Shown: positions 1 through 64,000 of the stretch, piece by piece | How positions within the stretch are numbered: position 1 is the stretch's first letter | How the letters are laid out: each line of letters starts with the position of its first letter | NCBI RefSeq assembly: GCF_000024205.1 | Contig: NC_013216.1 | Span: forward strand, 930,001-994,000 | Source: Desulfofarcimen acetoxidans DSM 771 | GTDB lineage: Bacteria; Bacillota; Desulfotomaculia; Desulfotomaculales; Desulfofarciminaceae | Length of the DNA stretch: 64,000 bases | Direction of reading: 5' to 3' | Position numbers and translations under genes: made by a program | Notes under the pieces: generated by a model | What the model saw: the letters and a program-made list of their open reading frames with translations, nothing else | Databases searched by the model: none | Told to the model about the DNA's origin: nothing

Positions 1-1
1 T

Positions 2-226
2 GATAAAAGTGAAGCGAGGGTGCACAGGGCAAGTGCAAGACGTATTATCGCTGAGCAAACCGTAGATATCCCCTTTTATTTGGCTCAAAAAATAATACTT
101 AAAAAAATATATATTAACGCATATGAACAATTGTCTATTGCTGAGTGCGAATATAACAGTCAGGAGGGAATTATTAAGCCGGACATGAAGACAGGGGGCG
201 AAGACTTTTCATCACATTCGTTTTAA
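2..226 (+). CDS. C-terminal end of an upstream protein, probably Cas3 helicase-nuclease (partial)
   Basis: The frame is open from the left edge of the window to the stop at 226, so this is the last 74 codons of a gene that starts outside. The sequence itself has no diagnostic motif. It is called a probable Cas3 tail only because the next genes are cas4, cas1 and cas2, and type I-B operons are usually ordered cas3-cas4-cas1-cas2. The spacing of 29 bases to cas4 fits one transcript. It could equally be another protein. Confidence 0.4.
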   Translation, partial: DKSEARVHRASARRIIAEQTVDIPFYLAQKIILKKIYINAYEQLSIAECEYNSQEGIIKPDMKTGGEDFSSHSF

Positions 227-255
227 AAAGGACATAAACACAAGGGGACGATTAT

Positions 256-744
256 GTGCATATTACCGGAACCATGTTCTATTATTATTTTGTTTGTCAC
301 CGGAAGTTATGGTGCTTTTACAATTATATCAACTATGAGAATGAAAGCGAAAAGGTGATATTAGGCAAGTTAATTGATGAAAGTGCATATGGCAGAGAAC
401 ATAAACATATTATGATTGACCAAACCGTCAATGTTGATTTTATTAAGGATTGGCAAGTGCTTCATGAGATTAAAAAGAGCAGAAGTATTGAGGAAGCCTC
501 TATTTGGCAGGTAAAATACTATTTGTATTTCCTGAATCAAAGGGGGATAAAAATCGAAAAGGGAATTCTTGATTACCCTAAAATAAAAAAGCGCAGAGAG
601 GTTGTCTTACAAGAGGGTGATTCGGAAAAAATTGAGGAGATACTTATAAGCATAGAAAAAATCCTCCTACAAGAAAAAATGCCCCCACCCATTGAATCTA
701 AAATTTGTAAAAGCTGTGCTTACTATGAATACTGCTATATTTGA
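256..744 (+). CDS. cas4: CRISPR-associated exonuclease Cas4
   Basis: Cas4 is a RecB-like nuclease with an iron-sulfur cluster that trims new spacers and helps choose PAM and orientation during adaptation. The 162-residue protein begins with the typical ITGTMFYYYFVCHRKLW block (Cys14) and ends with Cys151, Cys154 and Cys160, which together give the four cluster ligands. A nuclease-type Q-V-K-Y-Y motif (IWQVKYYLYFL) lies near residue 82-92. Length is normal for the family. The start is GTG with an AGGGG about 9 bases upstream; the ATG two bases earlier is in a frame that closes quickly. It is followed by cas1 after 11 bases, so the adaptation genes are one operon. Confidence 0.92.
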   Translation: MHITGTMFYYYFVCHRKLWCFYNYINYENESEKVILGKLIDESAYGREHKHIMIDQTVNVDFIKDWQVLHEIKKSRSIEEASIWQVKYYLYFLNQRGIKIEKGILDYPKIKKRREVVLQEGDSEKIEEILISIEKILLQEKMPPPIESKICKSCAYYEYCYI

Positions 745-755
745 GGAGATATGAC

Positions 756-1748
756 ATGGCTGAAAGTTTCTACTTATTTTCAAATGGAGAGTTGCAAAGA
801 AAGGATAACGTGCTTAGGATTACTGCTTCGGATGGGCGATACAAGGATATTAAGGTGGAGATGACACAAGATATTTATCTGTTTGGGGAGGTTGATTTAA
901 ATACAAAGTGTTTGAATTATGCGGGTCAATTATCCATCCCAATTCACATATTCAATTATTATGGCTCATATACAGGCAGCTTTTATCCTAAGGAAAAAAA
1001 TGTTTCGGGTAAGCTGCTTATCGAACAGGTCAACCATTATACGGATAAGTATAAGCGGCTGGAAATAGCCAAGGCATTTATTGAAGCGGCTAGTTATAAT
1101 ATTTTGCGGAACTTACGTTATTACAGTGAGAGAGGCAGAGATCTGCAGGCATGCATGACAGAAATCAAAGGATTAAGGAAGGTTATTCCCCGGACAGAGG
1201 ACATTAATGAATTAATGGGAATAGAGGGATGTATTAGGCAAGCCTATTATAATAGCTGGAAAGATATTATCAATCAAGAGGTTGATTTTGAAAAGAGGGT
1301 GAAACGCCCGCCCGATAACATGATTAATGCGCTCATATCCTTTGTAAATTCACTGATATATGCAACCTGTTTGACGGAAATATATAAGACTCAGTTACAT
1401 CCAACTGTAAGCTATCTCCATAGTGCTGGGGAAAGAAGATTTTCTTTATGTTTGGATATTTCAGAAATCTTCAAACCGCTAATAGGTGATCGGTTAATTT
1501 TTTCTATGCTGAACAAGAATATGCTCACTGAAAAGGACTTTGAAAGCCAATCTAATTTCTGCTATTTGAAGGATAATGGACGTAAGCGGTTGCTTCAGAA
1601 GTATGACGAAGATTTGAAGCGTACTATTCGGCATAAGGTTCTAAATAAAAACGTATCTTATCGATATTTAATCCGGCTTGAGTGTTATAAACTAATTAAG
1701 CATCTAATGAGTGATAAAAAATATGAAGGATTTACAATTTGGTGGTGA
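756..1748 (+). CDS. cas1: CRISPR-associated integrase Cas1
   Basis: Cas1 is the metal-dependent integrase that, with Cas2, inserts spacers at the leader end of the array. The 330-residue protein has the family signature YLHSAGERRFSLCLDISEIFKP split across residues about 220-241, with the metal ligands expected at Glu157 (MGIEGCIRQ), His222 and Asp234/Glu237. An N-terminal beta domain precedes the all-helical domain. The ATG at 756 is chosen because GAGGAG sits 7 bases upstream; an upstream TTG in the same frame has no such site. The gene overlaps or abuts cas2 at its 3' end (spacing 2 bases). Sequence type agrees with subtype I-B. Confidence 0.97.
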   Translation: MAESFYLFSNGELQRKDNVLRITASDGRYKDIKVEMTQDIYLFGEVDLNTKCLNYAGQLSIPIHIFNYYGSYTGSFYPKEKNVSGKLLIEQVNHYTDKYKRLEIAKAFIEAASYNILRNLRYYSERGRDLQACMTEIKGLRKVIPRTEDINELMGIEGCIRQAYYNSWKDIINQEVDFEKRVKRPPDNMINALISFVNSLIYATCLTEIYKTQLHPTVSYLHSAGERRFSLCLDISEIFKPLIGDRLIFSMLNKNMLTEKDFESQSNFCYLKDNGRKRLLQKYDEDLKRTIRHKVLNKNVSYRYLIRLECYKLIKHLMSDKKYEGFTIWW

Positions 1749-1750
1749 TT

Positions 1751-2029
1751 ATGTACATTATATTAGTATACGATATCGAGATGGATGAGGGTGGAGCGAA
1801 AGCATCAAGAAGAGTTTTCAAAACCTGTAAAAAGTATCTTACTCATATACAAAAATCAGTATTTGAGGGCGATATTACACCATCCTTGCTGCAAAAGTTA
1901 CGAATAGAGCTAGACAAGTTTATTAGAAAGGATAGGGATTCGGTATTAGTATTTAAAAGTAGAGAAGAGCGTTGGCTTCAAAAAGAATTTTGGGGAAAAG
2001 AAGATGATAAAACATCAAATTTCTTTTAG
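1751..2029 (+). CDS. cas2: CRISPR-associated protein Cas2
   Basis: Cas2 is the small ferredoxin-fold subunit that bridges Cas1 dimers in the spacer integration complex. The 92-residue protein starts MYIILVYDIEMDEGG, with the beta1 strand and Asp of the conserved VYDI motif, and contains the usual middle block ending SVFEGDITPSLLQKL. The ATG at 1751 is preceded by GGTGGTGATT; two in-frame GTG codons just upstream overlap the end of cas1. It is the last gene of the cas operon; an IS630 insertion lies 39 bases after its stop, separating it from the array leader. Confidence 0.95.
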   Translation: MYIILVYDIEMDEGGAKASRRVFKTCKKYLTHIQKSVFEGDITPSLLQKLRIELDKFIRKDRDSVLVFKSREERWLQKEFWGKEDDKTSNFF

Positions 2030-2150
2030 TTACAATACATTTAAAAAATTGCAATAAATTATTGCTATATAGAAACGATTAATAAAGTAATGGTAATTTT
2101 TACTCCTATCCTGTAAAATAGAATCAAGTGTGAGGAGGGGTATTATTACC

Positions 2151-2678
2151 ATGAGGAAATTGCATTTAAACAATCCACAAAATTTAACCATTGAGGATTT
2201 GAATAAGATAAAAAGAGAAACACCATATAAACTAAGATGCAGAGTTCAAGCTGTTATTCTTGTCATGAAAGGGAGACAAGCAAAGCAGATTGCCGAATAT
2301 CTTGATATAAGTGAACAAACCATAAGAAAATACGTTGCTTACTTTAATGAAGGTGGAGTTGAAAAACTGCTTCATGTATCAAAAAAACCGGGAAGACCGC
2401 CAAGGCTAACCAGTGAACAAAAAGAAGAGGTCAAAGAGGTACTGAAACAATCACCATCAGAGGTTGGTTTTAGTACCCATACTACTTGGAATTGTAAAAC
2501 CCTCGCTGCTTACATTCATGATACATACGGCGTTAAATATACATCAGATGGTGTTTGGCGCATGCTTCTTAAGATGGATTTTCGTTATAATCGTCCCACT
2601 TATGTATTAGCCAAAGCTGATCCGGAAAAACAAAAAGCTTTTCAAGATGAGCTGGAAGAGTTAAAAAAATCTCACTGA
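2151..2678 (+). CDS. IS630-family transposase, N-terminal frame (orfA)
   Basis: This 175-residue frame holds the DNA-binding half: a helix-turn-helix at residues about 35-65 (RQAKQIAEYLDISEQTIRKY) and a second winged-helix segment (SPSEVGFSTHTTWNCKTL). It ends ELEELKKSH and stops at 2678, in a run of seven A residues (2663-2669). Removing or skipping one A joins it directly to the catalytic frame that follows. The ATG at 2151 has AGGAGGGG about 11 bases upstream. Either the two frames are joined by slippage on the A run, which is known for this family, or the copy carries a one-base expansion and is dead. Confidence 0.85.
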   Translation: MRKLHLNNPQNLTIEDLNKIKRETPYKLRCRVQAVILVMKGRQAKQIAEYLDISEQTIRKYVAYFNEGGVEKLLHVSKKPGRPPRLTSEQKEEVKEVLKQSPSEVGFSTHTTWNCKTLAAYIHDTYGVKYTSDGVWRMLLKMDFRYNRPTYVLAKADPEKQKAFQDELEELKKSH

Positions 2679-3201
2679 ATGTGAAATACTCCTATATGTG
2701 GATGCATCTCATATTAGGGACTATCAAGGTTTACAACGAGCATGGTTCCCAAAAGGTGAGCAAAAAAAGATTAAGACCTATGGACACCATGCAAAAGTTA
2801 CATTATACGGTGCTTTAAACTACCATACGGGTAAAGTTTTTTGTGTAAATTATGACAAAATCGATGCAGAAAAATTCAAAGATTTTCTTAAAAAATTGGT
2901 ATCACATTTTTTAAAAGATGACATTTCTAAAATTTACATTGTTCTTGATAATGCAAGAGTTCATCATGCAAAATTACTTAAAGACTTTTTAGACGAGCAT
3001 AAGGATCATCTATTTTTGAAATTTCTTCCACCCTACTCACCCAATCTGAATTGCATAGAAGAGTTATGGAAATGGTTAAAAAATACAGCTATTTATAATC
3101 GCTTTCATAAAAATGCTTCAGAAATTCAAAAATCTGTTGACTCGTTTTTAGAGGAAATCAAATGCTGTTCGGAAGATGTGAAAAAGAGACTTTGCGTTTA
3201 A
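2665..3201 (+). CDS. IS630-family transposase, catalytic frame (orfB)
   Basis: The frame opens at 2665 and reads NLTECEILLYVDASHIRDYQ, the expected continuation of orfA. The DDE catalytic triad is visible: Asp in YVDASH, Asp in IVLDNARVHHAK and Glu in NLNCIEELWKWLKN. No good start codon of its own is seen (a GTG is at 2698), which supports expression as a fusion with orfA after a net +1 shift at the A7 tract. Total fused length of about 345 residues is normal for IS630. Confidence 0.85.
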   Translation, partial: KNLTECEILLYVDASHIRDYQGLQRAWFPKGEQKKIKTYGHHAKVTLYGALNYHTGKVFCVNYDKIDAEKFKDFLKKLVSHFLKDDISKIYIVLDNARVHHAKLLKDFLDEHKDHLFLKFLPPYSPNLNCIEELWKWLKNTAIYNRFHKNASEIQKSVDSFLEEIKCCSEDVKKRLCV

Positions 3202-3233
3202 TTTATAACGATATTTATTATTTCGGTTCTATA

Positions 3234-3525
3234 TATATTTACAATAAGCTGAAATATAGGATTTGATGAATTCTAACGGAGGAATCTAATTATTTTACTA
3301 ACAAATAGGATAATACTAAAGATATTATTTGTTCAGAAAAAAAATCTGTCGATCTCTGTTAGTGCAAAATACCATATAGATAGACAAGAGCTTAAGTTAC
3401 GGTGCTTTTTAGAATATATTGCTTCAGATTTTATAAAATTAGGTGTAGAATAAACTCATGTGAATAGCAATCGACAATAATTATCTTTTCGTGTTTAATA
3501 TTTAAGCACACCAACCTTGAGGGGT
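3234..3525 (+). promoter_or_regulatory. CRISPR leader region
   Basis: This 292-base AT-rich stretch lies between the IS630 right end and the first repeat and has no convincing gene. By position it is the leader: it carries the array promoter and the sequence recognised by Cas1-Cas2. The repeats nearest to it are all identical while the far end of the array has variant repeats, which fits new spacers being added here. A short open frame ending at 3453 is not supported by a start or ribosome binding site. Confidence 0.6.
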
Positions 3526-6500
3526 GATCTAATTTAGCCATAGTGGAATGTAAATGCACTTTTATATACACCTCTATGCCCCACTATTTCAAGATCTAAT
3601 TTAGCCATAGTGGAATGTAAATTGGTTCCGTCAATATCTATTTGTAGAACATAGACGGATCTAATTTAGCCATAGTGGAATGTAAATCGTCCATAATGCT
3701 TTCAAGAGACTCGCGCATAGCGATCTAATTTAGCCATAGTGGAATGTAAATCCCGAACTGCTAAGTCCTGCAGCAACAGCAGATCAAGATCTAATTTAGC
3801 CATAGTGGAATGTAAATCCTATATTCCGGGGCCGATGTGGCAGCCTGCTGCGTGATCTAATTTAGCCATAGTGGAATGTAAATGCGACTAATGCGTAACA
3901 ATTCGGCAGCTTCGTCAGGGATCTAATTTAGCCATAGTGGAATGTAAATAGTATTGACACTAATAACACGGTTCATGTCAGCGGCGATCTAATTTAGCCA
4001 TAGTGGAATGTAAATTTTTGCACCTCCTATATATACCCCGACAACTCGTAAGATCTAATTTAGCCATAGTGGAATGTAAATCCTAATTCTACGTATGATT
4101 CAACTGTTCCGACAACTGTGATCTAATTTAGCCATAGTGGAATGTAAATACTTCAGAGAATAAAGCACCTTTGGCGATTTGTTCAGATCTAATTTAGCCA
4201 TAGTGGAATGTAAATGTATTTAGTGCAGCCTCTACCTGACTTAGCACGATACGATCTAATTTAGCCATAGTGGAATGTAAATAAGTATAATTGGAACGCT
4301 CTATACGAGGAATATAACTGATCTAATTTAGCCATAGTGGAATGTAAATCAAGTACCTCTCCTCGCGGGCTTCCCGGCCCGCTCGTGATCTAATTTAGCC
4401 ATAGTGGAATGTAAATTAAATATGGACGAAGGGCAAGGAGAACCGTCAAGCGGATCTAATTTAGCCATAGTGGAATGTAAATTTCCAGGTCAGTGCGAAG
4501 CCACCAGCCATAAAACAGGGATCTAATTTAGCCATAGTGGAATGTAAATTGAGTATAAGGTCCGGAAATATATTTCATTACACAGATCTAATTTAGCCAT
4601 AGTGGAATGTAAATGATACTTTTCTGGACTGCTGCTGAAAACCATAAAAAGTGATCTAATTTAGCCATAGTGGAATGTAAATGTAAGCATTGATGTGGGT
4701 TCGAGTCCTGCGCCCGGCGTGATCTAATTTAGCCATAGTGGAATGTAAATTATTTAAATACTGATATTGAGGAGTTAGCGGGGCTGTGATCTAATTTAGC
4801 CATAGTGGAATGTAAATACCTTTGTAGGATTGCGTTTGCGGGAGGCAAGAGAGTGATCTAATTTAGCCATAGTGGAATGTAAATTCCGGGGCTTTGGATA
4901 GCATGGTTGCTTTGGCCTAGATCTAATTTAGCCATAGTGGAATGTAAATGAGTTATTGCAGCAGGTAAAGGTTGCTTGGGAGAAGAGATCTAATTTAGCC
5001 ATAGTGGAATGTAAATGTAACTGCAACCGTTGCGGAAATTCGTGCAATGGATGATCTAATTTAGCCATAGTGGAATGTAAATGGGGTGGCGTCAGCTTCA
5101 GCTATCAGGACACTTAGCGTGATCTAATTTAGCCATAGTGGAATGTAAATTATGACATAAAAAGAAAATTACCGTAAGGAGGACTGTGATCTAATTTAGC
5201 CATAGTGGAATGTAAATCTAACAAAACGTTCCAGATAATCGCAAAGTATGCGGGATCTAATTTAGCCATAGTGGAATGTAAATTGCTACCCTACTTATGA
5301 AAATGGGAGTGCAGCCAAGATCTAATTTAGCCATAGTGGAATGTAAATGATGGCGCTGTATGGAGTGCGGCGCCGGCGCATAGATCTAATTTAGCCATAG
5401 TGGAATGTAAATTATATCTACCAGGTGACCAAGGAGGAATGCCTAGAGATCTAATTTAGCCATAGTGGAATGTAAATAAAGTTCAGCGAACTTATGAGAA
5501 ACCTCTAACCTGTGATCTAATTTAGCCATAGTGGAATGTAAATTATTTAACACCTCCCTCTATAATCTTTGATTTTCTCGATCTAATTTAGCCATAGTGG
5601 AATGTAAATCAGAGCAAGTGCTGCAGATACAGGCTGCCGGTGATGATCTAATTTAGCCATAGTGGAATGTAAATAAAATATATCTGTCATACATAGCGCC
5701 ATTTTTAAACCGATCTAATTTAGCCATAGTGGAATGTAAATACGCCGGACGAAATTGTATCAATAGTTACAGCTTAGATCTAATTTAGCCATAGTGGAAT
5801 GTAAATGCTACTGACCCCGCTGTTATTGACGGAATTCAAGAAGATCTAATTTAGCCATAGTGGAATGTAAATTATGTCTCCTGATTGTAAATTATTAGTA
5901 TAGTCATAGATCTAATTTAGCCATAGTGGAATGTAAATTGGCCTGTTTTTCCGGTCAGAATCAGACCGTCAGCTGATCTAATTTAGCCATAGTGGAATGT
6001 AAATGGTGGTTCGCGGCAAAGCTATAAAACGAATCATACCGATCTAATTTAGCCATAGTGGAATGTAAATTTCGTTTTAACCCGCTAGCAGGCTTTCTGC
6101 TGTTTGATCTAATTTAGCCATAGTGGAATGTAAATAAGACAAACGCAGGCCGGTACTGGCCGCCAAGCGTCGATCTAATTTAGCCATAGTGGAATGTAAA
6201 TTTTTTTAAAGATGAACAAATGGTTATCATTGAGATGATCTAATTTAGCCATAGTGGAATGTAAATGATTAGCTGTTTAACAATGGAACAGAGTTTAATT
6301 AGCGATCTAATTTAGCCATAGTGGAATGTAAATGACATCTTAATCTAAAAAACTGTATTTTTTAGCTGCGATCTAATTTAGCCATAGTGGAATGTAAATT
6401 AACAGAGATCAAGAAGCGTGATTTGCTTTGTTATATTGATCTAATTTAGCCATAGTGGAATGTAAATATGATGAAAAACCTGATTTAATCAGGATTGTTG

Positions 6501-7981
6501 GAGATCTAATTTAGCCATAGTGGAATGTAAATGGATTTGCACTCCTGGGCTATGTGTGTGCGCTGGTGATCTAATTTAGCCATAGTGGAATGTAAATTTT
6601 AATTCTTCTTGGGTAACCATTCCGCTTATGCCAGATCTAATTTAGCCATAGTGGAATGTAAATGCAATGACAGTTTGTTCCGTTAAGGAGGCATCAATGA
6701 TCTAATTTAGCCATAGTGGAATGTAAATGACAACGGCAAGTGGGAAGAAAAATACACTAGGCAGATCTAATTTAGCCATAGTGGAATGTAAATAATATTA
6801 TGCCAGGAGTGCAGGAGGGGGACTGTCAAGATCTAATTTAGCCATAGTGGAATGTAAATTCGACAAATTTGATTTTAGCTATTATGGCGATAACGATCTA
6901 ATTTAGCCATAGTGGAATGTAAATAACAATATGCCAGTAAATTAATTAGATGCGAATACTGATCTAATTTAGCCATAGTGGAATGTAAATAAGTTAGAAC
7001 CAGAAGAGGTGGGTATAGCAGATGAAGATCTAATTTAGCCATAGTGGAATGTAAATCGAAAAACTGTTGTAATACGTCCTGGGTTTTTGTACGATCTAAT
7101 TTAGCCATAGTGGAATGTAAATGTGCATGTTGAAGTTGTAGACAGTAATGAAAAATTTGATCTAATTTAGCCATAGTGGAATGTAAATATGCATACCACA
7201 TACATGATGTTGCATACGACCCTTGATCTAATTTAGCCATAGTGGAATGTAAATATGATACTTGAAGAGGGCATGGATTTTAAGCCTTTGATCTAATTTA
7301 GCCATAGTGGAATGTAAATGGTGGTTCGCGGCAAAGGAATAAAAGCTGTCATAGGATCTAATTTAGCCATAGTGGAATGTAAATTCTTCCTTAACTGTCT
7401 TGATGTCATGACACCGCTTACAGATCTAATTTAGCCATAGTGGAATGTAAATGAGTGTTATGAGATCCTATGTGCTAGTATCTATTAACGATCTAATTTA
7501 GCCATAGTGGAATGTAAATACGGTTCATCAGGTAAGATAATCCGCTTTGATTTTCGATCTAATTTAGCCATAGTGGAATGTAAATGGGATAAGGTGTTTT
7601 TGACTTCAACGCTGCGGCCTCGATCTAATTTAGCCATAGTGGAATGTAAATGGTTAATTGACACTAAAGGTCAGTTAATACGCCTTGATCTAATTTAGCC
7701 ATAGTGGAATGTAAATGGTCTAAGTTATTTGCAATTATTAACTATCGGGTGAGATCTAATTTAGCCATAGTGGAATGTAAATACGCATTACGAGTGCGTG
7801 AAAAGTACTTTTTTAGCCGATCTAATTTAGCCATAGTGGAATGTAAATTGAATTAGCTCGTATCTTTTCAATCGGTACTGGTATGGATCTAATTTAGCCA
7901 TAGTGGAATGTAAATATCAGATGCGGTAAACAAGGTAATACCTAGTAGAATGATCTAATTTAGCCATAGTGGAATGTAAAT
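3526..7981 (+). CRISPR. CRISPR array A, 68 repeats
   Basis: I count 68 copies of a 30-base repeat that begins GATCTAATTTAGCC and ends GGAATGTAAAT, separated by spacers of about 34-38 bases. The first repeat starts at 3526 and the last complete one at 7952. The repeat can fold through CCA-TAG-TGG and ATTTA/TAAAT pairs, and its 3' end ATGTAAAT would be the 8-base crRNA handle, as in type I-B. This orientation, together with cas1-cas2 and the leader on the left, indicates transcription on the plus strand. Spacers are otherwise mostly unique, with a few related pairs described in the findings. Confidence 0.98.
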
Positions 7982-8004
7982 TACCCACCTTCCGCAAGAT
8001 AAAA

Positions 8005-8035
8005 ATCTAAACCTGTAAAATAGTGGAGCATAAAT
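8005..8035 (+). repeat. Degenerate CRISPR repeat at the end of array A
   Basis: The stretch keeps ATCTAA at its start and ATAGTGGA and TAAAT toward its end but differs from the array repeat in the middle and is one or two bases longer. It lies one shortened spacer (about 23 bases) after the last good repeat, just before the IS1634-like element. It may be a decayed repeat left beside the insertion. Confidence 0.55.
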
Positions 8036-8060
8036 AATATTAATTACAACCATAAAAAAA

Positions 8061-9990
8061 ACTGATCCATAAACTGGAAGGATCTCTGTTTTTTGTGTCG
8101 AATTATCACTAATAAGAATAAATATTAGTGAGGGATCGTCATGGACTTACAACCTATTTTAGAACAACTAGCTAAATTACCCCCCGAAATATTGATGAAG
8201 ATAATGCCCGAATTAAAAGTAGAAGTTCCGAAGGCAGATCCCTCAGGTGCAGTACTTATCGGTGTCTTTTTAGCAAGAAGCCTGGGCATCGGTAAAATAA
8301 TTGACAACTTTATAGGCGAAGAATATGTTACTTATGAGCATCTACGTGAAGACAGAGCCAACGGTTCTAAATGTCGGGTAAGTACTGGTTTGGCATGTGA
8401 AATAATGGTTGGCGACATGCTGGGCAGAAATAAAGATCTCACCCGTTTATATAAATTTGAAGAAGCTTGTGAAAACTGGCAAGTCGAAACAATACTCGGT
8501 ATACCGTCCGAAAAATTTAATGATGACAAAATGGGTAGAGCCCTTGACGCTATAAACTCAAATGCAAAATATATGGCTAATGTATTGCAGGATATTGTTT
8601 TATCAGCATCCAAGAAATTTGGAGTTCCACTTAACACTTTTTACAATGACACATCCTCCATTCCAGTCTCTGGTGTTATGGAGGATAACGATAAAGTTCA
8701 ATACGGGTATGGTGGTCTACCGGGTTTAAAACAATTAATCCTTAATCTTACGATAGCCTCTGGTGCATCTTTGCCGGTAACATCATCAATTGATTCCGGT
8801 AATGTTCAAGGCGGTACGACTTTTGAGCGTTCATTCGAGAAGGTTAAAGAGATTACCGATGACCAAGAATTTGAGATGATTATTGATCGTGGTATCCTAA
8901 CCCAAGATAATATGCATTTGATGCTTACTAATAGCAACCAAAAGGCCTTTTTTATAGGTCCACTCAAGGATGAGCTATCAAAGAATTGGGTCTTAGAGCA
9001 ATTAAATGAGGCTAAAAAAGATGATTTTGCTGCTATTGACTATCGCTCTAAGAAAGAAATAGAAAGAAATCTACCCAGACACTACGAGGCGTTAGAGACA
9101 AAATATACGTTTAAGGTAAAACTTGAGCCTCCCTCAGAGGGTAGTAAGAACAAAAAGCAACTCAAAAAAAGTAAGCGAATATTTGCGACACATACTATAA
9201 GGGCGGTTATTTATTGTGATTTAAACAAAAAACCTAAGGAACAAGAGCGTCGTCAAAAGCGTATAACCAGCACAGAAGATGCATTAGTAGAACTAAATGG
9301 TAAGCTCAACAAACGTAACTTAATTACGAAGGAAGCCTGTGAAAAAGCAGTAGATAATATTTTTAAAGGGCAGCCTGAAATGCGTAGGCTGTTTAATGTA
9401 ACAATTAAACTAAATCAACATAATGCTATTGTTATGTCCTGGTCAAAAGATGAAGCTATAATTCCAGAGCTTGAGAAAACCGACGGTATCTTTGTGCTTT
9501 TAACCAACCATGACAAAGAGAAGGTTGATGCTAATGAACTGCTTACCCGCTATCGTGGTAGGAACGACATCGAAATCAGTTTTAGGTTTTTGAAGGGTTC
9601 TCTTGATTTACAACAAGTATTCCTTCGCAATCCTGAAAGAGTAGATGCCTATTGCTTTTTAAAAGTATTGGCTATGCTTGTGCTTAATTTAGCAGCCTGG
9701 CTGTTAGCTAAAAATGGCAAAAAGATGTCTCCCCAAAAATTACAGAGAGAACTTGGCGACCTAACTATCTCAGAACAAAGGTTGCAGCCTATTGGTATAC
9801 ACCATTGGAATGGGACGAATATTCCTAATACTATTGATGTATTGGTTAATCTGTTTAACTTACCACATCCACTTGAATTAATAGAGGTTATTAATTCAGC
9901 AATCAATTTTTCTTATCATATTGAGAAATGGTTTAAGGATAATTTTAGAAAATAAGGTTTGGCAGTGGTTCCCAGTTTACTGATCCCTTA
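8061..9990 (+). mobile_element. IS1634-like (IS4 superfamily) insertion splitting the CRISPR array
   Basis: A single large transposase gene is flanked by imperfect inverted ends: on the left ACTGATCCATAAACTGG, and on the reverse strand of the right end GGGATCAGTAAACTGGG. Exact ends and any target duplication cannot be fixed by eye. CRISPR repeats of the same sequence occur on both sides, 80 bases before and 57 bases after the proposed element. Confidence 0.75.
8141..9955 (+). CDS. IS1634-like DDE transposase
   Basis: The 604-residue protein has the layout of IS1634/IS4-type transposases: a N-terminal region, an Asp in FYNDTSSIPVSG, a second Asp in MIIDRGILTQDN, and the C-terminal Y-R-G-R-N-D-I-E-I-S-F-R-F-L-K motif carrying the catalytic Glu. 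The frame is intact, so the element may still be active. The ATG follows GAGGG by about 7 bases. It is the only gene of the insertion in the CRISPR array. Confidence 0.85.
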   Translation: MDLQPILEQLAKLPPEILMKIMPELKVEVPKADPSGAVLIGVFLARSLGIGKIIDNFIGEEYVTYEHLREDRANGSKCRVSTGLACEIMVGDMLGRNKDLTRLYKFEEACENWQVETILGIPSEKFNDDKMGRALDAINSNAKYMANVLQDIVLSASKKFGVPLNTFYNDTSSIPVSGVMEDNDKVQYGYGGLPGLKQLILNLTIASGASLPVTSSIDSGNVQGGTTFERSFEKVKEITDDQEFEMIIDRGILTQDNMHLMLTNSNQKAFFIGPLKDELSKNWVLEQLNEAKKDDFAAIDYRSKKEIERNLPRHYEALETKYTFKVKLEPPSEGSKNKKQLKKSKRIFATHTIRAVIYCDLNKKPKEQERRQKRITSTEDALVELNGKLNKRNLITKEACEKAVDNIFKGQPEMRRLFNVTIKLNQHNAIVMSWSKDEAIIPELEKTDGIFVLLTNHDKEKVDANELLTRYRGRNDIEISFRFLKGSLDLQQVFLRNPERVDAYCFLKVLAMLVLNLAAWLLAKNGKKMSPQKLQRELGDLTISEQRLQPIGIHHWNGTNIPNTIDVLVNLFNLPHPLELIEVINSAINFSYHIEKWFKDNFRK

Positions 9991-10047
9991 GTGCGAAACC
10001 TGGGAAATTAGTAGACAAATCAGCCCGTTATTGGTTTCCCTTATGAT

Positions 10048-13000
10048 GATCTAATTTAGCCATAGTGGAATGTAAATAATTTGAGGCTGAATTTGCCGAA
10101 AAGAAGGCGCAAAGATCTAATTTAGCCATAGTGGAATGTAAATATGCTAGGTTTATAGGGTTTGCAATTTTAAACTCTGGATCTAATTTAGCCATAGTGG
10201 AATGTAAATTGCATATATTCGTTATCGTGAGCGTGGGGGTATGAAAAAGATCTAATTTAGCCATAGTGGAATGTAAATTACAGTGATATTATACATCTAC
10301 GCCAGGATTATTAGATCTAATTTAGCCATAGTGGAATGTAAATCAGATTTAACTTGTGGTACTGTTTTATTTATGGTTCGATCTAATTTAGCCATAGTGG
10401 AATGTAAATAAAGTAAAAATCGGCCCGGATAAAAAGCACTGGTGGATCTAATTTAGCCATAGTGGAATGTAAATGGCTGTGTAAATGCCTCGTCCGTTCT
10501 CTCGGAAACAGATCTAATTTAGCCATAGTGGAATGTAAATAACTCAGTCATTATTAGTCCGTTACTTCCGGTCATGATCTAATTTAGCCATAGTGGAATG
10601 TAAATTGAAGGAAAATGTCATAACATTCACGGTCACAGGTGATCTAATTTAGCCATAGTGGAATGTAAATATAAGTCACATTCAGTTTGACAAACGAACT
10701 TAAGGATCTAATTTAGCCATAGTGGAATGTAAATTCGGCATAATGCTCTTTGACTACAACATGAATAAGGATCTAATTTAGCCATAGTGGAATGTAAATT
10801 TTGCTGGCGTTGGTGTTTGACTGGAGCACTTGATAGATCTAATTTAGCCATAGTGGAATGTAAATTCCACTGCCACGGTTGACTGAAAACCGTTACTGGC
10901 GATCTAATTTAGCCATAGTGGAATGTAAATAGTACTATTAAACGCATGATCAAATTGATGTGCAGGATCTAATTTAGCCATAGTGGAATGTAAATAATGA
11001 TAACCACAAATACTAGCATTATCTGACTCAAGATCTAATTTAGCCATAGTGGAATGTAAATTAGCCTATCACATACAAATGGGGATTTTCAGCCATAGAT
11101 CTAATTTAGCCATAGTGGAATGTAAATTAGCCTATCACATACAAATGGGGATTTTCAGCCATAGATCTAATTTAGCCATAGTGGAATGTAAATTTGCACA
11201 GTCGGAAGGGATACTGGCTTAGAGGCCAGGATCTAATTTAGCCATAGTGGAATGTAAATGTTTTTAATGCTACCAATTGACCTAGCGTATCCTGGGATCT
11301 AATTTAGCCATAGTGGAATGTAAATAAGAGTCAACCCTCTCACCAACACCTCAACCGGCAGGATCTAATTTAGCCATAGTGGAATGTAAATTATAACACC
11401 AGAAAGGAGGCAGAAGGGGCAATAACGATCTAATTTAGCCATAGTGGAATGTAAATAATGATGAACTTCGCATTTTTTATCTTTTTCACATAGATCTAAT
11501 TTAGCCATAGTGGAATGTAAATTTTAAAATCACTCCTTTTAATCTTTCATTTCCTCTAGATCTAATTTAGCCATAGTGGAATGTAAATATTACTCTCAAT
11601 CATGTCATGGATTGCAAGCAGTAGAGATCTAATTTAGCCATAGTGGAATGTAAATTCAATTAAAATAACAACCCAATCGTCTTCTAATTCTCGATCTAAT
11701 TTAGCCATAGTGGAATGTAAATTTGCCGCTGCCAGTTCCTCAGGTCGCTCTCGAATGAGATCTAATTTAGCCATAGTGGAATGTAAATACTATTTGGCTG
11801 TCGTTTTCAAAAATAACCTTCTCCGATCTAATTTAGCCATAGTGGAATGTAAATTTAGCTTTTCTGATTTCACGAATTCTTGCACCAATGATCTAATTTA
11901 GCCATAGTGGAATGTAAATATAAAGATCGGGTCGATAATTTTTGGAGTCAATTTAAAGATCTAATTTAGCCATAGTGGAATGTAAATCCAGCAGATCCAC
12001 CCACACCCCAAGGCGTTGCATAGGATCTAATTTAGCCATAGTGGAATGTAAATTATTTTTATAGACGAATTTCAGGACACTAGCGACGGATCTAATTTAG
12101 CCATAGTGGAATGTAAATGTGGAAGTGATTAACCGAGCTCCCGAAGACATAAAAGATCTAATTTAGCCATAGTGGAATGTAAATATTATTGTGGGCCAAT
12201 GTTGAGGACGCGATAAACTTGGATCTAATTTAGCCATAGTGGAATGTAAATGAAGGTGTTGTTACTGGTAGAATAGGGAGTTTATATGATCTAATTTAGC
12301 CATAGTGGAATGTAAATTGCGAGGCAGTTATCATACGTAATTATCTCGGCAAGATCTAATTTAGCCATAGTGGAATGTAAATTCTTCCAGCACTGTCTTG
12401 CGTGAGTGGCATGAATGGATCTAATTTAGCCATAGTGGAATGTAAATTAGTAACTAATTGTTCAATATCAACAGCTTCACTAAGATCTAATTTAGCCATA
12501 GTGGAATGTAAATGTGCTTTTTGAAGTTGATCGCCCTTAAAGCCTGTAGCGATCTAATTTAGCCATAGTGGAATGTAAATGATCGCATTGTGCAGCATGC
12601 ATTAATGAGATCAGGATCTAATTTAGCCATAGTGGAATGTAAATGAATAGATTAAGCCCGATGCGCTGATCGTCACCATAGATCTAATTTAGCCATAGTG
12701 GAATGTAAATTATGCGGTGGCAGCGATCTTCGGCCTGGATCCTTGATCTAATTTAGCCATAGTGGAATGTAAATGCGGTTTTTCAGTGCTGGTTACTCTG
12801 ATTTTCCAGGGATCTAATTTAGCCATAGTGGAATGTAAATATGTTAAGGCGGTTTTTATCGTTGTATCATAATGACCGATCTAATTTAGCCATAGTGGAA
12901 TGTAAATCTTGAAGCGGAACGCCTTATGAACATGCCGGATGGTGATCTAATTTAGCCATAGTGGAATGTAAATAGCATTTTTTCTCTTTCAATCTGCAGT

Positions 13001-13825
13001 CGGTCCGGGGATCTAATTTAGCCATAGTGGAATGTAAATGTAATTATTCAAACAGAAATTGAAAATAACATGGTAACGATCTAATTTAGCCATAGTGGAA
13101 TGTAAATTACATGGTGCAATATGATACGGCGGTTATTGGGTGATCTAATTTAGCCATAGTGGAATGTAAATTTTATTAGCTGAACGATTAAGACCGTAAA
13201 TAGTTGTGATCTAATTTAGCCATAGTGGAATGTAAATCCGTCTGCATCCGTAAGAGCTGTTTCACGTTTGTCGATCTAATTTAGCCATAGTGGAATGTAA
13301 ATTCTATTTGTATTGCGATGTCGGCGGGTCTACCAGGGATCTAATTTAGCCATAGTGGAATGTAAATCCCCATATCTCTTTTTATATAATCCACCCCATA
13401 TCGATCTAATTTAGCCATAGTGGAATGTAAATATCTTAAAGCCGTAGGCTTCTTGAATTCCGTTAGGGATCTAATTTAGCCATAGTGGAATGTAAATGTC
13501 AATTGACTGGGAAGCTCCTTGGGCTGTATTTAGATCTAATTTAGCCATAGTGGAATGTAAAGATATCCATTACCGCAAGTTACTCCGCTTATTCCGGTGA
13601 TCTAATTTAGCCATAGTGGAATGTAAAGCCGGATCCAAGTCACCGGCATCCACCCGCAAATCAAGATCTAATTTAGCCATAGTGGAATGTAAAGCCTCCC
13701 AAGGGCAGCAGGGATAAACCGTTTCGCGAGATCTAATTTAGCCATAGTGGAATGTAAAGCTTCTTTGGTGTAATAGTTTATCGGCATCACACCGGGATCT
13801 AATTTAGCCATAGTGGAATGTAAAG
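10048..13825 (+). CRISPR. CRISPR array B, 58 repeats (leader-distal part)
   Basis: I count 58 copies of the same 30-base repeat as in array A, from 10048 to the last at 13796. No leader-like sequence resembling the one at 3234-3525 precedes it, so it is best read as the older part of one array split by the transposon. The last five repeats (starting 13533, 13599, 13665, 13730 and 13796) end GTAAAG instead of GTAAAT, the sort of change expected at the leader-distal end. Spacers at 11062-11097 and 11128-11163 are identical. Confidence 0.98.
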
Positions 13826-13910
13826 TACATAAATCACCGATCAGCCCTTTTTTGACAGATCAATCCTTCGATATATGGAGCAAGGCTGCTGCGATAAACA
13901 TAGGTTTTTT

Positions 13911-14103
13911 TCATGACAGCATCCCTCCCTTCACCTCAATGCCTTTCAGTGAAAGGGCACATTGCCTCATGGTATCACCATCTGTTGCCAGATATTTAAG
14001 GACGGTTGATGTGTCGCTATGACCGAGCGAATTTGCTATCGTATCAACATTAGTTTTGCTTTTAAGCATGCGCGATGCAAATGTTTTTCTGATGATATAA
14101 GCT
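13911..14103 (-). pseudogene. Remnant of a tyrosine site-specific recombinase (C-terminal end)
   Basis: On the minus strand the sequence reads RKTFASRMLKSKTNVDTIAN followed by SLGHSDTSTVLKYLATDG, then about 20 more residues to a stop at 13911. This is the end of a phage-integrase-type catalytic domain with the LGH motif and the final active-site Tyr (LKY). Upstream no continuous frame with the Arg-His-Lys motifs is seen, so only the last 60 or so codons remain. It lies directly after the CRISPR array. Confidence 0.7.
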
Positions 14104-14479
14104 AAAAGGTTTTACCTGAAAGCCGGCCCCTTTTTTCGTTTTACAAAAAGTCATATGACCTTTTCTTTGAAAGTCACTTGTATGCATCAATTCTAAACTA
14201 TACAATATTTTAAATAATTATAATATTTTTAAGGAAGGCCTGTAAAATTTGGTCAACGAAATTGGAATTGAGATTCGGATGGCTCATTATCTTACATTCC
14301 GGACCCAGAAAAAACTGTTTCGTAATACATGTATAATATACAATAACTCAAAGTTATACATTGTAAAATAAGTATTTATAAGTAATTATACCAAAAACAT
14401 TTATATATGCCCTGTGGTTTTATGTCTTTTATGGATTATATATGGATTATAGTATTTTTAGGATACAAGGGTCCGGAAG
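14104..14479. other. AT-rich intergenic region upstream of the phosphatase gene
   Basis: There is no gene here. The stretch contains several TATAAT-like boxes and short palindromes around 14330-14370, and a direct repeat of ATGGATTATAT at about 14430-14450. The promoter of the 14.5 kb gene train probably lies here but cannot be fixed. Confidence 0.4.
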
Positions 14480-16597
14480 GTGAATCAATTGGTATTGAAA
14501 TTTGGCATTAGAAATAAGCTGCTCTTGCTGGTTCTTGGAATTTCACTGGTATCTCTTTTGATATTTGCCTATATTTCTTATGATGCCATGAAAAAGCTTG
14601 GTAACTATGCAGTGGAGTCCAGTGCCAAGCTGGGAACCAGTGCCGCTAATGACAGTCAAAATGCGCTGGAAAAGCAAACCGGTGAATATATTCTGCGTGT
14701 TGCCAAGGATCAGGCGGATATCAGCGACAAAATGCTGCAACATGTAAAAGATAATATCAATGAGATGGCAGAATATGCAGCTGCGTTATGGAATAACCCC
14801 AATGCCTTTGTGTCCAATCCCCCGCTGTCGTTGATTGATGCAGGAACGAGGGTGAGAGTTCCTTATTATCTTGAAGTGCCCGGAGCAATTGATCCTGCGG
14901 CAATGAAAAAAGAATTGGGCCTTTTGGGAAATATGAAATATATATTCAGCCCTATCCTTTCAAATAATTTGAATATTTCAGTGGTTTCTATAGGAACACC
15001 GTCAGGAATTACCGTGCTGTTTTCTAACTCACCGCCTTTCGATAATAAGGGATTTGATCCGAGAGTACGTCCCTGGTATCAGAAAGCAATGAAACAAAAA
15101 GATGTTATATGGACAGAACCATATGAAGACGCTTTTGGTGGTGGGCTGATGGTTACCTGTGCCAAGGCGTGTTATACGAAAAAAGGACAATTTGTTGGAG
15201 TCGTATCGGCAGATGTTACTTTAAATGCGTTAAAAGAGCAAATAATCAATACACAAATTGGTAATATGGGATATGCGCTATTAATGGATGAAAAGGGAGA
15301 GTTCATTGTTAGTCCCGAAACGGGTCTTGAACATGAAAAATGGAACACGTCTTTAATAAATACCGTAATTGAAAGGAAAACCGGTGTTGAGCTAAACAGC
15401 TTCGGCTATGAAAATAAATATGTTGCTTATGCACCTGTTTCTTCAACCAATTGGATTCTGGCTGTTATAATGCCGCAAAATGAGATTATTAAGCCGATTG
15501 TTGAGACAAAACATAAAATTGCTGCTTCTACCCGTAAGTCAAATGAATACATAACTGATTCCATAAAAAGTGTTCTGACACGGTTTGCTGTCATGCTTGT
15601 TATTATGTTGTCGATAATTATCTTTTTAGCTGTCAGACTCTCGGATAAAATGGTAAAGCCTTTGCTTGCATTAAGTAACGGAGTAAAAATAGTCGGTGGC
15701 GGCAATCTTGAATATAATCTGGCTGTGCATACAAAGGATGAGATTGAAGATCTGGCAGCTGCATTCAATAAAATGACCTTTGACTTAAATACATATATAA
15801 AAAATCTTGAAGAAACAACAGCCGAAAAAGAACGGATTGAAAGTGAACTGAAGATTGCCCATGCAATACAGAACAGTATGCTGCCAAGGATATTCCCACC
15901 ATTTCCGGAACGGAAGGAAATCAACATATTTGCTTCAATGGAACCTGCCAAAGAAGTTGGCGGAGATTTTTATGACTTCTTTTTTATTGATCAACACAAG
16001 CTGTGCTTTGTTATCGCCGATGTATCGGGAAAAGGTGTACCTGCTGCCCTATTTATGGTTATCACTAAAACCCTTATAAAAAACCATGCGCTTTTAGGTT
16101 TGCCTGCTGATGAGATTATGACAGTTGTAAACGATATGCTGTGTGAGGATAATGATGAGAATATGTTTGTAACAGCATTTCTTGCTATATTGGATGTGCA
16201 TACCGGAAGCCTGACATTTGCCAACGCAGGGCACAATTATCCCCTGCTATGCAGAAATGGAGGGGAATATGACTGGTTAACATCTAAAAAAAGTTTTGTG
16301 CTGGGAGGATTAGAGAATATAGAGTATCAGTTAAATGAGCTGGTATTAGATCAAGGAGACAAATTATTTATCTACACCGATGGAATAACCGAAGCCATGG
16401 ATGATGAAGAACGGCTTTATTCCGAAATGCGCTTGCAAAAAACCGTAAACAGACTCAAAGATTTTGCTGAAGCGGAACTGGTAGAGGGTATTAAAAAGGA
16501 CATCAGGGAGCACGTAAAGGGTATGTCCCAGTCTGATGATATAACTATGCTGGTTTTAAGGTACAACGGATGCGAGAATAATGCCACGGTTTTATAG
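14480..16597 (+). CDS. Membrane sensor PP2C phosphatase (RsbU/SpoIIE type) with dCache and HAMP domains
   Basis: The protein dephosphorylates a STAS anti-sigma antagonist in partner-switching systems. Its 705 residues show a membrane segment at about 13-33, a large extracytoplasmic dCache-like sensor at 35-340 (with the PWYQKAM block), a second membrane segment at about 367-387, HAMP, a short coiled coil, then a PP2C domain with VGGDFYD (about 492), VIADVSGKGVPAAL, FANAGHNYP, LFIYTDGITEA and SDDITMLVL. All expected Asp residues are present. The start is GTG at 14480, or more likely TTG at 14489, which has better spacing to GGAAGG. It is the first gene of the train; the STAS and kinase partners are at 23.5-24.3 kb. 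Confidence 0.9.
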   Translation: MNQLVLKFGIRNKLLLLVLGISLVSLLIFAYISYDAMKKLGNYAVESSAKLGTSAANDSQNALEKQTGEYILRVAKDQADISDKMLQHVKDNINEMAEYAAALWNNPNAFVSNPPLSLIDAGTRVRVPYYLEVPGAIDPAAMKKELGLLGNMKYIFSPILSNNLNISVVSIGTPSGITVLFSNSPPFDNKGFDPRVRPWYQKAMKQKDVIWTEPYEDAFGGGLMVTCAKACYTKKGQFVGVVSADVTLNALKEQIINTQIGNMGYALLMDEKGEFIVSPETGLEHEKWNTSLINTVIERKTGVELNSFGYENKYVAYAPVSSTNWILAVIMPQNEIIKPIVETKHKIAASTRKSNEYITDSIKSVLTRFAVMLVIMLSIIIFLAVRLSDKMVKPLLALSNGVKIVGGGNLEYNLAVHTKDEIEDLAAAFNKMTFDLNTYIKNLEETTAEKERIESELKIAHAIQNSMLPRIFPPFPERKEINIFASMEPAKEVGGDFYDFFFIDQHKLCFVIADVSGKGVPAALFMVITKTLIKNHALLGLPADEIMTVVNDMLCEDNDENMFVTAFLAILDVHTGSLTFANAGHNYPLLCRNGGEYDWLTSKKSFVLGGLENIEYQLNELVLDQGDKLFIYTDGITEAMDDEERLYSEMRLQKTVNRLKDFAEAELVEGIKKDIREHVKGMSQSDDITMLVLRYNGCENNATVL

Positions 16598-16611
16598 GAG
16601 GTGGATTTTTC

Positions 16612-17865
16612 ATGCAATGCAGGCGGGCTACGTTATCCATTCCTGCTGATGTTAATTTGACGCAGGTAGTGACAGGATTTGTCGAGAAGGCCGGGAATGC
16701 TTTCGGACTTATGAAGAGGGAATGTCTTGCCATCACTCTTGCTGCGGAAGAAGTTTTTGCATTTATCGCCGGTACAGGTACTTCCAATAATGAAATTCAG
16801 ATTGTATGCCGCAATGGCGGGTACTATGTTGAAATGTCTTTTCAGCTAAAAAGCTGCATACTCCCGGTGGACGCATTTAACTTAACCAAGAGTGGTGTTA
16901 CCGGCGATATGGAAGGCGCGGAGCAGCTCGGATTGATCCTGGCAGCAAGGACTGTGGACAGGCTGTCTGTCGACCGGTTGGGCAGGGATACTTTTATCTT
17001 GAGATTCGTTATGGATAAACGCTACCCGCTTGTTGAACCGGCAGCGCTGCCTGAACTGAGCGGCCGGTTTAATGTGCAGGAAGCCGATATATCATCGTTG
17101 AAGGAATTGTCTGCACGGATACTGTCCTGTTATGGCAATGCAGTGGATTCATTTTTGACTGTCCCTGGAAAATTGATTGATATGGCAGCCAGTGGAGACT
17201 ATGATGCATTGGTCTCAATTAATAAAAAGGGGCAGGTAGGCGGCGGGATTGTTTTCAGCAGAAACAGGCAAATGTCTGAAGCTTATGGGCCTTATGTTTT
17301 TGGGAAGGAAGACGGTCTGCCACAAATGCTGGTAGAAGGGATGATTGAAAAGTTGGGGCGTGCAAAAGATACGCTTTGCCTGGTGATCATGAAACCAACC
17401 CCGCAGACTCCGTCTGAATATTTTGAGCCGCTGCAGGGCAGTGCTGTTTATCGCCAATTGTCCGATGATAACGGGGCGAGAATATTTACACATTCCTGCT
17501 TTAAAGTTTTCTTGCAAGACTTTTATGAAAATTTAGTACTGCCGCGTGTTATTCAGGATGTGGAGTATACAGGCGAAGAATTGGCACAATATTCAGCCCT
17601 TGCGACAGCTATTGACCGGCAAAGTAAAAGAAGTGAATTGACCTTGTTATGGGCAGGGCAAAATCTTGAGGAAAACTTACGTGCACATGTAGAACTGCTG
17701 CAAACCCAGAATATAGAGGATATCAGCTTTTTGATGCAGCTCGGGTCTTCAGATGAAGTCATGATGGCCCCGATGGTTTTGTCAGCCGGATTTGAACCAT
17801 GGATGGTATTGCCATGGGCCAGACAGGGAGATGTTGCCATATTCAAGTATAAAAGGAGGAAATAA
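16612..17865 (+). CDS. HATPase (RsbW-like) N-terminal domain fused to a GNAT-like C-terminal domain
   Basis: Residues 1-140 resemble a RsbW-type anti-sigma GHKL ATPase: the N-box-like ITLAAEEVFAFI and a later LGLILAARTVD segment. The canonical Asn of the N-box is not seen, so ATP binding is uncertain. Residues 150-417 look like one or two acetyltransferase-type folds (VGGGIVFSRNR, then IFKYKRR at the end). The function is not known. It follows the phosphatase by 14 bases with an AGGAGGTGG ribosome site, so the two are surely co-expressed. The fusion suggests a kinase-like protein that senses or modifies a small molecule, which is inference. Confidence 0.6.
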   Translation: MQCRRATLSIPADVNLTQVVTGFVEKAGNAFGLMKRECLAITLAAEEVFAFIAGTGTSNNEIQIVCRNGGYYVEMSFQLKSCILPVDAFNLTKSGVTGDMEGAEQLGLILAARTVDRLSVDRLGRDTFILRFVMDKRYPLVEPAALPELSGRFNVQEADISSLKELSARILSCYGNAVDSFLTVPGKLIDMAASGDYDALVSINKKGQVGGGIVFSRNRQMSEAYGPYVFGKEDGLPQMLVEGMIEKLGRAKDTLCLVIMKPTPQTPSEYFEPLQGSAVYRQLSDDNGARIFTHSCFKVFLQDFYENLVLPRVIQDVEYTGEELAQYSALATAIDRQSKRSELTLLWAGQNLEENLRAHVELLQTQNIEDISFLMQLGSSDEVMMAPMVLSAGFEPWMVLPWARQGDVAIFKYKRRK

Positions 17866-17869
17866 AAGC

Positions 17870-19003
17870 ATGAGCGGAAGGTTTCCTGCTTTAGAAACAC
17901 TTGTACCTCCTTATATACAAAGATTTGAGGCTTATATTCCCAGCAAGCCCGATGCTGTACTGAAAGAAATGTTCGGATGCAATCACCTTTTGCGCCTGAA
18001 CAATAATGAAAATGCTTTCGGACCCTCACCGGCTGCTCTTGAAGCAATCAAATCTTTTAATTCCGCATCGGCGTCAATTTATCCGAGCGGGGATGCTTAT
18101 TTTTTAAGACAACGGCTTGGGGAAGCAACCGAACACTCAAGCGAAGCCTTTATTGTCGGAAACGGCGCCAATGAAGTTATTGCTTTTGTGATCAAAGCTT
18201 TTTGTTGTGAAGGAGACAATATTATAACAGCAGATAAGACCTTTGCGGTTTATGAGTGGGTAGCCGAATTTTCAGGTTTTGAGGCCAGGCTGGTACCGCT
18301 TGTTGATTACAGGTTCGATCCCGACGCAATGCTGGCCAGGATGGATGGTCGCACAAAAATAATATTCATATGTAATCCCAACAATCCTACCGGATCGTAT
18401 TGGAACGAGTCTCTACTCCAACAGTTTTTAGACAGAGTGGATGGAAAGTGCATCGTTGTGCTGGATGAAGCATATGCCGAATTTATTGAAAAGTCTGATT
18501 TTCCGGATGGTTTGTCTTTGATCCGGAAATATCCCAATCTGATCGTTTTTCGTACATTTTCCAAGATGTTTGGACTGGCAGCTTTACGTATTGGTTATTT
18601 GGTTAGTAATCCAAAGCTGGCAGATATCATACGGAGAACAAGCATTTGCTACTCGGTAAATATGCTTGCCCAGGTGGCAGCAGAGGCATCATTGCGGGAC
18701 GCAGCGTTTCAAATCAGCAGAACCCGTGCAATGATTAACAGTTCCAGAAAGTATATATGCGGTGAATTGGACAGGTTGGGACTCAGCTATATTGCAGGTG
18801 AAGGGAATTTTTTAATGATCCGGGTTCCGATGAGCGATACATCGGTATACCGGCGGTTAATGCAGCATGGTGTTATGGTAAGGACAATGACGGCCTTTCG
18901 TTTTCCAAATTACATCCGCTTAACCCTGGCCAAACTTCCTGCGATGGAGGAGTTTGTCAATGCCATGGAGATCCTATTGAAGAAAAGAGTGGGAATTCAG
19001 TAA
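17870..19003 (+). CDS. Class I/II PLP-dependent aminotransferase, HisC-like
   Basis: This is a fold-type I aminotransferase closest in motifs to histidinol-phosphate aminotransferase. The 377-residue protein has LRLNNNENAFGPSP, IYPSGDAYFLRQRL, IIFICNPNNPTGSYW, VVLDEAYAEF, and the PLP lysine in FRTFSKMFGLAALRIGYL (about residue 231). No other his genes are nearby, so a role in histidine synthesis is unlikely; a biosynthetic role in the acyl/peptide cluster is inferred. The ATG at 17870 follows AAAGGAGGA by 8 bases and lies 4 bases after the preceding gene. Its stop codon lies inside an inverted repeat (19001-19069). Confidence 0.85.
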   Translation: MSGRFPALETLVPPYIQRFEAYIPSKPDAVLKEMFGCNHLLRLNNNENAFGPSPAALEAIKSFNSASASIYPSGDAYFLRQRLGEATEHSSEAFIVGNGANEVIAFVIKAFCCEGDNIITADKTFAVYEWVAEFSGFEARLVPLVDYRFDPDAMLARMDGRTKIIFICNPNNPTGSYWNESLLQQFLDRVDGKCIVVLDEAYAEFIEKSDFPDGLSLIRKYPNLIVFRTFSKMFGLAALRIGYLVSNPKLADIIRRTSICYSVNMLAQVAAEASLRDAAFQISRTRAMINSSRKYICGELDRLGLSYIAGEGNFLMIRVPMSDTSVYRRLMQHGVMVRTMTAFRFPNYIRLTLAKLPAMEEFVNAMEILLKKRVGIQ

Positions 19004-19069
19004 CTATTCAGGAGTTAGCAAGAGAAAACGGATTAGCGTTTTGATATGTTTTTAATACCTGAATAGTTA
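19001..19069 (+). terminator. Nested hairpin with CCTGAATAGTTA ends
   Basis: TAACTATTCAGG at 19001-19012 pairs perfectly with CCTGAATAGTTA at 19058-19069. Inside is a perfect small hairpin, AAAACG-gattag-CGTTTT. A CTTTTTG run follows. It could be an intra-operon terminator or attenuator, or a tiny MITE-like element, because the CTGAATAGTTA core also occurs at 29239 and 43176. Confidence 0.5.
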
Positions 19070-19099
19070 GCTTTTTGTAAGTATGAACAGAAATGGGGG

Positions 19100-20155
19100 A
19101 TGGCTATGGACTTGCAAGAAGAGAAAAGTGTACATGAACAATCCTGGGTGATAGATTTGTTCAAGCCGGAAGATGCCGAAGGAGTTGTCGGTTTATACCG
19201 GGCCATATATGGTGAATACTTTCCCCTGCCGGATATTTATATTGCGGATTGGCATAGAGAACAGGTACAAAATAATGATTCTTACAGGGTTGTTGCACGC
19301 TTGCCCAGTGGACGCTTAATCGGAACAGTGGCTTTATTCAGGTCTGTGCCTACCAATAATGAACTGTATGAGGGCGGCGGACTTATGGTTCTGAAAGAAT
19401 ACCAGACACAAAATGTGGCAATTCAGCTCGTGAGATTTGTATGCAATAGCTTGCCGAAAATGCATAATTTAGGTCAGATCTGGGGTGAAGCGGTTTGTAA
19501 TCACTTGGTAAGCCAGATGTTGTCTATTAAAAACGGGCATATAGCTTGCGCGCTGGAAGTGGATATGATGCCGGAAGCTGCCTATGAAAAACTATCTGAA
19601 CGCGGACAGAATATAAATAGCCGTGTATCTGCCCTTGTAGTGTTTAAAGCTTTTGACCCGGACAGCCAAGTGGTATATTTACCGCTTGCCTATGAGGATG
19701 CCTTAAAAAAACTGTATGCACCTTTTAACTTCGGTCATAAATTTTTAAGACCGGACAGTAACCTTGAAGACGGGTCAAATACCGGTGCAAATATTAATAC
19801 TATGCCGGGTGCCGGTATTACAAGAATAACAGTTTCCCAAATAGGTATTGATTTTGCATCATGGCTGGACAGGACGCATAATGAACTGAAAAACAGCGGC
19901 AGCAAGGTGTATCAAGTTATTATTCCACTGAATACTCCGTTAGTTGACAAGGCAGCAGAAAATCTGAGAAATGAAGGGTATTGGTTGGGAGGACTTCTGC
20001 CGAGATGGTTTGGCCACGACGGCTTTTTAATGCAAAAAACACTGTATGAGCCTGACTTTAGCAAGATTAAGGTTTATTCCAAACAAGGCAAAGAGGTCCT
20101 GGCAATGGTTAAAGCAGATTATGAAAAGAAGCTGGGGTGTGAGACGAATGTTTAA
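19100..20155 (+). CDS. GNAT-family acyltransferase-like protein
   Basis: The N-terminal half (residues about 10-110) fits a GNAT fold: DLFKPEDAEGVVGLYRAIYG at the start, then RVVARLPSGRLIGTVALF as the central strands and a conserved EGGGLMVLKEYQTQNVAIQLV region where acyl-CoA would bind. The C-terminal half is not recognised. No substrate can be named. A GGGGGATGGCT ribosome site lies close to the start; an in-frame ATG two codons later is also possible. It overlaps the ligase gene by 8 bases, so the two are translationally coupled, which supports a role in acyl transfer. Confidence 0.6.
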   Translation: MAMDLQEEKSVHEQSWVIDLFKPEDAEGVVGLYRAIYGEYFPLPDIYIADWHREQVQNNDSYRVVARLPSGRLIGTVALFRSVPTNNELYEGGGLMVLKEYQTQNVAIQLVRFVCNSLPKMHNLGQIWGEAVCNHLVSQMLSIKNGHIACALEVDMMPEAAYEKLSERGQNINSRVSALVVFKAFDPDSQVVYLPLAYEDALKKLYAPFNFGHKFLRPDSNLEDGSNTGANINTMPGAGITRITVSQIGIDFASWLDRTHNELKNSGSKVYQVIIPLNTPLVDKAAENLRNEGYWLGGLLPRWFGHDGFLMQKTLYEPDFSKIKVYSKQGKEVLAMVKADYEKKLGCETNV

Positions 20156-21785
20156 CGTAGAGGGAGCCACATTGTGGGATTTGCTGGAGTACAATGCTTC
20201 GGTAAGAGAAAATAATTCAGCATTGCTGTTTCCCTCAAAGGATGTAGATCTTAGTTATGGACAGTTGTGGGCGCAGGCAAACGCGGTGGCCAAAGGGTTA
20301 ATGTCGTTGGGAATCCAACAGGGAGAACACATAGCCATTTGGTCGCCGAACAGTCCGGAGTGGCTGGCGCTTGAATACGGGAGCGCGGCGGTTGGAACAC
20401 CATTAGTTATGATTAATACCAGTTATCGAATGCTGGAGATGGAGTTTGCGTTAAAACAGATGGATGTGGTTGCTTTGTTTATTGCAGACAAGCAAAGCAC
20501 TGCCAACGACTATATTGAAACTATCGGTATTCTGTGTCCCGGGCTTTTGGAAAAGCCTTCCGGGGAGTGGAATAGCGACAGGTTTCCTAAGCTTCGTTAT
20601 GTGATTGGTTTGGGTGAAAAAAGACTGCCGGGTATGCTGATGTGGTCCGATATTATTAAGGCTGCTGAAAAAACAGAGGACTCTGCTTTTTTAAAACGGA
20701 AGCTGAAGGTTAAAGCAGATGCTACGGCCTTTATCATGTTCACTTCAGGGACAACAGGAGAACCTAAAGGCGCAATGATATCACATGAAAATATTCTTAT
20801 CACCATGCGTTCACTCAAAGAATACTTAAATCTTACAGAATCAGACAGAATATGTCTGCCAATCCCGTTTTTTCATGCGTTTAGACTGGGTATGTCTAAT
20901 TTGGCAGCACAAATTGGTATTGCCAGCGTTATTTGTGAACAAAACCAGGCAAATCAAATAGTGCAAGACATTCAAAAAACCGGAGTGTCATTATTGTGCG
21001 GTACACCGACTATGTTTATCGGATGGATGGAGGCACTGGAAAATTTAAAGAATGACGGGTCTTCATTAAGCAAAGCGGTTTTAGCAGGTGCTTCTTTGTA
21101 TACTGAAACGGTAAACCGGATTTTAGAAAGAACAACCATTAAGGAAATCTGGGACATTTACGGTACAACGGAAACAATGGTTGTATTCGGCAATAGAATC
21201 AGTCATAGGCAAGAGTTAGAGTTTACTTCAGCCGGCAAACTCATGCAGGGGGGTGAAGTGAAAATAGTTGAAGCTGCAGGCGAACGGGTGTCGGCAGCAG
21301 GAGAAACCGGTGAATTATTAATTCGAGGCCCGGGTGTTATGAAGGGTTATTATAATAGGCCGGAAGCGACAGAAAAAGCAATTAATATTGAAGGCTGGTA
21401 CCGCAGCGGAGATATGGCAGTTATTGATACGGATGGAGGTATCAGTATTGTAGGCAGAATCAAGGAAATGCTGGTGCGGGGAGGAGAAAACATCTTTCCC
21501 CGAGAGATTGAAGAGTATCTGATGACCCATCCTAAAGTGAAAGAAGCACAAGTGGTTGGAATTCCATCAGAGTACTACGGGGAAGAACCTGTTGCTTTTA
21601 TAATTTTGCAGGAGGGTGAAACAGCAACACAGATAGAATTGAAAAAATATTGCCGGGAGAGAATAGCTTATTTTAAAGTACCTGTATATGTCTATTTTGT
21701 AGATTCATTTCCTAAAACAGCCAGTGGCAGGGTGCAAAAATTTAAGCTCAAAGAACAGGCAATCAAGAAAGTCGCCTTCAAGTGA
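20148..21785 (+). CDS. Acyl-CoA / acyl-ACP synthetase (AMP-forming ligase)
   Basis: The enzyme activates a carboxylic acid with ATP to acyl-AMP and transfers it to a thiol (CoA or the phosphopantetheine of an ACP). The 545-residue protein has all adenylate-forming motifs: MFTSGTTGEPKGAMISH (about 194-210), IWDIYGTTETM (about 332), EGWYRSGDMAV (about 415), GRIKEMLVRGGENIFPREIE and the C-terminal catalytic Lys in PKTASGRVQKFKL. It resembles medium or long-chain fatty acyl ligases. The start at 20148 matches family N-termini (TLWDLLEYNASVREN) and overlaps the previous gene by 8 bases. With the PPTase and ACP that follow, loading of a dedicated ACP is likely (inference). Confidence 0.88.
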   Translation: MFNVEGATLWDLLEYNASVRENNSALLFPSKDVDLSYGQLWAQANAVAKGLMSLGIQQGEHIAIWSPNSPEWLALEYGSAAVGTPLVMINTSYRMLEMEFALKQMDVVALFIADKQSTANDYIETIGILCPGLLEKPSGEWNSDRFPKLRYVIGLGEKRLPGMLMWSDIIKAAEKTEDSAFLKRKLKVKADATAFIMFTSGTTGEPKGAMISHENILITMRSLKEYLNLTESDRICLPIPFFHAFRLGMSNLAAQIGIASVICEQNQANQIVQDIQKTGVSLLCGTPTMFIGWMEALENLKNDGSSLSKAVLAGASLYTETVNRILERTTIKEIWDIYGTTETMVVFGNRISHRQELEFTSAGKLMQGGEVKIVEAAGERVSAAGETGELLIRGPGVMKGYYNRPEATEKAINIEGWYRSGDMAVIDTDGGISIVGRIKEMLVRGGENIFPREIEEYLMTHPKVKEAQVVGIPSEYYGEEPVAFIILQEGETATQIELKKYCRERIAYFKVPVYVYFVDSFPKTASGRVQKFKLKEQAIKKVAFK

Positions 21786-21830
21786 CTTTTGAGGCAGCCA
21801 TAGGCACTCGTGTTCGCCGGAAATTATGTA
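21765..21830 (+). repeat. Dispersed hairpin repeat, copy 1
   Basis: The stretch shares the order AGAAAGTCGCC, GACTTTTGAG, GGCACTCGTGTTCG and CGGAAATTATG with copies at 56561-56628 and, inverted, 61231-61298. The stop codon of the ligase (21783-21785) lies inside its hairpin, between AAAGTCGC and GTGACTTT. Confidence 0.7.
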
Positions 21831-21995
21831 AACACAATTTTTTATTACTGGTGTGGATGGCCTGCAGACCCGGAGCTTCTTCTTGGGGGGATTGGCGCCC
21901 CGCTGGTTCGGGACCGGCGGTTTGCTGATGCAAAAGCTGCCCTTGGAAAAGAGACGAAAAGCCCCTATACGCGCAGCGGCTTGGAGTATACCGAG

Positions 21996-22694
21996 ATGAG
22001 GTGGGAGATGAGAGTATATGCGGCTAAATTAACGGCCGGTGTTAGCGATTTTGACCTTGACCGGATAGCTTCCCGCCTGACTCCTGAAAGGCAGGAACGA
22101 ATCAGGAAGTTTGTCAGCAAAGAAGACGCCCGGCGGTCTGTGCTGGCGGAACTGATGCTCAGGCAAATCATACTGGAAAGCCTGGGGCTGTCCGGCAAAG
22201 AAATATCCTTTGGTGCCAACTCCTATGGCAAGCCTTTCCTGGTGGGTATTGGTGATTTTCACTTTAATCTTTCCCACTCCGGGGAATGGGTGGTATGTGT
22301 CACTGACAACGCGCCGGTTGGCATCGACATTGAGATGATCCGGCCGGTGGAATACAATATCGCGCGTAAATTTTTTTTACCGGCCGAGTACGGTGACCTG
22401 ATGGCGAAGAACGAAGCGGAACGGCTGCACTATTTTTTTTCACTGTGGACGTTGAAGGAGAGTTATATCAAGGCCCGGGGGGAAGGGTTTGCCAGACCGC
22501 TTGATTCCTTTTCCATCAGGATCGACGAAGGCGGAAATGTAAGGCTTGAAACGGAGGATATGCCGGGCGGCTGGTTTTTTAAACGATACGGAATAGACTA
22601 TCGCTACAAGATGGCTGTCTGTGCCGCTCACGGGGGATTACCGGAAGCCGTCATTGTGCAGGATTGGCATGATTATCTGGGAACGGCATTTTGA
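21996..22694 (+). CDS. 4'-phosphopantetheinyl transferase, Sfp type
   Basis: The enzyme moves phosphopantetheine from CoA to a carrier-protein serine. The conserved blocks are NLSHSGEWVVCV, PVGIDIEMIRPV (Asp and Glu for magnesium) and the C-terminal SLWTLKESYIKARGEG (W-KES-K). From the ATG at 21996 the protein has 232 residues, the usual Sfp length; a further ATG at 22008 (MRVYAAKL) is also possible. The open frame extends 62 codons upstream but that part has no family similarity and crosses a dispersed repeat. The ACP 70 bases downstream is its obvious substrate. Confidence 0.88.
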   Translation: MRWEMRVYAAKLTAGVSDFDLDRIASRLTPERQERIRKFVSKEDARRSVLAELMLRQIILESLGLSGKEISFGANSYGKPFLVGIGDFHFNLSHSGEWVVCVTDNAPVGIDIEMIRPVEYNIARKFFLPAEYGDLMAKNEAERLHYFFSLWTLKESYIKARGEGFARPLDSFSIRIDEGGNVRLETEDMPGGWFFKRYGIDYRYKMAVCAAHGGLPEAVIVQDWHDYLGTAF

Positions 22695-22764
22695 AACGCC
22701 GGAGAAATCAGGAAACCTGTAACATGGTAGAAGCCAAGTTTAAAAATAAAAGGAGGAGTTCTGT

Positions 22765-23007
22765 ATGAACAGACAAACAGTTCTTGAAGAATTGATGTTA
22801 ATTGTTAAAAATCAATTGGGAGATAGGGCCAAAAGCATCAATTATGATTTCAATGTTTCACAAATTAACCTTGATTCACTTGATATCTCAATAATTATCG
22901 CGGCAGTCGAGGAAAAATACGACTGTACAATCCGTATGGATGATTTTATCAAGCTCAAGACTCTGCATGACTTTGCCAATTACATCTTAAATGAAGTAAA
23001 ACAATGA
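22765..23007 (+). CDS. Acyl carrier protein
   Basis: The 80-residue acidic helical protein has the phosphopantetheine attachment motif INLDSLDIS with Ser38, followed by the helix IIIAAVEEKYDCTI. It differs from a housekeeping AcpP (LGADSLDTVELVM), so it is a dedicated carrier. A strong AAAAGGAGGAG lies 6 bases before the ATG. It sits between the PPTase and a damaged transporter. The likely role is to hold the acyl chain made by the ligase at 20.1 kb for an acyltransferase, possibly the OlsB-like enzyme at 34.9 kb (inference). Confidence 0.9.
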   Translation: MNRQTVLEELMLIVKNQLGDRAKSINYDFNVSQINLDSLDISIIIAAVEEKYDCTIRMDDFIKLKTLHDFANYILNEVKQ

Positions 23008-23504
23008 AGAATCATCCTCTGATAGCATGTTCGGATTTTAGAAAGTATTTCCTGGGCAGGTCTATTTCGGCAGTGGGCGATAAGTTTTATACTATCGCCC
23101 TTGCCTGGTGGGTTTTATCGCAAGGGGAAAATTCAGGAGTGCTGTTGGGGATTTTGATGGCGTCAAGCATTCTGCCGGTAGTGTTGTTTGGCCCTATGGC
23201 CGGCACGCTGGCAGACAGGATGAACAGAAAAAAATGTATGCTTATTGCTGATGGAGCCAGGTTTTTCTTCATTTCTGTTCTGTTTATCCTGTGCATGTTT
23301 GACTGGTTGTCTCTGCCGCTGCTCTATCTGCTGGTTTTTTTAGGGTTTCCGCTGACCTTTATACTCAACGGTTTCCTGTTGAATATGTTTTCACTGCAGC
23401 AGCTTTTAATTTTCAACGGAATTGCTGTGTTAATTGTCAATTTCGGTTTTCTGGTCATTCCAAAATATAGGTTTCCAGGGGGGGATATATTATGCAAATT
23501 ATAG
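23004..23504 (+). pseudogene. MFS transporter with a large internal deletion
   Basis: The start is a normal MFS exporter N-terminus: DFRKYFLGRSISAVGDKFYTIALAWWVLSQ, here given in two parts around residue 27, then the PMAGTLADRMNRKK loop between helices 2 and 3. After about residue 122 the sequence jumps to what looks like the last helix of such a protein (LLIFNGIAVLIVNFGFLVIPKYR). At 166 residues it lacks about 250 residues. The frame is open, so this is a clean in-frame deletion, but the product cannot be a working transporter. It overlaps ACP by 4 bases and the STAS gene by 13 bases. Confidence 0.75.
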
Positions 23505-23827
23505 AAAGGAATGAAGACGGGTTTTGTATATTAGAAGTCATAGGGCGCTTGGACACTGTTTCGGCAAGCGAATTTGACCAAAAGATAGCAGCGCTGCTGG
23601 AGAATCATAAAGCGGATATGATTTTTGATCTTGCAAAACTGGATTATATAAGCAGTATTGGTCTGCGGAGTATACTGGCAGTTACTAAAAAGCTGCGTGC
23701 CGGTGGACGAAAACTTGCATTGTGCGCTCTTACTGATTTTGTCAAGGAAGTATTTGAAGTGTCCGGATTTGACAGTGTTATACCTGTATTTGAAAGTGTT
23801 GCCGCGGCTAAAAGCCAGGCTAAATAA
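23492..23827 (+). CDS. STAS-domain anti-sigma factor antagonist (RsbV/SpoIIAA-like)
   Basis: This 111-residue single-domain protein binds the anti-sigma kinase when dephosphorylated. It shows the STAS order: LEVIGRLDTVSASEFDQKI, then MIFDLAKLDYISSIGLRSIL, where Ser55 (or Ser54) is at the place phosphorylated in RsbV. It ends LTDFVKEVFEVSGFDSVIPV, typical of the family. The start at 23492 overlaps the end of the broken MFS gene and is preceded by GGGGGG. The kinase gene starts one base after its stop, and the cognate phosphatase is probably the one at 14.5 kb. Confidence 0.92.
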   Translation: MQIIERNEDGFCILEVIGRLDTVSASEFDQKIAALLENHKADMIFDLAKLDYISSIGLRSILAVTKKLRAGGRKLALCALTDFVKEVFEVSGFDSVIPVFESVAAAKSQAK

Positions 23828-23828
23828 G

Positions 23829-24257
23829 ATGGATGAGAGTAATAGAGAAAAGTCTTTCGCTGCTCAACAAGAGCAAATTCCTGCCGCCCTGGAGTTCATT
23901 ACAGCAAATGCAAAGGAAGCCGGTTTGTCTGGAACAGGCATCTTAAAACTCCGGTTGGTGGCTGAGGAAGCTGTGACGAATGTTTGCAATTATGCTTATC
24001 CGGATAGAGCAGGAACCCTGGAAATAAGAGTTGCCGGCAGTGCCGGGCATTTAACGGTTACCATATCGGATGAAGGCAAACCCTTTAATCCTGTCGAGCT
24101 TGCCCAACCGGATGTATCGTTGGGCGTAGAGGAAAGACCGGTGGGGGGGCTGGGTGTATTTCTTATACGTAAATTTGTGGATGAAATTGCCTATGAGAGA
24201 GTGGGTAATAAGAATGTGTTGAGAATAAAAATTGCTTTTGGGGTGGATGAGAAATGA
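23829..24257 (+). CDS. Anti-sigma factor serine kinase (RsbW/SpoIIAB-like GHKL ATPase)
   Basis: The 142-residue protein has the compact GHKL fold: N-box RLVAEEAVTNVCNYAYP (Glu and Asn present), G1 box TISDEGKPFNP and G2 box RPVGGLGVFLIRKFVDEI. Such proteins either hold a sigma factor inactive or phosphorylate a STAS partner. It follows the STAS gene by one base and overlaps the next start as ATGA, so the three genes are translationally coupled. The sigma factor at 25.9 kb is a candidate target (inference). Confidence 0.9.
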   Translation: MDESNREKSFAAQQEQIPAALEFITANAKEAGLSGTGILKLRLVAEEAVTNVCNYAYPDRAGTLEIRVAGSAGHLTVTISDEGKPFNPVELAQPDVSLGVEERPVGGLGVFLIRKFVDEIAYERVGNKNVLRIKIAFGVDEK

Positions 24258-25882
24258 ATGAGCCTTTAAAAGTCGGGCGGTCAATACCAAGGTTGGATGC
24301 GGAAGACAAGGCAGCGGGAAGAGAAAAATATGCGGCAGACTATTATCCGGAAGATTTCCTTGTCATAGGCATCAAGAGATCACCCTATCCACATGCGCGG
24401 GTTTTACAGATTGATTCCTCGAAGGCAAAAAGAATACCGGGTGTTGTTGCTGTGTTGACTCACCGGGATATAGCGGGTTCCAATCAACTGGGCATTATTG
24501 TGAAGGACCAGCCTGTACTGGCCCGAAATGTTGTGCGTTTCATCGGGGATGCCGTAGTGTTGGCTGTTGCGGAAAACAAAGAAGTTCTGGAGGAAGCGCT
24601 TGCTCAAATTGAGGTGGAGTATGAGCCGCTGACTCCTTTATTTTGTCCCCAAGCTGCTCTATTAGAAAACAGTGTAAAAGTCCATGCCGACTGGCAAAAC
24701 GGAAATATCCTTTTGGCAGGGAAGCTTGAAACAGGCAATGCCAAAGAGGCACTTGGGGACTGTGCGCACAAGGTGAGGGTTGAATTGCAACTGGGATGCC
24801 AGGAGCATGCCTGCCTGGAAACCGAATGCGGTGTGGCCTGGATTGAGGATGACGGTAATATGGTTATCACTGCATCCACCCAGAGTCCTTTCCGGGACCG
24901 GCTAGAACTGTCACATGCATTGGGGATACCACCGGATCGCATACGTGTTATAGCACCCTTTCTGGGTGGTGGCTTTGGCCGCAAGGACGGAGTATCTGTA
25001 CAAGCCTATTTGGCACTGGCAGCGTTAAACTCCAACGGAAGACCGGTAAAAATACAGTTATCAAGGGAAGAGAGCATTGCAACGGGGACAAAAAGACACG
25101 CAGCTGAGATTTGCGTAGAACTGGGTTGTGATACGCAAGGCAAGCTTTCGGCTCTTTGTTGCGATGTTTTGATGGACACCGGAGCCTATGCGTCACTGGG
25201 AGGGGAAGTATTGACATTGGGGATGGAACATGCCGGAGGTCCTTACCGTATTCCCAATGTTATTATTGAGGGCAAGGCGGTATATACAAATAACGTTCCG
25301 GCCGGCGCTTTCCGTGGTTTTGGCGTTCCACAAACCACAGCGGGAATTGAGCAGGCGATGGACGAATTGGCTAAAGTCGCCGGGTTTGACCCGCTTATAT
25401 TCCGGTTGGTAAATGCAGTTAAACAGGGGGAGAGAAATTCAGCCGGGGTGATTATGACCCAATCCGTCGGATTAACTGCCTGTCTGGAAACAGTAGCTGC
25501 CTGCCCTGAGTGGAAAGATCGCCAAAATTGGATAAACAGTGCGCCGCCTTTTACGCGGCGTGGTGTCGGTTTGTCAGCTATGCACCATGCTCAGGGATTT
25601 GGGCCTGTAATTCCTGACAATGCCAATGCCAAAATCGAGCTTGACCCAGAGGGCTGTTTTATCATTTATGTGGGTGTGGCGGATATGGGACAGGGCAATG
25701 CCACAACTTATCTGCAAATAGCAGGGGATATTTTAGGCCAGGGCTTTGACCGGCTGAAAATGGTTTTGCCGGATACCCAAAAAGCTTTGCCTTCCGGCTC
25801 ATCATCTGCCAGCCGCACAACATTTACCTTTGGGAATGCAGTTATCGGTGCTGCCAGACTTCTGTCGGGACGTATTATATAG
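24254..25882 (+). pseudogene. Xanthine dehydrogenase-family molybdenum subunit, 3'-truncated
   Basis: The 542 residues cover the N-terminal and central parts of a molybdenum hydroxylase large subunit (normally about 750-780): SIPRLDAEDKAAGREKYAAD, FIGDAVVLAVAENKE, QEHACLETECGVAW, PFLGGGFGRKDG, VPAGAFRGFGVPQ and the start of the Mo-pterin region MGQGNATTYLQIAGDILGQ. It stops just after SGSSSASRTTFTFGNAVIGAA, so about 200 residues including the catalytic Glu near the C-terminus are missing. It begins with ATGA overlap on the anti-sigma kinase, an odd partner for this enzyme. A sigma-factor gene starts 26 bases after the truncated end. It is unlikely to be active. Confidence 0.8.
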
Positions 25883-25907
25883 CTTCATAAGTTATAAGGA
25901 GGGCTAT

Positions 25908-26450
25908 ATGGGGAGTGTTGAAAAGACGTCGGATTTGAGTGCTGATTACGATCCGGTTGATTTTGCCGGGGTTTATGATTATTATTTATACCGCATATAT
26001 AAGTACATATGTTACCGTATTGGTAATCTGGACGAAGCTGAAGATTTAACCAGCAAGGTTTTTGAACTGACTTTGAAAAATATCAAAAATTATAAACCGG
26101 AACGGGCAACCTTTGCCACATGGCTTTATACTATTGCCAATAATACACTGACGGACTACCTTCGCAGCTTGAGCCGTTGCCGTTTTATTTCCCTTGAACT
26201 GGTGGACGGGGTGGCATGTGCCGGTCACGGGCCGGAGGAAGCAGCCATTTGCAACGAAAGACGGGAAGAACTTTTTCAGGCACTGTCATGTCTTAATGAT
26301 CGGCAGCGGAACATTATTAGCCTTAAATTTGCATTTGGGCTTAATAACAAAGAGATCTCTGAAATCACCGGGCTGACGAGAAGCAATGTAGCTGTTATTA
26401 TTTACAGGGCATTGCAAAGGATGAGATCCAACTTAGTTGTGAAGGAATGA
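25908..26450 (+). CDS. Sigma-70 family RNA polymerase sigma factor, ECF-like
   Basis: The 180-residue protein has region 2 (YKYICYRIGNLDEAEDLTSKV and TWLYTIANNTLTDYLR) and region 4 (LNDRQRNIISLKFAFGLNNK followed by EISEITGLTRSNVAVIIYRA), with no regions 1 or 3. The ATG at 25908 follows AAGGAGGGCT by 2-3 bases after the GGCT; an upstream ATG inside the truncated gene is ignored. It precedes the 52-aa double-glycine peptide by 10 bases. It probably directs transcription of the peptide export locus and may be the target of the partner switch just upstream, though ECF factors are not the usual targets. Confidence 0.9.
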   Translation: MGSVEKTSDLSADYDPVDFAGVYDYYLYRIYKYICYRIGNLDEAEDLTSKVFELTLKNIKNYKPERATFATWLYTIANNTLTDYLRSLSRCRFISLELVDGVACAGHGPEEAAICNERREELFQALSCLNDRQRNIISLKFAFGLNNKEISEITGLTRSNVAVIIYRALQRMRSNLVVKE

Positions 26451-26460
26451 TTTGCGAGAT

Positions 26461-26619
26461 ATGGATAACATAGAATTGGCCGAACGCTTCTGTAATGGTG
26501 AAATTGCACTTAACGATGATGAATTGGATGCCGCAGCCGGTGGGAATGCATTAATAGGTATTATATTGCAATTTATTATATTATATTTAGACATTTTTGT
26601 ATTTATTCGACATTCATAG
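26461..26619 (+). CDS. Small double-glycine leader peptide with hydrophobic core (candidate RiPP/bacteriocin precursor)
   Basis: This 52-residue frame is short and was found by eye. It begins MDNIELAERFCNGEIALNDD, then ELDAAAGG, then a core NALIGIILQFII... ending FIRHS. The segment LNDDELDAAAGG matches the end of Nif11/NHLP-type leaders (the two larger precursors here have ELTDDELEQVAGG). The core of 24 residues is almost all hydrophobic and membrane-spanning in character with a basic tail. Ribosome site is weak (AAGGA 14 bases upstream, GAG nearer). It lies 10 bases after the sigma factor and 16 bases before the substrate-binding protein, in the same strand as the exporter genes. Confidence 0.65.
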   Translation: MDNIELAERFCNGEIALNDDELDAAAGGNALIGIILQFIILYLDIFVFIRHS

Positions 26620-26635
26620 CGGAGGATATGTTGCC

Positions 26636-27778
26636 ATGTCAAAGGGTCATTGGGCAAAAATTTGGGGAATAGGTATTCTGCTGACAGGTGTTTTGCTCAT
26701 TGTTATATTTGTCTTGCATACAGGGTACTCGAATAAAAAAGAGCGGGGGGACATTGTTATTGGTGCAGCCTGGCCTTTTTCCTCTCAAAACGAGCTGTTT
26801 AAAGAAGGTGTCGAATTGGCTGTCGATCAGATAAATGCAGGGGGAGGGATAAACGGCCATAAGGTACTCCTGGTTGAGAAGGACGATAAAGGAACTGTTA
26901 CCGGCGGGATGAACGTTGCCCAGTCTTTTACGAAAGTTCCCAACCTGACGGCTGTGATTGGTCATAGGTTTTCTTATATTTCCATTGCTGCTTCATATAT
27001 TTATGAGAAAGCCGGTATCGTTATGCTTTCTCCCACATCTACGGCCCCTGAACTTACTAAAAAAGGATATAAATATATTTTCAGAGATATTCCCAGTGAT
27101 AATGAGATTGCCAGGCAGTTGGCCTTATATGCCGCCGGGCTGGGCCACCGGCATATGGTGATTTATTATGCTGATGATTCTTACGGAATTGGTTTGGCCA
27201 ATTCTTTTGAGGATTATGCACGAAAAGCCGGGATTGAGATAGTTGACCGGTTTTCCTACTACGCCGATCTAAGAGATCTGGACAGAATCAGTGCGACATG
27301 GAAAGCACTTGATTATGACGGTGTTTTTATGGCGCAATATATGCCTGACGGAGCACAGTTTATTGCCGATACGGCAAAGCTAGGCATATCCGTGCCGGTT
27401 TTTGCCGGTGACGCCATGGATACGCCGCAGCTTTACCGGATTGCCGGCAATGCGGCGGAAGGTACAGTGATTGGGACAATTTTTAATCCCCAGGATCCCA
27501 GGCAAGCAGTAAAGTCTTTTATCAATAATTTTTACAGCAAATACGGTAAAATGCCGACTCAATATGCAGCCCAGGGTTATGATGCTGTCAACCTGCTGGC
27601 GAAGGCTGTTAAAGAAACCGGTTCAGCGAGCCCTTCCGCAGTTGCACAAAAATTGCGGACATTCAAGGACGTATCCGGTGTGGCCGGCATTCACACCTTT
27701 GCTGACAACGGAGACGACATTGGCAAACTGGTTGTGCTGAAAACGCTTAAAAACGAACAATTTGTTTATATCCATTAA
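26636..27778 (+). CDS. ABC-type branched-chain amino acid (LivK-like) substrate-binding protein
   Basis: The mature part is a type I periplasmic binding protein: IVIGAAWPFSSQNELFKEGV, AVDQINAGGGINGHKVLLVE, AVIGHRFSYISIAASYIYEK, VMLSPTSTAPELTKKGYKYI (each segment shown separately). Residues about 8-28 form one membrane segment without a lipobox, so it is probably held by an uncleaved anchor. The ATG at 26636 has GGAGGA 9 bases upstream. No permease or ATPase of a Liv importer is nearby; the next genes are exporters. It may sense a ligand for the locus rather than serve transport (inference). The 380-residue length is normal. Confidence 0.85.
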   Translation: MSKGHWAKIWGIGILLTGVLLIVIFVLHTGYSNKKERGDIVIGAAWPFSSQNELFKEGVELAVDQINAGGGINGHKVLLVEKDDKGTVTGGMNVAQSFTKVPNLTAVIGHRFSYISIAASYIYEKAGIVMLSPTSTAPELTKKGYKYIFRDIPSDNEIARQLALYAAGLGHRHMVIYYADDSYGIGLANSFEDYARKAGIEIVDRFSYYADLRDLDRISATWKALDYDGVFMAQYMPDGAQFIADTAKLGISVPVFAGDAMDTPQLYRIAGNAAEGTVIGTIFNPQDPRQAVKSFINNFYSKYGKMPTQYAAQGYDAVNLLAKAVKETGSASPSAVAQKLRTFKDVSGVAGIHTFADNGDDIGKLVVLKTLKNEQFVYIH

Positions 27779-27798
27779 CTCAAAGAGGTGCTTGCTTC

Positions 27799-29193
27799 AT
27801 GACACAGGGTTTGTTCCGCAAGGTGGCGCTGGACAGGCTTTCATCCCCCGAACAATTGGACCGGTTAATCACGGTGACAACGACCAGGTCCTGGTTTGCG
27901 CTGCTGGCAATTGCGTGCATCCTTCTAACGTCTGTTCTGTGGGGTGTTTTCGGGAGTATCCCTACGAAAGTATACGGGCAAGGAGTTATAGCCAATAGTT
28001 TTGGCATCTACAACATAGTTAGCGGCGATTCCGGCCAAATTTCCGATATTCGGGTTGTGGTGGGAGACCATGTTAATAAAGGGGAAGTAGTGGCGAGAAT
28101 AAATCATCCTCAGTTGGCAGAGCAAATTAATGATTTAAAAATAGAACTGGAGCAGTTAAAAAAACTGGACGAGAACGGCATAAAAGAAGGTAATGATAAA
28201 AACATAGGGTCGGAATTGGCTGATTTGTTCAGTCTAACCCAAAAGATAACGGAAGCTAAAGCAGCCCTTATAAACGCAGAGGTTGATTATGAAAATGCCA
28301 TATCGGGTCTGTCCTATGATATACAAATGGCGGATAATAGTTTGGAACAAGCCCGGGTTAGTGAGCAGGGTAAAAAAAGTTATTTGGATAAAATGACCTC
28401 TCTGTACCAGAGTGGCGCTGTTTCTAAAAACGACTATGAAAACGCTAAAAGGGATTATGACTTGCAGCGTATGCTGGTACAGTCAGCCGAGCAAAACTTA
28501 AGTAAGCTGACAGCCGGACAGTGGCAGGACACGATTATTAAGTATAGACAAAATCTGGAGCAAGCTCAGCTATCTTTGCAGATGCTAAAAGAGCAATTCG
28601 CCACTACAAAGGCGACTAGAATTGCTGAAGCAGAAGATGAAGTAAAAAAATTACAGAATAAATTGATCACTTCCTCTGAAATAGCGGCGCAGGTGGACGG
28701 CCGGGTGGTCGAAATAAAGGTAAATAGGGGAGATATTGTTCAGTCTGGGACGTGTCTCGTTAGCATGGATCGCGAGGGCAGCACCATCAAACAGGAAGCA
28801 GTGCTGTATGTATCGGCTGAGGAAGGAAAAAAAATTCTACCGGGGATGGAGGCGTTGATTTCCCCCAGTACAGTGAAAAAGGAACAATACGGCTATATAC
28901 TAGGCAGAGTGACTTCGATTTCCGAATATCCGGCCACCAGCCAGGATATGATGCATACCCTGGGGAATGAAGGGCTGGTGACCAAGCTGGCGGGGGAAGG
29001 TGCATCCCTGGAAATGCATGTGGACATAACTGTGGATGCCTCCACTGTAAGCGGGTTCAAGTGGACATCTACCGGTGGCCCTCCGCAAAAAATCAATAGC
29101 GGCATACTTTGCGAAGGTTCAGTGACCATCAATAAAGAGCATCCCATCGGCATGGTTATACCCACGCTTAAAAGAGTTCTTTCCATATACTAA
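27799..29193 (+). CDS. NHLM bacteriocin system secretion protein, HlyD family
   Basis: This membrane fusion/adaptor protein links the ABC exporter to the outside. It has 464 residues: a short cytoplasmic start with LSSPEQLDRLITVTTTRSW, which is typical of the NHLM HlyD family, one membrane segment (ALLAIACILLTSVLWGVFG), a biotinyl-lipoyl-like half (GQISDIRVVVGDHVNKGEVV), two long coiled-coil stretches at about 110-290, the second lipoyl half (AAQVDGRVVEIKVNRGDIVQ) and a beta-barrel end. AGAGGTG lies 10 bases before the start. It is followed by the two ABC proteins of the same export system. Confidence 0.92.
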   Translation: MTQGLFRKVALDRLSSPEQLDRLITVTTTRSWFALLAIACILLTSVLWGVFGSIPTKVYGQGVIANSFGIYNIVSGDSGQISDIRVVVGDHVNKGEVVARINHPQLAEQINDLKIELEQLKKLDENGIKEGNDKNIGSELADLFSLTQKITEAKAALINAEVDYENAISGLSYDIQMADNSLEQARVSEQGKKSYLDKMTSLYQSGAVSKNDYENAKRDYDLQRMLVQSAEQNLSKLTAGQWQDTIIKYRQNLEQAQLSLQMLKEQFATTKATRIAEAEDEVKKLQNKLITSSEIAAQVDGRVVEIKVNRGDIVQSGTCLVSMDREGSTIKQEAVLYVSAEEGKKILPGMEALISPSTVKKEQYGYILGRVTSISEYPATSQDMMHTLGNEGLVTKLAGEGASLEMHVDITVDASTVSGFKWTSTGGPPQKINSGILCEGSVTINKEHPIGMVIPTLKRVLSIY

Positions 29194-29280
29194 AGCGTCA
29201 CTTTCGTGGGCTGCCACATTCACATCCACTATTCTGCTGAATAGTTACCATTTATTAGTTATTGCAACGGGGGATGGCAA

Positions 29281-31446
29281 ATGGGAAGAAAATATATGAA
29301 ACGGGCCAAGGTTCCTACTGTGCTGCAAATGGAGGCGGTGGAATGCGGAGCGGCCTCCCTGGCCATGATCCTGGCCTATTACGGTAAATATTTGCCCCTG
29401 GAAGAGATCAGGATTGCCTGCGGGGTTTCCCGTGACGGCAGTAAGGCCAGCAACATTTTGAAAGCAGCCAGGAATTACGGGATGGTGGCAAAGGGCTTCC
29501 GTAAAGAAACGGAATTCTTAAAGGATATGAAACTGCCGGTGATTATTCACTGGAACTTCAATCACTTTGTAGTTCTGGAAGGTTTCGACAAAGAACTTTT
29601 TTATCTGAATGACCCCGGCAGCGGACCAAGGTCAGTGCCCAAGGAAGAGTTCGACCAGTCTTTTACCGGCATTGTGTTGACCTTTGAACCGGAGCCTGAT
29701 TTTGAAAAAACCGGTAACAAGCCTAATATAGCGGCTGCTTTAAAAAAGCGGCTCAAAGGATCGGAAGCAGCCTTGACTTACGTTATTTTGGTGGGTCTGG
29801 CTCTGGTCATTCCGGGCCTGGTTATTCCTGTTTTTACTAAAATATTTATTGACGATATATTGCTGGGCGGGAAAGGGAACTGGCTGGTTCCCCTGTTGCT
29901 GGGTATGGCAATTACTGCCATCCTGCGGGGCTTTCTTACCGGGCTTCAGCAGTATTATCTTTTAAGGCTGGAAACCAAAATAGCCTTGAGTACTTCCGCC
30001 CAGTTTCTATGGCATGTGCTTTGCTTGCCGGTGGAGTTTTTTACCCAGCGTTCTGCCGGAGACATTAGTATGCGGGTACAGAGCAACGACACGGTGGCCC
30101 AGCTCCTGTCGGGCCAGTTGGCGACAAATGCCCTGAATCTGGTAATGACTGTATTTTATTTTGTTATTATGCTTCAGTACAACCTTTGGTTATCGCTGGT
30201 CGGCATCGCGGCTGCTGTTGCCAATATTTCCTATTTGAAATATGTTTCTCGCCGCCGGGTGGATACAAACCGCAAGCTGCTGCAGGATCGGGGCAAGCTT
30301 AGAGGTACCGCCATGTCCGGCCTGCAGATTATTGAAACCATAAAGGCTTCCGGAGCAGAATCCGACTTTTTTGCCAAGTGGTCGGGATACCAGGCCAAAA
30401 CCTTAAACGCAGAGCAGGAGTTGGGTGTTTCCACTCAATTTTTATCGGCTATCCCAACCTTTCTGACTACCTTGACCAATACCGTGGTTTTGGTTTTAGG
30501 CGGCCTTCTAATTTTCAGAGGAGAGTTGACCATCGGGGCGCTGGTTGCTTTCCAAAGTCTGATGAGCAGCTTTTTGGAGCCGGTAAACGGACTGGTTTCC
30601 CTGGGCAGCCGGTTGCAAGAAGTAGAAGGGGATATGAACCGGTTGGACGATGTTATGCAATACCCCCTTGATGAGCAGACGAAAGAAGACCTGCCGGATG
30701 ACGGCAGCAAGGATTTTCCTGAAAAGCTGGAAGGATATATCGAACTGCGTAATTTGACCTTTGGTTATAGCCGCCTGGAGCCTCCGCTAATTGAAAATTT
30801 CAGTTTAAAACTGTCCCCGGGCTACAGGGTAGCATTGGTTGGCGGGTCGGGGAGCGGCAAATCCACTATCGCAAAATTAGTCTCCGGAATTTGTAAGCCG
30901 TGGTCCGGGGAAATTTTATTTGATGAAAATCCGAGGGAATATATACCTCGTTCGATTTTAAATAATTCACTGTCGCTGGTGGATCAGGATATCTTTTTGT
31001 TTCAAGGGACGATTCGCGATAACCTTACCTTGTGGGACAAGACGGTGTCTGAATTTGACTTGATCCGGGCGGCAAAGGACGCCTGCATTCATGATGATAT
31101 CACCTCTAAAGCAGGGGGCTATGATCAACTGCTGGCTGAGGGGGGAAACAATTTCAGCGGTGGGCAGAGGCAGAGGCTGGAGATTGCCAGGGCATTGGCC
31201 GGCAATCCCTCAATTTTGATTCTGGATGAGGCCACCAGCGCCCTGGATCCGCTGACGGAAAAAACAGTGGATGAGAGAATTCGCCGTCGCGGTTGTACCT
31301 GCCTTATTGTTGCCCACCGTTTAAGCACTATCCGGGACTGTGATGAGATTATCGTTTTGGAAAAAGGCAAAATAGTGCAGCGCGGCACTCATGATGAAAT
31401 GAAAGATGTCGATGGCCATTATGCTGAACTGATCAAGGCAATTTAA
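29281..31446 (+). CDS. NHLM bacteriocin system ABC transporter with C39 peptidase domain
   Basis: The 721-residue protein cleaves double-glycine leaders and exports the core. Residues about 10-135 are a C39 peptidase with Cys in MEAVECGAASLAMIL, His in WNFNHFVVLEGF and Asp in FYLNDPGSGP. Residues 155-440 contain the six membrane helices. The ATPase has Walker A GGSGSGKST, signature FSGGQRQR, Walker B LILDEATSALD and the H-loop IVAHRLS. The start at 29281 follows GGGGGATGG. It is the enzyme expected to cut at AGG in the precursors at 26.5, 34.5 and 38.7 kb. It precedes its non-peptidase partner by 26 bases. Confidence 0.96.
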   Translation: MGRKYMKRAKVPTVLQMEAVECGAASLAMILAYYGKYLPLEEIRIACGVSRDGSKASNILKAARNYGMVAKGFRKETEFLKDMKLPVIIHWNFNHFVVLEGFDKELFYLNDPGSGPRSVPKEEFDQSFTGIVLTFEPEPDFEKTGNKPNIAAALKKRLKGSEAALTYVILVGLALVIPGLVIPVFTKIFIDDILLGGKGNWLVPLLLGMAITAILRGFLTGLQQYYLLRLETKIALSTSAQFLWHVLCLPVEFFTQRSAGDISMRVQSNDTVAQLLSGQLATNALNLVMTVFYFVIMLQYNLWLSLVGIAAAVANISYLKYVSRRRVDTNRKLLQDRGKLRGTAMSGLQIIETIKASGAESDFFAKWSGYQAKTLNAEQELGVSTQFLSAIPTFLTTLTNTVVLVLGGLLIFRGELTIGALVAFQSLMSSFLEPVNGLVSLGSRLQEVEGDMNRLDDVMQYPLDEQTKEDLPDDGSKDFPEKLEGYIELRNLTFGYSRLEPPLIENFSLKLSPGYRVALVGGSGSGKSTIAKLVSGICKPWSGEILFDENPREYIPRSILNNSLSLVDQDIFLFQGTIRDNLTLWDKTVSEFDLIRAAKDACIHDDITSKAGGYDQLLAEGGNNFSGGQRQRLEIARALAGNPSILILDEATSALDPLTEKTVDERIRRRGCTCLIVAHRLSTIRDCDEIIVLEKGKIVQRGTHDEMKDVDGHYAELIKAI

Positions 31447-31472
31447 GTTAACAAGAAATGTTGGTGGGTGTG

Positions 31473-34199
31473 ATGAAAATAAATCCGGACTATTTTTTTG
31501 CAAAAGGGACAAGGATTGTACTGGAGGGGAATAATCCTTTACTGATAACCGATCCGGGCAAGGTGTGGATGGTTGAGCAAGGGAAGGCAGTTGCTTTTTC
31601 TGTTCGGATTACAGAAGGTATTAATTTGGGCAAGAGAAGTTTTTTATCTGAGGTGGCAGAAAGGGGAGTCATTTTTGGCGTTAAGCCGGCAGGTGAGGAA
31701 CAGACGGCTTTGCTGTTGACAGGTTTGCCGGGAACCCGACTGCTGCAGATCGATCTGGCAAGCTTTAACCAATTGACGAAGCGGTCTGCTGACAAGGCTA
31801 TGCCCGCCCGCTTGCTTGGCGATTGGGTAAATGCTCTGGTCCAAGACACTGCAGCCGGAGAAATGCTTGAGATCAAGATTCTCCCTGCCACAGAAGAAGT
31901 GATCTGGGTTAAACATTCGACCTTCGGCGACGGGCTTATTACCTTGGATCAATTTCACAGTCTGGCCATGCAAACAATCATTGACCGTCGCCAAAAGCAG
32001 AAGCAGGCTGAAAAGCAGCGTTTTAAGGAAAAAGAGGAAAATAACCGGCTTTTCTTTGATAATGCGCTTAAGGGCATACTGTCTGTTGCGGATCCGGGAC
32101 AGGCCGGAGACGTGTTGGAAGATGATGTTAAAGATGATTCCCTGCTGGCAGCCTGCCGGCTGGTGGGCAGGGCGATGAAAATTGAGATTATTTCTCCCTC
32201 CCGGACCGGAGAAAGGATGGCAGCGAAAGATTTGCTTGGCAATATTGCCAATGCGTCGCATATACGAACCCGTCAGGTAGCTTTAAAAGGAGAGTGGTAC
32301 AAGCAGGACAATGGTCCCCTGCTGGCTTATCTGGAAGAGGACAACCGGCCGGTGGCCTTGCTTCCACTATCCCCGTCACAATATCGGCTGCACGATCCGG
32401 CCGGCAAAACCATTATGACGGTAGATGAACAAATTGCTGCCCGGGTAAAGCCTTTTGCAGTTGCCTTTTATCGCCCGTTTCCAAATAAAGCGTTGTCCTT
32501 GCGTGATATTTTGACTTTTGGGCTGGAAAACTGCTGGAAACGCGATCTGGCAACGGTGCTGCTGATGGGGTTGCTCGGCGGACTGCTGGGCATGGTTATT
32601 CCCATAGCTACAGGCATTGTTTTCGATACCATTATTCCCGGCGGAGATAAAGCACAACTGCTGCAAATTGCCTTTGTTCTTGTTGCCGGCGCTCTGGCCG
32701 GGTTCTTGTTTCAATTAACCCGCTCGCTTGCCATGCTGCGGCTGGAGGGGAGAATGGACGGAGCTGTTCAAGCAGCCGTCTGGGACAGGCTGCTCAGCCT
32801 GCCTGTACCCTTTTTTAAAGAGTATACCTCCGGAGAACTGGCTATGCGGGCCATGGGCATAAGCCAAATACGGAAACTGTTATCCGGGGTTGTTATTACT
32901 ACCATTATCTCCAGTCTGTTTTCTGTTTTTAACTTCGGGCTGTTGTTTTATTACAACTTCCGGCTGGCAGGAGTAGCCACCGTTCTGATAGTGATGGCTG
33001 TGGTTGTGGATGCAATTTTTCAATTCAGCCAGATACGCTGCCGTCGGCAAGGCGTTGATATTTCCAACAAAATTGCCGGCCTGGTTTTACAATTAATAGG
33101 CAGTGTGGCCAAACTCCGGGTTGCCGGTGCGGAAAAAAGAGCTTTTTATTTGTGGTCAAGGCAATTCACCGGCCTGAGAAATATTATCTTTAAAAGCAGG
33201 ATATTGGTCAACCGATTGGCTGTCTTTGATTCGGTTTTTCCAATTATCACTTCAATCGTTATTTTCTATTTTCTTGTTGGGGTTGAACACAATACCATGG
33301 GGGCGGGTAATTTTGTTGCTTTTAATTCAGCCTTAACCAGCTTTATAACCGCAACTGTTGCCTTATTCCAATCATTTAGTTCAATAAACGAGATTATCCC
33401 CCTGTATGAAAAGGTAAAGCCGATTTTGCAGGCACTGCCGGAATATGACGATTCAAAGAGTGACCCCGGGGAATTGACCGGTGCCATTGAAGTCAGCCAT
33501 GTTTCCTTTCGCTATAAGCAAGAAGCGCCGCTGGTTATAGACAACGTTTCCTTGCAAATTCAAGCAGGAGAATACATAGGTATTGTGGGAACCTCAGGCA
33601 GCGGCAAATCAACTTTGTTCCGCATTCTGCTGGGTTTTGAGAAGCCGGAATCGGGTCAGGTGTTTTATAACGGCCAGGCTCTTGATAATTTAGACATCCG
33701 CTCCGTGCGCAGGCAACTGGGAGTAGTCCTGCAAAACGGGCAATTGATGTCGGGAGATATTTTCACCAATATTGTAGGGGCCAATATTTACTTAACCATG
33801 GATGATGTCTGGGAAGCAGTCAGAATGGCCGGGCTGGAACAGGATATCAAGGCGATGCCCATGGGGATGCACACGGTGGTCAGTGAGGGAGTAGCCACGC
33901 TGTCGGGAGGACAGAGGCAAAGACTGCTGATTGCCCGGGCCATTGTCAACAGGCCTAAAATAATATATTTTGATGAAGCTACCAGTGCCCTGGACAACCG
34001 GAGCCAGTCTATCGTCAGTGAAAGCCTTGACCGGCTTAGGGCGACGCGGGTAGTAATTGCCCACCGGCTGAGCACTGTTATCAAATGCGACAGGATTATC
34101 GTGCTGGATAAAGGCAAAGTAATTGAAAACGGCAGTTATGAACATTTAATGGAGCGTGGCGGTGCCTTTGCAGAGTTGGCCAAAAGGCAGCTTGCCTGA
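31473..34199 (+). CDS. NHLM bacteriocin system ABC transporter, second permease/ATPase subunit
   Basis: The 908-residue protein has a N-terminal region of about 340 residues special to this family (a cyclic-nucleotide-binding-like barrel at 10-90, then a variable part), membrane helices at about 355-640 and an ATPase with GTSGSGKST, LSGGQRQR, IIYFDEATSALD and VIAHRLST. It forms a heterodimer with the C39-bearing subunit. The ATG at 31473 is chosen because GGTGGGTGTG lies just upstream; a start at 31458 is possible. There is no peptidase domain, as expected. Confidence 0.94.
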   Translation: MKINPDYFFAKGTRIVLEGNNPLLITDPGKVWMVEQGKAVAFSVRITEGINLGKRSFLSEVAERGVIFGVKPAGEEQTALLLTGLPGTRLLQIDLASFNQLTKRSADKAMPARLLGDWVNALVQDTAAGEMLEIKILPATEEVIWVKHSTFGDGLITLDQFHSLAMQTIIDRRQKQKQAEKQRFKEKEENNRLFFDNALKGILSVADPGQAGDVLEDDVKDDSLLAACRLVGRAMKIEIISPSRTGERMAAKDLLGNIANASHIRTRQVALKGEWYKQDNGPLLAYLEEDNRPVALLPLSPSQYRLHDPAGKTIMTVDEQIAARVKPFAVAFYRPFPNKALSLRDILTFGLENCWKRDLATVLLMGLLGGLLGMVIPIATGIVFDTIIPGGDKAQLLQIAFVLVAGALAGFLFQLTRSLAMLRLEGRMDGAVQAAVWDRLLSLPVPFFKEYTSGELAMRAMGISQIRKLLSGVVITTIISSLFSVFNFGLLFYYNFRLAGVATVLIVMAVVVDAIFQFSQIRCRRQGVDISNKIAGLVLQLIGSVAKLRVAGAEKRAFYLWSRQFTGLRNIIFKSRILVNRLAVFDSVFPIITSIVIFYFLVGVEHNTMGAGNFVAFNSALTSFITATVALFQSFSSINEIIPLYEKVKPILQALPEYDDSKSDPGELTGAIEVSHVSFRYKQEAPLVIDNVSLQIQAGEYIGIVGTSGSGKSTLFRILLGFEKPESGQVFYNGQALDNLDIRSVRRQLGVVLQNGQLMSGDIFTNIVGANIYLTMDDVWEAVRMAGLEQDIKAMPMGMHTVVSEGVATLSGGQRQRLLIARAIVNRPKIIYFDEATSALDNRSQSIVSESLDRLRATRVVIAHRLSTVIKCDRIIVLDKGKVIENGSYEHLMERGGAFAELAKRQLA

Positions 34200-34450
34200 G
34201 GAAGGGGTACAATAACCGGGATAGAATTCAATCTTACAGGTACAAATGGCAGGCGGTAAACCCTCTGCAATATAATGAAAAGGATTGGCAAAATGAATTT
34301 AGGAAGTTTTCCGCTTATTGTTTCGTACCCTGATGAATTTTTTTAAAAAATGTGTAATGAAAGGGCGCAAATAACGTATTAACATTTGAAGCTACCTGGG
34401 AGGTTCTGTGATGGGTTGGCTTACTTTTGATGATTAAGGGAGGAAAAACA
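34200..34450 (+). promoter_or_regulatory. Intergenic region before precursor 1, with a fossil leader-core junction
   Basis: The stretch between the exporter and precursor 1 holds no full gene. At 34244-34258 it has TGGCAGGCGGTAAA, identical to the Ala-Gly-Gly-Lys junction of both precursors, in a frame that reads QMAGGKPSAI and stops; this looks like the remains of another precursor. A tiny frame at 34411-34437 (MGWLTFDD) has GGGAGG just before its ATG. The segment TTGAAGCTA before it also precedes precursor 2. A promoter probably lies here but no clear box was found. Confidence 0.5.
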
Positions 34451-34705
34451 ATGTCAATTGAGCATGCGCGTGAGTTCATCAAGCGGGTAAAAAATGAAAA
34501 GGACCTTTGGGAACAGGCGGCATCTTTCCAGACCAGGGAAGAGCGGCGGCAGTGGGCTCAGGGACTGGGGTACGATTTTACCGGAGAGGAAATGGAGCAG
34601 GCTTCTTCGGAACTGACGGACGATGAGCTGGAACAGGTGGCAGGCGGTAAATGCTGCGGTTATACTTGTGAGAGTGAATATCAGTGTGGATATGATATTC
34701 CTTAG
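34451..34705 (+). CDS. Nif11-type leader RiPP precursor, copy 1
   Basis: The 84-residue peptide has a Nif11/NHLP-type leader (MSIEHAREFIKRVKNEKDLW at the start, a GYDFTGEEMEQA block, ELTDDELEQVAGG at the end) and an 18-residue core KCCGYTCESEYQCGYDIP. The core begins with its only lysine and has four cysteines and three tyrosines. GGGAGG lies about 6 bases before the ATG at 34451; upstream in-frame ATGs lack such a site. Cleavage after Gly-Gly by the C39 transporter at 29.3 kb is expected. The acyltransferase and two radical SAM genes follow directly, so this is their probable substrate. Confidence 0.92.
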   Translation: MSIEHAREFIKRVKNEKDLWEQAASFQTREERRQWAQGLGYDFTGEEMEQASSELTDDELEQVAGGKCCGYTCESEYQCGYDIP

Positions 34706-34829
34706 TAATGGGAATGTTCAAGTCGTTGAGGAATCGGCCAAAGTGGTCTATTGGGTACTGCCGGTTAATATAGACGAGTTGACTGATGAACAATTGGATG
34801 AGGTCGCTGTCGGTAGGTGTGGTTTATGA
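34692..34829 (+). pseudogene. Overlapping degenerate precursor-like frame
   Basis: A frame starting at the ATG at 34692, inside the end of precursor 1, encodes 45 residues that end NIDELTDEQLDEVAVGRCGL. The ELTDEQLDEVAVG part is clearly a Nif11 leader end with Gly-Gly changed to Val-Gly, followed by only Arg-Cys-Gly-Leu. It is best read as a decayed precursor fused out of frame, though a very short active peptide cannot be excluded. Confidence 0.5.
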
Positions 34830-34899
34830 AGTTGTTGGTTTTTGGCTGGATGGTAGCAGTGATTTTAAACCGCCGTGAGCGAAAAGGAGAAAAAAGCAA

Positions 34900-35766
34900 A
34901 TGGTTCCGGATACAACTGACGGTCTATGGGCAAAGGCTGTCCGACCGCGGTGGAACGTAAAATTTAAAACCAACCTGTATATTGTGAAAACGGCTGAAAC
35001 CGGGTCGGAAATAGAACAGGCGCTGCGGCTTCGCCACGAAGTGTTCCGGAGGGAACTGTTGGGTGCCCCTTTGCCGTCGGGCCTTGACATTGACCGTTTT
35101 GACCCGCAATGCGACCATATGATCGTACAAGCGGGGGATACGGGGCAAGTGGTGGCCACTTACCGGCTCAATCCGTCAGAGACAGGCGATTACTACGCCC
35201 GGCAGGAATTTGAAATGAGCGCGGTTTTGCACCTGGCGGGCCGTAAACTGGAAATAGGCCGGGCCTGTGTGGCTCGCGGGTACCGCAGCGGCGCGGTATT
35301 TACCTTATTATGGCGGGGTATGGCAGCCTACCTGCGGCAGGCTGAAATCCGGTACATGTTTGGCTGTTCCTGCGTGCCGGCCCGCATATCCCATGAATTG
35401 GCCCCGCTGTATCAGTATTTCCAGGCCCGCCATTTATCGCCTGATCATCTGCGCGTCCACCCGCTGTCCTCCGGAGCTGTTCCCGCCGTTCAGCTCAAGC
35501 TTGCGGTCGGCCGGTCGGCCGGAGACGCGGTGAAAAGGCTCATACCTCCCATCCTGCAGGTCTATCTGCGCAGCGGTGGCTGGATTTGCGGCGAACCTTA
35601 CTGCGACAGCGAATTTAATTCCTATGACTTCTTCACGCTGCTGGACGTGGCAGCGGCCAGTCCGGCTGCGCGGCGCTTTCTGGCGGGGCCGCGGCCGGCG
35701 GCAGTGGAAGAAAGGAGAGAGGTGTGTAAATATGGGCCAAATCGATCCTCGTCTTCATCTGTTTGA
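34900..35766 (+). CDS. OlsB/FeeM-like N-acyltransferase (GNAT superfamily), candidate peptide lipidation enzyme
   Basis: Enzymes of this group move a long acyl chain from ACP to an amine (ornithine, tyrosine or, in lipidated Nif11-type RiPPs, a side chain of the precursor). The 288-residue protein has the family blocks LRLRHEVFRREL, FDPQCDHMIVQ, VVATYRLNP, YYARQEFEMS, LEIGRACVARGYRSG and LLWRGMAAYL followed by RYMFGCSCV. GAAAAGGAG lies 10 bases before the ATG at 34900. It sits between the precursor and the maturases, and its stop overlaps the next start by 35 bases. The single lysine that opens the core is the likely target (inference). Confidence 0.82.
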   Translation: MVPDTTDGLWAKAVRPRWNVKFKTNLYIVKTAETGSEIEQALRLRHEVFRRELLGAPLPSGLDIDRFDPQCDHMIVQAGDTGQVVATYRLNPSETGDYYARQEFEMSAVLHLAGRKLEIGRACVARGYRSGAVFTLLWRGMAAYLRQAEIRYMFGCSCVPARISHELAPLYQYFQARHLSPDHLRVHPLSSGAVPAVQLKLAVGRSAGDAVKRLIPPILQVYLRSGGWICGEPYCDSEFNSYDFFTLLDVAAASPAARRFLAGPRPAAVEERREVCKYGPNRSSSSSV

Positions 35767-37093
35767 GGTTGATGGCTCCAATTACGCGGTCAGCACGGAA
35801 TACATGCGGTTTGCCGGGATCGATCCGGAGACGGCGGCGGTGGTAAGGCTGGGCGGGCCGGCTGAACCGGTCCTGAGCCGGCTGGGGGTCCCGCTGGAAC
35901 CTTGCGGACGGAAGCGGTTCCTGTTTGCGCCGCCGGACACTCTGGTATTGATGCTGACCTATGCCTGCAACATGGCCTGCCGGTATTGCTGCCAGGGAGA
36001 AATTCCTGATATCCGGGAAAACCAGATGTCCGAGGCAGTGTCGTGCCGGTCTGTCGACTGGCTGATCCGGAACTCGGCAGGTTCGAAAACGGTTAATATC
36101 GGATTTTTTGGCGGTGAGCCCTTGCTTAAATTTTCGCTGATGCAAAAAATTGCCGTCTACGCCGAACGGCAAGCGGCAGCCGCCGACAAGCGGGTGCGCT
36201 ACGGCATCATGACCAACGGCCTGCTGCTGACCGACCCTGTCATTGATTTTCTAGCTGAGCGGCAAGTCGAGGTTACCGTCAGTTTTGACGGGCCGCCTGC
36301 CGTACAAGACCGCAACCGGCCGCTGAAAGGCGGCGGGGGCTCTTTCCATCTTATTGCTGAAAAAATCCGGAAACTGCTGGCGCGCTGCCCGGACGCCACG
36401 CTCCGCCCCACACTCTATGCCGGCGCCGATCTTGACGAGGTGCTTCAAACAGCCCGGCAGCTAGGTTTCCGGCAGTGCCGCATTGAAAAAGTGTCCAGTT
36501 CGTTATTGCCGGAAGGGAAAAAAAATGACGAAGCGGCATCTTCCGGCCAGTTGGCGGCCCATTTGCGCCGCCAGGGCGAACGTTTTCTAACCGCTGTCCG
36601 GGACCGGGATGCGGCCGGATTGCGGCGGATCGCCGTGGATGGCGCGTTCATGGAGGGATTAAGGCAAATGTTCCATGCGGACTGGGCAGGCACGGTCCGG
36701 CGGCGTTGGTTTTCCTGCGGCACCGGCAGGCAGCTGTTGGCGGTGGCGGTTAACGGCGATTTGTATCCATGCCCGCGCTTCCTGGCCTTGCCGGAATACA
36801 GGGTGGGTTCGGTTGCTGAGGACGGTTTCCAGGGAGAACTGCACCAAAAAAGCCTTTTGATCCACAGCGAGGATTGCCGGTCCTGTTGGGCGCGTTATTT
36901 CTGCGGCGGCGCCTGCATTGTGGAACACTTGGGTGGTACCGGTTCAATTTTCCGGGTCAACCCGAACACTTGCCGCCTGCGGCGGGCCAGAATCGAAACA
37001 GCCGTCCGGGTGATTGCCGAATGCTCAGACGAGGATAAAGCGTTCTTGCAGGAGACCGGCGTTTTGCCGGGCCGGCTGGCGGTAAAAGCGTGA
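35732..37093 (+). CDS. Radical SAM/SPASM peptide maturase 1
   Basis: The protein uses S-adenosylmethionine and an iron-sulfur cluster to make radical crosslinks in a peptide. Its 453 residues start with a small domain (HLFEVDGSNYAVSTEYMRFA) of the kind seen in ranthipeptide and SCIFF-type maturases, then the radical SAM motif Cys79-x3-Cys83-x2-Cys86 (TYACNMACRYCC), GFFGGEPLLKF, and a C-terminal SPASM domain with CGTGRQLLAVAVNGDLYPC and EDCRSCWARYFCGGAC. The ATG at 35732 follows AAGGAGAGAGG. It overlaps the acyltransferase gene, and is followed by its paralogue. Thioether formation at the four core cysteines is the favoured guess. Confidence 0.9.
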   Translation: MGQIDPRLHLFEVDGSNYAVSTEYMRFAGIDPETAAVVRLGGPAEPVLSRLGVPLEPCGRKRFLFAPPDTLVLMLTYACNMACRYCCQGEIPDIRENQMSEAVSCRSVDWLIRNSAGSKTVNIGFFGGEPLLKFSLMQKIAVYAERQAAAADKRVRYGIMTNGLLLTDPVIDFLAERQVEVTVSFDGPPAVQDRNRPLKGGGGSFHLIAEKIRKLLARCPDATLRPTLYAGADLDEVLQTARQLGFRQCRIEKVSSSLLPEGKKNDEAASSGQLAAHLRRQGERFLTAVRDRDAAGLRRIAVDGAFMEGLRQMFHADWAGTVRRRWFSCGTGRQLLAVAVNGDLYPCPRFLALPEYRVGSVAEDGFQGELHQKSLLIHSEDCRSCWARYFCGGACIVEHLGGTGSIFRVNPNTCRLRRARIETAVRVIAECSDEDKAFLQETGVLPGRLAVKA

Positions 37094-37154
37094 CCGGTTG
37101 CCTGGCGTGATGCTGATTTCCGGCAAGGAAATGCAACAGGAGGGGATGAATGTC

Positions 37155-38633
37155 ATGTTGCAATGCGCAGCTGGCACTGTGGAAAAAAGCAAGCTGCAAC
37201 TGATGCCGTACCATCGCTTTGAGGTAGAAGGGCGGATTTACGCGGTAAATGCCGACCGCTTTTGCTGTAAACGGTTGGATGACAGGACGGTTGCCTTTCT
37301 TTCCGCGTGGGAAGGCGATCCCCGGGTCCAACCGGAGGACGACGTGCGCAGTGCGCTGGTAAAAATGGGCCTGCTGGTGGGGGACCAGGGGAAAACATGC
37401 CCGGACCCGGCCGCCGCCCGGCTGGAAAGGGACAGCCGGGCGGTGGCCGGGTGGCTGTCCACTGACGCCGCCCGCACTAGCAGCCTTTGTCTTATGGTGG
37501 CCCAGGAATGCAATATGGCCTGTGTGTATTGCTATGGCGACGCTGGAAGATACGGCGGCGGCGGGCTTATGACGGTGGAAACCTCTTGCCGGAGTGTCGA
37601 CTGGCTGATCCGCCACAGCGGTGGTAACCGGAAGCTGAATTTATCTTTTTTCGGCGGCGAACCTCTGCTCAATCTGCCGCTTATCCGGTGGACAGTGGAG
37701 TATGCCAAACAGACTGGTGAGCAAAACGGCAAGACATTTACATTTAGCATCACCACTAACGCTTCGTTGGCCGACGAGGCGGCGATTGATTTTCTGCGGG
37801 CCAACCAGTTTGAAGTCGTGATCAGTTTCGATGGGACGCCGGCGGCTCAGGACAAGCAGCGGCCTTTCAAAGACGGCAGGCCTTCCTATGCGGAGGTGGC
37901 GCCGCGGATAAAACAGCTGCTGTCCGCTTTTCCCTTGGCCTGCGGCCGGGCCACCTTGTATGGGGGGACGGAACCGGGAGAGGTCCTGGCGGCGATGAAG
38001 GAAATCGGATTTCAAAGCTGTCATCTGGTCCCGGCTTCCGGCTGCCTGCTGACCGGCGTGCCGGAGGAAAAAGCGCTTTTCCGCCGGGACCGGGAGCGGG
38101 CGGCCGATTTGCGGCGGGAGGCGGCGGCGTTTGTGGCGGCGGTGAAGCGGCACGACCCGGCGGAGGCCGCTTATCGCTTGAAGGACCGGGACTTGTCCCG
38201 CCTCACATCCATCGGCAGCGTGCCGTTCATAGTCCGCCGGCTGTTTTTTTGCGGCGTGGGGCGCAACTATTTAGCGGTGGACGTGGACGGCAGCCTGTAT
38301 CCATGCCACCGTTTCGTGGGCATGAAGGAATACCTGTTGGGCAGCGTCAGCGGGGAGGAAGACCCGCCCCGGGGCTTGTTCCATGAGAGCCCGGTTACCA
38401 AAAGTGAGGAGTGTCGGCAGTGCTGGCTCAAGTACGTGTGCGGCGGCGGCTGCACGTACACCAACATTGCGTCCGCCAGCGGGCCTTTCCGGCCCGACCC
38501 GACATATTGCCGGCAGTTCGGGCAGATGATGGAGACACTGCTTGACGCGGCCGGCCAGCTGACCGCTGAAGACAGGGAGTTTCTCTATCAGAACAACGTG
38601 GTTGCCCGGCCTCCGTGTCCCCTGGATTTTTAA
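37155..38633 (+). CDS. Radical SAM/SPASM peptide maturase 2
   Basis: This 492-residue paralogue of the previous protein has the same order: N-terminal YHRFEVEGRIYAVNADRF, radical SAM Cys119-x3-Cys123-x2-Cys126 (QECNMACVYCYGD), SFFGGEPLLNL, and SPASM cysteines in CGVGRNYLAVDVDGSLYPC and EECRQCWLKYVCGGGC. The start at 37155 is chosen because AGGAGGGG ends 9 bases upstream; in-frame ATGs at 37098 and 37146 are less well placed. The two maturases may act in turn, or one on each precursor. Both genes are distinctly more GC-rich than the neighbouring DNA. Confidence 0.9.
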   Translation: MLQCAAGTVEKSKLQLMPYHRFEVEGRIYAVNADRFCCKRLDDRTVAFLSAWEGDPRVQPEDDVRSALVKMGLLVGDQGKTCPDPAAARLERDSRAVAGWLSTDAARTSSLCLMVAQECNMACVYCYGDAGRYGGGGLMTVETSCRSVDWLIRHSGGNRKLNLSFFGGEPLLNLPLIRWTVEYAKQTGEQNGKTFTFSITTNASLADEAAIDFLRANQFEVVISFDGTPAAQDKQRPFKDGRPSYAEVAPRIKQLLSAFPLACGRATLYGGTEPGEVLAAMKEIGFQSCHLVPASGCLLTGVPEEKALFRRDRERAADLRREAAAFVAAVKRHDPAEAAYRLKDRDLSRLTSIGSVPFIVRRLFFCGVGRNYLAVDVDGSLYPCHRFVGMKEYLLGSVSGEEDPPRGLFHESPVTKSEECRQCWLKYVCGGGCTYTNIASASGPFRPDPTYCRQFGQMMETLLDAAGQLTAEDREFLYQNNVVARPPCPLDF

Positions 38634-38692
38634 CCATTGGGACAGTTGAAGCTATTCCAGGTTGAAATTTAAAAATGGAAGGAGGGAAAACA

Positions 38693-38944
38693 ATGTCAAT
38701 CGAGCATGCGCGTGAATTCATCAAGCGGGTAAAAAATGAAAATGACCTTTGGGAGCAGGCGGCGTCTTTCCAGACCAGGGAAGAGCGGCGGCAGTGGGCT
38801 CAGGGACTGGGGTACGACTTTACCGGAGAGGAAATGGAGCAGGCTTCTTCGGAACTGACGGACGATGAGCTGGAACAGGTGGCAGGCGGTAAATGCTGCG
38901 GTTATACTTGTGAGAGCGAAAATCAGTGTGGATATGATATTTAG
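38693..38944 (+). CDS. Nif11-type leader RiPP precursor, copy 2
   Basis: The 83-residue peptide is nearly identical to copy 1 at 34451: leader differences are minimal and the core is KCCGYTCESENQCGYDI, with Tyr changed to Asn at core position 11 and the final Pro missing. GGAGGG precedes the ATG by 6 bases. It lies 59 bases after the second maturase. Identity continues past the stop (TAGTAATGGGAATGTTCAA), so a segment of about 290 bases was duplicated. Confidence 0.92.
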   Translation: MSIEHAREFIKRVKNENDLWEQAASFQTREERRQWAQGLGYDFTGEEMEQASSELTDDELEQVAGGKCCGYTCESENQCGYDI

Positions 38945-39256
38945 TAATGGGAATGTTCAAAATTCCGGCAGTTTGTTCTATGAGAGTGAGTACTCTTTAG
39001 TCAATGCGGGTTATTACTAAATATATCTGCGCATCGTCTGGCAGACCCCGCGAAGATCGGGGGAAACAGAAGGATGGGAGCAAGTGCGACTAAGTTATGC
39101 TATACTTGCAACGGGAATAAATTTTCCAAGGAAGCAAGTATAAACTGCACTTAGCGGTAAGAAAACTGTCGTTTTCTTACCGAGTGCAGTATAGAGGATA
39201 TAACCTCTTCCGCAGCTTAGTCTTTTCTTTCTTTCCAAGGTGGTCAACTATTTTAA
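38945..39256. other. Intergenic region with a large cloverleaf-like inverted-repeat structure
   Basis: There is no gene. From 39030 the DNA can fold into several hairpins (GTCT-ggc-AGAC, CCCCG-cgaagat-CGGGG), then a branched structure from GACTAAG at 39088 to CTTAGTC at 39222. Its arms are TATACTTGC/GCAAGTATA, the long hairpin 39145-39189 (CTGCACT...CGGTAAGAAAAC paired with GTTTTCTTACCGAGTGCAG) and AGAGG-atataa-CCTCT. It may be a structured RNA, a MITE-like element or a terminator between the convergent genes. Confidence 0.55.
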
Positions 39257-40228
39257 TTATTTTGCAGGATTTTGCTTATATATTTCCGGATATTCTTCCA
39301 TGATCGACTTGACATTCATATTTATATCGTAATTATCCAGGTATGTATTAAGCCAGTCCAGTAAATGTGTATTTTGCTGCGAAACGCCCATGCAAATATA
39401 GTCCTTCTTATCCTTAAGAATATAAACGCAGGCATACAAGGAAATATTCGGCCTTTTGTTAATTAGTTGGGTTATTTCGTTCTCATCGTTTACCGCTGCG
39501 ATAACTTCTCCTTTGAGAAGAGCAGCCACAACATCTTCCCATTCCTTGTATTCTAAAATATGTGCTTTAGGGAATAATTCTCTGGCAAATTCCACATATG
39601 ATGTTTTTGCCTTAACTCCGATTTTAACATCTTCTTTTTTTAAGTAGTCCATCGGGTAGTCTTCTATGCCCTTTTTAGCAGCTTCCACTCTGTTAACCAG
39701 CAATGCCTGATGTAAAACAACATATGGTTTAGTGAAACTAATTAATTTAGCCCTGTCAAGGGTTCTGCTGAGCACAGATATAGCTGTGTCTACATCCCCT
39801 CTTGCCACCATTTCTGTTAACTCATTAAATGTTCTTGCACTTCTGTTAAATTCCAATGCCACACCTAGTTTGGCCGCTATGTCTTTAGCCAGAGCAATAT
39901 CCATGCCATAGAGTTTACCCTGGGGGTTGAGCATAAAAAAAGGCGGCTGGTCATTGCAATAAAGGCCGACGATTAGTTTGCCCCTGGATAAGATTTTCTG
40001 TATATCAGGGGAAACATTCTTATCGTTCAAACTAACTGCAGGTGCTTGGACAGTGGTTGTGGAATTATCCTGATTCTTTTCTGCCGCCGCCGGTACTGCT
40101 TGTGCATTGCCGGTGTTTTTTTGCTCTGTTGAAAAGGTTTGAGTGCCGGGCAATTTTGATATAAATAGTAATACCAACATTATGATGAACAAATATATTG
40201 GTACATTTTTACGCTCCACATTTCTCAC
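39257..40228 (-). CDS. Extracellular solute-binding protein, family 3 (polar amino acid type)
   Basis: The 323-residue protein has one N-terminal membrane segment (IYLFIIMLVLLFISKLPG), a Thr/Gln/Ala-rich linker to about residue 75, and a type II binding-protein fold: RGKLIVGLYCNDQPPFFMLN, GKLYGMDIALAKDIAAKLGV, LTEMVARGDVDTAISVLSRT (the FTKPY block follows). No lipobox is seen, so it is probably membrane-anchored. It overlaps the symporter gene by 20 bases rather than an ABC permease, which is unusual. It probably delivers or senses the amino or dicarboxylic acid handled by that symporter. Confidence 0.85.
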   Translation of the reverse strand: MRNVERKNVPIYLFIIMLVLLFISKLPGTQTFSTEQKNTGNAQAVPAAAEKNQDNSTTTVQAPAVSLNDKNVSPDIQKILSRGKLIVGLYCNDQPPFFMLNPQGKLYGMDIALAKDIAAKLGVALEFNRSARTFNELTEMVARGDVDTAISVLSRTLDRAKLISFTKPYVVLHQALLVNRVEAAKKGIEDYPMDYLKKEDVKIGVKAKTSYVEFARELFPKAHILEYKEWEDVVAALLKGEVIAAVNDENEITQLINKRPNISLYACVYILKDKKDYICMGVSQQNTHLLDWLNTYLDNYDINMNVKSIMEEYPEIYKQNPAK

Positions 40229-41522
40229 CTCTGGTCTTCATGGAATTGTCGCTTGCAATGATCGATGCAACTGCAGAACTTAAACATACATTTAACAGGG
40301 TTAACACGGGATCTATAATTGAATCCAGAGTTATCAATACTGGGACAATTACCGCAGCCGGAATTCCTAAAGGGGTGAGCACAATAGTTATCATGCTGTA
40401 GACCAGCAAACCGGGTAACCCCACTGTTGCCATGGCCGCTAATATTGAGCTTGCAAAAGTAATTATAATATTTCCGATGGTTATAGGATGACTATATAGG
40501 TACATTGCAAAAACAGCTGTTAAGGAAAATACCAAAACGCTGCCATATCTGCACAAGGTTATTCCCAACGGAACTACTAAATTCAATTTGTCTTTGTCCA
40601 GATTAAGCTGCTCATGAAGTCCATTAAGCATAGAAGGTATGGCAGCAAAACTGTTACGTGTACCCAGAGCTATAATCATTGCATCCTTTAGACCTATGAA
40701 CACTTGACAATAATTAAATCCCGCATATCTGGAGACTATCAGTAGACTGATAAAACAAATAGCTATTGAAGCTATATAGATCAAAACTATGAGTTTGATA
40801 AAAGGAGCCAGAGCTGAAAACCCCATATTAGCTACCTGGGACGCAATTAATGAGCATAAGCTAAAAGGTAACAAATACATTAAAATACTTACAACTTTTT
40901 GAAAGGCTTCAAAAAAACCTTCAAACAAAAGTATCAAATTATTACTGGAGTTTTCGGGGATATATTTCAGCATTATCCCTAAAATTATGAAGAAAAATAT
41001 TATTTTTAGATTATCTCCCTGGGTTAAAGCTGTAAATATATTCTTAGGAACTAAATTTATTATGAATCTTACGATTTCTCCTTCTTTTTTCTCATCTATC
41101 TTTGTATTAAACCTGGAGTCAATTTCTTTTATTGCTGTATCCTTACTTCCAATAACTACCTTACCTATTGTTGTTTTAACCTTACTGTTTACACCGACTG
41201 AAAATTTTGAAGAAATTCCAACAAATATTCCAATAATAGATACGGAAAATAAAAATACAATTAATACTGCACATATTTTTCTTAAAAAAACATTTGCATC
41301 CTTTAATTTCATAAGTTTGCCTATACTGACAACTATAGCTGAAACCATTATGGGAATAACGCTCATTTGGAGCAATGAAAGATAGATTTTTCCTATGGGT
41401 TCTATGTAAAAAACAAAGCTCTTAAAATATATACCCAGGATTACACCAGTTACTATGCCCAGAATAATTACTCGTGGGTTTAGTAATATCTCAAGCCTTT
41501 TTCCTGCCATAACTTTAACCAT
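40209..41522 (-). CDS. Dicarboxylate/amino acid:cation symporter (SDF/DAACS family)
   Basis: The 437-residue membrane protein belongs to the glutamate/dicarboxylate symporters. Family features are IYLSLLQMSVIPIMVSAIVV near the start, a serine-poor reentrant loop region ALGTRNSFAAIPSMLNGL, the VPLGITLCRYGSVLVFSLTA segment (in place of the NMDGT motif) and GLPGLLVYSMITIVLTPLGI with LDSIIDPVLTLLNV at the end. An inserted loop at about 105-150 is longer than in GltP. Substitution of the usual NMDGT (here TLCRYGS) suggests an altered substrate or cation site. It is the first gene of a two-gene minus-strand operon. Confidence 0.85.
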   Translation of the reverse strand: MVKVMAGKRLEILLNPRVIILGIVTGVILGIYFKSFVFYIEPIGKIYLSLLQMSVIPIMVSAIVVSIGKLMKLKDANVFLRKICAVLIVFLFSVSIIGIFVGISSKFSVGVNSKVKTTIGKVVIGSKDTAIKEIDSRFNTKIDEKKEGEIVRFIINLVPKNIFTALTQGDNLKIIFFFIILGIMLKYIPENSSNNLILLFEGFFEAFQKVVSILMYLLPFSLCSLIASQVANMGFSALAPFIKLIVLIYIASIAICFISLLIVSRYAGFNYCQVFIGLKDAMIIALGTRNSFAAIPSMLNGLHEQLNLDKDKLNLVVPLGITLCRYGSVLVFSLTAVFAMYLYSHPITIGNIIITFASSILAAMATVGLPGLLVYSMITIVLTPLGIPAAVIVPVLITLDSIIDPVLTLLNVCLSSAVASIIASDNSMKTRGEKCGA

Positions 41523-42125
41523 ATCCTTTTCTAATTACTTTTTTCAGCAACCTATGATCAAGTTTACCTGAGTTTGACGGAATCTGTAAATATTAATCAC
41601 AGTATGACAAAGCACTTTATGAATATTAATACGTTGCGGCAGGGTTTTCATTACACGACTTTTAGTAAAATTTTCGTCAATATTACTGTATCTAAATTTC
41701 ATGATATCGCTATGAATTTTCAAATAATACAAAAAACGGTCAGAAATATTTCAAAATAAAAAGACCATGAAGGTTTGTCTTGCTGAAGCAAGAAATTTTC
41801 ATGGTCTTTTTGTTTGGTTTTAAGTCTTAAAAGCTTTTACCCTGGCATGATGTTAATTTTTTATAATTATCATACGGAGTTTTTCAGACATTCTACCGTG
41901 TGATAATAATTTACTCCTTTCAAATAGCGAATGGGATTGGGCACCCATTTGCGTGTTTTGTTTTTTGGATGATTACATAGCAGAACAGTCTCAAACCCCT
42001 CAGAGGGACAGTCTAAGGTTTGAGGTAAATGTGTTGTATTTACAGTATGGCATTTCTTACCTGAAACCAGTAAATGGAATTAAATTGAACACCAACTATT
42101 TTCATTCATCAGTCAGAACTGGCGG
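41523..42125. other. Intergenic region without a supported gene
   Basis: The first 230 bases are upstream of the symporter and should carry its promoter. A strong terminator lies at 41758-41812. From 41950 to 42125 there are only short frames; part of this may belong to the transposase remnant that follows. Confidence 0.4.
41758..41812. terminator. Bidirectional rho-independent terminator-like hairpin
   Basis: AAAAAGACCATGAA pairs with TTTCATGGTCTTTTT around an inner TTGCT-gaa-GCAAG hairpin. A/T runs flank both sides, so it can end transcription in either direction. Confidence 0.7.
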
Positions 42126-42287
42126 CATAGACCACTAGTAAACTATGAAACAATTGTAAACCTGATTGCATCAACAAAAACAAAAAGCGGTTTAACTGTA
42201 AAAAGTGCATTGAACACTAATGTCTATGAAAGAGGAAAAAAGATATCGGATGAAGAGATGGCAAAAAATAAACATAAAAAGATATAG
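42126..42287 (+). pseudogene. C-terminal fragment of an ISAzo13-type transposase
   Basis: The frame reads HRPLVNYETIVNLIASTKTK, then SGLTVKSALNTNVYERGKKI and SDEEMAKNKHKKI before the stop at 42287. The GLxVK...Y..GxKxSDEEMA pattern is the end of ISAzo13 (Rhodopirellula-type) transposases. The rest of the gene is not visible upstream, so it is a scar. Confidence 0.6.
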
Positions 42288-42363
42288 GTTCCATAATGAT
42301 TATAATTATATAATTAATCTCTTAAATACCATTTAATGTTAATATCGTAGTTTAAAATATGCA

Positions 42364-42439
42364 AGCCCTAAGTTTCATAAATGGATGGTGTGGAGTGCTG
42401 CGGTAAAAGTGCGCTCCAAAGAAACCAAAACTTAGGGCT
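42364..42439. repeat. Inverted-repeat element next to the small membrane protein gene
   Basis: AGCCCTAAGTTT and AAACTTAGGGCT bound 76 bases, with a second inner pair TGGAG.GC / GC.CTCCA. It could act as the terminator of the minus-strand gene ending at 42444 but has no strong U run; a small MITE is possible. Confidence 0.45.
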
Positions 42440-42443
42440 CTAA

Positions 42444-42992
42444 TTAGCTTGGGGGCACATTTGCTAATGTGTCATTGATTGAATTGATGATCTGCTTAAC
42501 ACTTAACGAATAATTAGGGGTTAAAGAGAGCTCACCATATTCATTGTCGCTAATCTCTTCTTTGGGAGATAGCTTTCTAATCAGTTCTTGTATTCTCTCT
42601 TTATGCTGTGTAATATCATTTATTGCTTTTTCAGGACTATTATAATTTGCCGTTATAGCACTTGAGATCATTTTATTGAAGTTCTCGAATTTATAAGATG
42701 TTATATTATGTGGAGAAAGCGCACTTAATCCACGAATTGAGTCATCAAGTTGAATACACTCTCTTTCCAAAGTAGACAAATTATAATTTATCATTACATC
42801 ATCATTTGAAATGGAATATGCCATATTATCTAAAAGCTTTGAAATATTCGCCAAATGACTGTAGGTATCGTATAAAAATGATTTTTTTGCATTATTATAA
42901 TTTACAACTGATAAAACATTTATAGATATAGATATTAAACATATGATTGCAAGTACGATAAGCAGTGAGTGTTTTTTCATGATAACATCCAT
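42444..42992 (-). CDS. Small anchored extracytoplasmic protein of unknown function
   Basis: The 182-residue protein is not recognised. It has one N-terminal membrane segment (LLIVLAIICLISISINVLSVV) and then an all-helical extracytoplasmic part of about 150 residues, which looks like a four-helix bundle of the sort found in sensor domains. It has no catalytic motifs or cysteines. Starts at 42992 or, with MKKHSLL, at 42980. It stands alone, between a transposase scar and a Uma2-type gene. Confidence 0.6.
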   Translation of the reverse strand: MDVIMKKHSLLIVLAIICLISISINVLSVVNYNNAKKSFLYDTYSHLANISKLLDNMAYSISNDDVMINYNLSTLERECIQLDDSIRGLSALSPHNITSYKFENFNKMISSAITANYNSPEKAINDITQHKERIQELIRKLSPKEEISDNEYGELSLTPNYSLSVKQIINSINDTLANVPPS

Positions 42993-43195
42993 CCATCCAT
43001 CTTATGGCTTACTGAACAAATCGCTTGCTTTGCGGTTTGTATTCAGGTCATCAATGAGGTTGGTCCACCCGTTGTATGATGCTGCCACAGGTTGAATACT
43101 ACTATAATATGAGGTTTTTAGTCCTGCCGTGGGTTAGGGGACTCCGTCTCCTTATTTGTGTTGATAAAAATTAGGTGCCTGAATAGTTACCACGT

Positions 43196-43750
43196 CTATA
43201 TAAAAACATCTTGCAGTTTTATCTCCAATCCCGGCATTAGTGATGTGGTTAGAACGTCTTCACAATCAAATATACCACCCCAACGCCATTCCTTTTCTCC
43301 GGCTATAAGCACTTCCACTAGTCTGTCATCGGTAGCAACCATCCAGTATTCTTTCACACCACTGTCGAAATATAATTTGCGTTTTTTCTTTCGGTCACGA
43401 CTCATGGTAGCTGGGGATAATATTTCTACAATCAAATCAGGAGCACCTTGAACATATTCCTCTACAATTTCCAACCGTTCTCTGGAGATGAAAAAAATGT
43501 CCGGCTGTACCGTTTGACTCCCTAAATAAACATCTAAAGGGGCAATGAAAACCTCACCTAAACAATTCTTATCTACAAATTTAGATATTTTTTGGCTAAG
43601 TTTATATAATATACGTTGATGCTTAACAACAGGAGATGGGACCATTAACAACTTTCCTCCAATCAATTCATACCGATTGCCATCGTCCAATTTTAAATAA
43701 TCCTCTATTGTGTAAACCTTATCATCTGAAACAGTCAAACCCTCTCTCAT
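43196..43750 (-). CDS. Uma2-family (DUF820) restriction-endonuclease-like protein
   Basis: The 184-residue protein has the family pattern YTIEDYLKLDDGNRYELIGG, PSPVVKHQRILYKLSQKI, then VQPDIFFISRERL, PDLIVEILSPATMSRDRKKK and KEYWMVATDDRLVEV. The PD...EILSP...KR...Y motif is the PD-(D/E)XK nuclease core. These proteins are abundant in cyanobacteria and Clostridia and their role is unknown; they are often mobile. A CTGAATAGTTACCA motif lies just beyond its 3' end. Length is normal. Confidence 0.9.
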   Translation of the reverse strand: MREGLTVSDDKVYTIEDYLKLDDGNRYELIGGKLLMVPSPVVKHQRILYKLSQKISKFVDKNCLGEVFIAPLDVYLGSQTVQPDIFFISRERLEIVEEYVQGAPDLIVEILSPATMSRDRKKKRKLYFDSGVKEYWMVATDDRLVEVLIAGEKEWRWGGIFDCEDVLTTSLMPGLEIKLQDVFI

Positions 43751-44790
43751 CCGGCTTCACCCCCTTTCATTATATTTACATTATACTATTTGCAGTCTGT
43801 CTTGTCAGCACAAGTAAACAGGCGTTTATTCTCAGACATACCTCGACAAGGCTGTGCATTAATCTGGCAAAGCAGGCTTTTCCCCGGATACCAATTCGGA
43901 AGAAGCCAAGTAAACGAAGCAGTAGCGGGAAATATTTATGTTAGGCATAGTTGTTCGAATAGCAGTAGATTTACCCGAATCTACATGTTTGGTAATTATG
44001 GTTAGACAACCAGATAACCCTATTGTCTAAAATAAATTTACAAAACTATTCCGCAGGTTTTCTTTTATCTCATGTTCAACCTTAAATCGCCTTCAAAGCT
44101 TTGATTTTACTGGATTTGTACTTCAAAAATGCCGTTTGCAGTGTAGACTTTCAGATGTCTTTAAAGCCTTTATTTTCAAGGTTTTGAGGTCTGACAAAAA
44201 TTATTGGTTGAAAGTCAGTCTAAAATCAGGAATTTAGAATAAAAAAAACGGCAACCTCAAAGAGGTATGCCGTCTAATGGATACGCTACGTTTCGAGTAT
44301 ACCAAAAATCGTGCCATCGCTACATAAAAAATATACCAGTACCGAAATAGTAGAAATAACAACATCTCCATCTCTACCTCGGTAAGTCAAAGATACAAAA
44401 AAATAAAATATCCTCTTGACAAGGTAAACAGTATGATATAAGCTGCAATTGACTAATAAAATCGCAGAAGATAAATAGTTTCCCCAGGGAAGCCATATCT
44501 ATATATTGGGGTATATTGAGTACGTTTGACTGACTGACTTTTTATTTACAAAAAAAATAAATCATTGAATATTCATTCTCTCCTTTTATTATTTAGGGGA
44601 GATTTTGTGATTTAAATGGGTTATTAAGATAGTCTACTGATATAGAAATCAAGAACTTTATAAAAGTTATCATCGGAAACTATTAATCACGGTAATATAA
44701 TAGGTAATGTCAAATGATGGTATTACGAAAGCCTTTGTATATCAGGCCTTTAGTAGTGGCTCATTTTAACATAGCATAAAAATGGATTTT
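43751..44790. other. 1-kb non-coding region with decayed DNA
   Basis: I find no gene with a proper start and ribosome site. A small frame ending at 44005 (FTRIYMFGNYG) may be a scrap of a mobile element. A hairpin ACGGCAACCTC-aaa-GAGGTATGCCGT at 44248-44273, next to an A run, looks like a minus-strand terminator. A TTGACA box at 44416 is followed by TATAAG after 15 bases. Confidence 0.4.
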
Positions 44791-45015
44791 TCAATTTGGA
44801 GTTGGCCTACTAAAGTAATAGCGTATCCAATCTGTTGAAGTACTGTCGGTACTACTGCTGCCCGGATTATATTTTTTCATATGTTCTTGAACAGGCATTT
44901 TCTGACGGAATTCTTCCATGGTTTTGCCCTTTTCAGCAATTATTTGATCCAGCTTTTTGCCTGACTGCAACTCTGATTTCAGTTCATCAGCAGTCATTTC
45001 AAGGGCAGAGGCTGC
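44791..45015 (-). pseudogene. 3' fragment of a DUF2680-like secreted protein gene
   Basis: The minus-strand frame encodes MTADELKSELQSGKKLDQII followed by AEKGKTMEEFRQKMP, nearly identical to the second repeat of the protein at 47486-48214, with an altered C-terminal tail. Upstream, similarity ends abruptly at 45015/45016 (after GAGGCTGCC on the plus strand), where IS607-type sequence starts. The remaining part of the gene is missing. Confidence 0.75.
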
Positions 45016-45253
45016 CTACTTAGAGAAATACATTAGCGACTTTGGCGGGCATATTATACTAATAGAAAAAAAAGACGTCGATGAACAGCAAGAGTTGGTA
45101 GAAGATTTAATTGCTGTTACAACGTCATTTTCTGCTCGTATATATGGAAAACGTGGCGGCAGAGTAGCAAAAAAGCTGTCAAAGGTCATTGAAAGCGAGG
45201 TGACTGCCAGTGAAGACAACGGCGATGGGGATAATCCCGGAACTGACACCTAA
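45016..45253 (+). pseudogene. C-terminal fragment of an IS607-type serine resolvase (TnpA)
   Basis: The frame reads YLEKYISDFGGHIILIEKKD, then QQELVEDLIAVTTSFSARIYGKRGG, which is the end of the small serine recombinases of IS607 elements (the ELVEDLI..ITSFS.R.YG pattern). About two thirds of the gene, including the catalytic serine, is missing at the 5' junction. It overlaps the start of the tnpB-type gene by 44 bases, the usual arrangement. Confidence 0.75.
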
Positions 45254-53334: not shown

Positions 53335-54713
53335 CCTGGATTAAGCTGCAAGGGGTGAACAGGGACCAGGAGAAATCCTTTTTTTTACCTGGGGTTGTAG
53401 TGAGAGACATGCCGGAGAAAGTTAAGATACGTTTTGGAATGAGAGAAACAATAGTGTCTCCTTCTTTTTTACCCGGCTTTGTAAAGTCTCAAAATAATTC
53501 CTTCCATAATCCGCTGCCGGTTAGTTGCAGCAGGAGTGTAATTGATGATTTGTTAATTCAAGACGGCTTAACTTACCAAATGCTCTTATCAGGTGACACA
53601 ATAAGTATAGGCCCGGTAATCGGTTTCTTGCTGGGTGAGCAGCATTATTGTTATCATGACAGTCATTTAAAAGAGTTAACTGACGCTTTGCAGGTTTATG
53701 AAAGGGTTGGAGGGCTGTTTTGCGCTTTTCGATATTTCTCCATAGACTGGAGTACGAATTATGTCTACGGGTTGTTTTTTGACTGGACCGGTAAGGCATG
53801 GAAGTATGGCAAATTGCCTCTCCCGTCTGTAGTGTTTCGCAGGGGCTTTCACAAAAATGGAGAAGAGTTCAAAAGATTAACAGAACAGGCAGGAGTAAAG
53901 TTATTTAATTCCTCAAGATTGGATAAATGGAAGATGCATACTAAACTGAAAAGTAATCAGAATTTTTACCGTCACCTGCCGGATACTGCCAGGCTGACTT
54001 CTCCTCAAATACTCTTAAGCTATCTAAAAAAGTATTGCCAGGTTATCTTAAAACCGGTTGATCTCTCCAGGGGCAGGGGTGTTTGTGTAATCAATGAAGC
54101 GGGAGATGAAAGCATAGAGTTGAGCGGTTGCAACTATTACGATATAAATTCCCAGAAATCCACCAGAATAAGTAAGCAGTCTATTAAGTCATTCCTGCAA
54201 AGATATAAATTATTAGAACGAAATTACATTGTTCAACCATACCTGAAACTGGCCAGGATAAACGGTTGCCCTTTTGATATTCGCATTGTCATGCAGAAAA
54301 ACGCCAGGGAAAAATGGGTATGTACGGGCATTGAATGCAGGCTGGCCGGCCCAGGGCAATATCTGACCAATATTTCACTGGGTGGCCGGGCATTGCCTAT
54401 AGCTCTGGCGGCTGAACTGGCCTTTGGCCCTTCGATAAGTCCTGTTCTTTTTAAAAAAGAGGTTATCTCAATTGGCAGCCAATTTTGCGGGCTTATGGAG
54501 GAACCGGGTGAGCACTATGCTGAATTTGGCATTGATCTGGCCGTGGACACATCCAGGCGCTTCTGGTTTCTTGAGGCTAATGTACGGCCTTCTTTTAAAG
54601 GTTTTCAAGTAATGGACTATGAAAATTACCTGCATATATGCGCAACCCCCATTTTTTACGCAGTGACTGCAGCCGGTTTCGGCAAGAACAAAGCCAGCCG
54701 GCGGCTTGAATAA
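53331..54713 (+). CDS. YheC/YheD-family endospore coat-associated ATP-grasp protein 2
   Basis: The 460-residue protein has the full family order: IGPVIGFLLGEQHY at about 92, VYGLFFDWTGKAWKYGKLPL, PSVVFRRGFHKNGEEF, FNSSRLDKWKMHTKLKSNQN, then the ATP-grasp part CQVILKPVDLSRGRGVCVIN, QPYLKLARINGCPFDIRIVM and IDLAVDTSRRFWFLEANVRP. It probably ligates or modifies a compound in spore coat formation (family knowledge, reaction unknown). It overlaps gene 1 of the pair by 4 bases, so they are co-translated. Confidence 0.88.
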   Translation: MTWIKLQGVNRDQEKSFFLPGVVVRDMPEKVKIRFGMRETIVSPSFLPGFVKSQNNSFHNPLPVSCSRSVIDDLLIQDGLTYQMLLSGDTISIGPVIGFLLGEQHYCYHDSHLKELTDALQVYERVGGLFCAFRYFSIDWSTNYVYGLFFDWTGKAWKYGKLPLPSVVFRRGFHKNGEEFKRLTEQAGVKLFNSSRLDKWKMHTKLKSNQNFYRHLPDTARLTSPQILLSYLKKYCQVILKPVDLSRGRGVCVINEAGDESIELSGCNYYDINSQKSTRISKQSIKSFLQRYKLLERNYIVQPYLKLARINGCPFDIRIVMQKNAREKWVCTGIECRLAGPGQYLTNISLGGRALPIALAAELAFGPSISPVLFKKEVISIGSQFCGLMEEPGEHYAEFGIDLAVDTSRRFWFLEANVRPSFKGFQVMDYENYLHICATPIFYAVTAAGFGKNKASRRLE

Positions 54714-54802
54714 TAAAAAATTATGCAAAACATTTCATCACTTAATTGCAATTTGCAGCAGATTGGCTTATTCTATGGTAAAAGCTGTTTTCGAGGTGTC
54801 CT

Positions 54803-56560
54803 ATGCATACGAGTTTAAGAAGTTTTCTTAGTTTGCTGCAAAAAGAGAAAGAAATTACCGAGGTTAAGGCTGAAGTAGATCCCTTTCTGGAACTCCCGGA
54901 AATCCACCGGCGGGTTATTGATGAAGGAGGCCCGGCTTTATTATTCACAAAGGTTAAAGGCAGTAAATACCCGGTGGTAACCAATCTTTTCGGGACTGAG
55001 AGAAGAGTGGAGTTGGCCACCGGTCCCCGTCCGGAAAATCTGGTCAAAAAAGCTGTTTCTTCCCTGGACAAACTGCTTCCTCCTAAACCCAGGGCTCTCT
55101 GGAACGAGCGCAGGTGGCTTTTGGATTTTGCCAGATCAGGTTTGAAAAGGGTGGATAGGAGTAAGGCTCCGGTCACTGAGTGCCGGGAAACCCAGGTTAA
55201 TTTAAGAGAGCTGCCTGCTTTGACCGGTTGGCAGGAGGACGGTGGACCGTTTATCACACTGCCGTTAGTCTATACGGAAGACCCTGTCACCAGGGAGCAT
55301 AACCTTGGTATGTACCGGATGCAGATTTATTCGGAGAACCAGACCGGAATGCACTGGCAGATTCACAAAGGGGGCGGCTTCCACCATTACGAGGCGGAAA
55401 TGCGCAATGTCCCCTTGCCTGTAACCGTGTTTTTGGGCGGGCCGCCTGCCCTAATAATCTCTGCCATAGCTCCCTTGCCGGAGATGCTGCCGGAATTGAT
55501 TTTCACTTCCTTTCTAATCGGAGAGAAACTTAACCTGGTAGAAGTGTCCGGTCAGCGGCATCCCCTGATAGCTGAAGCCGAATTCGCTATTTGCGGTGAA
55601 GTTTTGCCGAAAGTCCGCCGCCCGGAAGGTCCTTTTGGTGATCATTACGGTTATTACTCTCTGGTGCACGATTTCCCCGTTTTTAACGTGAAAGAGATTT
55701 ACCGGCGCAAGGATGCGATTTACCCGGCCACTGTTGTAGGAAAACCCAGGCAGGAGGATTATTTTATCGGTGAATTTTTGCAAAGACTTTTATCCCCTCT
55801 ATTCCCGGTAGTTATGTCAGGAGTTAAAGAACTCTGGACTTATGGAGAAACAGGTTTTCACTCCTTGGCTGCTGCCATAGTGAGGGACAGTTACCGCAGG
55901 GAAGCCATGGCACATGCCTTCAGGATTTTGGGAGAGGGGCAGCTTACTCTGACCAAGTTTTTGATGGTTACAGATGTGCCCTGTGCGTTAAGCGATTTTC
56001 CTGAGCTTCTGGAAAACATACTGCAGCGCTTTGACCCGGCCCGTGACTTGCTGATATTAAACAATACTTCTATGGATACTCTGGATTATACCGGGCGTAA
56101 GTTCAATGAAGGCAGTAAAGCTATCATGACAGGTCTGGGCCGGCCGTTGAGGGAGCTGCCCCGCGAGTACCGGTCAGGCCCGCTGCTGGCTATTGAAAAA
56201 ATAAAGCATTACTGCGGCGGTTGTTTGCTGCTCTCCGGAAGCAGTTATGTGGAAAAGCCGGAACTGGCTGCTCAGCTGGTAAAGTCAAGCCAGGAAAAGC
56301 TGGCGCCATGGCCGCTGGTTATTCTGGTGGATGATACAGATAAAATCTATGACCAGACGACTTTTTTATGGACGGTGTTCACTCGTTTTGACCCGGCACA
56401 CGATATATATGCCGATGCGGCCATAGTAAACAACAAGATTGAGTATCGCGGACCTGTTATCATTGATGCCAGGATGAAGCCTTTCTACCCGGATGAGCTG
56501 CTGCCCAGAGAAGATATAGTGAAGCTGGTTGAAGAACGCTGGTCGGAATACTTCAAGTAG
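54803..56560 (+). CDS. UbiD-family decarboxylase
   Basis: UbiD enzymes use prenylated FMN to (de)carboxylate aromatic or unsaturated acids. The 585-residue protein has LRSFLSLLQKEKEITEVKAE, GNLFGTERRVELATG-like NLFGTERRVELATG, YTEDPVTREHNLGMYRMQIY, HWQIHKGGGFHH and the catalytic E-(X)-E region RRPEGPFGDHYGYYS with Arg/Glu. It ends YPDELLPREDIVKLVEERW. It is close in layout to menaquinone-type and clostridial UbiD proteins, substrate unknown. No UbiX gene is nearby. The start follows GAGGTG. A dispersed hairpin repeat begins at its stop. Confidence 0.9.
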   Translation: MHTSLRSFLSLLQKEKEITEVKAEVDPFLELPEIHRRVIDEGGPALLFTKVKGSKYPVVTNLFGTERRVELATGPRPENLVKKAVSSLDKLLPPKPRALWNERRWLLDFARSGLKRVDRSKAPVTECRETQVNLRELPALTGWQEDGGPFITLPLVYTEDPVTREHNLGMYRMQIYSENQTGMHWQIHKGGGFHHYEAEMRNVPLPVTVFLGGPPALIISAIAPLPEMLPELIFTSFLIGEKLNLVEVSGQRHPLIAEAEFAICGEVLPKVRRPEGPFGDHYGYYSLVHDFPVFNVKEIYRRKDAIYPATVVGKPRQEDYFIGEFLQRLLSPLFPVVMSGVKELWTYGETGFHSLAAAIVRDSYRREAMAHAFRILGEGQLTLTKFLMVTDVPCALSDFPELLENILQRFDPARDLLILNNTSMDTLDYTGRKFNEGSKAIMTGLGRPLRELPREYRSGPLLAIEKIKHYCGGCLLLSGSSYVEKPELAAQLVKSSQEKLAPWPLVILVDDTDKIYDQTTFLWTVFTRFDPAHDIYADAAIVNNKIEYRGPVIIDARMKPFYPDELLPREDIVKLVEERWSEYFK

Positions 56561-56628
56561 AAGAAAGTCGCTTAAAGCGACTTTCGAGCAGCCACAGGCA
56601 TTCGTGCTCATCGGAAATTACGCAGTGC
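56561..56628 (+). repeat. Dispersed hairpin repeat, copy 2
   Basis: This copy has a perfect hairpin GAAAGTCGCT-taa-AGCGACTTTC followed by CAGGCATTCGTGCTCATCGG and AAATTACGCAGTGCC. It starts immediately after the UbiD stop. Copies are at 21765-21830 and, inverted, 61231-61298. Confidence 0.75.
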
Positions 56629-56709
56629 CAACATTGCTTGTGCAATATAAATTTGTACTTCATTATACAATGACTTATCCGCAGATCCATTATAAGCATA
56701 ATTTCCTAG

Positions 56710-56759
56710 AGCATAAAAAATCCCTGTGTTTTTATTTTCACAGGGATTTTTTATGCTCA
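56710..56759. terminator. Strong bidirectional terminator
   Basis: GAGCATAAAAAATCCCTGTG pairs with CACAGGGATTTTTTATGCTC. A and T runs are inside both arms, so it can end both the UbiD transcript and the minus-strand CBS operon. Confidence 0.85.
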
Positions 56760-56817
56760 GAGAAGTTGCAGTGTCTGCTGGAAAAGCTCTTTTGTTTTAT
56801 ATCTATAATCTATCAGA

Positions 56818-57306
56818 TTATTTTTGATTTTGTATATCCAAAAGATCGGCAAGTGTGTCTAAAATATCTATGGTACGAATGATTCCTGTTACTTTTTTCT
56901 GTTTATTATATACGGGAATATGGTTTATCTGATTTTTTAGAATCACCTGAGTAACTTCGTGCAGGGAAGAATCTTCGTGAACAAAAATATTTACAACCGG
57001 CCGCATTATTTTACTTAGACCCTGGTATTTAAGACGGTTTTTCTCAATTCGGGAGAAAAAGGTCCCCCAGGCGATTCTATTCCAGGCATCCTCGTCAATT
57101 CCATAAACCCCTAACGCCTTTAATATGGTGCGGGTAGTTAAAAAACCGGCTAAGTCACCCTTGTCATCCAATACAGCCAGTGTACGGTGCCCTATGGGCA
57201 AGGATTCTTTCAAAATACGTATGGCATCTTTTAATGAGTCAGTTACATTTACAGTGGCATATTCGGATAAAGGTATCATTATATCTTTAGCTAATCTGTC
57301 CGGCAT
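56818..57306 (-). CDS. CBS-pair domain protein 1
   Basis: The 162-residue protein consists of two CBS motifs that usually bind adenine nucleotides and sense energy state. N-terminal motif: MIPLSEYATVNVTDSLKDAI, then GHRTLAVLDDKGDLAGFLTT; C-terminal motif: IMRPVVNIFVHEDSSLHEVT and NHIPVYNKQKKVTGIIRTID. There is no attached effector domain. It is the last of three similar genes in tandem (spacings 24 and 19 bases). GTAGGTG lies 8 bases upstream of the ATG. Confidence 0.88.
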   Translation of the reverse strand: MPDRLAKDIMIPLSEYATVNVTDSLKDAIRILKESLPIGHRTLAVLDDKGDLAGFLTTRTILKALGVYGIDEDAWNRIAWGTFFSRIEKNRLKYQGLSKIMRPVVNIFVHEDSSLHEVTQVILKNQINHIPVYNKQKKVTGIIRTIDILDTLADLLDIQNQK

Positions 57307-57330
57307 TTTTTACACCTACTTTTTGTTTTA

Positions 57331-57909
57331 TTAGCTGCCAATTAAACGCAGTGCTGATTTTTTAAAAAAAGCTGAGATGGAGAAATTAATGCCTAACCAG
57401 TGTCTGTGCACTATTTTAAATTTTGTCGTTTCATAGTATTTAAAAAATAGTTCACGGGAGTTTAATATACCTACCACCCTTTGTTCATTCTTGATCGGGA
57501 GGTAGTTAATCCCTTGTTTTATAAAAATACGTGCTGCTTTAGTAACAGGATTATTCTGGTGTAATGAAAATTGCGTGAGAGGCCGCATCACTTCACGAAC
57601 TGTTACTCTGCCTTTAGTTCTCATTTCATTAATGAAATACCAGCTTACGGATTCACTTTTACAGGAAATATCCTCTTCCATTAATCTTAAGCAGACAGCT
57701 TTAAGCAGGCATTTTAAAGTTAAGATTCCCACCGGTTCGCCGTGATCATTTAAAACAATCAATAAGCGGTGTCCCTGCCAGGGGGAACTATTATTATGCA
57801 GGTTTTCTTTCAGTGTCCGGATAGCATGATAAATGTTTTCCCTGTCTTGAATAGTGGGATATTCCTCAAGCGGTATCATGTAAGAATCCACCGTAGGTAC
57901 TGGTGACAT
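57331..57909 (-). CDS. CBS-pair domain protein 2
   Basis: This 192-residue paralogue has the same pair of CBS motifs (MIPLEEYPTIQDRENIYHAI, GHRLLIVLNDHGEPVGILTL; VMRPLTQFSLHQNNPVTKAA, INYLPIKNEQRVVGILNSRE) plus a 30-residue C-terminal extension ending KKSALRLIGS, which may form an amphipathic helix. A strong AGGGGGGTT ribosome site precedes the ATG. It is the middle of the three-gene group. Confidence 0.88.
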   Translation of the reverse strand: MSPVPTVDSYMIPLEEYPTIQDRENIYHAIRTLKENLHNNSSPWQGHRLLIVLNDHGEPVGILTLKCLLKAVCLRLMEEDISCKSESVSWYFINEMRTKGRVTVREVMRPLTQFSLHQNNPVTKAARIFIKQGINYLPIKNEQRVVGILNSRELFFKYYETTKFKIVHRHWLGINFSISAFFKKSALRLIGS

Positions 57910-57928
57910 ACTAACCCCCCTCGTAAAA

Positions 57929-58408
57929 CTATAGTAAATCCTCTAAAAACCATAAAATATCAATAGATCTTATTATTCCAACAATATCTAATTTATCATA
58001 AACAAAAACAGAGTTTGTCCCTGTTTTCATAATTATTTTAATTGCCTCATCCACATCATCTTGTGATTTAACATAATCGGTATGCAAAGGACGCATCAGT
58101 TCTTTGACACATAATTCGGAGGATATTTTAATTTTATCTGTAAGTGTGTGCCATGAATTGTGATTCATATTATCAGAGTCATTTATTTCTAAAGCTTTTA
58201 GAACACACCGGAGGGTAAGAAAACCTACTTTTTTGTTTATGTCATTTAAAACAAGTAATGATTCATAGCCTTGCCAGGAAAAATCTTTTATTTTGTATTG
58301 TTCAATAAGGATTCCGGCGGCTTTTTCAATACTGTCATTTTCATAAACTACAGGATATTCATTAATAGATGTCATTACTTGTTCCGCTTTAATTCCCACA
58401 TTGGCCAC
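57929..58408 (-). CDS. CBS-pair domain protein 3
   Basis: The 159-residue protein aligns over its full length with the two neighbours: VMTSINEYPVVYENDSIEKA, FSWQGYESLLVLNDINKKVG, LMRPLHTDYVKSQDDVDEAI and NSVFVYDKLDIVGIIRSIDI. The GTG start at 58408 is chosen by that alignment; the ribosome site is unclear. It is the first gene of the operon, so its promoter lies between 58409 and about 58600, divergent from the sigma-54 promoter for the exporter operon. Confidence 0.85.
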   Translation of the reverse strand: MANVGIKAEQVMTSINEYPVVYENDSIEKAAGILIEQYKIKDFSWQGYESLLVLNDINKKVGFLTLRCVLKALEINDSDNMNHNSWHTLTDKIKISSELCVKELMRPLHTDYVKSQDDVDEAIKIIMKTGTNSVFVYDKLDIVGIIRSIDILWFLEDLL

Positions 58409-58628
58409 CTGCCGATCAAGCTTTTATTTATTATCCCTAAACAATGCAAGAATTTAAGACTTAAATATATAGATTATAAGCACTTATATAAGCAATTATT
58501 GTACCAATTATCCGTTAACTTAAATTTGAATAACATTACGTTCACCGCATTAAAATAATCAACTGCAACCGACATTAGTTTGGTGCATGGGTTAATATCA
58601 AGTTAAAAATGTTTAGAGTATATGTGAG

Positions 58629-58651
58629 TTGCGGGTAAAATATGCCCACAA
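58629..58651 (+). promoter_or_regulatory. Candidate activator (UAS) palindrome
   Basis: TTGCGGGTA and TGCCCACAA are inverted halves (two mismatches) around AAATA. The core AAATATGCCCA recurs as AATATTGCCCA and AATATTGCTCA at 61316-61356. It lies about 135-155 bases before the sigma-54 promoter, the usual distance for NtrC-type binding sites. Confidence 0.5.
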
Positions 58652-58783
58652 AATGAGCTTAAATTGCCCATCTTGAAGGTGATTTATGTATTGACGGAGT
58701 GTATTTATTTGTTTCTGTATTTTAGCTTTTGAAATACCCGCTAATAAAAGGCATCTGAGTACGCTTATGTTTATTTTGAAACC

Positions 58784-58799
58784 TGGCATACCTTTTGCA
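58784..58799 (+). promoter_or_regulatory. Sigma-54 (RpoN) -24/-12 promoter
   Basis: TGGCATACCTTTTGCA matches the consensus TGGCAC-N5-TTGCW with correct GG-to-GC spacing. It lies 150 bases before the first gene of the TauE operon, and a sigma-54 activator gene is encoded at 63310. Confidence 0.75.
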
Positions 58800-58950
58800 A
58801 CTCTTAGTTGGCAGATGAATAAGTAAAAAATTTCACTATTAATTTTTTCTGGAGGTGATAAAAGGAGGTGTCGTGTCTGCAATCAATAAGTGTTAATGGT
58901 TGCTTAAAATTATTAACTTAATATGACAAATAAAAAGGGAGGAGTACACA

Positions 58951-59334
58951 ATGACTGCACAAAGTAGAGAAAGCTTAAGCAAGTTCGGCGTTAAAATTAG
59001 TTGTGGAATATTTATATTATCTATTTTATTGTATGGTTTGGGGCTCAATTTTCTTAAATCGGACGTATTTACTCACTATTATAACCCGTCTAAACATGTA
59101 ATTGTTCAGCAAAACCCTGATACAAAGGAAATATATTCTTGGAAAGATTCCGAAGATAATATTTATACTGCGTCAGACTCTCAGGTTAGCAACTTTAGTT
59201 GGGGTACTACTATGCTGTTAATGATTATAATGGTAATAGGTGCGTTAGCTTATAATATGGCTATAAACAGTTATACAAAAGTTTTATTAAACAGGGAACC
59301 AAGGATGAGACAAACTATGCCAAGAATTCAATAG
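58951..59334 (+). CDS. Small membrane protein of the TauE operon
   Basis: The 127-residue protein has two membrane segments (CGIFILSILLYGLGLNFL and TTMLLMIIMVIGALAYNMAI) with an outside loop of about 60 residues between them (DVFTHYYNPSKHVIVQQNPD...). No family is recognised. AAGGGAGGAG lies 7 bases before the start. It is the first gene after the sigma-54 promoter and 11 bases before the exporter, so it is likely an accessory subunit. Confidence 0.75.
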   Translation: MTAQSRESLSKFGVKISCGIFILSILLYGLGLNFLKSDVFTHYYNPSKHVIVQQNPDTKEIYSWKDSEDNIYTASDSQVSNFSWGTTMLLMIIMVIGALAYNMAINSYTKVLLNREPRMRQTMPRIQ

Positions 59335-59345
59335 AGGGGGATATT

Positions 59346-60257
59346 ATGAATATATTTTTCCCGATTGCCAGAATGCCTATATCAATTGTTTCAATCTTAG
59401 GATTAGGTGGAATTGTCGGGCTTCTTTCCGGATTGTTCGGTGTAGGCGGGGGGTTTTTGTTGACACCTTTGTTGATGATGCTCGGGGTTCCTCCGGCAGT
59501 TGCTGTGGCCAGTGATACAAACCAGATTGTTGCAGCTTCAGCTTCAGGCACATTGGCTCATGCCAAAAATAAAAATGTTGATTTTAAACTTGGCTTTATT
59601 ATTCTTATAGGCGGCCTGGTTGGCGGAAGTTTAGGTACAGCACTTGTAAAAGTTCTTCGTGCTATGGGTAATTTTGATTTTGTGTTGAAATCTTCATATG
59701 TGGTTATGCTGCTTGTTGTAGGAACATTCATGTTTATTGAGAGTATTAACTCGCTGAGGAAAAAGGATGACACCGGCAGCGGTAAGCCTTCAGCGGTAAA
59801 GCGGTTTATGGACAAAATGCCTGTGAAAATGTATTTTGAAGTATCAGGTATTGAGAGTTCGGCTATAGTGCTTTTTGCACTTGGTTTGCTTGTTGGAGTT
59901 CTGGCTGCTTTAATGGGCGTTGGCGGCGGTTTTATTATGCTGCCGGTTATGATTTATCTAATCGGTATGCCAACACATAATGCGGTTGGAACCAGTATAT
60001 TTGTAATTATTTTCACAGCTATAAATGTTACTGTTGCTAACAGTGCCTTAAATCACACAGTTGATTTGGTATTGGCTATGGTTTTGTTGGTTGGATCCTC
60101 AATCGGAGCGCAGTTTGGCGCCAAATTGGGTAAAAAGCTTAAAGCTGAGCAGCTTCGTGTTGTGTTTTCCGCAATTGTTCTTCTGGTGATGGTAAAAATG
60201 CTTGTAGATTTATTGGTTACACCTGCCGCGTTGATTGGTTTGGGAGGCGGTCATTAA
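59346..60257 (+). CDS. TauE/SafE-family anion (sulfite/sulfoacetate-type) exporter
   Basis: The 303-residue permease has two homologous halves, each with the TauE repeat signature: GLLSGLFGVGGGFLLTPLLM, PPAVAVASDTNQIVAASASG and in the second half GVLAALMGVGGGFIMLPVMI, PTHNAVGTSIFVIIFTA. About eight membrane helices are expected. Substrate could be sulfite, sulfoacetate or another organic anion. AGAGGGGG lies before the ATG. The next gene starts at its last base. It is the core of the sigma-54-controlled operon. Confidence 0.9.
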   Translation: MNIFFPIARMPISIVSILGLGGIVGLLSGLFGVGGGFLLTPLLMMLGVPPAVAVASDTNQIVAASASGTLAHAKNKNVDFKLGFIILIGGLVGGSLGTALVKVLRAMGNFDFVLKSSYVVMLLVVGTFMFIESINSLRKKDDTGSGKPSAVKRFMDKMPVKMYFEVSGIESSAIVLFALGLLVGVLAALMGVGGGFIMLPVMIYLIGMPTHNAVGTSIFVIIFTAINVTVANSALNHTVDLVLAMVLLVGSSIGAQFGAKLGKKLKAEQLRVVFSAIVLLVMVKMLVDLLVTPAALIGLGGGH

Positions 60258-61084
60258 TGAAAAAGCATATTTACTTATTGATTGGGCTATTTTTATTCTT
60301 ATTAAGTGTTAACCCGGTTTGGGCCCAAGATGCTAATATAAGTGTGTCACCGGGTGAAGTTGATATAGGACTTAGTTTTAAAGGTGCCGATTTAGCTGTT
60401 TCCGGAAAAGTTCCCAGTGGCAGTGATGTATATATTAAAGTAGCTTCACCCAACGATTCAGTGCTGCAGCTTAGTAAGAAAGGCAAGGTATCTATTTTCT
60501 GGATGAATGTTGAAAATACCAATGTAACAAATGTTCCTAAGTTATATCAGGTAATGACATCAAATCCATTATCACAAATGCCTTTGGATTTGCAGAAGCA
60601 GCTTGGACTTGACCAGGGTTTTAGCCAGATTTATTCCGTGGGCAAGGTGACTAAACATACAGAAATAGGTTCAGAAGCTCTGTCTGAAGAGGAATCAGAA
60701 AATTATATTAAATCACTGATAGATATATATAAAAAGAGCAGTTTATATTTAGTTAAGGAAAATGTTGTTAATGTTGAGGGACAAAATTTTAATACTACGG
60801 TTAAATTACCGCCGAATATTCCTCAGGAAGAGTGTAAAATAACAGTTTATGCTGTTAAAAACGGCAAACTTATAACTTCCTCCAGTATTCCGTTCAAAGT
60901 ATCAAGTGTTGGTTTGGTAAAGTGGTTGAACATGGAGGCAATTTATAATGGTCCTATGTACGGGTACATGGCAGTCCTGATAGCATTGGCCTGTGGCATA
61001 GCAATTGCATTAATATTTAATTATATAGATAGTATTTTAAGTGGTGGTGCAAAAACCGGGTTTGACCCTGGCGCAAGCCATTAA
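60257..61084 (+). CDS. TIGR02186-like anchored exported protein
   Basis: The 275-residue protein has a signal peptide (YLLIGLFLFLLSVNPVWAQD), an exported beta-rich domain with LSFKGADLAVSGKVPSGSDV, YIKVASPNDSVLQLSKKGKV and FWMNVENTNVTNVPKLYQVM, and one C-terminal membrane anchor (MAVLIALACGIAIALIFNYI). This layout is the TIGR02186 family, often found beside TauE/SafE exporters. Its role is unknown; a partner of the exporter is likely. It overlaps the exporter stop by one base. Confidence 0.8.
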   Translation: MKKHIYLLIGLFLFLLSVNPVWAQDANISVSPGEVDIGLSFKGADLAVSGKVPSGSDVYIKVASPNDSVLQLSKKGKVSIFWMNVENTNVTNVPKLYQVMTSNPLSQMPLDLQKQLGLDQGFSQIYSVGKVTKHTEIGSEALSEEESENYIKSLIDIYKKSSLYLVKENVVNVEGQNFNTTVKLPPNIPQEECKITVYAVKNGKLITSSSIPFKVSSVGLVKWLNMEAIYNGPMYGYMAVLIALACGIAIALIFNYIDSILSGGAKTGFDPGASH

Positions 61085-61154
61085 GCCCTTTGCATAAATT
61101 CCGTATTGTGCGGAACTTCCTAAATTTTCCCAACCGGTTTAATAAAAGACCGGA

Positions 61155-61182
61155 AGCTCTCACTTGAGAGCTATTTTTTTTT
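61155..61182 (+). terminator. Rho-independent terminator of the TauE operon
   Basis: AGCTCTC-actt-GAGAGCT is followed by ATTTTTTTT. Confidence 0.88.
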
Positions 61183-61230
61183 GCTGCAGTAAATCATGTT
61201 TATGATGGATTTGTGGATAAGTTAAGGTTA

Positions 61231-61298
61231 GCACTGCATAATTTCCATCGAACATGAGTGCCTGCAGCTGCTCAAAAGTCTCTTAAGGCGGCTTTCTT
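61231..61298 (-). repeat. Dispersed hairpin repeat, copy 3 (inverted)
   Basis: On the minus strand it reads AAGAAAGCCGCCTTAAG, GACTTTTGAGCAGC, GGCACTCATGTTCG and GGAAATTATGCAGTGC, matching copies at 21765 and 56561. It is the only copy not attached to a stop codon. Confidence 0.75.
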
Positions 61299-61315
61299 GC
61301 AATTTTATAAAAACC

Positions 61316-61378
61316 GGGCAAATATTGCCCAATATGTTGTGAAAATATTGCTCACAGGAGAATGTGAGATGATATAAT
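61316..61378 (+). promoter_or_regulatory. Promoter of the histidine kinase gene with two palindromic operators
   Basis: GGGCAA-ata-TTGCCC (61316-61330) and TGTGAAAATATTGCTCACA (61338-61356) are followed by an extended -10 box TGATATAAT ending at 61378. The shared AATATTGCYCA core also occurs before the exporter operon. Autoregulation by the response regulator is inferred. Confidence 0.5.
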
Positions 61379-61466
61379 AAAGACATGGAGATACGGTTCT
61401 CTGCAAACAGAACAATTGTCACCGGCGGTTGCTTTATATACTTAAGAAAATATAAAAGGAGTATTT

Positions 61467-63335
61467 ATGTTAATGAAAAAGAAGTATATAACATTAAAAT
61501 ATGAAGGCTTCACAAATCAACTGCTTATATTAGTAGTTATTTTACTCCTGATTCCAATAATTCTTTCAATGTATTTATTTTATATGCTGCATTCTACGGA
61601 ACTAGGCATAATTAACAGTCATCGAAAGGTTTTGGAAGAAGCTATGAATCAACTTGACAGCAGTATGAATAGCTCGTTCGATGAAATTTTATCTGGCTTG
61701 AATGTGGGGAATTTGCAAAGGCGCGATCAAGAAAAAGCGCTTAATCAGGCGCTTAAGCCTGTGGTGGACAATGTTAAGAAAAAGTATCCCAATATGGATA
61801 TGGGTTTTTATTCAGAGGAATTTGATGTAATCTTAGATGGAGATAACGAGCATTTACATGAGAACTTTTCTACACGACGAAAACGAAATTTTGATGACGC
61901 CCTAAAGACTAACAATATGGTATTTGAGGTTTTGGGCCAGGGCGGAGACGGGCAGTTAGAAACCTATCGGCCGTTAAGGCGTGACGGGAAGATTATTGGA
62001 GCTATATGGGCTAATGAGGATATAAAACCTATTCAAAAAAGGGTTGACCAAATCCAGCAGGTTGTATATGTTGTAATGATACTTGGGGTTGTTTTGGCTT
62101 TTGGCGGGGCTTTTAGTTTGATTAGTAAATTTGCCAAAAATGTCAATGAGATTAAAAAGGGTCTGAATATCATGGGCAACGATCCAACCTTTATGCTGCC
62201 CAAAGCTACAGGTGAGTTAGGACAAATAACTGATGCAGTTAATGATATGTTCAATAAACTAATTGATATTCAAAACTATAACGAGCTTATTCTAACAAGC
62301 ATAGATGACGGCATCATTACTATAGATAAGAATGAAAAGATAATGAGTTTTAACTCAACGGCGGGTGCAATGCTGGATCTCGATAGTAATTGTATCGAGA
62401 AAAAAATAGATGAGGTTTTTCCTCCGGACTTCCCTCTATCCTATTATCTGAAGAATACTCTTATTGAGGGTAAAGCGGTAAAGGATAAGGACTTGATTTT
62501 CGAAAACTTTACTGATGGACCACGGCACCTGTTGGTCAGTACATCCTTAATGATTAATGTCAGGCAGGAATTGGTGGGTGCTCTGCTGCATTTCAGGGAT
62601 ATTACAGAGTTATCCCGTTTAAGGGAAAGCGTAAACAGGCAGAAAAGACTTGCTTCACTGGGTAAGCTGGTAGCCGGTGTAGCACATGAAATCAGAAGCC
62701 CGTTAACTTCAATTACCGGGTATATGCAGTTTTGGAATAAGGGTCGGGTTCCTTCTTCTAAATCATTAAATATTGTTAACCAGGAATTAAATCGATTGAT
62801 CTCAGTAACTGATAAGCTGTTGCAGTTTGCCAGACCTTCCAGAGCGGTATTTGAACCGTATGAATTAAATATTTTAATCAGAAGAGCCGTGCAATTTTTT
62901 AGAGATATACACGGCAGCAGTGATGTTAAGATTTCCTGTAATTGTGCGGAAAACTTGCCTTTAGCCTGGATAGACGCACATCAAATGGAACAGGTTCTGT
63001 CTAATATCCTGTATAATGCTTATCAGGCTATAAACCGCACAGGAAATTTAGAGATAACGACCTGGCTGGAAAAAGAAAGGAATATGTTATGCGTGGGAGT
63101 GAGGGACAATGGCTGCGGTATCCCTAAAGATGTCATACAAAATATGTTTGAGCCGTTTTACACCACTAAATCGAAAGGTACAGGATTGGGGCTTTCTATT
63201 GCAAAAGAGATAATATCAGCGCATAACGGGGAAATTCAGGTGGAAAGTGAACTAAATGTTGGGACTATGGTTGTAATTTATTTACCGATGTTTATAGGGG
63301 ATGATATGAATGTCAAAAGTGTTGATAGTCGATGA
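61467..63335 (+). CDS. Sensor histidine kinase (AtoS/NtrB-type)
   Basis: The 622-residue kinase has a membrane segment at about 17-40, an extracytoplasmic sensor (about 41-195), a second segment at about 197-218 (VVYVVMILGVVLAFGGAFSL), a HAMP-like linker, a PAS domain (YNELILTSIDDGIITIDKNE to FRDITELSRLRES), HisKA with the phosphorylated His in GVAHEIRSPLTSITGYMQFW, and HATPase with N-box EQVLSNILYNAYQAI, VRDNGCGIPKD and TKSKGTGLGLSIAKEI. It probably senses the compound handled by the TauE operon. AAAAGGAG lies before the ATG, and the response regulator overlaps its end by 26 bases. Confidence 0.93.
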   Translation: MLMKKKYITLKYEGFTNQLLILVVILLLIPIILSMYLFYMLHSTELGIINSHRKVLEEAMNQLDSSMNSSFDEILSGLNVGNLQRRDQEKALNQALKPVVDNVKKKYPNMDMGFYSEEFDVILDGDNEHLHENFSTRRKRNFDDALKTNNMVFEVLGQGGDGQLETYRPLRRDGKIIGAIWANEDIKPIQKRVDQIQQVVYVVMILGVVLAFGGAFSLISKFAKNVNEIKKGLNIMGNDPTFMLPKATGELGQITDAVNDMFNKLIDIQNYNELILTSIDDGIITIDKNEKIMSFNSTAGAMLDLDSNCIEKKIDEVFPPDFPLSYYLKNTLIEGKAVKDKDLIFENFTDGPRHLLVSTSLMINVRQELVGALLHFRDITELSRLRESVNRQKRLASLGKLVAGVAHEIRSPLTSITGYMQFWNKGRVPSSKSLNIVNQELNRLISVTDKLLQFARPSRAVFEPYELNILIRRAVQFFRDIHGSSDVKISCNCAENLPLAWIDAHQMEQVLSNILYNAYQAINRTGNLEITTWLEKERNMLCVGVRDNGCGIPKDVIQNMFEPFYTTKSKGTGLGLSIAKEIISAHNGEIQVESELNVGTMVVIYLPMFIGDDMNVKSVDSR

Positions 63336-64000
63336 TGAAGAAGGCGTTTGTGAGATGCTGAAGGATGTCCTGGAAGATGAGGGTTTCGAAATTACATTGG
63401 CCTATAACGCTAAAGATGCTTTAAAGATTATGGAAACAGAATTTCCCGATACGGTGCTTTTGGATATCAGACTGCCTGATGCCGATGGAATAGAGGTTAT
63501 GGATAAGTTGAAACAAATGGGCATAGAGGTTCCGGTTATTTTAATGACTGCTTTCGGTACAACTGAGATTGCTATTCAGGCAATGAAGCAGGGAGCACAT
63601 GACTACCTGAATAAACCCTTAAATTTAGATGAATTGGTGCTTGCCGTACAAAAATCAATAAAAATGCAGAGGTTGGTTTCTGAAGTAGCTATTTTGAGAG
63701 AAGAGTTAGATCAAGAAACAGATTCAGTAGATAGCTTTATCGGACAATCCAGGCATATGCAGGATGTGTTTAAAACTATCGGTAAAGTTGTTGACAGTGA
63801 TATTACTGTTTTGATACAAGGGGAAAGCGGCACCGGAAAAGAGGTAGTGGCCAGGACTATTCATAGCAACAGCAGGCGCAGCAGCCGTCCTTTCATTAAG
63901 ATTAATTGTGCCACGATACCTGAGCAGTTAATGGAGAGTGAATTGTTCGGGCATGAAAAGGGTTCTTTTACCGGGGCTGTCAGTCAGAAAGCAGGTAAAT
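63310..64000 (+). CDS. NtrC-family sigma-54-dependent response regulator (partial, runs off the window)
   Basis: The visible 230 residues include the receiver domain (VLIVDDEEGVCEMLKDVLED; phospho-Asp in TVLLDIRLPDADG; Lys in DYLNKPLNLDE) and the start of the AAA+ domain with Walker A GESGTGKEVVARTIH and the GAFTGA loop in GHEKGSFTGAVSQKAG (Gly-Ser-Phe-Thr-Gly-Ala variant). The end with the Walker B and HTH is beyond 64000. It is translated from inside the kinase gene. It should activate the sigma-54 promoter at 58.8 kb. Confidence 0.95.
   Translation, partial: MSKVLIVDDEEGVCEMLKDVLEDEGFEITLAYNAKDALKIMETEFPDTVLLDIRLPDADGIEVMDKLKQMGIEVPVILMTAFGTTEIAIQAMKQGAHDYLNKPLNLDELVLAVQKSIKMQRLVSEVAILREELDQETDSVDSFIGQSRHMQDVFKTIGKVVDSDITVLIQGESGTGKEVVARTIHSNSRRSSRPFIKINCATIPEQLMESELFGHEKGSFTGAVSQKAGK

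Follow-up and report, generated by a model that had tools for sequence, protein, structure and literature searches.

It is apparent that positions 34451–38944 of the window, i.e. the whole 64,000-nucleotide stretch of DNA that was analysed, contain a real, conserved and unusual gene cluster. The host, Desulfofarcimen acetoxidans DSM 771, is a sulfate-reducing bacterium. Two near-identical Nif11 precursors, a GNAT-type acyltransferase (hereafter GNAT) and two radical SAM/SPASM maturases (rSAM1 and rSAM2) had been described in a first-pass annotation of this DNA, and every part was found in its place. The cluster is a new variant among Nif11 radical SAM RiPPs, with an OlsB-type acyltransferase. 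As an explanation of the whole, we propose a RiPP operon that yields a thioether-bridged, fatty-acylated peptide, cleaved after Gly-Gly and exported, and we put the chances of that complete account at about even. The gene content, linkage, families, intact enzyme motifs and Cys-X2-Asp/Glu pattern described below are read from the sequence. The features of the cluster and of the genes linked to it are as follows.

25830..26450, + strand: ECF-like sigma-70 factor, linked to the export genes (Pfam Sigma70_r2/r4)
26452..26619, + strand: small gene for a GG-type peptide with core NALIGIILQFIILYLDIFVFIRHS; may be an additional precursor or a regulator (sequence, GG regex)
26633..27778, + strand: branched-chain-type periplasmic binding protein, part of the linked system (PF13458, 2e-53)
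27799..29193, + strand: NHLP-system HlyD secretion protein (TIGR03794, 426.5 bits, cut-off 156.2)
29281..31446, + strand: NHLP export ABC transporter with C39 (GG) peptidase (TIGR03796, 1161 bits, cut-off 853; PF03412, 4e-37)
31458..34199, + strand: second NHLP export ABC permease/ATPase (TIGR03797, 983 bits, cut-off 709)
34426..34699, + strand: direct-repeat copy 1, 274 bp, contains precursor 1
34451..34705, + strand: Nif11 precursor 1, core KCCGYTCESEYQCGYDIP (TIGR03798, 1e-21; PF07862, 1e-13)
34716..34814, + strand: NHLP-family leader remnant, C-terminal third only (64% identity, E 6e-10, to a P. thermopropionicum-type NHLP leader)
34900..35766, + strand: OlsB/FeeM-like N-acyltransferase (GNAT), proposed peptide acyltransferase (PF13444, PF21926)
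35732..37093, + strand: rSAM1, radical SAM/SPASM maturase (full SPASM Cys set; best fold match CteB)
37155..38633, + strand: rSAM2, radical SAM/SPASM maturase, TIGR04064 (above cut-off; full SPASM Cys set)
38668..38941, + strand: direct-repeat copy 2, 274 bp, 95% identical, contains precursor 2
38693..38944, + strand: Nif11 precursor 2, core KCCGYTCESENQCGYDI (TIGR03798, 76.7 bits)

In a search of 113 genomes of the same class, the GNAT was found, at 75–79% identity, in four other Desulfotomaculia genomes: G097, G032 and G033, which comprise Pelotomaculum UBA10960, a Desulfovirgula sp. and Peptococcaceae HOT.CON.130, and G094, which we take to be P. thermopropionicum SI. GNAT, rSAM1, rSAM2 and a Nif11 precursor occur together in all five genomes with this GNAT, and it is this recurrence of the same set that argues against a chance grouping. 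The order GNAT–rSAM1–rSAM2–Nif11 is common to four genomes; of these, G094 has a truncated precursor directly after rSAM2 and an intact one beyond a third radical SAM gene. The order in G097 is GNAT–Nif11–rSAM2–rSAM1, followed by the binding protein and the exporter.

The export genes, the binding protein and the ECF-like sigma factor lie upstream in D. acetoxidans, in the same direction as the precursors, GNAT and maturases. The interval that was originally noted, 34451–38944, leaves out this linked exporter, binding protein and sigma factor. Homologues of the sigma factor are situated near export genes in G094, G196 and G226 and near the cluster in G033, and copies of the binding protein (52–67% identical) adjoin HlyD in G097, G094, G196 and G226. 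TIGR04064-type systems that have neither GNAT nor rSAM1 were observed in five genomes (G026, G101, G155, G196 and G226), where the cores are much simpler: they contain no more than 2 Cys and lack CCGxTCE. Some of these systems also have the sigma factor, binding protein and exporter. Judging from this distribution, an older Nif11/radical SAM/NHLP system seems to have gained the GNAT and rSAM1.

The G+C contents of the GNAT, rSAM1 and rSAM2 genes are 58–61%, vs 46–49% for the exporter and 42% for the window. The GNAT–rSAM1–rSAM2 block is bracketed by the 274-bp direct repeat, whose 95% identical copies hold both precursors. The high G+C content, together with the bracketing repeat, suggests acquisition of the block as a unit, putatively from a high-G+C relative, the precursor being duplicated in the process. 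Loss of the block through the repeat would also be possible.

The precursors, 83–84 residues in length, scored 76.9 and 76.7 bits, respectively, with TIGR03798 (cut-off 32.3), and the best start for precursor 2 is the ATG at 38693, which is preceded by an RBS. The earlier description of Nif11-type precursors ending in Gly-Gly thus agrees with the present results: both leaders are above the model cut-off, and a core follows the GG that is variable, differing among genomes. With a GG-peptidase exporter, recognised by its C39 domain and by NHLP models, and with the maturases, these precursors support the assignment of the locus as a RiPP cluster.

In both maturases, here and in the four relatives, CX3CX2C is present and no Cys of the SPASM set is missing. 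The longest ORF for rSAM2 begins at 37098, and 37155 is the more likely start. rSAM2 scored 664 bits with TIGR04064, 'nif11-like peptide radical SAM maturase' (cut-off 518.7), which was also the best match for rSAM1 (367 bits, under that cut-off). In the NCBIfam profile ranking, TIGR04064, PapB, SCIFF/CteB and QhpD came first: the PapB, SCIFF and QhpD models scored 202–248, and those of the sactipeptide enzymes RumMC and StsB no higher than 85. The closest solved structure by sequence in a PDB search was CteB (E 6.5e-74), and CteB (5why) was likewise the best fold match to the rSAM1 model (TMq 0.73), which opens with an RRE-like unit of three strands and a helix. These comparisons with ranthipeptide and sactipeptide enzymes, which the first-pass annotation had proposed, place the ranthipeptide side nearest and the sactipeptide side far behind, and its description of the maturases as SPASM enzymes of the thioether kind is borne out by PapB, CteB and QhpD as the nearest families.

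The cores were analysed further in terms of the residues that follow each Cys. Of the 42 core Cys residues, 19 are followed by Asp or Glu at exactly the third position, against an expectation of 8.8. Among the 11 Cys of the distinct variable tails, 7 show this Cys-X2-Asp/Glu spacing, where 1.7 would be expected, a result matched by a fraction of 0.0004 of the shuffles; since the cores are related, the test is not fully independent. Offsets of 1, 2 and 4 from Cys to acid were not enriched (0/42 for offset 4). The spacing here is therefore Cys-X2-Asp/Glu, not the Cys-X3-Asp/Glu of the PapB type; PapB joins Cys to Asp/Glu in CX3D and accepts CXnD, with n from 0 to 6, in vitro (PMC9413430). From the enrichment and from maturases nearest to CteB and PapB, Cys-to-Asp/Glu thioethers are our best guess, and we predict them for Cys7–Glu10 and Cys13–Asp16. 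It is very probable that the cluster makes small sulfur-bridged peptides.

Not every Cys is accommodated by this prediction. Several Cys residues in the G097 cores have no X2-acid partner, and the invariant Cys2-Cys3-Gly4 core start, which has no acid at +3, does not fit the Cys-X2-acid pattern and is unexplained by it. That invariant start, and the diversity of SPASM enzymes, would be consistent with the formation of other products on the conserved CCGxTCE motif, i.e. sactionine, C–C or Cys–Tyr links, or epimers. We regard this as somewhat unlikely, in view of the Cys-X2-acid enrichment and of the families to which the maturases are nearest.

The GNAT matched PF13444 (3e-25, 89.2 bits, gathering cut-off 22.4) and the FeeM family PF21926 (1.5e-10, 41.5 bits, gathering cut-off 27). 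Its best profile matches were OlsB, OlsF, GlsB and FeeM, and its best NCBIfam matches were OlsB models, far under their cut-offs (129.8 vs 350 and 99.7 vs 320). Every residue that is invariant across 23 aligned OlsB-like proteins is present. The AlphaFold (AF2) model (pLDDT 81) resembles GNATs, AHL synthases and FeeM (2g0b), FeeM having the top query-normalised TM score (0.48) among the matches listed; a search of the PDB with the sequence returned weak AHL-synthase matches only. The first assignment of this protein as an OlsB/FeeM-like N-acyltransferase is consistent with the OlsB and FeeM profile comparisons, and the gene is linked to the cluster.

To place the GNAT within its family, 84,980 species genomes were scanned for GNAT relatives with two peptide patterns, and at least 77 loci were obtained. 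Among these, the cluster genes are near the GNAT in Desulfotomaculia loci only. In the vicinity of the 73 other OlsB-like family members, which lie outside the Desulfotomaculia and are at most 41% identical to the GNAT, neither a Nif11 or radical SAM relative (tblastn) nor a GG-leader pattern was found. In a maximum-likelihood tree (quick method), the five RiPP-linked GNATs form one long-stemmed clade, with support of 100, inside the OlsB-like family. The first-pass annotation had named placement in a lipid clade with no RiPP neighbours as a result that would count against it; the separate clade of RiPP-linked GNATs instead favours the RiPP reading. OlsB-like proteins are rare in the phylum (2/398 genomes sampled), and no second one was found in the D. 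acetoxidans genome; the one in the other genome lies next to an apparent lipid-type acyltransferase gene, as judged by eye. A search for the PlsC motif, meant to label lipid genes, placed it near 13 of 75 GNAT relatives. In-frame TGA codons in three GNAT relatives were considered as selenocysteine, and this was rejected, the TGA being an ordinary stop near the end of the gene. As judged from sequence comparison, the GNAT is an OlsB-family enzyme, and RiPP genes are its only consistent partners here.

It is from this linkage that we infer acylation of the peptide by the GNAT, and thus the fatty-acid step, and indeed that lipidation occurs at all. Alternatively, the GNAT might acylate a free amino acid or amine, giving a co-regulated signal or immunity lipid, while the RiPP is modified by the radical SAM enzymes only. 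Such a role would accord with the OlsB, OlsF, GlsB and FeeM profiles, with nearest NCBIfam models that represent lipid enzymes using free amino acids, with the retention of the family's invariant residues, with the Lys-free cores of three genomes and with a relative in G256 that adjoins a probable lipid-type acyltransferase gene (as judged by eye). We nevertheless consider it unlikely, given that in all five genomes the GNAT is accompanied by rSAM1, rSAM2 and a Nif11 precursor, that its gene overlaps that of rSAM1 by 35 nt, and that the RiPP-linked GNATs form a separate, long-stemmed clade.

If the peptide is the substrate, the nature of the acceptor must be considered. The residue at core position 1 is Lys in D. 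acetoxidans and G097 and Ser in G032, G033 and G094, one further precursor in G033 having Val; the Ser1 and Val1 cores contain no Lys. Lys1, proposed in the first instance as the natural acceptor, may therefore serve in two of the five genomes, but with Lys-free Ser1/Val1 cores in the other three it is not a rule for the family. Arg does occur in those cores. Phaeornamide is formed via an ornithine route (PMC9505594); no arginase was found among the neighbours inspected (part of all neighbours), so a comparable route has no visible enzyme here. The selidamide hallmark of Lys, or of Arg plus a peptide arginase, in cores throughout the family is thus not observed. There is precedent for Lys1 acylation, as NpuN acylates Lys1 of the Nif11 precursor NpuA (PMC13060382), and this makes side-chain acylation plausible in the present case.

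The candidate acceptors are thus the side chain of residue 1 (Lys or Ser), the N-terminal amine after removal of the leader, or a non-peptide molecule. In the second of these cases the leader would be removed first and the GNAT would place the acyl group on the alpha-amine of residue 1, the arrangement known from lipolanthines and goadvionins; Lys, Ser or Val could then all stand at that position. Such a route would explain the observed variation, and there are known RiPPs whose N-terminus is lipidated by a GNAT (PMC13060382). The sole protease seen, however, is the exporter's own C39 domain, in which cleavage is coupled to export, and the ORFs of the cluster revealed no further peptidase gene; prior cleavage is, in our estimation, quite improbable.

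The pathway that we favour, in which every chemical step, the acceptor, the acyl group and the function are proposals, would begin with delivery of the precursor by its Nif11 leader to rSAM1 and rSAM2; binding is probably through the RRE-like domain at the N-terminus of each maturase. The maturases would join Cys sulfur to the Asp or Glu three residues on, as predicted above, each thioether representing a loss of 2 Da; a third bond, e.g. Cys3–Thr6, is possible. The OlsB-like GNAT would attach a fatty acyl chain to residue 1, probably a 3-hydroxyacyl chain taken from acyl-ACP, as OlsB does: to the Lys1 side chain in D. acetoxidans, and to the Ser1 side chain or a freed N-terminus in the Ser1 relatives. 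The C39 domain would cleave after Gly-Gly, and the HlyD/ABC1/ABC2 complex would export a small bridged lipopeptide, probably an antimicrobial or a signal. The monoisotopic masses calculated for core 1 are 2060.762 without modification, 2056.731 with two thioethers, and 2294.961 or 2282.924 if C16:0 or 3-hydroxy-C14, respectively, is added to the doubly bridged form; the corresponding values for core 2 are 1914.689, 1910.658, 2148.888 and 2136.851.

The cluster was compared with the closest known systems. The nostolysamides and selidamides (NpuA–NpuN; PhaN) share with it a Nif11 or NHLP precursor with GG, PCAT-type export and a GNAT in the cluster, but the characterised members belong to the lanthipeptides and are not made by radical SAM enzymes (PMC13060382, PMC9505594). 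Moreover, the published description of NpuN is of a tandem GNAT that is closest to TTR, in contrast to the single-domain, OlsB-like enzyme here, and the Lys1 that is acylated in NpuA is not conserved in this cluster family. The 'selidamide type' invoked in the first-pass annotation accordingly stands as a precedent and by analogy only, and an OlsB-type enzyme would be another solution. The ranthipeptides (freyrasin, PapA/PapB; thermocellin, CteB) have the closest maturase families and fold, and share with it a Cys followed by Asp or Glu at fixed spacing, whereas this cluster has CX2[D/E] rather than CX3D, a Nif11 leader, paired maturases and an acyltransferase. With the TIGR04064 Nif11 radical SAM systems (PMC3023750) it shares the leader type and rSAM2, a member above the cut-off; the exporter, sigma factor and binding protein are also found in several of those. 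The ornithine N-acyltransferase OlsB and FeeM resemble the GNAT in family, fold and invariant residues, and differ from it in sequence (at most 41–42% identity), in its own clade and in its RiPP neighbours.

In the literature searched, no OlsB-type RiPP enzyme was found, nor a paper in which radical SAM sulfur-bridging is paired with a lipid-type acyltransferase, and searches for OlsB or acyltransferases in RiPP or ranthipeptide clusters gave nothing pertinent. Lipidated RiPPs are few, and those found described are lanthipeptides. Tentatively, and with the odds slightly against it, the locus may represent a new RiPP subtype: peptides bridged by radical SAM thioethers, with a fatty acyl group on residue 1 irrespective of the side chain there. 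The acylating enzyme would belong to the OlsB family (acyl-ACP type) and would have been taken over from lipid biosynthesis. A compact, seemingly horizontally mobile module of GNAT, two maturases and precursor might bring radical thioether bridging and fatty acylation together, so as to give lipopeptides from an engineerable ribosomal precursor. With the natural Ser1/Lys1/Val1 variation, the site at which OlsB-type enzymes acylate peptides could be tested directly.

The small GG-type peptide at 26452..26619 had no family match in a profile search of NCBIfam and Pfam. GG-peptides are also situated near a sigma factor of the same type at two loci, L146 and L142.

A third radical SAM maturase, of a distinct kind, was found in the relatives that bear the OlsB/FeeM-like N-acyltransferase (GNAT), with precursors such as VCCGQTCETDFCWGDRYCGYNG situated near it; none was observed in the examined part of the window. 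Its positions, in the relatives' own locus coordinates, are:

L011 5091-6578
L012 5123-6499
L010 9936-11357
L147 1039-2463

Duplication and decay seem to have left signs in the relatives, in the form of two truncated genes:

L013 9508-9972, second GNAT copy, truncated (G033)
L011 6506-6649, truncated precursor

An NHLP-family leader remnant lies between precursor 1 and the GNAT gene (window 34716-34814), with 64% identity to a P. thermopropionicum-type NHLP leader.

The NHLP exporter is adjoined by a branched-chain-amino-acid-type binding protein (window 26633-27778) in the host (G000), in relatives G097 and G094, and in G196 and G226, which have TIGR04064-type systems. This protein may serve the RiPP export system, with receptor, immunity or sensor as candidate roles.

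A small GG-type peptide gene, which could represent an additional precursor or a regulator, follows the ECF-like sigma factor gene in three genomes:

window 26452-26619
L146 ~5209 (-)
L142 ~8504 (+)

Its core is hydrophobic in the window copy and zinc-ribbon-like at L146 and L142.
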